Shown here one piece after another: positions 1 through 34,500 of a DNA stretch of 34,500 nt. This DNA comes from Candidatus Methanofastidiosum methylothiophilum. Lineage in GTDB: Archaea > Methanobacteriota_B > Thermococci > Methanofastidiosales > Methanofastidiosaceae. Position 1 is the first letter of the stretch; every line of letters starts with the position of its first letter. The stretch spans positions 1 to 34,500 of the forward strand of contig LNJC01000014.1 in assembly GCA_001587575.1 (NCBI GenBank), in the 5' to 3' direction. The notes beneath the pieces are model-generated. The model made no database searches. It had not been told where the DNA came from and worked only from the letters and a program-made list of their open reading frames with translations. A program made the translations under genes and the position numbers.

Positions 1-649
1 TTGAAGTTGCCCCCAATTGATCATTAGGCCTATACGATGCCCACATAGATGCTGTAAGGTAATTCCCGCATATCAGTGAAGAAACTGCTGTGCCGTGGCC
101 ATGGTCATCAGTTGCGTCTGAATCGCTGTTGACAAAATCATATTCAGCTACAACTTTTCCTTGAAACTCTAGGTGAGTTTTTCTAAGTCCAGTGTCTAAA
201 ACGGCCACAACTATTCCTTTTCCGGTATATCCTTGGCTTCTAACAGAAGCAGCATTTACCGTATCATTTGCGATAAATCCTTGAATTGTAACTTCACCTT
301 CATTTGCAGTTGAAATATCATTGTTTATTGTAACTATATCATCAAGCCATATTTTTACAACATACGGGTTTGCGACCATTGATTTAATCTCTTCAGAACT
401 CAATGTAGTTGCTACGGACTTAATTGAAGGATATTCGTATTTTATTTGCTTTCCAGTATTAGTAATGATATTTTTTGTACTTTCGTCAAGAATTGTAAAT
501 TGTACTATAACATCAATACTGCCTTCTCCATTTTCAACTTTTTCTTTTACAATTTCATCCATTTTTTTCCAGTTCGTATCTTCACCCAATGTGGGGACAA
601 TGGAAAAAATAAGTAATGCCATTAATAATATTCCTAATTTTCTCTTCAT
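1..649 (-). CDS. S8 subtilisin-like serine protease, N-terminal part (cut by window edge)
   Basis: The minus-strand frame is open from the ATG at 649 to base 1, so the C-terminal part, including the catalytic Ser, lies outside. Residues 1-22 (MKRKLGILLMALLIFSIVPT...) form a signal peptide. The next ~110 residues resemble an I9-type inhibitor propeptide. The catalytic Asp is near residue 152 in VAVLDTGL and the catalytic His near residue 185 in DDHGHGTAVSS. The 33-residue spacing is normal for subtilases. It is probably an exported, self-processing protease. An S-layer or sorting domain could follow but is not visible. The start is chosen because the signal peptide follows it directly and a GAGGTGATT-like ribosome site (complement of 651-661) lies just upstream. 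Confidence 0.9.
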   Translation of the reverse strand, partial: MKRKLGILLMALLIFSIVPTLGEDTNWKKMDEIVKEKVENGEGSIDVIVQFTILDESTKNIITNTGKQIKYEYPSIKSVATTLSSEEIKSMVANPYVVKIWLDDIVTINNDISTANEGEVTIQGFIANDTVNAASVRSQGYTGKGIVVAVLDTGLRKTHLEFQGKVVAEYDFVNSDSDATDDHGHGTAVSSLICGNYLTASMWASYRPNDQLGATS

Positions 650-1211
650 TTTAATCACCTCGACCATTATAGTTATTATTGGCAAGCGTTCATAATATAT
701 AAATTTATCCAATATTGATTAGCAATAACTAAATATTAATTTTAATATTGTAAATATACTAAAAAATGGATAAAAGAACGAAGCGATTTAAAAAATACTG
801 TTTGCTACAATGAACGACGGATGTTTAATTAATTATCATGCTTAAGATATGGCATATGTAAGTCCAACTATTTAATATCAAAATCAGGCAATGTAAAACG
901 ACGACAATGATTGAAATGAACGGGAAGAAGTTTGTTGAAGAAAACTAGATTATGTTCAGCTTCAGGGTACATAAAATATAAATTGAATTGTCTTATCGGC
1001 TGGAAGATATGTTTTGGTCGGATAAAGGAGAAGAAACGCACAGGCAAAATAGATCATGTGTCCATTCTACACCACTCCATTGTATAGTCTTTTTGATATA
1101 AGGGAAACAAACATTCTCCACAACGAGCAAAAAGAAAAATAAATAATATATTTAACAAATCATTAAAAAGTTCGTTAAATATTTCTGGATATTCTATATA
1201 TACCTCTTCTC
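650..1211. other. AT-rich gap with a transposase relic
   Basis: This is 562 bases without an intact gene. The first ~130 bases should hold the promoter of the leftward protease gene. The rest has stops in all frames. The only recognisable content is a decayed transposase C-terminus on the plus strand at about 985-1100, listed separately. The mix of relic DNA and an intact insertion sequence 400 bases away marks this as a site that repeatedly takes up mobile DNA. Confidence 0.6.
985..1100 (+). pseudogene. Decayed fragment of an IS transposase C-terminus
   Basis: Translated in two adjacent frames, this stretch gives ...YRLEDMFWSDK and then CFGRIKEKKRTGKIDHV. They line up with the C-terminal motif of the intact transposase at 1608-2609 (FSADKRRFGW...QKRTGRIYCAV). 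At the DNA level about 43 bases ending in cgcacaggcaaaatagat align without gaps to the intact gene. A frameshift and the loss of everything upstream show it is dead. It lies in the opposite orientation to the intact element and differs enough to come from another family member, so it is not a recent copy. Limits are approximate. Confidence 0.6.
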
Positions 1212-1520
1212 TTATTGGGTGCTTCCATCACACCCTAAAACTTCTGTTCCCGTTGGTCTTTTGCTGTCATTGAAGTTCCATATCAAATGCACATCGTTTT
1301 TTAACTCGTAAACCTTTATTGCGGTTACAAGGTCGTAGAATCCCTCAGCCTCTATGGTACCCATTACGCTGTTATCTTTTGCGTCAAACATACCGTATAT
1401 TATTATGTCGCCACTCCTGCACGCTTGCTTTAGATTGACTACCTTTGTTGTTGTTGCACTTGCCATGCTTACTGTTCCTAGAAAGAATAGCAATGCTAAC
1501 ACGAACGCAATCTTTTTCAT
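1212..1520 (-). CDS. Small secreted protein of unknown function
   Basis: About 102 residues. A clear signal peptide (MKKIAFVLALLFFLGTVSMASA) ends with an Ala-Ser-Ala cleavage site, leaving a mature domain of ~80 residues with two Cys (ACRSGD near its start, LGCDG near the C-terminus) that could form a disulfide. The start at 1520 is preferred over the in-frame ATG at 1568 because GGAGGGG lies 6-7 bases upstream of it and the signal peptide begins there. I recognise no family. The mature part is beta-strand-like and ends close to the IS-side flank. The gene sits between a transposase relic and an intact insertion sequence. Confidence 0.65.
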   Translation of the reverse strand: MKKIAFVLALLFFLGTVSMASATTTKVVNLKQACRSGDIIIYGMFDAKDNSVMGTIEAEGFYDLVTAIKVYELKNDVHLIWNFNDSKRPTGTEVLGCDGSTQ

Positions 1521-1592
1521 ACGATTTCCCCTCCGTTTTTGATTCAAACTATTATTTGTACTTTCCATATATATAAGAATATGGAAAAAAAT

Positions 1593-1606
1593 GGCTGTGG
1601 GACATA
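1593..1606 (+). repeat. Left terminal inverted repeat of the IS
   Basis: GGCTGTGGGACATA, a perfect 14-base inverted match to 2839-2852. If one extra base is allowed on the right side, the match continues outward through GGAAAAAAAT, so the true ends could be ~10 bases further out. Confidence 0.85.
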
Positions 1607-1607
1607 A

Positions 1608-2609
1608 TTAACTTGCATTTAGATTCAAAAGATTGTGCCAGAGCGCAATGCAGGATACGGCACAATATATTCTGCCTGTGCGCTTCTGCCCTATTGTCCA
1701 GCCGAAGCGTCTCTTGTCTGCGGAAAAAGCTGCTTCAGAGCTTTCTCTTCTGTAGTATTCTTGGAGGTAGCTTTCCGTATCTTTCATAAACTCCTTCAAA
1801 GTGCTCTTCCATTTTTGCGACCCTTTGATTGTACAGTTAGCCTTAGGTATTATGTAGACCTTGGAACATTGAAACTTGTCCACATAGAATGGATAACTGT
1901 AATATTTGTCAAGGCGAATGCTTTCTACTTTTATGTCAAGAGAATCTAGCATTTCCATCGCCTTTTCAAATGCTTCTTTCTCACTTTTCAAGCTTGCCCC
2001 GTATGCAATGTACATGAAAGTGTTTAGATCGAGAAGTGCAAACTTATAGACAAACTCCCTCCGAAGCTGATTTTCTCCGTACTTGACTTCTTTCACCTTG
2101 TCATGCCTCTTTTGGACTGCTGAAGAGTAGTGCTTGGATACTGTGAGTGAGTAGCCTGTCCCATCTCCGGATGTGTCAGCATGTGTTATTCCCTTCTTTT
2201 TTAGCATCAGAACATGAAGATTGTGGATGGCAATAGCCACTTCTGGGTCAGAATACAGCCTTTCTATTGTTTTGTAGCTGACATCTATGTCATTTAGCAT
2301 TGAGAAAACAACGAGCATGTTGGCCATCATCCTGTTGCTGTGGCCTACTAGCTCTTTTATCAAAAGAAGAGTCACTCTTTGTTTAAGTGTGAGTTTTCGG
2401 ATAGGGCCTCTCCCCTTGACTGTTTTTATGCATTTTGTGGCTTCATCTATCAAGGGCGAGATTTCTCTAAATGCTGATCGAATGCTTTCCGATAGCTCTT
2501 TCTCATATTCTGGCCAGTTCCGGCAGGCATTTGACTTGACATTGCAATCAGAATAAACGCCAGCTTTAATCTCTTTTAGGCGCTTTCTGACATTCTCTGT
2601 CGTCAGCAT
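1608..2609 (-). CDS. IS transposase (DDE type)
   Basis: 333 residues. The N-terminal ~130 residues are helical with basic stretches (GRGPIRKLTLKQR) and should bind the element ends. The RNase H-like catalytic part follows: the first Asp in HADTSGDGTG near residue 145-149, the second in SIRLDKYYSY near 235, and the Glu in RRESSEAAFSADKRRFGW near 292. The last motif is the usual C-terminal signature of this group. The frame is intact, so the enzyme may be active. The start codon lies 25 bases from the shared TATA box and no ribosome site is visible, so the mRNA is probably leaderless. The stop falls two bases inside the left inverted repeat. The exact IS family is uncertain. Confidence 0.87.
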   Translation of the reverse strand: MLTTENVRKRLKEIKAGVYSDCNVKSNACRNWPEYEKELSESIRSAFREISPLIDEATKCIKTVKGRGPIRKLTLKQRVTLLLIKELVGHSNRMMANMLVVFSMLNDIDVSYKTIERLYSDPEVAIAIHNLHVLMLKKKGITHADTSGDGTGYSLTVSKHYSSAVQKRHDKVKEVKYGENQLRREFVYKFALLDLNTFMYIAYGASLKSEKEAFEKAMEMLDSLDIKVESIRLDKYYSYPFYVDKFQCSKVYIIPKANCTIKGSQKWKSTLKEFMKDTESYLQEYYRRESSEAAFSADKRRFGWTIGQKRTGRIYCAVSCIALWHNLLNLNAS

Positions 2610-2628
2610 GTGGCACTAATAACCCAAA

Positions 2629-2640
2629 GCTTTATAAGGC
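2629..2640. promoter_or_regulatory. Shared, near-symmetric TATA box for two leaderless IS genes
   Basis: GCTTTATAAGGC reads as a good archaeal TATA box on both strands. Its centre (~2634) is about 25 bases from the transposase ATG (2609, minus strand) and 27 bases from the DUF2080 ATG (2661, plus strand). Archaeal transcription starts ~25-27 bases from the TATA centre, so both transcripts should begin at or next to their start codons. Confidence 0.6.
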
Positions 2641-2660
2641 TTTCCATGGATAGTCTAACC

Positions 2661-2825
2661 ATGCCACGCAAAGTAGAAGCTATAATGAACGGTCCGCTTA
2701 GTTTAAGCGAAGAAGTTGTGCAGATTTATGAGCGAAAAGTCACAGCGTATGGAAATAGTGCCAAAGTTGATGCCCAGAAGAAGTACATAGGCTATCGAGC
2801 CTATGTGATCATTGTCAAAGACTAG
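2661..2825 (+). CDS. DUF2080-type transposon-associated protein
   Basis: 54 residues starting MPRKVEAIMN. The C-terminal half (KVTAYGNSAKV, then KKYIGYRAYVIIV) matches the pattern of DUF2080 proteins, small archaeal transposon-encoded proteins with an AbrB-like GNSA...PKK-IG core. The in-frame ATG at 2610 is rejected because it lies upstream of the TATA box; the ATG at 2661 is at the predicted transcription start. The function is unknown. An AbrB-like fold would suggest DNA binding, for example at the element ends or as a control on transposase. The stop codon overlaps by four bases, tail to tail, the stop of the disrupted gene entering from the right. Confidence 0.75.
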   Translation: MPRKVEAIMNGPLSLSEEVVQIYERKVTAYGNSAKVDAQKKYIGYRAYVIIVKD

Positions 2826-3322
2826 TGTTTAAAATAAATATGTCCCACAGCCGATTTTTTTCCCGTCATTGAATCAATATCAATTCTGATAAGGCAAGTT
2901 TTCTCTATTTCCCCTAGAGAATACTCAAAAACGCCTTTAAAGTAATGTGCCATGATAATATCCAGCGCCTGTTTTTTTTCTTTTGAATCTAAAATAAAAT
3001 ATGCTTTCCCAAATCCAACTACACTTTTATATTTCATTGAGCAGCCACATGCATTTTCAGCACCAACGAGCTCTGTATCTATATCAACTTCAAAAGATAC
3101 GTTGTTGTTTCTTGTTAAGATATCTATTTTCTTTCCCTTTTTTGCACAGTGTATGTATATAGATTTTTCTTTGTAACCAAAGTTCACGGGAATTACATAG
3201 GGTAGATTGTTTTCACATAATGCTACCCTTAGTATATTTGCCTTGGCAAGAATTTCTTCAATTTGATTGAGATTAGTTATCTCTCGGTCGCTTCTATTCA
3301 TAGCTATATTTTGTTTTTCCAT
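2822..3322 (-). CDS. Pyridoxamine 5'-phosphate oxidase-like flavin protein, 3' end replaced by IS
   Basis: 166 residues of the PNPOx-like/NimA-type split-barrel family, which bind FMN (or a related flavin such as F420) and reduce small substrates. Visible family features are NRSDREITNLNQIEEIL at the start, LPYVIPVNFGY, the strand SIYIHCAKKGKKID, NVSFEVDID, the SVVGFGKAYF strand and the terminal helix plus IRIDIDSMTGK. Relatives usually end at or just after TGK. Here residues 158-166 (AVGHIYFKH) are encoded by the right inverted repeat and inner end of the insertion sequence. The core looks complete, so the protein may still work. The start at 3322 is the first ATG; an ATG seven codons in is an alternative. 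Confidence 0.82.
   Translation of the reverse strand: MEKQNIAMNRSDREITNLNQIEEILAKANILRVALCENNLPYVIPVNFGYKEKSIYIHCAKKGKKIDILTRNNNVSFEVDIDTELVGAENACGCSMKYKSVVGFGKAYFILDSKEKKQALDIIMAHYFKGVFEYSLGEIEKTCLIRIDIDSMTGKKSAVGHIYFKH
2839..2852 (-). repeat. Right terminal inverted repeat of the IS
   Basis: TATGTCCCACAGCC, the exact reverse complement of 1593-1606. It is read as coding sequence by the leftward flavin-protein gene. Confidence 0.85.
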
Positions 3323-3401
3323 TATTTATCTCTTTTCAATTTGTAGGGTAGTCTAAATAAATTAGTAAATCTTAAATATCCTAAATACAATTGAAGAGAG
3401 T

Positions 3402-3722
3402 ATGCCGTTAATTAAACTAAATGACATTGAGGAAAAAGAGATTTATCCAGGGTACAAAGCAAGAATTATCCACACTGAACATATGACCTTAGCATATTGG
3501 ACTATCCAAGAAGGATCTTCCTTCCCAGAACATTTTCATGAACATGAACAGGTTTTAAGCATAATTGAAGGAGAGCTCGAATTAAAATTAGGCGATGAAA
3601 CTATAATATTAAAATCAGGTGAAGTTGGAATTATACCGCCTTATATTGCTCACTCTGGGAAAGCAATTAATAAGACTAATGCCATAGATGTATTTTATCC
3701 AATTAGAAGGGACTATGTTTAA
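3402..3722 (+). CDS. Single-domain cupin protein
   Basis: 106 residues forming one small beta-barrel. Cupin motif 1 is visible as FPEHFHEHEQVLSIIEGELEL, shown here in two parts: the metal-binding histidines in EHFHEHEQ and the following Glu and GELEL strand. Motif 2 is represented by GEVGIIPPYIAHSG with its single His. The metal ligand set is therefore complete. Substrate unknown: such proteins range from sugar isomerases to small-molecule dioxygenases and sensors. A TATA-like CTTAAATATCC at about 3369-3379 places the transcription start within a few bases of the ATG. It is transcribed on its own. Confidence 0.85.
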   Translation: MPLIKLNDIEEKEIYPGYKARIIHTEHMTLAYWTIQEGSSFPEHFHEHEQVLSIIEGELELKLGDETIILKSGEVGIIPPYIAHSGKAINKTNAIDVFYPIRRDYV

Positions 3723-3809
3723 TTTTAATTGAAACTAAAGAGATTAACTTAATTATTTTAATATATTTATTTAGGAATCCTTATATACTAGAGCTAAGAG
3801 TGAACCACT

Positions 3810-5048
3810 GTGATTTCAGTAGTAATTCTCTTATTTGTATTTTCATTAATTGCAGTAAGGCAAATAGGAAAGATAAAATTAGAGATATGGCAAGTAATGA
3901 CATTTGGGGCTTTGGCTTGTCTTATAACGGGCCAGATATCGCCTATTGAAGCTTTGAGATCAATTAATCTTGACGTCATTCTTTTTTTATTTGGAATGTT
4001 TGTAGTTGGAGTTGGTCTTGAAGAAAGCGGTTATCTTTCTCATATTTCTTATAAGATTTTTAAGCGAGCAAAATCTCCAGACGAATTATTATTCCTTATA
4101 CTTTATGTAATAGGTATAGCTTCTGCTTTTTTGATGAATGATACTCTTGCAATAATTGGAACTCCTGTAGTTCTTCATCTAAGTAGAAAGCATCAAACTT
4201 CGCCTAAACTTTTACTCTTGACACTTGCATTTGCAGTCACTATTGGCAGTGTCATGAGCCCAATTGGAAATCCACAAAATCTTCTAATAGCTCTTGAGGG
4301 AAGTATAAAAAATCCATTCGTTCTATTTTTTAAATTTCTTTTAGTACCAACTATGATTAATTTAGCAATTGCTTTTTTTGTATTAAGATTTTTCTATAAA
4401 GAAAGTTTTCATAATAATTCTCTAAATCATTCACAAGAGCCAATAAAAAATAAGAATCTCGCAAAGCTTTCCAAGGGGTCTCTGTTTCTTATTGTTGGAA
4501 TGGTTCTTCTTAAGATATCAATAGTAACTGCGGGAATAGACATTGATTTTAGATTGACTTACATATCATTAATTGCTTCTATGCCCATACTTATTTTCGC
4601 AAAACAGCGACGTCAAATTTTAAAAAATGTAGACTGGAAGACATTGATATTTTTCGTTTCAATGTTTGTTCTAATGAGAAGTGTTTGGGACAGTGGGTTT
4701 ATCCAATCAGTAATCAATAGTATGGAGATAAATATTACAAGCCTTTCGATGATATTAGTTGTAAGTATAGTTTTAAGTCAATTTATTTCAAATGTCCCTC
4801 TTGTTGCACTTTATCTTCCAATGTTACTTGAAGCGGGTGCGTCTTCAAGAGAAATGGTTGCTCTTGCTGCAGGGAGCACTATTGCAGGGAATCTATTTAT
4901 TCTGGGTGCTGCAAGTACTGTGATTATAATACAAAACGCTGAAAAGAAATCAGGAGAAACAATTACATTTATAGAATTTGCAAGGATTGGGATACCCCTA
5001 ACAATTCTGAATACGGTAGTATACTATATTTATCTATCATTATTTTGA
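3810..5048 (+). CDS. SLC13/ArsB/CitM-type anion transporter
   Basis: 412 residues, almost entirely hydrophobic, with about 11-12 membrane segments. The two re-entrant-loop signatures of the ion transporter superfamily can be seen: GSVMSPIGNPQNLL near residue 150 and SNVPLVALYLPML near residue 330, followed by the paired GSTIAGNLFILGAAS motif. A basic cytoplasmic linker (NHSQEPIKNKNLAKLSK) near residue 215 separates the two halves. Family members exchange or symport carboxylates, arsenite, sulfate or Na+/H+; the substrate cannot be read here. It starts with GTG. A TATA box (CTTATATAC, ~3780-3788) lies ~26 bases upstream, so the mRNA is probably leaderless. Confidence 0.85.
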   Translation: MISVVILLFVFSLIAVRQIGKIKLEIWQVMTFGALACLITGQISPIEALRSINLDVILFLFGMFVVGVGLEESGYLSHISYKIFKRAKSPDELLFLILYVIGIASAFLMNDTLAIIGTPVVLHLSRKHQTSPKLLLLTLAFAVTIGSVMSPIGNPQNLLIALEGSIKNPFVLFFKFLLVPTMINLAIAFFVLRFFYKESFHNNSLNHSQEPIKNKNLAKLSKGSLFLIVGMVLLKISIVTAGIDIDFRLTYISLIASMPILIFAKQRRQILKNVDWKTLIFFVSMFVLMRSVWDSGFIQSVINSMEINITSLSMILVVSIVLSQFISNVPLVALYLPMLLEAGASSREMVALAAGSTIAGNLFILGAASTVIIIQNAEKKSGETITFIEFARIGIPLTILNTVVYYIYLSLF

Positions 5049-5522
5049 CTTGCATTTTACTATTCCACGTTTATGAAAGTATTTTTGATGGTAATCTTCT
5101 GCCTTGTAAAATTTACTTTCAGGAATTATTTCAGTGACTATTTTTCTATTAAATCTACCTGATTTTTCAAGTTTCTCTTTGTATGCCAAGGCTTTATTTT
5201 TTTGTTCATCGTTATGGTAAAATACGATTGACCTGTACTGGCTTCCTACATCTGGCCCTTGCCTGTTAATGGTAGTTGGATCATGTATATTCCAGAATAT
5301 TTCCAAAAGCCTATCATAAGAAACTACACTTGGATCAAATTCAATTAATACAGATTCAGCATGCCCAGTCTTGTCTGTACATACTTCTTCATATGTAGGA
5401 TTTTCTGTATGCCCTCCAGAATAACCTACCTGTGTTGAAACGACTCCGTCTATCTGGCAGAATGCAGATTCTACTCCCCAAAAACATCCAGCGGCAAATG
5501 TCGCTTTTTCAAGTTTGCTCAT
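5040..5522 (-). CDS. msrA: Peptide methionine sulfoxide reductase A
   Basis: 160 residues. Reduces methionine-S-sulfoxide in proteins, repairing oxidative damage in the cytoplasm. The catalytic motif AAGCFWGVE places the nucleophile at Cys13. The substrate pocket motif QVGYSGGHTENPTYEEVC and the later DPTTINRQGPDVGSQYRS are both intact. Cys48 and a C-terminal Cys157 (VKCKSK) are candidates for resolving the sulfenic acid. No MsrB is seen nearby. Its 3' end overlaps the convergent transporter gene by 9 bases. MsrA is patchy in archaea, so bacterial origin is likely, but base composition matches the neighbours, so any transfer is old. Confidence 0.96.
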   Translation of the reverse strand: MSKLEKATFAAGCFWGVESAFCQIDGVVSTQVGYSGGHTENPTYEEVCTDKTGHAESVLIEFDPSVVSYDRLLEIFWNIHDPTTINRQGPDVGSQYRSIVFYHNDEQKNKALAYKEKLEKSGRFNRKIVTEIIPESKFYKAEDYHQKYFHKRGIVKCKSK

Positions 5523-5622
5523 AACTAAAATAATCTCTACAATTACTTAATTCTATTTCTTATAAATAAAAATCATCAACTAATCTAAATATATAATTAA
5601 AAGAAGAATAAAAATAAAAATT

Positions 5623-6204
5623 TCAGTATGTTTCACACTGTCTTTCAAAGTATGCTTTTTCGTGATTGCAAGAAGGACAAGCTTCTGGTGGCTCATTACC
5701 TTCATGAATATATCCGCACTTTCTGCATACCCATACAACTTTTTCTTTCTTTTTGAAGAATGTTCCTTCTTGAAGCTCTTTTAGAAGTTTCTTATATCTA
5801 CCTTCATGATGTTTTTCTGCGACTGCAATTGCTCTGAGTCTTGTTGCAACATCATTGAACCCTTCTTTATCTGCTGTATCGGCAAATTCAGGATACATGC
5901 GGGTATACTCGTAGTTTTCGCCTTCAATTGCCCCTTTTATGTTCTCGATTGTGTTTCCAAGAATTAATGGAGCCTGTGCTTCTACTTTTATTTCTTTAGG
6001 GCTTCCTTCTTTCTTTTTGATATCATTAATCATTCTAAAGAGCCATTTTGCATGCTCTCTTTCATTGTCGGCTGTTAGGAGAAAGAGTTCAGATATCTGA
6101 TCGTATCCTTCTTTTAAGGCAATCTTAGCATATATGGTATACCTATTTCTTGCCATACTTTCTCCGATAAAAGCCTTGGTCAAATTTTCTAGAGTTTTAC
6201 TCAT
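5623..6204 (-). CDS. rbr: Rubrerythrin
   Basis: 193 residues, the normal length. An N-terminal ferritin-like four-helix bundle (about 1-145) carries the diiron ligands in [33 protein letters not shown] and [12 protein letters not shown]-terminal rubredoxin domain (about 155-193) has the two Cys pairs VCRKCGY and ACPSCN that hold one iron. The protein reduces hydrogen peroxide in anaerobes with electrons delivered through the rubredoxin. It sits beside msrA in the same direction but 100 bases apart, so the pair form an oxidative-stress cluster and not necessarily one transcript. The AT-rich gap downstream gives a T-rich tract on the coding strand that could end transcription. Confidence 0.96.
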
Positions 6205-6409
6205 TATATCCCTCTATTACTATCTAATAGAACTACTATTAAAATTTTCTCTTATTTTTCATAAAGAATCCCTCAAGTATATAACAATCCTAAAATAATT
6301 TTTATTCAATTTGAATTTAGGTACGATTCATCTTCAATTAATAGTCAAATATTTATTATTGGAAAAGTTATTTAAATTTGAACTTTAAATAGATTCAAGG
6401 TGTTTTTTA

Positions 6410-7594
6410 ATGATGCCTCTTGACGGAATTAAAGTAATAGATTTTACAGGAGCTTTGTCTGGACCTTACTGTAGTATGCTTCTGGGCGATATGGGTGCTG
6501 AAATTATTAAGATAGAAAGACCAAAGAGAGGAGACGACTCTAGAGGTTGGGGGCCTCCATATATATCAGAAAATTTAAGCACATATTTTGCAAGTATCAA
6601 TAGAAACAAGAAGAGTATTAGTTTAAATATAAAGGACCCCGAAGCTAGAGAAATAGTTAAGAAATTGGCTAAAAATGCTGATGTTTTTTTAGAAAATTTT
6701 AGACCAGGGACTATGGAAAAGCTCGGCCTTGGATATGAGGATATGAAAAGGATAAATGAAAAATTAGTCTACTGTTCTATTTCTGGATTTGGCCAAGATG
6801 GACCTTACAAGTTTAAACCTGGTTATGATCTCATATTACAGGGTATGGGAGGATTAATGAGTGAAACAGGTGAGCCAAATGGTGGGCCTGTTAAGATAGG
6901 TATTGCAGTAACAGATATTTCAGCAGGCATGTTTGCATGTTATGGCATTCTTAGCGCAATTATTGCACGGTCAAAAACTGGCAGAGGCCAATTTATTGAT
7001 ATTTCTATGCTTGATTGTCAAGTTTCATGGCAGACTTATTTTGCAACTGGATATCTTTTTGCAGGAAAAATTCCTTCGAGAGTAGGTAGTGCACATTCAT
7101 TCATTTGCCCTTATCAGTCTTTCAGGACAAAAGATATTTTCATTAACGTTGCTGTTGGAAACGAGGACATGTGGAAAAAGTTTTGTGAAGTTCTTGGACT
7201 TGATATTGCGGGACATGAAAAATTTTCAGATAATGGTAAACGTCTGAAGAATAGAGATGAACTTGTTAAGATAATAGAAGAGGTACTTGTAAAAAAGTCT
7301 GGAGATGAATGGCTTGTTCTTCTTGATAAAGCGGGTATCCCATCTGGCCCGATTTATACAATTGACAGACTATTAAATGACCCACAAGTGATCCACAGAA
7401 AAATGATAGAGGAAGTTACTAATCCTTTATATGGCACTATAAAAATTCCAGGATTGCCTGTAAAGTTATCTGAAACTAGTTGTTCAATTAAACTATCGCC
7501 TCCAATGCTAGGAGAACATTCAGAAGAAATCCTAGAGAAGCTTGGATATACAAAAGAACAGATAAAATCATTGAAGCAAAGAGGGATAATTTAA
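6410..7594 (+). CDS. Class III (CaiB/BaiF, formyl-CoA transferase-like) CoA-transferase
   Basis: 394 residues, the usual length. The N-terminus is typical: PLDGIKVIDFTGALSGPYCS, then MGAEIIKIERP and the SINRNKKSISLN strand. The catalytic Asp is expected in GIAVTDISAGMFACYG, near residue 165, and is present. The enzyme moves CoA between two carboxylic acids through an aspartyl-CoA intermediate; the acids cannot be predicted. No beta-oxidation or oxalate genes are near. Two adjacent ATG codons are available; AAGGTG lies 7-10 bases upstream. TATA-like boxes occur at ~6368-6378 and ~6384-6392. The 3' end overlaps the convergent hypE by 4 bases. Confidence 0.9.
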   Translation: MMPLDGIKVIDFTGALSGPYCSMLLGDMGAEIIKIERPKRGDDSRGWGPPYISENLSTYFASINRNKKSISLNIKDPEAREIVKKLAKNADVFLENFRPGTMEKLGLGYEDMKRINEKLVYCSISGFGQDGPYKFKPGYDLILQGMGGLMSETGEPNGGPVKIGIAVTDISAGMFACYGILSAIIARSKTGRGQFIDISMLDCQVSWQTYFATGYLFAGKIPSRVGSAHSFICPYQSFRTKDIFINVAVGNEDMWKKFCEVLGLDIAGHEKFSDNGKRLKNRDELVKIIEEVLVKKSGDEWLVLLDKAGIPSGPIYTIDRLLNDPQVIHRKMIEEVTNPLYGTIKIPGLPVKLSETSCSIKLSPPMLGEHSEEILEKLGYTKEQIKSLKQRGII

Positions 7595-8598
7595 CATACT
7601 CTTGGAACAGGATCTGCAACAGGGGGCTCTAAAATTCTTTTTCCCCCTATTAATGTTTCAAGCAATACTTTCTCTCCTTTTTTTACTTCTCCAATAATAG
7701 CTGCATTTTTTCCTAGACGCTCTTTTCTTATAATATCAAGAACCGTTTCAGAATCTTCTTTGCTAACGGAGACCAAAACTTTACCTTCACATGCTATCTC
7801 CATAAAGTTTAGCCCTAGAATATCACAGATAGCAGATACTTCATCCCTTACTGGAACTAATTCTTCTTTAATATCAATTCTTACCCCAGATTTTTTTGAA
7901 AATTCATTTAATGCGTTGGCAATTCCTCCCCTTGTAGGATCTTTCATTGCATGGATTTGATGTGGAAGAATTTTCTCAATCATTTTATTAAGAGGTGCAA
8001 CATCTGATTTAATATTTGATAAGAAAGGGATATCTTCTCTAACAGAAAGCATTGCAGCCCCATGATCTCCTACAGTTCCAGAAACTATAATTAAATCTCC
8101 TTCTTTAAGGCCTTTATCGGATAATAAATTCTTTGTATATCCGACACCCGAAGTGTTTATGAAAAGGTCGTTGCCTGCAACTTTTGTATCTCCTGTTATC
8201 AACGGCACACCTGCTTCCTTTAAAGTTTCGTCCATAGATCTTATGACTTTTCGAAATTGTTCTGTTGGAAACCCTTCTGGCAGGATAACTCCTGATGAAA
8301 GAGCTAAAGGTTTTGCGCCCATTACGGAAATATCATTTATTGTTCCAGACACTGAAAGCCTTCCAATATCTCCTCCTGGAAAAAAAAGTGGAGTTACAGT
8401 GTGAGAATCAGTAGTAAAAACAATTTGGCCCTCGCAAAAAGGTATGGAACCTGAATCATCCATATCAGATAGCCCCAATCCTCCGGCAATTTTGTTCAAA
8501 GAAAAGCCTTTCACATAGAGAGATTTAATCATCGTTTCCATGATCTCTCCTCCTCCGCCGTGTTCAGACTTGATAATGTCAGAAGTAAATTCATCCAT
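7591..8598 (-). CDS. hypE: Hydrogenase maturation factor HypE
   Basis: 335 residues, full length. It is a PurM/AIRS-fold, ATP-dependent enzyme that dehydrates a carbamoyl group carried on its C-terminal cysteine to a thiocyanate, the source of the cyanide ligands of [NiFe]-hydrogenases. The C-terminus ends VADPVPRVC, giving the essential terminal Cys. The N-terminus has the Gly-rich SEHGGGGEIM stretch, and TTDSHTVTPLFFPGGDIG and MKDPTRGGIA are the ATP-binding core motifs. No other hyp gene is in the window. Together with nikR at 12193 it implies the organism makes nickel-iron hydrogenases. Confidence 0.96.
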   Translation of the reverse strand: MDEFTSDIIKSEHGGGGEIMETMIKSLYVKGFSLNKIAGGLGLSDMDDSGSIPFCEGQIVFTTDSHTVTPLFFPGGDIGRLSVSGTINDISVMGAKPLALSSGVILPEGFPTEQFRKVIRSMDETLKEAGVPLITGDTKVAGNDLFINTSGVGYTKNLLSDKGLKEGDLIIVSGTVGDHGAAMLSVREDIPFLSNIKSDVAPLNKMIEKILPHQIHAMKDPTRGGIANALNEFSKKSGVRIDIKEELVPVRDEVSAICDILGLNFMEIACEGKVLVSVSKEDSETVLDIIRKERLGKNAAIIGEVKKGEKVLLETLIGGKRILEPPVADPVPRVC

Positions 8599-8668
8599 AT
8601 GAAATAAAAATATGGGAAAACTTTATAAACATTGTTAAGGCTTTTAGGCAAGATATAAAGGTGATAAT

Positions 8669-9043
8669 TTGTCAATTTGGCAGGCTAGATCAAAAAGAAA
8701 AGCTACTGGGGGAAGAATCACCCAGGCAAGGAAAAAACTTAAGAGAGAACTTGGTAGAGAATCAACTTTTACGGTTATTGGTGAAGTTAGTAAGAAAAAG
8801 GTAAGATGCTTTGGCGGAACAGACAAAATGAAACTCATGAAGGCTGATTACTCCAATCTTTTAACAAAAGAGGGGTACAAAAAAGCAAAGATCACGGGAG
8901 TAACAGACAATCCAGCAAACAGGCATTTCGTAAGAAGAAGCATCATTACAAAAGGCGCCATAATAACTACAGAGCTTGGAAAGGCGAGAGTTACTTCAAG
9001 ACCTGGCCAAGACGGAATAATTAACGCCGTTTTAATTGAATAA
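8669..9043 (+). CDS. rps8e: Small-subunit ribosomal protein eS8 (S8e)
   Basis: 124 residues, normal for archaeal S8e. The start SIWQARSKRKATGGR matches the family's conserved WQGRS-RKPTGGR N-terminus, and the C-terminus (RVTSRPGQDGIINAVL) is also typical. It is found only in archaea and eukaryotes, so it helps place the organism. The start codon is TTG; a GGTGAT ribosome site sits six bases upstream and no in-frame ATG is available, so the TTG is secure. The preceding ATATAAAG may be its TATA element but is close to the start. It is followed by the histone gene in the same direction. Confidence 0.97.
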   Translation: MSIWQARSKRKATGGRITQARKKLKRELGRESTFTVIGEVSKKKVRCFGGTDKMKLMKADYSNLLTKEGYKKAKITGVTDNPANRHFVRRSIITKGAIITTELGKARVTSRPGQDGIINAVLIE

Positions 9044-9124
9044 TCTTATTTTTGAATTTATTTTACGTCTTTTTTAGAGAAAAGTTTAAATAAGACTTTT
9101 TATTAGTAATTTTAAGTTTAATTT

Positions 9125-9140
9125 TTGCCTTTTTCGGCAA
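9125..9140 (+). promoter_or_regulatory. Small hairpin in the histone 5' leader
   Basis: TTGCC/GGCAA with a six-base loop, ending just before the AAGGAGG ribosome site at 9144-9150. A TATA-like AGTTTAAATAAG at about 9083-9094 would start the transcript near 9115, so the hairpin would be at the 5' end of the mRNA. Role unknown; it could stabilise the message. Confidence 0.4.
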
Positions 9141-9157
9141 TCCAAGGAGGTATATTT

Positions 9158-9379
9158 ATGAGAGAGCCAGAAGAACTTCCTCTAGCTCCCCTTGAAAGAC
9201 TACTTAGAAAAGAAGGGGCAGAAAGAGTTTCAGAAGATGCATGCAAAGTGCTTGGTGTTGCTCTTGAGGACTACTCGAGAATAATAGCAAGAAAGGCGAA
9301 AGATTATTCAGCTCATGCAAAAAGAAAGACCATAAAGGCAGAGGATATAGAACTTGCCTTAAGGGATTTAAATATATAA
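9158..9379 (+). CDS. Archaeal histone
   Basis: 73 residues with a single histone fold and no tails, as in HMf-type archaeal histones. It starts MREPEELPLAPLERLLRK; typical fold residues follow (GAERVSEDACKVL, then AHAKRKTIKAEDIELAL in the third helix). It forms dimers and longer polymers that wrap DNA. The start at 9158 is chosen because a strong AAGGAGGT site lies 7 bases upstream and because histones begin with a short stretch before PLAP; the in-frame ATG at 9125 would run through the ribosome site. A T-rich stretch right after the stop may act as a terminator. Confidence 0.95.
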   Translation: MREPEELPLAPLERLLRKEGAERVSEDACKVLGVALEDYSRIIARKAKDYSAHAKRKTIKAEDIELALRDLNI

Positions 9380-9440
9380 TTTTTTTCTTTAATAGACAGA
9401 AAATTTTATATTTGAGATTATTTCCCGATTGGTGAGGCAA

Positions 9441-9608
9441 ATGGAAAAAAAAATTAAAAAATGCAAGAATTGTCAGACTGATTTCGATATAAAAGACAGG
9501 AACAGGATAGTCCTAGAGTTTTGGAAAGATAAAAAACACCTCACTAGACTTTATTTTTGCAGTAAGAACTGTTTCGTTTCTTTCTTAAAGGATAAAAAAG
9601 TAATATGA
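9441..9608 (+). CDS. 55-residue Cys4 zinc-binding protein
   Basis: Not a large ORF but well supported. It starts with ATG after a GGTGAGG ribosome site four bases upstream and encodes MEKKIKKCKNC...YFCSKNCFVSFLK. The four cysteines (8, 11, 40, 44) form a CxxC...CxxxC pattern like TRASH/MYM zinc fingers, where one treble-clef zinc site is built from a short sheet and helix. Such small proteins often sense or carry metals, or act as adaptors. The next gene, a small membrane protein, begins 8 bases after the stop, so the two are very probably co-transcribed and may act together. Confidence 0.72.
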   Translation: MEKKIKKCKNCQTDFDIKDRNRIVLEFWKDKKHLTRLYFCSKNCFVSFLKDKKVI

Positions 9609-9616
9609 GGTAGTAT

Positions 9617-9952
9617 ATGTCAAAGGAAACACTAAAAAACCTAAGAAGGTCTCTATTAGAGCAAAAGTATAGATTTGATCTTGGTAGGCAATTTTTAGTC
9701 TATGTAAACTTTGCTCTCCTTATCATCGCAGCTTCTGATAAGATTAAGCTAATAATTGATCTGAAGACATCGGAACTCTTATTGATACTTGTTCCTCTGT
9801 CATTTATAGCGACTTACATATTGGGATATGTTCTTGATAAATTTGTTAAGTTTCCGCAAGCTACCCAAATGGTAGAGGCAAAAAGAAGCCCTTATACCAT
9901 GATGACGCAAGAAAAACTTGACAAAATTATAGAATTACTTGAAAAACAATAG
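9617..9952 (+). CDS. Small membrane protein, two transmembrane segments
   Basis: 111 residues. A basic amphipathic N-terminus (KETLKNLRRSLLEQKYRFD) is followed by two hydrophobic segments, about residues 26-42 (FLVYVNFALLIIAAS) and 53-72 (ELLLILVPLSFIATYILGY), and a C-terminal cytoplasmic tail with a helix (TQEKLDKIIELLEKQ). Both termini probably face the cytoplasm. I recognise no family. A GAGGTA-like ribosome site precedes the ATG. It sits 8 bases downstream of the Cys4 zinc protein, most likely in one operon. Confidence 0.72.
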   Translation: MSKETLKNLRRSLLEQKYRFDLGRQFLVYVNFALLIIAASDKIKLIIDLKTSELLLILVPLSFIATYILGYVLDKFVKFPQATQMVEAKRSPYTMMTQEKLDKIIELLEKQ

Positions 9953-10003
9953 GAAAAACTTATATTCAAACAATGCAATAAAATTATATTATAAGGGGAT
10001 ATT

Positions 10004-10297
10004 ATGGGTAAAATTGCAGCAACTAGATTAAGAGACAAGATGATTGTAACAGAACAGGGGCACGAAATAGGAACCCTTTTTGACATGGTTATAAATGAAG
10101 ATACGGGAGAGCTAATAGCTCTCGTAGTTGAACCTACAACAGATGTTATTTTGGATAATATGATAACAGACAAAGAGAACTTAGTTCTTGTTCCTTTTAG
10201 TGCAGTAAGGGCTGTAAAAGACTTCATTATAGTTGATGTCAGAAGAATTCCAAAGAAGAGTGAAAGAGTAGGGATGTTTGCAAAAGTTCCCGAATAA
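10004..10297 (+). CDS. PRC-barrel domain protein
   Basis: 97 residues consisting of one PRC-barrel (about 6-82): LRDKMIVTEQGHEIGTLFDMVINEDTGELIALVVEP in outline (shown here only by its key turn, GHEIGTLFDMVI, and NEDTGEL), then LVLVPFSAVRAVKDFIIV. PRC-barrels occur in the photosynthetic reaction centre H subunit and RNA-processing protein RimM; short archaeal ones include the cell-division proteins CdpB1/CdpB2 that bind SepF. A division role here is only a possibility. An AAGGGGATATT site precedes the ATG. It ends one base from the convergent small gene at 10299, with a T-rich junction. Confidence 0.85.
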   Translation: MGKIAATRLRDKMIVTEQGHEIGTLFDMVINEDTGELIALVVEPTTDVILDNMITDKENLVLVPFSAVRAVKDFIIVDVRRIPKKSERVGMFAKVPE

Positions 10298-10298
10298 A

Positions 10299-10502
10299 TT
10301 ATTTTTTTATCTTATTTTCTATTCTGTATCTAAGAATTTTCTGCATTGCCAAATAAGCTATAGAAAATGTAATGGCGCCTATTATAGGTATTTTGTAATT
10401 ATTATTTTTTAATAAAAAGAAATTAATAAACATACTAAAAACAAAATAGGATAATGCCAAAACAATTGCAGAAACAAATGAATTCATTTCGTTTAATCGC
10501 AT
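10299..10502 (-). CDS. Small two-helix membrane protein, unknown
   Basis: 67 residues. Two hydrophobic segments are visible, about 10-30 (SAIVLALSYFVFSMFINFFL) and 38-54 (IPIIGAITFSIAYLAMQ), ending in a basic tail (RYRIENKIKK). No family recognised. No strong ribosome site is seen before the ATG. Because it is short and convergent with the PRC-barrel gene with only one base between them, it could be a chance frame, but the helix pattern and positive-inside tail favour a real gene. Confidence 0.5.
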   Translation of the reverse strand: MRLNEMNSFVSAIVLALSYFVFSMFINFFLLKNNNYKIPIIGAITFSIAYLAMQKILRYRIENKIKK

Positions 10503-10591
10503 GAATCAAAGTATTCATTTTAATTTATATTTCTAGCTCTTTTAATAAAAAACTTAGATAAATATTTATGCAGTAAAATCTAAATTATTTT

Positions 10592-11287
10592 ATGAAACTT
10601 TTAGGATTTATCGGTGGAATGAACTGGCGGTCAACAATTGAGTATTACAAAACAATCAACTATCTGGTCAATCAAAAGCTAGGCGGGAATCATTCTGCAA
10701 GAGTTATCATTTATTCAGTTGATTTTGAAGAGATTCTGACTCTTGAAATGGAGAATAATTGGGGGATAATCAAAGATAAAATGGTTGATATATCAAAATC
10801 TCTTGAAAGTGCAGGAGCAAAAGGGATTGTAATATGCTCAAATACTATGCACCTTATAGCTGAAGATCTTCAAAAAATGATAAATATCCCTATAATTAAT
10901 GTGATTGATGCAACTGCAGAAGAAATAAAAAAGAACAAAATAAATTCAATAGGTCTACTGGGCACTAAGTTTACTATGGAAGGGGAATTCTATAAGAAAA
11001 GATTAGAGAATAAACATCGACTAAGAGTATTGGTTCCTGATTTGAAGGATATAGAACTTATTAACAATATAATATACAAAGAACTAGCTTATGGAGAAAT
11101 AAACTTAAACTCAAAAAAAGAGATCATAAGGATTATAGAGCGACTTTCTATAGATGGTGCCGAGGGAATAATATTGGGTTGTACTGAACTTCCGATGATA
11201 ATAAATTCTAAAGAAAATGAGTTACCCCTCTTTGATACTTTATCGATACATATGGCTGCTGCAATGAATTTCTCATTAAAGGATTAA
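10592..11287 (+). CDS. Aspartate/glutamate racemase family protein
   Basis: 231 residues, standard length for PLP-independent Asp/Glu racemases. GFIGGMNWRSTIEYYK is the diagnostic N-terminus of aspartate racemases. The two catalytic cysteines are present: Cys82 in VICSNTMH and Cys197 in ILGCTELP. These deprotonate and reprotonate the alpha carbon from opposite faces. It probably makes D-aspartate; broad-substrate relatives exist. Transcription is separate, with a TATA-like AAATATTTATG at ~10560 and the ATG ~30 bases on. No cell-wall or D-amino-acid genes are adjacent. Confidence 0.92.
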   Translation: MKLLGFIGGMNWRSTIEYYKTINYLVNQKLGGNHSARVIIYSVDFEEILTLEMENNWGIIKDKMVDISKSLESAGAKGIVICSNTMHLIAEDLQKMINIPIINVIDATAEEIKKNKINSIGLLGTKFTMEGEFYKKRLENKHRLRVLVPDLKDIELINNIIYKELAYGEINLNSKKEIIRIIERLSIDGAEGIILGCTELPMIINSKENELPLFDTLSIHMAAAMNFSLKD

Positions 11288-11337
11288 GAGTAAAATATAT
11301 TAAGGAGTCAAAAAATCTTTTTGAAGAGGAGAACATT

Positions 11338-11523
11338 ATGAAAAAAGAAAAAATTAAGGAACAGAAGATTAAACAGAAAAAATTCAGATCCGAAGGAACA
11401 AATATGCTGATAGGTATCGGGTTAGGTATCGTCTTTGGCTTAATATTCAATAATTTCTTACTTGGGGCTATAATGGCAATAGTAGTAGCAACAGTTCTAG
11501 AAATCGGTGTTAAGGACAAGTAA
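11338..11523 (+). CDS. Small Gly-rich membrane protein
   Basis: 61 residues. A very basic N-terminus (KKEKIKEQKIKQKKFR) precedes two short Gly-rich hydrophobic stretches, TNMLIGIGLGIVFGLIF and LLGAIMAIVVATVLEIG, which resemble a glycine zipper hairpin. GAGGAG lies eight bases upstream of the ATG, a good ribosome site. The family is not recognised. It is 50 bases downstream of the racemase and may share its transcript. The stop is two bases from the convergent rnhB stop. Confidence 0.65.
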   Translation: MKKEKIKEQKIKQKKFRSEGTNMLIGIGLGIVFGLIFNNFLLGAIMAIVVATVLEIGVKDK

Positions 11524-11525
11524 AC

Positions 11526-12188
11526 TTAACATAGCTTTCTCTGGCTAATTGAACTCTTGATATTATCTAAAGTTTTCCATTCTGTCCTCACAAAATCTGG
11601 AAAACTATTATTTTGTTTGTAGTAATCTTTAAGGAAATTGATAGTTTTGGGGTCTCTTGGATAGCCACTTCCAAATGAAATTCCGGCCTCTTCCTCTATT
11701 TTTTTAATGAGATCATCTCTCTTTACTTTTGCAAGTATTGATGCAGCTGCAACTATCGGGAATTTGTCCTCTGCTTTATGAGAAGCTATGACTTCACATG
11801 AAGAAAATGCTTCTCCAAGAGAATCTTTAAGATTAAGGGAAAATCTATTAGAATCAACGTCACACGAATCACATATGGCTTTTTTTATAGGGAGTTTAAG
11901 TCCGAGAATTGCATCTTTGAATGCGAGAAGCTCGATATGATTTAAAGTATATTTTTTCATTTGTTTGTTAAGAAAAGTAGGAGTTAATATTTTAAAATAG
12001 TATTTTCCAGGGAGATTAATAATTTCTGAATATAGTTCCTTTCTTTTTTTTGCAGTAAGTTTCTTTGAATCTTTAACTTGAATAGATTCTATTTCATTGA
12101 GTTTTTCTTCAGGAATAGAAATAGATGCCACTACAAGAGGCCCAATTACTGGCCCTCTACCAGCTTCATCTACCCCACAAACATGCAT
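11526..12188 (-). CDS. rnhB: Ribonuclease HII
   Basis: 220 residues, typical for the archaeal enzyme. The N-terminal motif CGVDEAGRGPVIGPLV carries the first two acidic residues (Asp7, Glu8). KAICDSCDVD carries the third Asp, and the DEDD set is completed by the Asp in KVKRDDLI after VAAASILA. It cuts RNA in RNA-DNA hybrids and removes single ribonucleotides from DNA. It is the last gene of the minus-strand metal-transport cluster, 4 bases after nikR; this spacing indicates co-transcription by chance of position, not shared function. Confidence 0.97.
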   Translation of the reverse strand: MHVCGVDEAGRGPVIGPLVVASISIPEEKLNEIESIQVKDSKKLTAKKRKELYSEIINLPGKYYFKILTPTFLNKQMKKYTLNHIELLAFKDAILGLKLPIKKAICDSCDVDSNRFSLNLKDSLGEAFSSCEVIASHKAEDKFPIVAAASILAKVKRDDLIKKIEEEAGISFGSGYPRDPKTINFLKDYYKQNNSFPDFVRTEWKTLDNIKSSISQRKLC

Positions 12189-12192
12189 TTAG

Positions 12193-12585
12193 TTAAACCT
12201 CCGCAGATAGTAGTGCGTGTCTTACTGCCTTGACTCCCGATATACTTTTCAATTCTGTCAAGAATTCTTTGACTTCTTTTGTTTCTCCTTTTAGAATAAA
12301 TATTTCGAGACAGTTCTTATCATCAAGATGTGTGTGTAATGTTGTTTCAACTACACTTTCATATTTATGGTGTATAGTATTTAAGGGGCTTTCTGATTTT
12401 TTACTCGATATAACCATCCCCGTAACTACTAAAGGACCTTTACCCTCTTCCCAAACTTCTGTTGTGACGTAATCTCTCAATGCTTCTCTAAAGATTTCAG
12501 ACCTAGTTGAAAATCCTTTGATTAGAAGCAATTTATCGAGTTTATCAAGTAGTTCATCATTTATAGATATACTAATAACTGACAT
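12193..12585 (-). CDS. nikR: Nickel-responsive regulator NikR
   Basis: 130 residues. The N-terminal ribbon-helix-helix DNA-binding domain (about 1-45) is ISISINDELLDKLDKLL...GFSTRSEIFREALRDYV. The C-terminal ACT-like nickel-sensing domain has all four expected ligands with correct spacing: His73, His84, His86 and Cys92 (TLHTHLDDKNCLEIF). As a tetramer it binds DNA when nickel is present and normally represses nickel uptake. It follows the permease gene by 16 bases and precedes rnhB by 4, so it is in the metal-transport operon. I find no clear GTATGA-N16-TCATAC operator upstream of the operon. Confidence 0.95.
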   Translation of the reverse strand: MSVISISINDELLDKLDKLLLIKGFSTRSEIFREALRDYVTTEVWEEGKGPLVVTGMVISSKKSESPLNTIHHKYESVVETTLHTHLDDKNCLEIFILKGETKEVKEFLTELKSISGVKAVRHALLSAEV

Positions 12586-12601
12586 TTACTAATCTCTGTA
12601 T

Positions 12602-13402
12602 TTATTTATTAATTAAAGATTTAATTCCTAATAATCCCAGATAAGATATTCCTGAAACAAGAACTATTGTTGCACCTGAAGGCTGATTCAAAAAGAAAGA
12701 CATAGCTATTCCCATAATCATATATGCCACTCCAATTAAAGTAGAGAATAGTATCATCTTTTTGAAACTGTTTGTAAAAAGACTAGCTGTTGCTGCTGGA
12801 AGTGTAAGAAGCGCCATTGCTAGGATTATTCCAACTACACTCACCAAGACTACAACGGTTAATGCAACAAGAGATAATAAAACAATATACGTTCTCATTA
12901 CTGGGACATTTGTTACTTCCGAAAATTCCTCATCAAATGAGAAAGCAAGAAATTCATTGTATCTCACAAAAACGATTAATGCAATTATAACATTTAGAAC
13001 AATCATAATCGATATATCTGTTCTAGAAACAGTAAGTATATTCCCAAATAGATAGCTCGAAAGATCAGGTACATATCCAGGTGTTTGATATATCATAAAT
13101 ATACCAAATGCCATTCCAATGGCCCACATTGCCCCAATTAAAGTATCTTCTCTCTGATATGCTTTTTTTGATATTATCCCAAGTACAGAACTAGAAAAAA
13201 CACTAAAGAGGATGGCAGTTAAGAGGGGATTGTAACCTAAAAACAATCCTAATCCTATTCCGCCAAATGCAGCATGAGAGATTCCCCCAGATATAAAGAC
13301 CAATCTTTTGACAACTACATAAGATCCTATCACTCCACATGCGATTGCGGCCAAAATACCTGCCATCAATGCGTTTTGGAAAAAGGCGTATTGATATACC
13401 AT
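12602..13402 (-). CDS. Metal ABC transporter permease (ZnuB/MntB type)
   Basis: 266 residues with about 8-9 membrane segments, the normal form for the ABC-3 permease family. Typical sequences are GVIGSYVVVKRLVFISGGISHAAFGG near the N-terminus (shown by its GGISHAAFGG core) and MALLTLPAATASLFTN in the second half, which carries the conserved LPAATA helix. It forms the channel through which metal delivered by the lipoprotein passes. Its start codon overlaps the stop of the ATPase gene by one base (TAATG), indicating translational coupling. Confidence 0.93.
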   Translation of the reverse strand: MVYQYAFFQNALMAGILAAIACGVIGSYVVVKRLVFISGGISHAAFGGIGLGLFLGYNPLLTAILFSVFSSSVLGIISKKAYQREDTLIGAMWAIGMAFGIFMIYQTPGYVPDLSSYLFGNILTVSRTDISIMIVLNVIIALIVFVRYNEFLAFSFDEEFSEVTNVPVMRTYIVLLSLVALTVVVLVSVVGIILAMALLTLPAATASLFTNSFKKMILFSTLIGVAYMIMGIAMSFFLNQPSGATIVLVSGISYLGLLGIKSLINK

Positions 13403-14160
13403 TAGTCACTATGCTCCTTTAATACTCTGTGAGGTATTCCATGCCCAATCAGTTCTATTGGGCATCCATATAATTTTTCAAATACTTTTGGAGGTATGCT
13501 TTTCTCACCGTGATAATGTAATGTTTTATTAATGCATCCAATTGTTTTAACGTGAGAAGATATTGCCCCTGTATCATGTGTAACTAAAATTATTGCCATT
13601 TTTTCAGAAAGACCATGAAGAAAATCATAAAAATTAGTTTCCGCTTGAACGTCAATATTGGCCGTTGGTTCGTCAAGCAAAAGGAGTTTAGGTTCTGTTG
13701 AAAGCGCTCTTGCAATTAATACTCTTTGAAGCTGACCCCCAGATAATTTCCCAATTTGAGTATTTTTAATTTCTTTTATCCCCATGATGTCCATGGATTT
13801 TTCGGCAATTTTTCTATCTTTTTCAGAATATCTCCTTAAAAAATCTGTTTGGCCAATTCTCCCACTAAGAACAACCTGTTCTACATTAATTGGAAAGTTT
13901 CTGTCAACTAAAGTATATTGCGGAACATACCCTACATATTTTCTACCTTCTTGTGGACTCTTATTAAAAAGTAGTATATTACCTTCAGTAGGGGTAAGAA
14001 GGCCAAGAATTAATTTCAACAGTGTTGACTTTCCCCCTCCATTGGGGCCTATTATGCCAAGAAAATCATCATCATAAACTGTAAGAGTTATATCCTCTAA
14101 AACTCTGTTATCCCCATAATCAAAAGATACTTTTTCTAATTTTATGATTTCTTGTTTCAT
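13402..14160 (-). CDS. Metal ABC transporter ATP-binding protein (ZnuC/MntA type)
   Basis: 252 residues. The Walker A loop is GPNGGGKSTLL near residue 38, the Q-loop lies in YVPQYTLVDRNFPI, the ABC signature is KLSGGQLQRVLIARAL, and Walker B is KLLLLDEPTANID, followed by the switch His in LVTHDTG. All are intact. It powers the permease encoded downstream. The C-terminal extension (about 205-252) with NKTLHYHGEKSIPPKVFEKLYG and PIELIGHGIPHR is typical of the zinc/manganese ATPases. It begins 4 bases after znuA ends. Confidence 0.95.
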   Translation of the reverse strand: MKQEIIKLEKVSFDYGDNRVLEDITLTVYDDDFLGIIGPNGGGKSTLLKLILGLLTPTEGNILLFNKSPQEGRKYVGYVPQYTLVDRNFPINVEQVVLSGRIGQTDFLRRYSEKDRKIAEKSMDIMGIKEIKNTQIGKLSGGQLQRVLIARALSTEPKLLLLDEPTANIDVQAETNFYDFLHGLSEKMAIILVTHDTGAISSHVKTIGCINKTLHYHGEKSIPPKVFEKLYGCPIELIGHGIPHRVLKEHSD

Positions 14161-14164
14161 GTAA

Positions 14165-15058
14165 TTACTTCTTCTTTATTTTATCTGTTGTAATTTTAAG
14201 ATTTTCTAAATAATTTTCTGCTAGAGGATCTATAACTTCAGTTCTTCCACCTATTTCCTTTGTGATTATCTCTGCCGCTTTACTACTGAATCCTGGAGAA
14301 ACAAAAATAGTTTTGAGATTTTCTTTCTTTGCTTCTTCTATTACTCGAGCAAGAGATTGAAGAGTTGGTTCTTTTCCTTCAACTTCTATAGCAATCTGAG
14401 TTAAATTATAATCTTTTGCGTAATACCCCCATGAAGGATGAAATATCATGAATGATCTGTTATCCATATCTTTTAGTTCATTTTTAATATAGTTGTCTGC
14501 TTCATCAATTCTATTCAAATAATCATCTCTATTTTTCATATAATAATCTTTATTTTCTGGGTCAAGTAAAACAAGCCCTTCGTAGATGTTTTGAACCATT
14601 ATTTTCCCATTTCTCAATGAAGTCCATATATGGGGATCTTTTCCCCCTTCTGTTTCAATGTGAGTTTCTTCTTCAGCTTCATGATCATGTTCTGCCATCT
14701 CGATTAATTCAATTCCTTTCGAACTATCTACAACAAGCATGTTCTTATTTAGATCCCTAATCTTACCTATAGATTTTACTTCAAATTCAATGCCTGATCC
14801 AACCATGAAGTAGACTTTAGCTTTAGATAATTCAACTAATTGATTTGGTTTTAAGTCGGCCGTATGAGGATCACTACCTTGAGGAATTAGAATACCAACA
14901 TTAACTTTATCCCCTCCAACTGCTTCAATCATTTCTTTCTGAGGGGGTATAGTTGCATATACTATAAGTCTTCCATCTTCTGGAATTTTTTGATTTGCAC
15001 ATCCTAATGATAAGACCAGTAGAAATATCAAGAAAATAGAGAATAAATATTTCTTCAT
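14165..15058 (-). CDS. Metal-binding lipoprotein of ABC importer (ZnuA-like, cluster A-I)
   Basis: 297 residues. A lipoprotein signal ends at Cys20 in LVLSLGCAN, so the protein is anchored outside the membrane. Metal ligands expected for ZnuA-type proteins are present: His65 (SDPHTADLKP), His143 (DPHIWTS), His207 (FHPSWGYYA) and Asp277 (VIDPLAEN). A short acidic/His-rich loop (EHDHEAEEETHIE, about 124-136) matches the zinc-collecting loop of zinc members and speaks against manganese. Zinc is the default substrate, but the nikR partner leaves nickel open. It is the first gene of znuA-znuC-znuB-nikR-rnhB. A TATA-like CTTAAATATT on the minus strand at about 15090-15100 and a GAGG site precede it. 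Confidence 0.92.
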   Translation of the reverse strand: MKKYLFSIFLIFLLVLSLGCANQKIPEDGRLIVYATIPPQKEMIEAVGGDKVNVGILIPQGSDPHTADLKPNQLVELSKAKVYFMVGSGIEFEVKSIGKIRDLNKNMLVVDSSKGIELIEMAEHDHEAEEETHIETEGGKDPHIWTSLRNGKIMVQNIYEGLVLLDPENKDYYMKNRDDYLNRIDEADNYIKNELKDMDNRSFMIFHPSWGYYAKDYNLTQIAIEVEGKEPTLQSLARVIEEAKKENLKTIFVSPGFSSKAAEIITKEIGGRTEVIDPLAENYLENLKITTDKIKKK

Positions 15059-15184
15059 ATTATGGCCTCTGTAAGAATATGAGCTTAATAATATTTAAGT
15101 TTTTCTATAATAAAAATTAATAAAAGATAAAAATTAATTTAATAAATAGAAAACCATTAAAAGAGTTAAAAACACTGACTTTTG

Positions 15185-15982
15185 ATGAATAAAAGACTGG
15201 GATTTTCTTCGTTAGCATTTTATGAAGATTCTCTTGAAAACGCTCTTTCGTGGGGAGAACTAAATAACTTTGGTCTTTTAGAGATAGTTGCAGAAAATAA
15301 TCACGCGATTGATGAGGAAACTTTGCCACGTATAAAAGATTTATTGGCCTCATATAGTTTTGATTATACCGTGCATTCACCTTTTTCAGACATTAACATA
15401 TCTAGTTTGAACAAAAGTATAAGAAAAGAATCCATAAGACAAGTGAAATACTCTATTTTTGCTGTTAATGAGATAGGGGGAAAAGTAATGACTTTTCATC
15501 CAGGTAGACACTCTGCTGCCACAAGTAAATCTAGAGAAGGCACTAAAAAAATTCTTTTTGATTCGCTTAAGGAGATATCAGATTATAATAAAGACTATGG
15601 AGTTACAATAGCTCTTGAAAACATGCCTGATACATTTATCACTACCATGAAAATATCTCAAGAAGTTTTAGAAGTTTTAGAAAATAAACAATTATCTGAG
15701 ATAAAGCATACTATGGATGTGGGCCACCTTGAAACCAACAATGTGGATATAGGGGAATATATTCACGATCTCAGAAAGTATCTAATACATATGCATCTAC
15801 ATGATAATTTTGGAGAGTTCGATAATCACCTCCCTCTTGGGGAAGGGAATATTAATTTCCAACTTATATTCAGAGCACTTATGGAAATAAACTATTCGGG
15901 GAGAATAATACTTGAAATGGCAAAAACTGATGACATCTTGAAAAGTCGTGAATACCTAGAAGAGAAAAAATACCTAATATAA
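15185..15982 (+). CDS. Sugar phosphate isomerase/epimerase-like TIM-barrel protein
   Basis: 265 residues, a xylose-isomerase/AP-endonuclease-2 type TIM barrel. Metal-site strands can be followed: LEIVAENNH, DYTVHSPFSDIN, VMTFHPGRHS, VTIALENMPD, HTMDVGHLET, LIHMHLHDNFGEFDNHLPLGEG and IILEMAK. The His, Glu and Asp residues at strand ends would bind one or more divalent metals. Relatives include sugar isomerases, inosose dehydratases and endonuclease IV; the exact reaction is unknown. The ATG at 15185 is preferred to the TTG one codon earlier. It is divergent from the metal importer operon and the ~125-base gap must hold both promoters. Confidence 0.85.
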   Translation: MNKRLGFSSLAFYEDSLENALSWGELNNFGLLEIVAENNHAIDEETLPRIKDLLASYSFDYTVHSPFSDINISSLNKSIRKESIRQVKYSIFAVNEIGGKVMTFHPGRHSAATSKSREGTKKILFDSLKEISDYNKDYGVTIALENMPDTFITTMKISQEVLEVLENKQLSEIKHTMDVGHLETNNVDIGEYIHDLRKYLIHMHLHDNFGEFDNHLPLGEGNINFQLIFRALMEINYSGRIILEMAKTDDILKSREYLEEKKYLI

Positions 15983-15983
15983 T

Positions 15984-16544
15984 TTAATAGTTAAGGAATT
16001 TAACAGTCATCTTTGACATGTTCTTATAAAATTCGTTTTCAGGTTTTTTGCCTTTTGGTTCTATGAAAAGCTTGTCTAATCCTGTCCAGAAGCTAAACCA
16101 CCCTCCTGGCTCAGTTATAATTAATGGTAAGTTAAAAATTGGATTTCCTTGACGAATGAGGAGTGTGGACAAAAAAGATAAAGAAAAACCAATAAGAATC
16201 CATTTTCCTCCTTCTCGCCTTGATTGATTCAATTCTTTTTGTTTCTCATTTGCCTGTTTTAAGAAATACTCCTTTAATCTTCTTTTTATTATAGTTTCAT
16301 CTGACGTTTTCCTTTTGTATTTGGGTAATAAAAGCCTAAGCTCAAGATTAGATATTTCCCCTTTCTTTTCCCTAACAACTTTTTTACATTCTGAAATAAA
16401 ATCATCTGAGAGAGTTCTCTTGGAATAAGGCCGGGGGTCAAAATCAGAGAAAAGATCTTCATACCCATCCAATACTAGACTGATGTTTCCCTGTTTTAGA
16501 TATGTTTTTAGGGATTCACTAGGCAATTCTTGGTCAGAGTCCAT
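15984..16544 (-). CDS. Conserved membrane protein, unknown function
   Basis: 186 residues. The N-terminal ~100 residues are soluble and charged, with the striking SLVLDGYEDLFSDFDPRPYS segment followed by KRTLSDDFISE and a Lys/Arg-rich helix (KKVVREKKGE, KYKRKTSDETIIKRRLKEYF). I recall DPRPYS-type stretches from unannotated membrane proteins. Two hydrophobic segments follow, about 112-130 (WILIGFSLSFLSTLLI) and 135-150, and then a short tail. It could be a small membrane adaptor, but nothing supports a specific role. It is tail to tail with the TIM-barrel gene (one base between) and divergent from the methyltransferase gene. Confidence 0.7.
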   Translation of the reverse strand: MDSDQELPSESLKTYLKQGNISLVLDGYEDLFSDFDPRPYSKRTLSDDFISECKKVVREKKGEISNLELRLLLPKYKRKTSDETIIKRRLKEYFLKQANEKQKELNQSRREGGKWILIGFSLSFLSTLLIRQGNPIFNLPLIITEPGGWFSFWTGLDKLFIEPKGKKPENEFYKNMSKMTVKFLNY

Positions 16545-16620
16545 ATATATCGTCTCTTTTCAGCATAAGCTATTTATTGTACCTTTTTAAATATTATTAA
16601 AGATGTTAGAGAGTAAAAAT

Positions 16621-17244
16621 ATGGGAAGCCACGAGGATAAGAAACACTGGTATGACGGAAAACTGTATAACTATTTTATTGATCCTGCTACAGAAGAAAC
16701 GAGAAGAATTATTTCTAGTCTTATTGAAGATAATTCCAATGTCATTGATATTGGATGTGGAACGGGATCTTTGGCTTTGTTCCTTTCAAAAAAATGTAAT
16801 AATGTCTTAGGTTTAGAGCTTTCTAAAAAAATGGTTTCCTATGCAAATTCAATTAAACAAGAAAGAAAAATCATCAATGTCCATTTTTTACATGGAACTG
16901 CAGAGAATGTATCCCAATTGACAAATGAAAGATTTGATTATGCAATTTTTTCTTTATCACTTCATGAAATGAAATCTGAAACTAGAATCAAAGCTTTGGA
17001 AGAAATAAAAAAAATAGCAAATAGTATCATTATCTATGATTATCTTGTAAAGAAGAATACTTCTTTCAAGGGAGTATTGAATTCAACTATAGAGTTCCTT
17101 GCTGGCAAAGATCACTTTGAAAACTACAAATCTTTTCAAAAAGAAAATGGTATTTTTGGATTATTAGAAAAAAATGGATTTATGGTAGAAAAAATTATAA
17201 TTGATAAAGATACTTATGCTGCAGTTAAGGCAAAATTGAAATAA
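16621..17244 (+). CDS. Class I SAM-dependent methyltransferase
   Basis: 207 residues. Motif I of the Rossmann-like fold is VIDIGCGTGSLALFLS, the acidic strand 2 end is VLGLELSKKMV, and FDYAIFSLSLHEM is motif II/post-II with a His-Glu typical of small-molecule methyltransferases of the UbiE/Methyltransf_11 group. The substrate is unknown. An in-frame ATG at 16603 would add 6 residues; 16621 is preferred because the TATA box (TTTTTAAATA, ~16584-16593) predicts a transcription start near 16616. Confidence in the family is high, in the start moderate. Confidence 0.88.
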   Translation: MGSHEDKKHWYDGKLYNYFIDPATEETRRIISSLIEDNSNVIDIGCGTGSLALFLSKKCNNVLGLELSKKMVSYANSIKQERKIINVHFLHGTAENVSQLTNERFDYAIFSLSLHEMKSETRIKALEEIKKIANSIIIYDYLVKKNTSFKGVLNSTIEFLAGKDHFENYKSFQKENGIFGLLEKNGFMVEKIIIDKDTYAAVKAKLK

Positions 17245-17291
17245 ACTTAAAAAGAAGTTTTGTAAAAATTGAAACATAGATAGTGATTTAG

Positions 17292-18041
17292 ATGTATAAA
17301 GTTGTTCTCTTGAGACATGGTGAAAGCACTTGGAATAAGGAGAATAGATTTACTGGTTGGACAGATGTAGACCTTTCTGAAAAGGGGATTATAGAAGCCA
17401 AAAAATCGGGTAAAGTATTACTAGAATCAGGATATGTGTTTGACATAGCATTTACTTCTGTTCTCAAAAGGGCAATAAGAACCTTGTGGCTAACTTTAGA
17501 TGAGATGGATCTAATGTGGATACCAGTAATAAATTCATGGAGATTAAATGAGAGGCATTATGGTGCTCTTCAGGGACTCAATAAATCAGAAATGGCCAAA
17601 AAATATGGAGAAACCCAAGTGTTAGTCTGGAGAAGAAGTTATGATATAAGACCTCCTGCCCTAGAAAAAAATGATAAAAGGTATCCAGGTTTTGACCCAC
17701 GTTACAAAGACTTGCCTAAAGATCAGATTCCACAAACTGAATGTCTTAAGGATACAGTTGAAAGATTTTTACCTTATTGGCATGAAACAATAGCCCCAAC
17801 AATAAAGAGCGGAAAGAAAGTTCTAATTGTGGCACATGGAAACAGTCTTAGGGCGCTTGTAAAATATCTTGATAATGTTTCTGAAGCAGAAATAGTAAGT
17901 CTGAACATACCAACAGGCATCCCCCTAGTCTATGAATTAGATAAGGACTTGAAACCTATAAGGCATTATTATTTAGGAGATGCTAAAGAAATTGAAAATG
18001 CAATTAAATCAGTAGCAAACCAGGGGAAAGCAAAGAAATAA
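17292..18041 (+). CDS. gpmA: 2,3-bisphosphoglycerate-dependent phosphoglycerate mutase
   Basis: 249 residues, the classical bacterial/eukaryotic dPGM length. The phosphohistidine motif [18 protein letters not shown] is at the N-terminus, [14 protein letters not shown] is the conserved substrate loop, RRSYDIRPP follows, and [14 protein letters not shown] carries the second catalytic His. It interconverts 3- and 2-phosphoglycerate in glycolysis and gluconeogenesis. Most archaea use the unrelated cofactor-independent enzyme, so this gene probably came from bacteria, though its base composition now matches the neighbourhood. A GTGAT-like site lies just before the ATG. The trp regulatory region begins right after its stop. 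Confidence 0.97.
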
Positions 18042-18052
18042 ATAATACAAAG

Positions 18053-18062
18053 CTTTATAAAG
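18053..18062 (+). promoter_or_regulatory. TATA box of the trp leader-trpB2 transcript
   Basis: CTTTATAAAG is a near-consensus archaeal TATA box starting 11 bases after the gpmA stop. Transcription should start ~25-27 bases downstream, at about 18083, only a few bases before the leader peptide ATG at 18090. The leader ORF is therefore the first thing transcribed. Confidence 0.65.
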
Positions 18063-18089
18063 AGATTCATGATTAAATTTTTTGGTACT

Positions 18090-18167
18090 ATGAGCTTAAA
18101 GCCATCCAATACAACCAAAGTAGTCACAAAAGACTCTTTTCTTAAATTTTGGTGGTGGCGATACTAA
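18090..18167 (+). CDS. trpL: Candidate Trp leader peptide (25 residues, three consecutive Trp codons)
   Basis: A short ORF begins ATG AGC TTA, encodes MSLKPSNTTK... and ends ...SFLKFWWWRY before TAA. The three TGG codons (18150-18158) are three codons from the stop. Trp is the rarest codon class here, so a run of three at this spot is not expected by chance. The end resembles bacterial TrpL peptides (E. coli ends ...KGWWRTS). It lies between a TATA box and trpB2, immediately upstream of a hairpin and a terminator-like structure, as in trp attenuators. The ribosome site is weak, but the transcript is nearly leaderless, which archaeal ribosomes accept. Function in tryptophan sensing is inferred. 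Confidence 0.75.
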   Translation: MSLKPSNTTKVVTKDSFLKFWWWRY

Positions 18168-18194
18168 GCGACCTACTTTTAGGTTTTTCGCTTA
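18165..18194 (+). promoter_or_regulatory. Hairpin overlapping the leader stop codon
   Basis: TAAGCGA (18165-18171) pairs perfectly with TCGCTTA (18188-18194), and CCTA (18172-18175) with TAGG (18180-18183); a four-base T bulge and a four-base loop remain. The first strand begins with the leader's own stop codon, so a ribosome finishing the leader would melt it. Confidence 0.7.
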
Positions 18195-18218
18195 CTCATA
18201 GGAATTTTAGTGTAAATT

Positions 18219-18254
18219 AGACGTCTAGAGATTTTTAGAGGTCTTAGTTTTTTT
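18219..18254 (+). terminator. Terminator-like hairpin with U tract before trpB2 (putative attenuator)
   Basis: AGAC-G-TCTA (18219-18227) pairs with TAGA-G-GTCT (18236-18244) around an 8-base loop, with one G-G mismatch. TAG and seven T follow (18248-18254). It ends 47 bases before the trpB2 ATG, so a terminator here would stop the transcript before the gene. The 3' arm can instead pair with 18163-18174 in the leader. Confidence 0.6.
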
Positions 18255-18301
18255 AGTTAGAATATTTTAGATTTTTAATAAACTATAAGGGAGGATAAAA
18301 T

Positions 18302-19669
18302 ATGGAAAGAACCAAAATATTTTTGGACGAAAACCAAATGCCAAAAAAATGGTATAACATACAGGCAGACCTGCCAAAGGCCCTGCCGCCAGTATATAGC
18401 CCTAGAACCTTAAAACAGGCTACATTGGAAGAGCTTTCAGTACTTTTTCCAATGGAAATTCTAAAACAGGAAGTATCTCAAGAAAGATGGATTGATATTC
18501 CACAGGAAATACGTGATATTTACGCAGTATGGAGACCTTCTCCACTTTACAGAGCTCTAAGATTGGAAAAGGCCCTAAAAACACCTGCAAAAATTTACTT
18601 CAAATGGGAAGGAATTTCTCCTGCAGGTAGCCACAAACCAAACACAGCAGTGCCACAGGCATACTATAACATGAAAGAAGGTACACAAACAATAACAACT
18701 GAAACCGGTGCAGGTCAGTGGGGGTCTGCATTAAGTTACGCAACGAGTCTATTTGACATAACATGCAGAGTTTACATGGTAAGGGTAAGTTACGAGCAGA
18801 AACCTTACAGAAGAAATCTAATTCATTTGTGGGGGGCAGAAGTGTTCCCAAGTCCGAGCAATAAGACAAACGCAGGAAGATCTATTCTAAAAGATAATCC
18901 AGAGCACCCTGGAAGTCTTGGAATTGCCATATCCGAAGCTGTAGAAGATGCGGCAACACATGAAGACACGAAATACTCTCTTGGAAGTGTTTTAAACCAC
19001 GTTTGTATGCACCAGACAGTAATAGGTCTTGAATCTAAGGAACAATTGAAGATGGAAGAAAAATACCCAGACATAGTAATTGGTTGTGTTGGCGGTGGTT
19101 CTAACTTTGCAGGTATCTCATTCCCATTCTTACATGACAAGCTTAAAGGCAATAAGAAAGATCTAAGAGTTATAGCTGTTGAGCCACATTCATGTCCAAC
19201 ACTAACAAAAGGCCTTTATGCTTTCGATTATGGTGACTCAACAAAGTTAGGTCCTATTGCAAAGATGTTTACTTTGGGCCATGACTTTATTCCACCAGGC
19301 ATACATGCTGGAGGATTAAGGTACCACGGAGCCTCGCCTATAGTAAGTTCACTAAAAGACCAAAACATTATCGAAGCTCAAGCATACCACCAAACAGAAG
19401 TATTTGAAGCTGCAATGCTATTTGCACAGACTGAAGGTCATGTTCCGGCACCAGAAACTGCTCACGCGATTAAATCTGCAATAGAAGAAGCAAAAAAGTG
19501 CAAACAAACTGGGGAAGAAAAGGTAATTCTATTCAATGCAAGTGGTCATGGACACTTTGATCTTAAATCCTACGAACTTTTTATTCATGGAAAACTAACA
19601 GACTATGAATACCCTGCAGACCTTGTAAAGCAGTCTCTTAAAAAACTTCCAAAGATTAAGGAGGATTAA
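18302..19669 (+). CDS. trpB2: TrpB2-type tryptophan synthase beta chain
   Basis: 455 residues, the long TrpB2 form, which joins indole and serine to make tryptophan and usually acts without TrpA. The PLP lysine is Lys112 in [14 protein letters not shown]. The catalytic Glu is in [12 protein letters not shown] near residue 134, and the phosphate-binding loop is [11 protein letters not shown] near 264-271. A strong GGGAGG ribosome site lies 7-8 bases upstream. No trpA or other trp biosynthetic gene is in the window, so it may salvage indole. Expression is probably controlled by the upstream leader and attenuator-like structures. A palindromic terminator overlaps its stop codon. Confidence 0.96.
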
Positions 19670-19690
19670 TCCTCCTATTTTTTTTATTTT
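19659..19690 (+). terminator. Palindromic terminator overlapping the trpB2 stop codon
   Basis: AGGAGGATTAATCCTCCT (19659-19676) is a perfect 18-base palindrome containing the TAA stop of trpB2, followed by ATTTTTTTTATTTT. The 6-bp GC-rich stem with a T tract is the strongest terminator-like element in the window. It leaves the next gene, 22 bases away, without an obvious promoter. Confidence 0.8.
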
Positions 19691-19698
19691 GTGGTAAA

Positions 19699-20802
19699 AT
19701 GAAAACTCTTGGTTTCTTGGTCAATCCAATCTCAGGGATGGGTGGCTCTGTAGGATTAAAAGGTACCGATGGACTTTATGAAAAAGCTCTAGAGCTTGGT
19801 GCTGAAAAAATATCTAAGAAAAGAGCTCAAGTATTTTTTGAATATCTTGGAAATACTAAAGATGTAAAGCTCCTAGTTCCCTCAGGCGAGATGGGAGAAG
19901 ACCTTGTAAAAAATAAGGGATTTGAATATGAAGTAGTATACAATTTTAAGGGATTAAGTAGTAGAGAAGATACAATTAAGACCGTACAAGAATTCAAAAA
20001 AAGAAAAGTTGACCTAATAATATTCTGCGGCGGAGATGGAACGGCAAGAGATATATGCGAAGTAGTTTCCACAGAAGTCCCTGTAATAGGAATGCCCGCG
20101 GGAGTAAAGATGTTTTCTTCAGTATTTGCAATAAATCCAAAAGCAGCGTCAGAGATTCTTAAAGCGTTTTTAGAAGGAAACTCAAGATATAAAGATTCAG
20201 ATGTCCTTGATATAGATGAAGAAAGTTACAGGGCAGATAAATTTAAGATGAAATTATATGGGTATCTAAAAACTCCCTACATTCCAAATCTAGTACAAGA
20301 TGCCAAGACACTATTTGAGGGTCAAGATGAAGAAATGGCAAAGGAAGGCATAGCTATTTTTGCCAGTGAATTCATGTCTGACGGCTCTTTGTATATAGTT
20401 GGTGCAGGTTCTACGACTGCAAAGATTGCAGAAGTTATGGGCCTAAAGAAAACCATTCTAGGAGTAGATCTAATAAAAGATGAAAAATTAGTTGCAAGCG
20501 ACGTCAATGAGAAGGCAATATTAGAACATATCAAAGATGAAAAGAGTGTGAAAATAATAGTGAGCCCAATAGGTGCTCAGGGATTTGTTTTTGGAAGGGG
20601 AAATCAACAGCTTTCAAGTCAGGTCTTAAGAAAAGTTGGAAAAGAAAATATCATTATTATAGCAACTCCTCAAAAACTTGAGAACACTCCATTTTTATTA
20701 GTTGATACTGGCGATGATGAATTGGATAATCAACTATCTGGTAAGACTCTTGTAGTTTGTGGCTATAGAATGGCCCAGAGGAAAGAGATAAGAAAAGATT
20801 AA
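19699..20802 (+). CDS. ATP-NAD kinase-like (COG3199/AcoX-type) protein
   Basis: 367 residues. The N-terminus LGFLVNPISGMGGSVGLKGTDG and the IIFCGGDGTARDICEV loop (GGDGT, nucleotide binding) identify the diacylglycerol/NAD-kinase superfamily; the long form with the C-terminal GAQGFVFGRGNQQLS and TPQKL segment is the COG3199 subgroup. It presumably phosphorylates NAD or a related small molecule; the substrate is not established for this subgroup. It follows trpB2 by 29 bases but a strong terminator lies in between and I see no TATA box of its own, so it may depend on read-through. GTGGT just before the ATG may serve as ribosome site. Confidence 0.88.
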   Translation: MKTLGFLVNPISGMGGSVGLKGTDGLYEKALELGAEKISKKRAQVFFEYLGNTKDVKLLVPSGEMGEDLVKNKGFEYEVVYNFKGLSSREDTIKTVQEFKKRKVDLIIFCGGDGTARDICEVVSTEVPVIGMPAGVKMFSSVFAINPKAASEILKAFLEGNSRYKDSDVLDIDEESYRADKFKMKLYGYLKTPYIPNLVQDAKTLFEGQDEEMAKEGIAIFASEFMSDGSLYIVGAGSTTAKIAEVMGLKKTILGVDLIKDEKLVASDVNEKAILEHIKDEKSVKIIVSPIGAQGFVFGRGNQQLSSQVLRKVGKENIIIIATPQKLENTPFLLVDTGDDELDNQLSGKTLVVCGYRMAQRKEIRKD

Positions 20803-20838
20803 ATTTAAAAAGCATTAAAATCAGGTTATTCTGATATT

Positions 20839-21957
20839 ATGGATGAATCTGTTGTTACTCCTTGGGAAGTTGAAGGAGAAATTGATTATAATAAACTCAT
20901 AAAACAGTTTGGAACAGATGTCCTTACTGAAGATCTATTGAATACTATTAAGAAATATACTGGAGATTTGCATCCTTTTCTAAAGAGAAAATTGTTCTTT
21001 TCCCATAGGGATCTTGGTTGGATCCTAAAAAAATATGAAGAAGGAGAAAAGTTTGCTCTTTACACGGGAAGGGGCCCTTCTGGCCATACCCATCTTGGCC
21101 ATTTAGTACCATGGATATTCTGTAAATGGCTCCAAGATAAATTTGATTGCGAGTTTTATTTCCAGATGACTGATGATGAAAAGTTCATGATGAGACCAGA
21201 TTTGACACTTGAGCAAACACATGCTTTTGCTTATGAAAATGCCCTCGATGTGATTGCTTTAGGATTTGACCCAAAAAAGACTTTTATTTTCTCCGATATT
21301 GATTATGCAAAAACTCTTTATAAAATATCGATCCAAGTTGCAAAGAATGTGACTACATCAACAGCAAAAGCAGTTTTTGGTTTTAAAAATTCAACTAATA
21401 TTGGTATGGTTTTCTTCCCTTCAGTTCAGGCCGCACCTTGTTTTTTGCCCTCTGTTTTAAAGGGATACAATGTCCCTGTTTTAATTCCAGCGGCAATTGA
21501 TCAGGACCCATACTGGAGAATTACAAGAGACGTGGCTCCGAAACTTGGTTATTATAAACCTGCAGCCATCCACAACATGTTCCTCCCTGGCCTAGAAGGG
21601 CCAAGTGGAAAGATGTCCGCATCAAAGAGCGATACCGCCATATTTTCTATTGACCCTCCAAAAGAGGTCGATAAAAAAGTAAAAAGAGCCTTCACAGGAG
21701 GGGGGCAAACAATAAAAGAGCATAAAGAAAAAGGTGGAAATCCAGGAGTCTGTACAATTTACCAGTATCTATATTTCATCTTTGAAGAGGATAATAAGAA
21801 GATAAAAGAGATACATGATGGATGCAAGCGCGGTGAAGTATTCTGTGGGGAGTGCAAGAATCTATTAAGTGAAAAACTTGTTAAGTTTATCACTACACAT
21901 CAAGAAAACAGAGAAAAGGCTAGAGACGTCCTTGATAAATTCCTTTTAAAGGATTAA
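20839..21957 (+). CDS. trpS: Tryptophanyl-tRNA synthetase, archaeal/eukaryotic type
   Basis: 372 residues, class I synthetase charging tRNA-Trp. The HIGH-like signature is SGHTHLGHLVPW and the KMSKS-like signature SGKMSASKSD. FQMTDDEKF and AIDQDPYWRITRD are typical of archaeal/eukaryotic TrpRS. A Cys-containing C-terminal part (KRGEVFCGECKNLL) is also typical. TTTAAAAA at 20804-20811 gives a TATA box about 30 bases upstream, so it is probably transcribed from its own promoter and nearly leaderless. An inverted repeat ATCAG-N6-CTGAT (20820-20835) covers the expected start of transcription and could be an operator. Lying 1.2 kb from trpB2, it makes this a tryptophan-centred region. Confidence 0.97.
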   Translation: MDESVVTPWEVEGEIDYNKLIKQFGTDVLTEDLLNTIKKYTGDLHPFLKRKLFFSHRDLGWILKKYEEGEKFALYTGRGPSGHTHLGHLVPWIFCKWLQDKFDCEFYFQMTDDEKFMMRPDLTLEQTHAFAYENALDVIALGFDPKKTFIFSDIDYAKTLYKISIQVAKNVTTSTAKAVFGFKNSTNIGMVFFPSVQAAPCFLPSVLKGYNVPVLIPAAIDQDPYWRITRDVAPKLGYYKPAAIHNMFLPGLEGPSGKMSASKSDTAIFSIDPPKEVDKKVKRAFTGGGQTIKEHKEKGGNPGVCTIYQYLYFIFEEDNKKIKEIHDGCKRGEVFCGECKNLLSEKLVKFITTHQENREKARDVLDKFLLKD

Positions 21958-22082
21958 TACTTTTTTATTAACTCTTTTTTAGAGTTTTAAATAATAGTTT
22001 TTATCGACTTATAATAGTATTAACTATAATTGATATTAATTAATATAATAATTGCATTAATGCTAATCTATACAACCAAAAG

Positions 22083-22113
22083 ATTTATATACTAATGATT
22101 ATCAATATTAGTA
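22083..22113 (+). promoter_or_regulatory. Promoter with operator-like inverted repeat for the small HTH gene
   Basis: TTTATATAC (22083-22091) is a TATA box. TACTAAT (22090-22096) and ATTAGTA (22107-22113) form a perfect 7-bp inverted repeat with a 10-base spacer, lying exactly between the TATA box and the expected transcription start (~22112). A bound protein here would block the promoter. The product of the next gene is the obvious candidate. Further AT-only palindromes occur upstream (22033-22046, 22054-22063), but they are common in DNA of this composition. Confidence 0.45.
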
Positions 22114-22157
22114 ACTAACATTTGAGAGATGATAGTTAGCACTAAAGGTGAAAAAAT

Positions 22158-22391
22158 ATGGGATGGAGAAGACAATTTGAAACAAGAGAAAAGCGTATCA
22201 ACGAATTAAGGATTCTTCTAAAACAAAAGCTAAACAGTGGGAGAGACTACTTCATTCAAGAACTTGTTAACGATACGGATATACCAAGAAGTACCGTTGA
22301 AAGATATCTTTATGAATATTTAAATGAAGAAGTAGAAATATACTATGAAGGACCTTTAAAAAAGATACGCTATAAAGGAGCAGGAAATTAA
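22158..22391 (+). CDS. Small helix-turn-helix protein, probable DNA-binding regulator
   Basis: 77 residues, highly charged. A basic N-terminus (MGWRRQFETREKRINELR) leads into a winged-helix-like part: LLKQKLNSGRDYFIQELVND, then DIPRSTVERYLYEYL as the likely recognition helix, then a beta wing (VEIYYEGPLKKIRYKG). I cannot name the family. AAAGGTGA lies eight bases before the ATG. The gene has its own TATA box, an operator-like repeat next to it, and a strong terminator after it, so it is a self-contained unit that may regulate itself. Confidence 0.78.
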   Translation: MGWRRQFETREKRINELRILLKQKLNSGRDYFIQELVNDTDIPRSTVERYLYEYLNEEVEIYYEGPLKKIRYKGAGN

Positions 22392-22394
22392 TTT

Positions 22395-22426
22395 AAGAAA
22401 AGATTTTTTTTATCTTTTCTTTTTTT
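22395..22426 (+). terminator. Terminator after the small HTH gene
   Basis: AAGAAAAGAT (22395-22404) pairs perfectly with ATCTTTTCTT (22412-22421) around a 7-T loop and is followed by more T. It begins three bases after the stop and also separates this gene from the convergent PEBP gene. Confidence 0.75.
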
Positions 22427-22438
22427 AAAATTATTTTA

Positions 22439-22936
22439 TTATTTTTCTATAGGGGTAACCCATTTTTCATATTTACAAGTATAGTTTCCAACGAGTTTTG
22501 CTTCTGCAATTTTATGATACTCTATTAGTTTAATTAATTCAGTTTTAGATAAATCAGGATCAACATCTAGTTTATCATCTAGTGCGTATAATTTGAAAAC
22601 ATATCTATGTGTTCCCCAAGGAGGGCATGGACCGCCATAACAATTTCTTTTCCAACTGTTAAGTCCTTGTTTTACTCCTTCAAATAACTCTTTTTCTGGC
22701 GGCAAACCTTCAGGAAGTCCTTTTAGAGTTATTGGTATATTATATACTATCCAATGTATCCAGCTAAACATTGGAGAGTCTAGATCTTCAAGAATTAAAG
22801 CAAGGCTTTTAGTTTGTTTAGGTATAGAATTCCATTCAAGAGGAGGTGATAAATTACCTGCTTCATAAGAATATTTGAATGGAATACTCTCGCCCTGACT
22901 AAAGGCTTTACTTAATAATTTCATCTTATCAACCAT
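22439..22936 (-). CDS. PEBP/YbhB (Raf kinase inhibitor-like) family protein
   Basis: 165 residues, standard for the bacterial/archaeal YbhB/YbcL group. The ligand-pocket signatures are LSPPLEWNSIP, ILEDLDSPMFSWIHWIVYNIP in outline (DLDSP and HWIVYNIP), and CYGGPCPPWGTHRYVFKLYALD with its GPxPP-GxHRY core. The pocket binds phosphate or phospholipid headgroup-like ligands; cellular role in prokaryotes is unknown. No signal peptide is seen, so it is cytoplasmic. Two starts are possible four codons apart (MVDKM). Confidence 0.93.
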   Translation of the reverse strand: MVDKMKLLSKAFSQGESIPFKYSYEAGNLSPPLEWNSIPKQTKSLALILEDLDSPMFSWIHWIVYNIPITLKGLPEGLPPEKELFEGVKQGLNSWKRNCYGGPCPPWGTHRYVFKLYALDDKLDVDPDLSKTELIKLIEYHKIAEAKLVGNYTCKYEKWVTPIEK

Positions 22937-23024
22937 AGGTAATTATCATTTCATCTATTTATTTTTTACGGTTTATCACAATAAACCTTAATAATCTTGA
23001 ATCGTATCTATTTAGGGGGTTTCT

Positions 23025-23351
23025 ATGGAATTTATGAAGGTAGGAAAAGTATCTGAAATTAAAGAAGGGAGTATGAAAAAATATTATATTAACGGAAAGG
23101 AAATATTAATTTCAAACATAGGCGGCAAATACTACGCGATCAATAATAAATGTACACATAGAAATGGCGATCTTTCAAGTGGGAAGTTAGAAGGAAGTGT
23201 AGTTACCTGCCCTAAGCATGGCTCAAAGTTTGATGTAACTACGGGAAAATTAATTTCTGGGCCTAAAATACCATTGATAAAACTTAAGATAAACGATGAA
23301 GAAAAATATGAAGTTAGGTTAGAAGGGGAGTATATCTTAGTAAAGGTATAA
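23025..23351 (+). CDS. Rieske [2Fe-2S] ferredoxin-like protein
   Basis: 108 residues, a free-standing Rieske domain. The cluster ligands are Cys43 and His45 (KCTHRNGDL) and Cys62 and His65 (VTCPKHGSKFD). It lacks membrane segments and resembles the soluble ferredoxins that feed dioxygenases or assimilatory reductases (NirD-like). In an anaerobic archaeon it probably serves as a small electron carrier for an unknown partner. The ATG follows a GGGGGT run. The next gene starts 34 bases later on the same strand. Confidence 0.93.
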   Translation: MEFMKVGKVSEIKEGSMKKYYINGKEILISNIGGKYYAINNKCTHRNGDLSSGKLEGSVVTCPKHGSKFDVTTGKLISGPKIPLIKLKINDEEKYEVRLEGEYILVKV

Positions 23352-23385
23352 TTATTAAATAATCTAATATTGAGGTGGGGGAAAA

Positions 23386-23751
23386 ATGAGTGAATTTTGG
23401 ATTGAAAGAAAAGTTGCAATATTTGCATTTAATGGAGACCCAATGTGTGTGGTGCACGCTTTGATCAATGCAATTGAATTCCATGCAAAGGGTTACGATA
23501 CTAAATTAATAATAGAAGGCTCAGCTGCTGGACTAATTGGAAAGCTAAACGAAGCAGGTAATCCCCTACATTACTACTACGTTAGGGTAAAGGATGAAGG
23601 ATTAATTGAATGTGTATGTAAGGCGTGCGCAACAAAGAATGGTACTGTTGAAGAAGCAAAAAAACAAAATCTTAATCTTTGCGATGAACTATTTGGACAT
23701 CCAAGTATGGCGAGATATATGGAAGAAGGCTACGAAATAATTGCTATTTAA
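23386..23751 (+). CDS. DsrE-like small protein with Cys cluster
   Basis: 121 residues. The N-terminal strand-helix (KVAIFAFNGDPMCVVHALINA) and following TKLIIEGSAAGLI have the look of the DsrE/DsrF sulfur-relay fold. A cysteine group at 76, 78 and 81 (ECVCKACATK), plus Cys21 and Cys99, could handle persulfide or bind a metal. Assignment to DsrE is by fold pattern only. A strong GAGGTGGGGG ribosome region precedes the ATG. It lies 34 bases after the Rieske gene and 11 bases before the DJ-1 gene, so it is almost certainly co-transcribed with the latter. Confidence 0.72.
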   Translation: MSEFWIERKVAIFAFNGDPMCVVHALINAIEFHAKGYDTKLIIEGSAAGLIGKLNEAGNPLHYYYVRVKDEGLIECVCKACATKNGTVEEAKKQNLNLCDELFGHPSMARYMEEGYEIIAI

Positions 23752-23762
23752 GGAGGCTAATT

Positions 23763-24278
23763 ATGGTCTGTATTTTAATGTGGGTTGCTCAAGAAGGATT
23801 TAGGGATGAAGAATTATTTATCCCTCAGTCGATATTCGAAGAAAAGGGATACACTGTAACTGTTGTTTCACATAATGAGGGAACAGCTTGGAGTAAATTT
23901 GGTAAAATTATCGAAGTTCAAGGAATTGAAGATATTAATCTAGAGGATTATGATGTTTTTTTATTGGTAGGTGGTCCTGGGACCTTTAATCTTAGTGACG
24001 ACAAAACTCTTCATACATACTTGAAAGAGGCTGAAAAGAAGTTACCTTTATTTGGGGGTATATGTTACGCACCAAACATAATGGCAAGATCTGGAGTTCT
24101 GAAAGGTAAGAAAGCTACTGTATGGGGCGGACCTGATATTTTTGAAAAGAAAGGAGTTATATTTGAAAGCAAAGATGTTGTAAAGGACGGGAATATTATC
24201 ACTGCTAATGGTCCTGATGCGGCACTTAATTGGGCCAAAGAAATAACTAAATATATTGAATGTGAGTTAAAAAAATGA
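23763..24278 (+). CDS. DJ-1/PfpI family protein
   Basis: 171 residues, flavodoxin-like. The nucleophile elbow GGICYAPNIMA holds Cys101, and the conserved acidic residue that activates it lies in EGFRDEELF (Glu16/Glu17). The C-terminal GNIITANGPDAALNWAKEI is typical for the family. Members act as glyoxalases/deglycases, chaperones or peptidases; the activity here is not determinable. AAGGAGG just upstream of the ATG is a strong ribosome site. It forms an operon with the DsrE-like gene and ends one base from the convergent nnr gene. Confidence 0.9.
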   Translation: MVCILMWVAQEGFRDEELFIPQSIFEEKGYTVTVVSHNEGTAWSKFGKIIEVQGIEDINLEDYDVFLLVGGPGTFNLSDDKTLHTYLKEAEKKLPLFGGICYAPNIMARSGVLKGKKATVWGGPDIFEKKGVIFESKDVVKDGNIITANGPDAALNWAKEITKYIECELKK

Positions 24279-24279
24279 A

Positions 24280-25665
24280 TTAAAATTTTTGACAAAATTT
24301 AAGGGCCTTGGGAATTCTCTCTATCATATCAGAGCTTCTAAAGTTATACCCCATTTCTTCTGCCGTTATGTCTCCCGCTATCCCATTTAAGAAAGTACCT
24401 GCGCAAGCGGCTTCGAGAAGTGTTCCTTTTGTTGAAAAAGCAGTTATTAGTCCTGCTAAGATGTCTCCTGTTCCTCCTGTTGTCATGCCAGCATTGCCTG
24501 TGAAGTTTTTAATAATGTTTTTCCCATTGGATATTAGGTCAACTTCCCCTTTAGCAACTATAGTTATTTTATATTTTTCAGAGTTAATTAATAAATTATC
24601 TTGAGTTAAGGGTTCCTGAAAAATCATGCGGTATTCAGAATGATGTGGGGTTAAACAAACATCATTTTTCTTTACTATTTCAAGATTATCTTTAATTGCA
24701 TAAAGGCCATCGGCATCTATTATAATCTTCTTGCAAGAGATGCTTTTCAAAAATTCTAGTATCGTTTCTACAGTTTCTTGTTCTCTACCTGCCCCCACTC
24801 CTAAAAGAATAGAGTCAGCTTTTTCAGAGAGCGCTTTTAGTAGTTCAATATCTCCTGGGATGAAATGGCTTTTTTCTGTAGGAAAAACTATGAAATCGGG
24901 AGAGTATGGCTTTATTACTTTAGCACATTTTTTTGGAGATGCTACATATACCAGATCACATAGATATGATGCTGCCATTGAAGCGTATATCGGAGCCCCA
25001 TGATATTCTTTTGATCCTCCAATTACTAGAATCTTACCGTTATCACCTTTATGTGAATCAGTCGCTCTTTTGTTTAACTTATTTACATAACCTGGGCCTG
25101 TCAAGTAATTGAATTCTTTAGGAATACCTATATCAACAACAGTAGTCGCACCTTCTTTAGGGGTATGTAAGGATATTACAACATTTGGCATAAAGTATGG
25201 AGATGCTACGTCAATTGATACTTTGACGCCGTTGATTTCATTTATTCTATTGATAACATCAGAATATGGGCGCCTAAGAGTTCCTTTGACACCGACCCCA
25301 AATATTGCGTCAACATAAATTTCAAAGTTAGACCTTATCTTCTCTATATCGGAGGAGTCCTTAATAAATATTTTTTCTATATTTAAATGATTTAATAACT
25401 TCCATTTTGAAACTGCCGCACCTTCTTTTATATTATCTGGCTCCCCAATTAAATAAACGGTGACTTGATTCTCTTTAGATAAATATCTAGCACAGACGAA
25501 TCCATCTCCTCCATTGTTACCAAGACCACAAAAAACTGCTATCTTGTTTCTTGTGCCAAATCTCTTTTCAATTTCTGACGCTACCGCCCTTCCGGCATTC
25601 TCCATAAGGAGTGGAGTATCAAGTCCATAATACTTACAGTTTGAATCAATAATATAGGTATCCAT
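24280..25665 (-). CDS. nnr: Bifunctional NAD(P)HX epimerase / ADP-dependent dehydratase
   Basis: 461 residues, two domains. The N-terminal YjeF_N epimerase (about 1-205) contains MENAGRAVASEI, CGLGNNGGDGFVCARYL and VDAIFGVGVKG. The C-terminal ribokinase-like dehydratase (about 210-461) contains KILVIGGSKEYHGAPIYA, LLGVGAGR, DADGLYAIK, LTPHHSEYRMIF and NAGMTTGGTGDILAGLI with the catalytic Asp. The enzyme repairs hydrated NADH and NADPH. Full length in both halves. It is divergent from the site-2 protease gene. It is unrelated in pathway to the DJ-1 gene, but both deal with damaged metabolites. Confidence 0.96.
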   Translation of the reverse strand: MDTYIIDSNCKYYGLDTPLLMENAGRAVASEIEKRFGTRNKIAVFCGLGNNGGDGFVCARYLSKENQVTVYLIGEPDNIKEGAAVSKWKLLNHLNIEKIFIKDSSDIEKIRSNFEIYVDAIFGVGVKGTLRRPYSDVINRINEINGVKVSIDVASPYFMPNVVISLHTPKEGATTVVDIGIPKEFNYLTGPGYVNKLNKRATDSHKGDNGKILVIGGSKEYHGAPIYASMAASYLCDLVYVASPKKCAKVIKPYSPDFIVFPTEKSHFIPGDIELLKALSEKADSILLGVGAGREQETVETILEFLKSISCKKIIIDADGLYAIKDNLEIVKKNDVCLTPHHSEYRMIFQEPLTQDNLLINSEKYKITIVAKGEVDLISNGKNIIKNFTGNAGMTTGGTGDILAGLITAFSTKGTLLEAACAGTFLNGIAGDITAEEMGYNFRSSDMIERIPKALKFCQKF

Positions 25666-25751
25666 ATTGCTCCCATAAATACTTGTGAGTTTGAATAGAT
25701 AAGTTTTTGCATGTAGGGAAATTTTATAAAGAATTTGAATAAGAATTCTCT

Positions 25752-26933
25752 ATGGTCAAGGTGCTAGAATGCGAGAAATGTGGTTACAAGGAGTATTTAT
25801 TTTCTGAACAGAAGGATTACGATAGATGCCCATCTTGCAAATCATTAGTTATTGGCCAGGAAAAAAATGAACTGCCCGAACAACTACAAGAGATAATTAA
25901 CATTGCAAATGAAAACTTTTCGTATGGAAATGTCAAAACTGACAATTATTCAGCCTTGTTTGAAGTAAGGGAATTATTCAAAAAACCAGAAGAGATAATT
26001 TCTTCTTTTGAAAAGATCAATTTTTATCCGTTCATTAGAAAAGAAGAAGGGAAGCTCTATGTTTTGTTAAGGTCTTCTTCTCCTAAGAAGGATTTTAATT
26101 ATAAAAAAAATCTGATTTTATTTATCTTGACAGTCATATCGACAACTATTGCGGGTTATTTCATGTCTGTGCCACATGTTGAGTATGGGTTTATGGCAAA
26201 TCCTTGGGTTGGAGCGATAGCATTTTCTTTTTCAATAATGGTGATTTTGGGAACACACGAAATGGGGCATTATCTTGTTGCAAGAAAAAATGGGGTCGAT
26301 GCAACACTTCCCTATTTCATACCTGCTCCGTTTATTCTAGGAACTATGGGGGCAGTTATCAACATAAGGTCATTTATTCCCACAAAAAACAGTGCTATTG
26401 AATTGGGCCTTTCAGGACCTCTTGCGGGTATATTAGTTGCAATACCAATTACTATAGTTGGAGTCGTTATGTCTCCAGTTGTTCCTACTACAATTTTCGA
26501 AGGAAGCTCGATATATCTTGGTGAACCTCTTATTTTCAAGTTTATCGCCAAATCTATCGTAACTGTAACAGAAGGTAATTCACTTTATTTACATCCAGTT
26601 GCTTTTGCAGGATGGGCGGGGATATTTGTAACTATGCTTAATCTAATTCCTATGGGCCAACTAGACGGCGGCCACATTGCAAGGGCTGTACTAGGCCCTA
26701 TAAATCACAGATACCTCTCATTTATTGTTGCAATTCTATTATTTGGTATGGGGCTATTAACTTGGGCTGGTTGGAGTCTTTGGGGAGTAATAGGGTTTTA
26801 TCTAGCGTACAGAGGGCATCCTGGATCAATGGATGAGATTACTCCTATAGAAGGAAATCACTGGATTATGGTTGGTCTTGCCATAGTACTGTTTGTTATG
26901 TCAACTATGATTGTGCCAATAAAAATAGCGTGA
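25752..26933 (+). CDS. Site-2-type membrane metalloprotease (M50) with N-terminal zinc ribbon
   Basis: 393 residues. Residues 1-30 form a Cys4 zinc ribbon (CEKCGY...RCPSC; Cys7, 10, 26, 29). About 35-115 is a soluble domain, followed by ~7 membrane segments. The active site is HEMGH (His169, Glu170, His173) in one helix and MGQLDGGHIARA, near residue 305, in another. The enzyme cuts substrate proteins inside the membrane. Archaeal S2P relatives often have PDZ or CBS domains; here the regulatory part is the zinc ribbon and its following domain, presumably cytoplasmic. Substrate unknown. No anti-sigma-like partner is near. Confidence 0.94.
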   Translation: MVKVLECEKCGYKEYLFSEQKDYDRCPSCKSLVIGQEKNELPEQLQEIINIANENFSYGNVKTDNYSALFEVRELFKKPEEIISSFEKINFYPFIRKEEGKLYVLLRSSSPKKDFNYKKNLILFILTVISTTIAGYFMSVPHVEYGFMANPWVGAIAFSFSIMVILGTHEMGHYLVARKNGVDATLPYFIPAPFILGTMGAVINIRSFIPTKNSAIELGLSGPLAGILVAIPITIVGVVMSPVVPTTIFEGSSIYLGEPLIFKFIAKSIVTVTEGNSLYLHPVAFAGWAGIFVTMLNLIPMGQLDGGHIARAVLGPINHRYLSFIVAILLFGMGLLTWAGWSLWGVIGFYLAYRGHPGSMDEITPIEGNHWIMVGLAIVLFVMSTMIVPIKIA

Positions 26934-26974
26934 GGATAAAAAAGATTTAAATATAGCTAATCAATCCAAAAGGC

Positions 26975-27535
26975 ATGCTTAATAATATCCGTAAAAATAA
27001 ATCATTTGTATCAATTGTTAATCTTATAGGGCAAATTTTTAGATTCCTTCCGCCAAATCTTATAACAACCATCAGTCTAATTGTTGTATTCTTTTCAGGT
27101 TACTACTACTATCTTGGGCTTACTTATATTGGAGCTGTTATTCTTGCTATTTCTGGATTTCTTGATCTAGTTGACGGCTCAGTTGCAAAATATACTAAAA
27201 GAACGACAGTTCTTGGCGGCTTTTTAGACTCGACGTTTGATAGAATTGGAGATGGAATTATACTACTTGGAATAGGATTATCCTATAATCTAACTCTTTG
27301 TTTTATTATAATGATCGGAGCTTATCTAATAAGCTACATGCGTGCTAAAGGGGAAGCGCTTGGAGTAAAGGTAATGGGTATAGGTATTGGAGAGAGAGCA
27401 GAGAGAATATTGATAATATTTGTATTTTCTTTTATCAATTTAGAGATAGGTCTTTATGTGCTGCTTGTTGTTGTCTATATAACAGTCTTTACTAGGTTCT
27501 ACTACATCTCAAAGGAGTTAAAAACTAAGACTTAG
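26975..27535 (+). CDS. CDP-alcohol phosphatidyltransferase family membrane enzyme
   Basis: 186 residues, about 6 membrane segments. The signature D64-xx-D67-G-xx-A-K-x8-G-xxx-D85-xxx-D89 is complete except that the usual Arg after Ala is Lys72 (DLVDGSVAKYTKR...GGFLDSTFDR). It transfers a phospho-lipid group from a CDP-activated lipid to an alcohol. In archaea such enzymes make archaetidylinositol phosphate, archaetidylserine or archaetidylglycerol phosphate; I cannot decide among them. A TATA box (GATTTAAATATAG, ~26944-26956) sits ~27 bases before the ATG, so the mRNA is likely leaderless. Confidence 0.92.
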   Translation: MLNNIRKNKSFVSIVNLIGQIFRFLPPNLITTISLIVVFFSGYYYYLGLTYIGAVILAISGFLDLVDGSVAKYTKRTTVLGGFLDSTFDRIGDGIILLGIGLSYNLTLCFIIMIGAYLISYMRAKGEALGVKVMGIGIGERAERILIIFVFSFINLEIGLYVLLVVVYITVFTRFYYISKELKTKT

Positions 27536-27572
27536 AAACCTTTTTATATTCCCATAACCAACTTTTCATTAC

Positions 27573-27657
27573 GCGGGGGTTGCCGAGCATGGCTAAAGGC
27601 GATAGACTCAAGATCTATTCCCGCAGGGGTCCAGGGGTTCAAATCCCTTCCCCCGCA
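27573..27657 (+). tRNA. tRNA-Leu (anticodon CAA)
   Basis: Acceptor stem GCGGGGG pairs with CCCCCGC; the discriminator is A and CCA is not encoded. The anticodon arm ATAGA-CTCAAGA-TCTAT gives anticodon CAA. A long variable arm (TCCCGCAGGGG-type) and the TTCAAAT T-loop mark it as a class II leucine tRNA. The A box TGGCTAAAGGCG-like region is in the D arm. An AT-rich TTTTTATATT at 27541-27550 is the likely TATA box. No intron is seen. Confidence 0.96.
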
Positions 27658-27733
27658 CTTTTTTATAGTTATTGGACCTGATTAAGTAAAGTTATTTAAC
27701 AATTCCAATTTTAAAACTACTAAAGTGATTATT

Positions 27734-28570
27734 ATGCTTGATAAAATTGATTGGGAATCTGCGATAAATGTCCGTCGATCTGTAAGAAGTTATGAAATGC
27801 GTGAAGTTGATAAAGACAGTATGGACAAACTTAGGGATTTTATAAACAACATGAAAGCTCCATTCGCTCACGATACAAAAATAAGATTCTTCAAGGCCAA
27901 CTCTGACAAAAAACTTTACAGTACGTTTAATTCACCTCCAGATGGAATGGCATTCATCTCTAATACAAATATAGAATCAATCTCAAAAGTTGGATTCATT
28001 GGAGAAATGATAATACTTTATGCCACTAGCTTAGGACTTTCAACATGCTGGTACGGACATTACTCTATTGAAGAGTTAGAAAGAATTATGCCTCATCTTG
28101 GAAATAATAAAAACTTTGATAGTCCAAAATGGGGATACGGGAAGGGGGTAGTCGAAGGTGAACGCGCAATTTGCATATCTCCACTTGGTTACTGGAAAAA
28201 AGAAGGTCTAAGACTAACAGATAGGGTAACTGGATCCTTAATGAGCTACAAGAGAAAGGATATTAACGAATTACTTGAAGGAATCACGAAAGAATCTCTC
28301 ACTCCTGAACTTTTATATGCACTTGATCTCGCAAGGAAAGCTCCATCTGGAGCAAATAGCCAGCACTGGCGCTTCAAAATTTCTTCAGATCTAAAAACTG
28401 TTTCTATAGCAATGCCAGTTGGATATAAGCATATTAAGTGGGAACACCCAGATGTTGATATAGGTATATGTGCCTGCCACTTCTGGCTTGGATTAATGAT
28501 GAAAAATATAGAATGCAAAGTTTCATTAATCGAGGAAAAGGGAAGAGCAGTCTGGAAGTTTCAAATTTAA
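27734..28570 (+). CDS. Nitroreductase family protein
   Basis: 278 residues. It resembles the nitroreductase subgroup with two half-repeats (TM1586-like). The first half has NVRRSVRSYEMREVDKDSM; the second has LDLARKAPSGANSQHWRF, which are both FMN-contact regions. LGLSTCWYGHYSIEEL and VDIGICACHFWLGLM are the dimer-core helices. FMN-dependent redox activity with unknown substrate. The GTG at 27725 is in frame, but GTGATT there looks like the ribosome site for the ATG at 27734, which I take as the start. It is directly downstream of tRNA-Leu. Confidence 0.87.
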   Translation: MLDKIDWESAINVRRSVRSYEMREVDKDSMDKLRDFINNMKAPFAHDTKIRFFKANSDKKLYSTFNSPPDGMAFISNTNIESISKVGFIGEMIILYATSLGLSTCWYGHYSIEELERIMPHLGNNKNFDSPKWGYGKGVVEGERAICISPLGYWKKEGLRLTDRVTGSLMSYKRKDINELLEGITKESLTPELLYALDLARKAPSGANSQHWRFKISSDLKTVSIAMPVGYKHIKWEHPDVDIGICACHFWLGLMMKNIECKVSLIEEKGRAVWKFQI

Positions 28571-28671
28571 TTATGAATAATATGAAATACTAGAAAAAAC
28601 TATTTTCAATATTTCTTCTAGATTCTAGGATAATTTTATTTGTGCCAAAATAATTTCTTAAAGGAAAAGAG

Positions 28672-28688
28672 TTATATATATATATATT
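28672..28688 (+). promoter_or_regulatory. TA-repeat TATA element before the secreted beta-helix gene
   Basis: TTATATATATATATATT is an alternating TA run that would serve as a TATA box. Transcription from it would start near 28705, giving a leader of about 60 bases before the ATG at 28766. Confidence 0.45.
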
Positions 28689-28765
28689 CATTATTTTTGA
28701 CGTAATTTAAAAACTAATTTTAGAAATTAAAGAATATCGTCAAGAGGAATATGGAGGTAAAAATA

Positions 28766-30298
28766 ATGAAGAAAATAAAATCAGCGATTGTAGGAATTTT
28801 ATTAGTAGTATCTTTGTTAATAGTAATAAATCCTATCAGCGCTGCAACTGTAACGATTAGTCCTGGAGTAGAGATACAGGCTGCTATAGACGCAGCAAGC
28901 CCAGGCGACACAATTCTAGTTAATCCGGGAACTTACTATGGAAACATCATAGTTTACAAGCCAGGGCTGACCATTAAATCAACTGGAGGCCCAGCAGTTA
29001 CTATTATCGATGCATCAATGTACTGGCCATGCAACTATGAAAGACCTGATTGCGTAGCGGCGGGCGGATGTAAGGTTAAATACACAGAAACAGACCTAAA
29101 TCACAACGGTTTCTTAGTTTTTGCTGACAATGTCACAATAGAGGGATTTACTATTATAAACGCAACTTACTCTGGAAATTATAATAGAGGAATAGGGATT
29201 CTAATAGGTAGTATTAGCACAACTTACTTTACACGTATTCCCTACAATATAGATATATGGGGTAATGCAGAACCAGTTACAGAAGAAAGACTAGCAAGAC
29301 CTACAGGAGTAATCGTAAGAAACAATATCGTTGACGGTGCTTCTGATGGTATATACATATGGTCAAGTAACGGAAACTTAGTAGAGTACAACGTTGTAAA
29401 AAATCTTATTCCTTTAGGTGGGGACGGAATAATTTTGTACGATGGTGGAAAGAACAATATAATCAGGTGCAACACAGTTGACAAAGCTTACGGCGGCGGC
29501 ATTAAGATAATGGGAAACACATGGAACCCAGACTTATTAAAATTATACCCAAATCATAAACAGTTTGACGTAACTGGTACTCAAGTCTACTGTAATACAA
29601 TTACCAATACTTCAAATGCTCCAGGAATTAATTTTGGCTGGATAGCGGGTACAAACATTGTTGCATATGGCAATACTGTTGACGGGAATCTTCAAGGAAT
29701 TCGTTTAGAGGGATTAGCTAACGCTGCTACACTCAATATCTACAGCAACAATATTATCAATAATGGTATAGGTGGTATCAACACATCAGATAAAACACCA
29801 TTTGATCTGACAAACAACTACTGGCAAGGAAACACAACTTTGACAAGTGGTGATGTTTTAACATCTCCAGAAGGCCAAAGGTCATCGTGCACTACAGAAT
29901 GCACACTACGTCAACAAAAGCTTCCAGAGAACATTCTCTACCCAAGAGTAGATATACAGACCTTTTCAATAATAGATGGTCCTGGAATAATTATTAATGG
30001 AAAGGTAGTTTCTGGATTTAATGTTGTTCCAGGAACACAGCAGACATTAGTTCAAGTTAAAAATAGAGGAGTTTTCACACAGAACGAAGTTAGAGTTAAA
30101 TTTGAAGGTTTACCTGAAGGAGTAACTGCATCAATTACACCTAATGTTCTAAAACTAAAAGGATTGGGCACACAAACTTACAGAATAACATTCTCAATTG
30201 ATCCAAACGTTCCTTCTGGTACATACGACTTTAAAGTAGTTGCATACTCTGATAAAGGGGTCTTTGACACAGCAGGAGTAAAACTAATAATTTCTTAA
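28766..30298 (+). CDS. Secreted right-handed beta-helix protein
   Basis: 510 residues. A signal peptide (MKKIKSAIVGILLVVSLLIV...SAA) precedes a parallel beta-helix: EIQAAIDAASPGDTILVNPGTY is the standard entry turn (shown by AAIDAASPGDTILVNPGTY), followed by many NxI/NxV coils such as VRNNIVDGASDGIYIWSS and YSNNIINNGIGGINTSDK. Residues ~400-510 form an Ig-like NEW3-type domain (FEGLPEGVTASITPNVLKL). Cys pairs (CNYERPDCVAAGGC, CTTECTL) may form disulfides. It is probably a cell-surface carbohydrate-binding or -cleaving protein, or adhesin. The start is set by GGAGGT six bases upstream; an ATG at 28751 lies before this site. No C-terminal anchor is seen. Confidence 0.88.
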   Translation: MKKIKSAIVGILLVVSLLIVINPISAATVTISPGVEIQAAIDAASPGDTILVNPGTYYGNIIVYKPGLTIKSTGGPAVTIIDASMYWPCNYERPDCVAAGGCKVKYTETDLNHNGFLVFADNVTIEGFTIINATYSGNYNRGIGILIGSISTTYFTRIPYNIDIWGNAEPVTEERLARPTGVIVRNNIVDGASDGIYIWSSNGNLVEYNVVKNLIPLGGDGIILYDGGKNNIIRCNTVDKAYGGGIKIMGNTWNPDLLKLYPNHKQFDVTGTQVYCNTITNTSNAPGINFGWIAGTNIVAYGNTVDGNLQGIRLEGLANAATLNIYSNNIINNGIGGINTSDKTPFDLTNNYWQGNTTLTSGDVLTSPEGQRSSCTTECTLRQQKLPENILYPRVDIQTFSIIDGPGIIINGKVVSGFNVVPGTQQTLVQVKNRGVFTQNEVRVKFEGLPEGVTASITPNVLKLKGLGTQTYRITFSIDPNVPSGTYDFKVVAYSDKGVFDTAGVKLIIS

Positions 30299-30312
30299 TT
30301 TTATTTTATATT

Positions 30313-31551
30313 TTAATTAATTTTTTTTAATTCTGCGTTATTTTCAAAAATTAGTTTGCCGAAGTTATAACTTTTATAATGTGCTATATAACTAAAAGCG
30401 AATGGAATGTCTTCTGCATCATTGGGCGATAATCCTACATTGCCTTTTGATAGAATCAGCACATTGTTTCCAAGACGCCCAAAGAAAAATCTACTTTTTG
30501 TAGTATGATCCCCTGTTGGGTCAGCAGGCACCCATCCATAAGGAGGCAAATAAATCTCAGCCCACATGTGCCCAGCTGATGTATCAGTCCCATAAAGATA
30601 ACCATGAACTAATCTTGCAGGAATACCTTGAGAACGGCACATTGCAACAAATAAGGTGGCAAATTCAGTACAATCACCTTTTCTATTGTAAAATGCGTAC
30701 CTTGCACCCAGCTCTTGGTCCTGTATTTCATAAGTAATATTTTTTACTACCCAGCCATATATCCTGTCAGCCTTTTTATATGGATTTTTTTCATTTCCAA
30801 CTACCTTTTTTGCCATGGCAATTATATCTGGATCATCGGATTCTACCCTTTGGCTTGGTTTTGTATATTCATTATAAATTCCCAAGTAACTATCATAGGG
30901 CTCAATTAAAGAAGGATCAATAGACGTAGTAAACGGATTTGCAACAAAAGATATTTTCTGAATTATTACTATTGAAGAATTTGTGGGAAGAGAACTATTA
31001 AAGTCCCAGTAACAAACTCTTGTACATGCTTCTGGAAAGATGTCAATCTTATTAGGTTCTGGATCAATACTTATAATTGAAACATTTTGCTGTGTTCCAC
31101 AGTCGATTGGTAATGCCACCCATAGTTTTATCTCTCCCACATCGGCATCTATATTATTAATCTTAGTTGTTATAACAGCACTATACTTCTGAGGAAGTTG
31201 GTGTTCAATAGGGCTGTTTGGATTATTTACCAATCCTAAGTAATAGAAAATCGCAAGTAATAGCATAGCTCCAAGAAGAATTGAAGATATCGCTTTGAAT
31301 TTTTTCTTTCTGAATTCTTCTCTTTCGATTTCTTCCGAATATTTTTCTGCGTCCCCTACTTTTTCAGATTTTGGATTGTCACTAGTTGCGTATATCTTTA
31401 TAGGTGCGCCACATTTAGAACAGTAGAATAATTCTTTACTATTATCACTACCACATTTAGTGCATTTGATTATTTCCTGTTCTAAGGGGTAATTGCCGCA
31501 GTTAGGGCAGTAACTTAAATCCGTGTCATTTCCACATAGAAGGCATTTCAT
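30313..31551 (-). CDS. Membrane protein with two N-terminal zinc ribbons and an outer transglutaminase-like domain
   Basis: 412 residues. Two Cys4 zinc ribbons (Cys3/6/15/18 and Cys30/33/44/47) are followed by a charged linker, one membrane helix (~88-108) and a large outer part. The transglutaminase-like core at ~260-350 has the catalytic triad Cys294 (RKGDCTEFATLF), His328 (SAGHMWAEIY) and Asp344 (VPADPTGDH). The fold hydrolyses or crosslinks amide bonds, so it may be a cell-surface peptidase. The N-terminal side should be cytoplasmic by the positive-inside rule (REEFRKKKFK just before the helix). It is convergent with the beta-helix gene. Confidence 0.88.
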   Translation of the reverse strand: MKCLLCGNDTDLSYCPNCGNYPLEQEIIKCTKCGSDNSKELFYCSKCGAPIKIYATSDNPKSEKVGDAEKYSEEIEREEFRKKKFKAISSILLGAMLLLAIFYYLGLVNNPNSPIEHQLPQKYSAVITTKINNIDADVGEIKLWVALPIDCGTQQNVSIISIDPEPNKIDIFPEACTRVCYWDFNSSLPTNSSIVIIQKISFVANPFTTSIDPSLIEPYDSYLGIYNEYTKPSQRVESDDPDIIAMAKKVVGNEKNPYKKADRIYGWVVKNITYEIQDQELGARYAFYNRKGDCTEFATLFVAMCRSQGIPARLVHGYLYGTDTSAGHMWAEIYLPPYGWVPADPTGDHTTKSRFFFGRLGNNVLILSKGNVGLSPNDAEDIPFAFSYIAHYKSYNFGKLIFENNAELKKIN

Positions 31552-31620
31552 AGGGCACCATAAATAAAAGTAATAATTTAATTTATAAATATGTTAGAAT
31601 AATTTAGAATAAAGTATAAT

Positions 31621-32112
31621 TTATAATATTTTTTGCATCCAAACAACATCAAAATATTTATCAAATTTCTTCCCTATTTTCACAAATCTTCCACATTCTT
31701 TAAATCCATTTTTTTTGTGAAAATTTATACTTCTTTCATTTATTGAAGAGATGCTAGCTAATATACTCGATATGTTCAATTTTTTTGCTTCTGATTCTAT
31801 ATAATCTAAAGTCTTTTTGCCAATTCCTTTTCCAGTTACCTCTTCTTTGATAAAATAAGATATTTCGGCAGTTTCTTTAAATACTGAAAAGGGGCTATAA
31901 GAATGGATTAAACTAAATCCTATTGCTTCATTTTTATCAGATTTAATTACTACTGCAGGATAATCCTTCGTAATTATAAGAAACATGTCATAAAATTCAT
32001 ATGGGAGTTTATTCTCAGGATATGCTGCAAATCCATTTTCAATATAGTAATTAAAAATATCTATTACGTCAGTTCTATGCTCTTCGCCCATGCGCTCAAA
32101 TTGTATTTCCAT
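31621..32112 (-). CDS. GNAT-family N-acetyltransferase
   Basis: 163 residues, similar in layout to phosphinothricin acetyltransferase-like enzymes: RTDVIDIFNYYIENGFAAYPE at the N-terminus, the acetyl-CoA loop EEVTGKGIGKKTLDYIE (GxGIGxK), and ASISSINERSINFHKKNGFKECGRF at the C-terminus. It moves an acetyl group from acetyl-CoA to an amine; the acceptor is unknown. It is transcribed alone, leftward. Confidence 0.92.
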   Translation of the reverse strand: MEIQFERMGEEHRTDVIDIFNYYIENGFAAYPENKLPYEFYDMFLIITKDYPAVVIKSDKNEAIGFSLIHSYSPFSVFKETAEISYFIKEEVTGKGIGKKTLDYIESEAKKLNISSILASISSINERSINFHKKNGFKECGRFVKIGKKFDKYFDVVWMQKIL

Positions 32113-32348
32113 AATGTCACTAAAACTAAGTTTAAGAATGATTTTTTATAGATTTCGATTATAGGAGATATTAATGGAATTAGGTCCAATCTACACTTTG
32201 TTCAAAGAATTAAGATTTATTTTCATTGTTTATTCCAATATTAGATAAAATATTATTAAAACAAATTAATATTTCTAATAAATTTTCATAATTACAAAAT
32301 AATCAGAAATTATATAAATGAAAAAGAGATAATTAGATAAGTGTTACA

Positions 32349-33035
32349 ATGACAGATGAAATCAAAAAAGAGTTCTTTGAAGTGCTGCGATCAGTTGGGC
32401 CAGTTTCAATCGTTGTGTTCTTATTTTTGTTTTTTATTTCAAAAGGAGAAATATTAAATTTTACTATTGGCTTCATAATGGTGATTCTTGGAATTACTCT
32501 CTTCTTACTTGGCATTAATCTAGGTTTTTTGCCATTTGGGGAGGCTATTGGATCAGAGTTACCCATGAGAGGTTCATTGAGTTTTTTATTGATATTTTCA
32601 TTTATCATAGGATTTATTACTACCATTGCAGAACCTGATGTGCGGGTGCTTTCAACTCAAATAGATTATGTTTCCAATGGTGCCATACCCCAATTTTTGT
32701 TAGTCCTTTCCATTAGTTTTGGAATAGGCATATTTGTATCCTTGGCAATGTTAAGAATTATTTATGGGATAGGATTTCCTTATCTTTTCATAGGCGGGTA
32801 TGTAATCATAATACTTCTCTCTCTTTTTACCCCTCAATCGTTTGTGGCAATAGCTTTTGATGCGGGTGGCGTGACCACGGGCCCAGTTACAGTCCCAATA
32901 ATTCTATCTCTGGGTATTGGGATTAGTTCAGTTTTAGGTGGAAAATCAGCCCTATCTGATGGTTTTGGATTGATTGGCCTTGCTTCAATGGGGCCAGTGA
33001 TAAGTGTAATGTTATTGGGGGTATTGTATTCATGA
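32349..33035 (+). CDS. DUF1538 membrane protein, first copy
   Basis: 228 residues, about 7 membrane segments. Conserved features are LGINLGFLPFGEAIG, IGFITTIAEPDVRVLSTQI and IAFDAGGVTTGPVTVP. Charged residues (AEPD, DAGG) inside membrane segments suggest a transport path. It is paralogous to the next gene, with the same motifs in the same order. The stop overlaps the next start by 4 bases. The TATA box is TTATATAAAT about 30 bases upstream. Some bacteria fuse two DUF1538 units into one protein, so the two likely form a heterodimer. Substrate unknown. Confidence 0.9.
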   Translation: MTDEIKKEFFEVLRSVGPVSIVVFLFLFFISKGEILNFTIGFIMVILGITLFLLGINLGFLPFGEAIGSELPMRGSLSFLLIFSFIIGFITTIAEPDVRVLSTQIDYVSNGAIPQFLLVLSISFGIGIFVSLAMLRIIYGIGFPYLFIGGYVIIILLSLFTPQSFVAIAFDAGGVTTGPVTVPIILSLGIGISSVLGGKSALSDGFGLIGLASMGPVISVMLLGVLYS

Positions 33036-33760
33036 ATTCAATACTTGGAGACCTATTCAAAACTATCTACGAAGTCATTATTCTATTATTGCCTTTATCA
33101 ATATTTTTTATGCTATTCCAAAAGTTTTATCTTCACCTTCCAAAAATATACATAGAAAATCTTATTAAAGGTATTTTTCTCACTTTTTTAGGAATGGTAT
33201 TATTCTTTGAAGGCGTAGAAATAGGTTTTCTACCTGCAGGGAGAACTATAGGAGAATATTTTGGAGGTCTCGATTATAATTGGATTTTAATACCATTGGG
33301 ATTTTCGATGGGATTTCTAACAACATACGCTGAACCTGCAGTAATGATTTTATGTAATCAGATTGAAAAGTTCTCTAATGGATTCATCCAGGGAAAAATA
33401 ATCAAATATATCTTGTCTTTTAGTGTGGCTTTTTTTGTTTCACTTGGAATGGTGAAATTAGTTTATGGTTTAAATCTTTTATTAATTATTATAGTAGGTT
33501 ACTCTATTGTACTTTTACTTACTTTATTCTCAGACAAGGAGTATATTGCCATTGCATTTGATTCTGGAGGAGTCGTTACAGGTCCAATGGCAGTGACATT
33601 TTTGATGGCTATGGCACTAGGCGCTGCTTCCACTATGGAAGGTAGAAATCCATTGATTGATGGATTTGGCCTTATCTCACTTATTGCCCTAGCTCCGATA
33701 ATTCCTGTAATGGCATTTGGATTAATTATTCGTTATAAAGGAGGTATAAAAGATGAGTGA
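33032..33760 (+). CDS. DUF1538 membrane protein, second copy
   Basis: 242 residues, with about 7 membrane segments and the same order of motifs as the preceding protein: GVEIGFLPAGRTIG, MGFLTTYAEPAVMILCNQI and IAFDSGGVVTGPMAVTF, then DGFGLISLIALAPI. AEPA here replaces AEPD in the first copy, so the two halves are not equivalent. It starts within the last codons of the first copy (ATGA overlap) and its own end overlaps the PII-like gene by 8 bases. The three are surely translated together. A PII-controlled membrane transporter is the simplest reading. Confidence 0.9.
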   Translation: MNSILGDLFKTIYEVIILLLPLSIFFMLFQKFYLHLPKIYIENLIKGIFLTFLGMVLFFEGVEIGFLPAGRTIGEYFGGLDYNWILIPLGFSMGFLTTYAEPAVMILCNQIEKFSNGFIQGKIIKYILSFSVAFFVSLGMVKLVYGLNLLLIIIVGYSIVLLLTLFSDKEYIAIAFDSGGVVTGPMAVTFLMAMALGAASTMEGRNPLIDGFGLISLIALAPIIPVMAFGLIIRYKGGIKDE

Positions 33761-34106
33761 GGAAACAAAGGGATGCGACCTTATAGTGACAATAGTAAAA
33801 AAGGGATTTTCTGAACAGATAATACAAGCTTCAATAAAGGCAGGTGCTAAGGGGGGTACTGTAGTTTTTGGAAGAGGTACTGGAATCCATGAAAAACAAA
33901 AGATACTTGGAATCCCAATTGAACCAGAAAAAGAAATAATTTTTACTGTGGTAAGTAAACAGCAAACTGAGGATATTCTTGAAGCTATTAAGCAGGCAGG
34001 CGAATTAGATAAACCAGGTATGGGCATTGGATTTGTGATCTCTCTTGATAGGGTAATTGGAATGTGCCATTTACTATCAGATGGAACCATGATATGTAAA
34101 TATTAA
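33753..34106 (+). CDS. PII-like signalling protein
   Basis: 117 residues with the ferredoxin-like trimeric PII fold: CDLIVTIVKKGFSEQIIQASIKAGA (key part KKGFSEQIIQASIKAGA), GGTVVFGRGTG, then KEIIFTVVSKQQTEDILEAI and PGMGIGFVISLDRVIG. The T-loop region (about 40-56, GRGTGIHEKQKILGIPIEPE) is short and lacks the Tyr used for uridylylation, so it is not a classical GlnB/GlnK. PII proteins bind nucleotides and plug or release membrane transporters; the overlap with the DUF1538 genes makes them the likely partners. GGAGGT precedes the start inside the upstream gene. Confidence 0.88.
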   Translation: MSEETKGCDLIVTIVKKGFSEQIIQASIKAGAKGGTVVFGRGTGIHEKQKILGIPIEPEKEIIFTVVSKQQTEDILEAIKQAGELDKPGMGIGFVISLDRVIGMCHLLSDGTMICKY

Positions 34107-34187
34107 TAAAATAAGTTTAAATAAAATAAATGTGTTATCTGCCAAATATTTCGCCAAGCTTTAAATCAATCTTTTGCCTTAAATGGC

Positions 34188-34500
34188 ATGAAGCTTAAGG
34201 ATGCAGATCTTGAGGCGATTGTACTTAGGGTAACAAAGTACAAACTCCCCACAAGAGTTGTTGCCTCTCAGTTTAGAATATCTCAAAGGCGAGTCCAGCA
34301 GATAGTCAAGCTTTCAAAGATAACTGGTGAATTACCCAAACACAAGCAGCCTGGAAGAAGGCCTTATGCAATATATCCAGTCACCTTGAGAACAGATATT
34401 ATCCAAGCTAAACTCACTCTTGATCTTTCCGCCTCTGCCATCTCTAAGCATCTAAGGAAGAAGCGGGGGATTAGGGCTGATGTTAATCTGGTCCAACGGA
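34188..34500 (+). CDS. IS481/integrase-type transposase, N-terminal part (cut by window edge)
   Basis: The frame is open from the ATG at 34188 to the end of the window (104 codons). MKLKDADLEAIVLRVTKYKL is followed by a homeodomain-like helix-turn-helix (TRVVASQFRISQRRVQQIVK), a basic Pro-rich linker (KHKQPGRRPYA) and a second helical part (SASAISKHLRKKRGIRADV). This layout is usual for the DNA-binding region of archaeal IS481/rve-type transposases; the catalytic DDE domain would follow outside. An AAGCTTTAAATC TATA-like box ~28 bases upstream suggests a leaderless mRNA. GC content rises here, as in the other element. The element's left end may lie near 34131 (TGTGTTATCTGCC), which I cannot confirm. 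Confidence 0.72.
   Translation, partial: MKLKDADLEAIVLRVTKYKLPTRVVASQFRISQRRVQQIVKLSKITGELPKHKQPGRRPYAIYPVTLRTDIIQAKLTLDLSASAISKHLRKKRGIRADVNLVQR

Follow-up and report, generated by a model that had tools for sequence, protein, structure and literature searches.

Predicted translation-sensing tryptophan leaders upstream of trpB2 in archaea

Upstream of trpB2, Candidatus Methanofastidiosum carries a short open reading frame (ORF) with three consecutive Trp codons near its stop codon, embedded in a conserved RNA fold. The window, which is the whole stretch of 34,500 nucleotides analysed here, comes from this uncultured methane-producing archaeon, whose genome is 1.56 Mb; NCBI places the genus in Archaea, Methanofastidiosales. 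We read the leader as a translation-sensing tryptophan leader that controls trpB2, and give this reading a probability of roughly 0.6. Translation of the WWW codons would probably sense Trp and control trpB2 via early termination. Leaders of another build were found upstream of trpB2 in Thermococcaceae, where their arrangement predicts a +1 frameshift relay under Trp starvation. On the sequence comparisons made here, it appears a little more probable than its opposite that archaea use the translation of leader ORFs to sense Trp, and that they do so in at least two forms at trpB2: a Methanofastidiosum WWW attenuator, which would be the first in archaea and work without a classical antiterminator, and a Thermococcaceae chain of starvation frameshifts.

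Table 1. Features of the Methanofastidiosum trpB2 region, in coordinates of the window.
Feature	Position	Strand	Basis or remark
TATA box TTTATAAA	18054-18061	+	sequence
P1 5' strand CTATGAG, contains leader start codon	18088-18094	+	pairs with 18195-18201
Leader ORF MSLKPSNTTKVVTKDSFLKFWWWRY, 25 codons + TAA	18090-18167	+	conserved in 9 congeners
Arm A, leader ORF sequence against Trp-codon strand	18101-18159	+	folds, pair counts
Three consecutive Trp codons, TGG TGG TGG	18150-18158	+	invariant, 9/9
P2, stop-codon hairpin, 18165-18175 with 18180-18183 + 18188-18194	18165-18194	+	congener folds
P1 3' strand CTCATAG	18195-18201	+	pairs with 18088-18094
P3 hairpin, then T7 (18248-18254); candidate archaeal termination region	18214-18250	+	fold, congeners
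Shine-Dalgarno GGGAGG of trpB2	18289-18294	+	sequence; GGAGGATAA conserved
trpB2, TrpB-like PLP enzyme, TIGR01415	18302-19669	+	668.7 bits against a cut-off of 518.85
Terminator-like AGGAGGATTAATCCTCCT + T8, trpB2 3' end	19659-19687	+	hairpin; present in congeners

The leader ORF and its target in Methanofastidiosum

The strongly conserved leader block starts at GGTACTATGAG, ~27 nt 3' of the TATA box in the congener alignment. Judging from the positions of the TATA box and this block, the transcript would start at about 18084 with a 5' UTR of ~6 nt, and the leader mRNA is probably almost leaderless. The ATG, the frame, the WWWRY sequence and the stop codon were kept in all nine Methanofastidiosum genomes with intact sequence; a tenth could not be scored for the leader, as its trpB2 is cut by a contig end. 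The earlier note had recognised a trp leader with a Trp-codon ORF at this place, and this was borne out across the genus, where the ORF precedes trpB2 together with the stop-codon hairpin, the downstream hairpin and a U-run.

The WWW run sits two codons before the stop, and short ATG ORFs containing WWW are expected by chance at 0.03 per 34.5-kb window. The only indel within the ORF among the congeners is one of 3 nt. An A is deleted from TAAG in one genome (G004), by which the stop TAA becomes TAG, and a T is lost on the opposite side of P2. The distance from the leader stop to trpB2 varies from 121 to 140 nt and is free modulo 3, so leader translation would end at the stop. Frame 0 contained no stops and had a mean BLOSUM score of +0.27, compared with -0.86 and -1.25 in the other two frames. 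It is because the WWW run is invariant and in frame before a Trp gene, and the frame-0 changes are conservative, that we propose Trp as the signal.

The peptide does not account for all of the conservation. Changes were distributed 11/8/8 over the codon positions, with no third-position bias, and part of the conservation is therefore that of RNA rather than peptide. CGA, a rare codon that makes up 2 of the 147 Arg codons in the window, was invariant in all nine leaders, which together with the lack of third-position bias argues for selection on the leader RNA too. The leader core was 57-99% identical between species. Since trpB2 fourfold sites are themselves only ~50-80% identical, core identity reflects selection in most species pairs.

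The exact leader pattern was found in six Methanofastidiosum/-ia MAGs and in no other among ~85,000 species. A covariance model of the leader matched nine of ten Methanofastidiosum genomes with one copy each; its lone match outside the genus, in G010, scored 19 bits, lay in an unrelated gene region and was rejected as spurious. Matches with two mismatches within the genus fell inside coding genes and were rejected as further leader copies, and the pattern TGGTGG-N-stop was unusable as a query, being far too frequent across the genus. The leader ORFs of G004 (L032) and G005 (L007) are almost identical, yet the G004 trpB2 is closest to those of the window and G002; this suggests that the leader has been exchanged between lineages.

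Downstream of trpB2 lie a weak NAD-kinase-like gene and a tryptophanyl-tRNA synthetase gene. As trpB2 ends in a hairpin followed by eight T, the leader may control trpB2 alone. This end is kept in congeners: hairpin plus T-run ends do occur in Methanofastidiosum. Only one of ten Methanofastidiosum genomes (G001, among G000-G009) had trpA above the cut-off. Most members of the genus probably use TrpB2 to make Trp from salvaged indole, and with no trpA above the cut-off in nine of ten genomes a tie of trpB2 to Trp supply makes sense.

No TGTACA box, which we take to be the TrpY operator, occurred within 320 nt upstream of trpB2 in any of the nine congeners. In all five relatives from the same order (L010-L014), TGTACA boxes adjoin the trpB2 TATA box, ~45-85 nt before trpB2, and the leader is absent. 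Regulation of trpB2 thus appears to have shifted from a promoter regulator to a leader, or in the opposite direction.

Leader RNA fold and alternative explanations

The stop-codon hairpin (P2) and the downstream hairpin (P3) described in the earlier note are real: z-scores were -3.66 for the leader (18084-18203) and -2.94 for the P3 region (18204-18260). P1 closes the leader domain, with 98% of cells paired and six of its seven pairs invariant in the congener alignment. In arm A, GCCAUC (18101-18106) and ACCAAAGU (18114-18121) pair with the Trp-codon strand at 18146-18159, around an inner stem of 18122-18125/18132-18135; the pairing of GCCAUCC with UGGUGGUGGC averaged -10.2 kcal/mol across congeners. 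P2 formed in all nine free leaders, less certainly in G004 and G005, and its stem in G004 is short by one base per side. The pairings of P1, arm A and P2 rank among the best conserved in the leader, and 92.7% of cells in the domain were paired, compared with 37-46% when the partners were slid. Two pairs in the core showed double changes, a limited support by covariation given that the core hardly varies.

Termination in archaea depends on U-tracts and FttA, not on Rho. P3 was present in all nine congeners at -6.5 to -11.8 kcal/mol, with several of its pairs changed, and the U-run 3' of it is short or interrupted in several of them. An Rfam scan of the window at the gathering threshold, and of 18000-18400 up to E = 5, gave no match to a leader family, T-box included.

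A closed P1 flanking a conserved core, a compact fold and nucleotide conservation beyond coding need, such as the invariant CGA, would be expected of a riboswitch-like three-way junction of P1, arm A and P2 that binds Trp or a protein, with the WWW frame incidental. We consider this unlikely: an in-frame ATG near the proposed transcript start, three Trp codons, a close stop and a Trp gene are improbable as a chance combination, the stop survives a deletion, frame-0 changes are conservative and Rfam gave no matching family.

Still less probable is a TnaC-like arrest peptide, in which Trp would cause nascent WWWRY to hold the ribosome at the stop codon. No invariant stretch of the peptide is longer than WWWRY-stop, and the N-terminal part is variable, but RNA pairing of the same nucleotides in arm A and P2 explains that invariance. 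The peptide has no recognised arrest motif, and its 24-25 residues would barely span the ribosome exit tunnel.

A shade more doubtful again is a +1 frameshift under Trp starvation, at UUU-U before the hungry UGG, that would carry ribosomes past the stop into P2, P1 and P3. TTT precedes the first TGG in seven of nine species, the +1 frame skips the TAA in all nine, and the sister family Thermococcaceae shows a very strong relay signature (below). Two of the nine species have GTT instead, however, and the places where the +1 frame ends are unrelated. Past the stop, distances differ modulo 3 between species and none of the frames runs through to trpB2. No relay of the Thermococcaceae type was found in Methanofastidiosum.

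The earlier note had also proposed antitermination under Trp shortage: with a ribosome stalled on the first Trp codon, ACTAAG (18163-18168) plus ACCT (18171-18174) would pair with AGGT (18239-18242) plus CTTAGT (18243-18248). All ten pairs are present in the window and in a near relative (G002), but the duplex was no better than shuffles, at -9.7 kcal/mol compared with -8.0 ± 1.7 for dinucleotide-preserving shuffles of the 3' partner only, 16.5% of which were equally good. Compared with the best fold, forcing the pairing cost 15.1 kcal/mol in the free leader and 11.2-12.1 kcal/mol when a ribosome covered Trp codon 1 or 2. Its mean pair probability was 2e-7 without a ribosome footprint and 1e-8 to 3e-5 with one, and P3 still formed under every ribosome mask. 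Relatives keep both hairpins but not the long-range complementarity, which is complete in only two of nine species, the window and G002, and missing or partial in the other seven: G003 retains a 5-bp part (-7.9 kcal/mol), G004 pairs in a different register (-7.2 kcal/mol), and the best pairings in G001, G009, G006, G007 and G005 reached only -2.3 to -3.8 kcal/mol. Being in substance neither competitive in folding nor conserved in relatives, this antiterminator is rejected as very improbable.

A systematic search for another conserved alternative pairing, from the leader ORF region to P3 or the trpB2 ribosome site, returned only generic pyrimidine/Shine-Dalgarno complementarity. Masking any one of the Trp codons or the stop with a ribosome, or letting ribosomes queue to the start, did not disrupt P3 before the termination point, and stalled-ribosome masks gave no consistent change in access to the trpB2 ribosome site. 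This insensitivity of P3 and the ribosome site to ribosome placement means that a classical base-pair switch is not supported. When queued ribosomes kept P1 open, the P1 3' strand, with CTCATAGG and the following U residues, could pair with the 5' arm of P3; this alternative was seen as a shape in several species but was weak, at -0.1 to -6.2 kcal/mol and mostly within the range of shuffles.

For the translation-sensing leader, we propose the following sequence of events. When Trp is plentiful, the ribosome would complete the leader ORF and depart, the domain of P1, arm A and P2 would close and occlude the leader start codon, and most transcripts would stop within P3 and the U-rich region. When Trp-tRNA is short, the ribosome would pause on the WWW codons and keep the domain open; more ribosomes would load behind the paused one, and more transcripts would extend into trpB2. 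Two candidate relays may connect the paused ribosome to P3. A ribosome queue reaching to the start codon could free CTCATAGG for weak pairing with the P3 5' arm. Alternatively, the termination factor FttA/aCPSF1 could gain less access. FttA binds U-rich nascent RNA, and competition between this factor and ribosome coupling has been proposed (PMC11616081, PMC8116511), which makes FttA a second possible link from the waiting ribosome to P3.

Leaders upstream of trpB2 in Thermococcaceae

A second type of trpB2 leader was found in 60 genomes of heat-loving relatives in the same GTDB class as Methanofastidiosum (loci L016-L031, L062-L079 and L085-L118). We infer that these relatives are Thermococcaceae from the TrpB1 of one of them (G022), which is close to the 1v8z chain, presumably Pyrococcus furiosus TrpB1. 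Each leader consists of two to three successive units of the form [DEG]-[CR]-F-W-x(n)-stop with TTT before TGG, lying, for example, ~60-220 nt before trpB2 in L016. The first ORF reads M-x(0-3)-R-S-D/E-C/R-F-W-x(1-2)-stop in most genomes. TTT preceded the Trp codon in 89 of 89 units of the first set (31 genomes). Trp codons in that set were spaced by 55, 58, 64 or 67 nt and then usually by 25, 28, 31 or 37 nt, all of which equal 1 modulo 3.

In the first set, 52 of 56 links had the open +1 frame of a unit continuing as frame 0 of the unit after it, and the other frames gave 0 of 56. The four exceptional links belong to genomes in which the earlier +1 frame runs past the following unit yet still arrives at ATGA. 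In all 31 genomes the last unit's +1 frame reached the trpB2 start, mostly ending at the TGA of ATGA. Genomes fetched afterwards served as a held-out set, of which 29 of 34 were scorable by the same script: of 53 links, 50 were in +1 and none in either of the other frames, and the last unit was at the trpB2 start codon in 25 of 29. Both sets together gave 102 of 109 links in +1 and 0 of 109 in other frames, with the trpB2 start reached in 56 of 60 genomes. These counts are not independent events, as the genomes are related, and the stronger support therefore comes from the many different distances that share the same remainder. Many last units lack an in-frame start codon and would be readable only by a frameshift.

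This arrangement predicts a +1 frameshift relay driven by Trp starvation. While UGG awaits Trp-tRNA, tRNA-Phe would slip +1 on UUU-U, up to three times. The near stop codon would guard each unit, so that only starved ribosomes get through. The ribosome would then terminate and reinitiate at the trpB2 start codon; archaeal ribosomes are known to reinitiate where stop and start codons overlap (PMC6728339).

Rfam returned no leader family on four of the Thermococcaceae loci, and other paired TTTTGG sites across the family were mostly background. A conserved hairpin-like element, TTATTCCCTC-N-TTTTGGGA, lies ~30-60 nt before trpB2 in Thermococcaceae (e.g. L016, L031), after the last frameshift unit and ahead of the ribosome site of trpB2.

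Comparison with known systems

A 2021 paper stated that no attenuation or antitermination mechanism was known in archaea (PMC8448881). Our literature search, which covered mostly freely available papers, found no such archaeal mechanism described since, and no description of the Thermococcaceae leader type in the papers searched. Beyond TrpY, archaeal Trp control is poorly understood, according to a study of Thermococcus kodakarensis (PMC6737238), and a major review states that no hungry-codon frameshift is known to give a starvation-specific product (PMC5009743). A conserved archaeal Trp-codon leader would make translational attenuation testable in the third domain, and the frameshift relay is predicted in a culturable, genetically tractable family.

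Like the attenuators of the E. coli trpL type, the Methanofastidiosum leader has, before the matching gene, a short ORF in which codons for the end product follow one another, a stop-codon hairpin, and then a hairpin plus a U-run that varies between congeners. It differs in its archaeal host, in a near-leaderless start codon that is paired inside the leader, and in its target, which is trpB2 rather than a full trp operon. A conserved antiterminator was searched for and not found in Methanofastidiosum, and we therefore do not class the leader as a trpL-type attenuator, though the sensing part would be alike.

TrpY of Methanothermobacter and Tar of T. kodakarensis also control Trp synthesis genes in archaea (PMC6737238), but they are DNA-binding proteins that act at the promoter, and the Methanofastidiosum trpB2 promoter is without a TGTACA box. 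T-box leaders are likewise RNA leaders before Trp genes that read the state of Trp-tRNA; in Methanofastidiosum the codons lie in what appears to be a translated ORF, and there was no T-box match in Rfam. TnaC is also a short leader peptide connected with Trp, and the region of its stop codon is important, but it senses free Trp through the nascent chain and controls breakdown, whereas the Methanofastidiosum leader has a Trp codon run and precedes a synthesis gene. The leaders of Thermococcaceae share with that of Methanofastidiosum the trpB2 target, short ORFs and Trp codons near a stop; chained +1 frames ending at the trpB2 start are a property of the Thermococcaceae leaders only.
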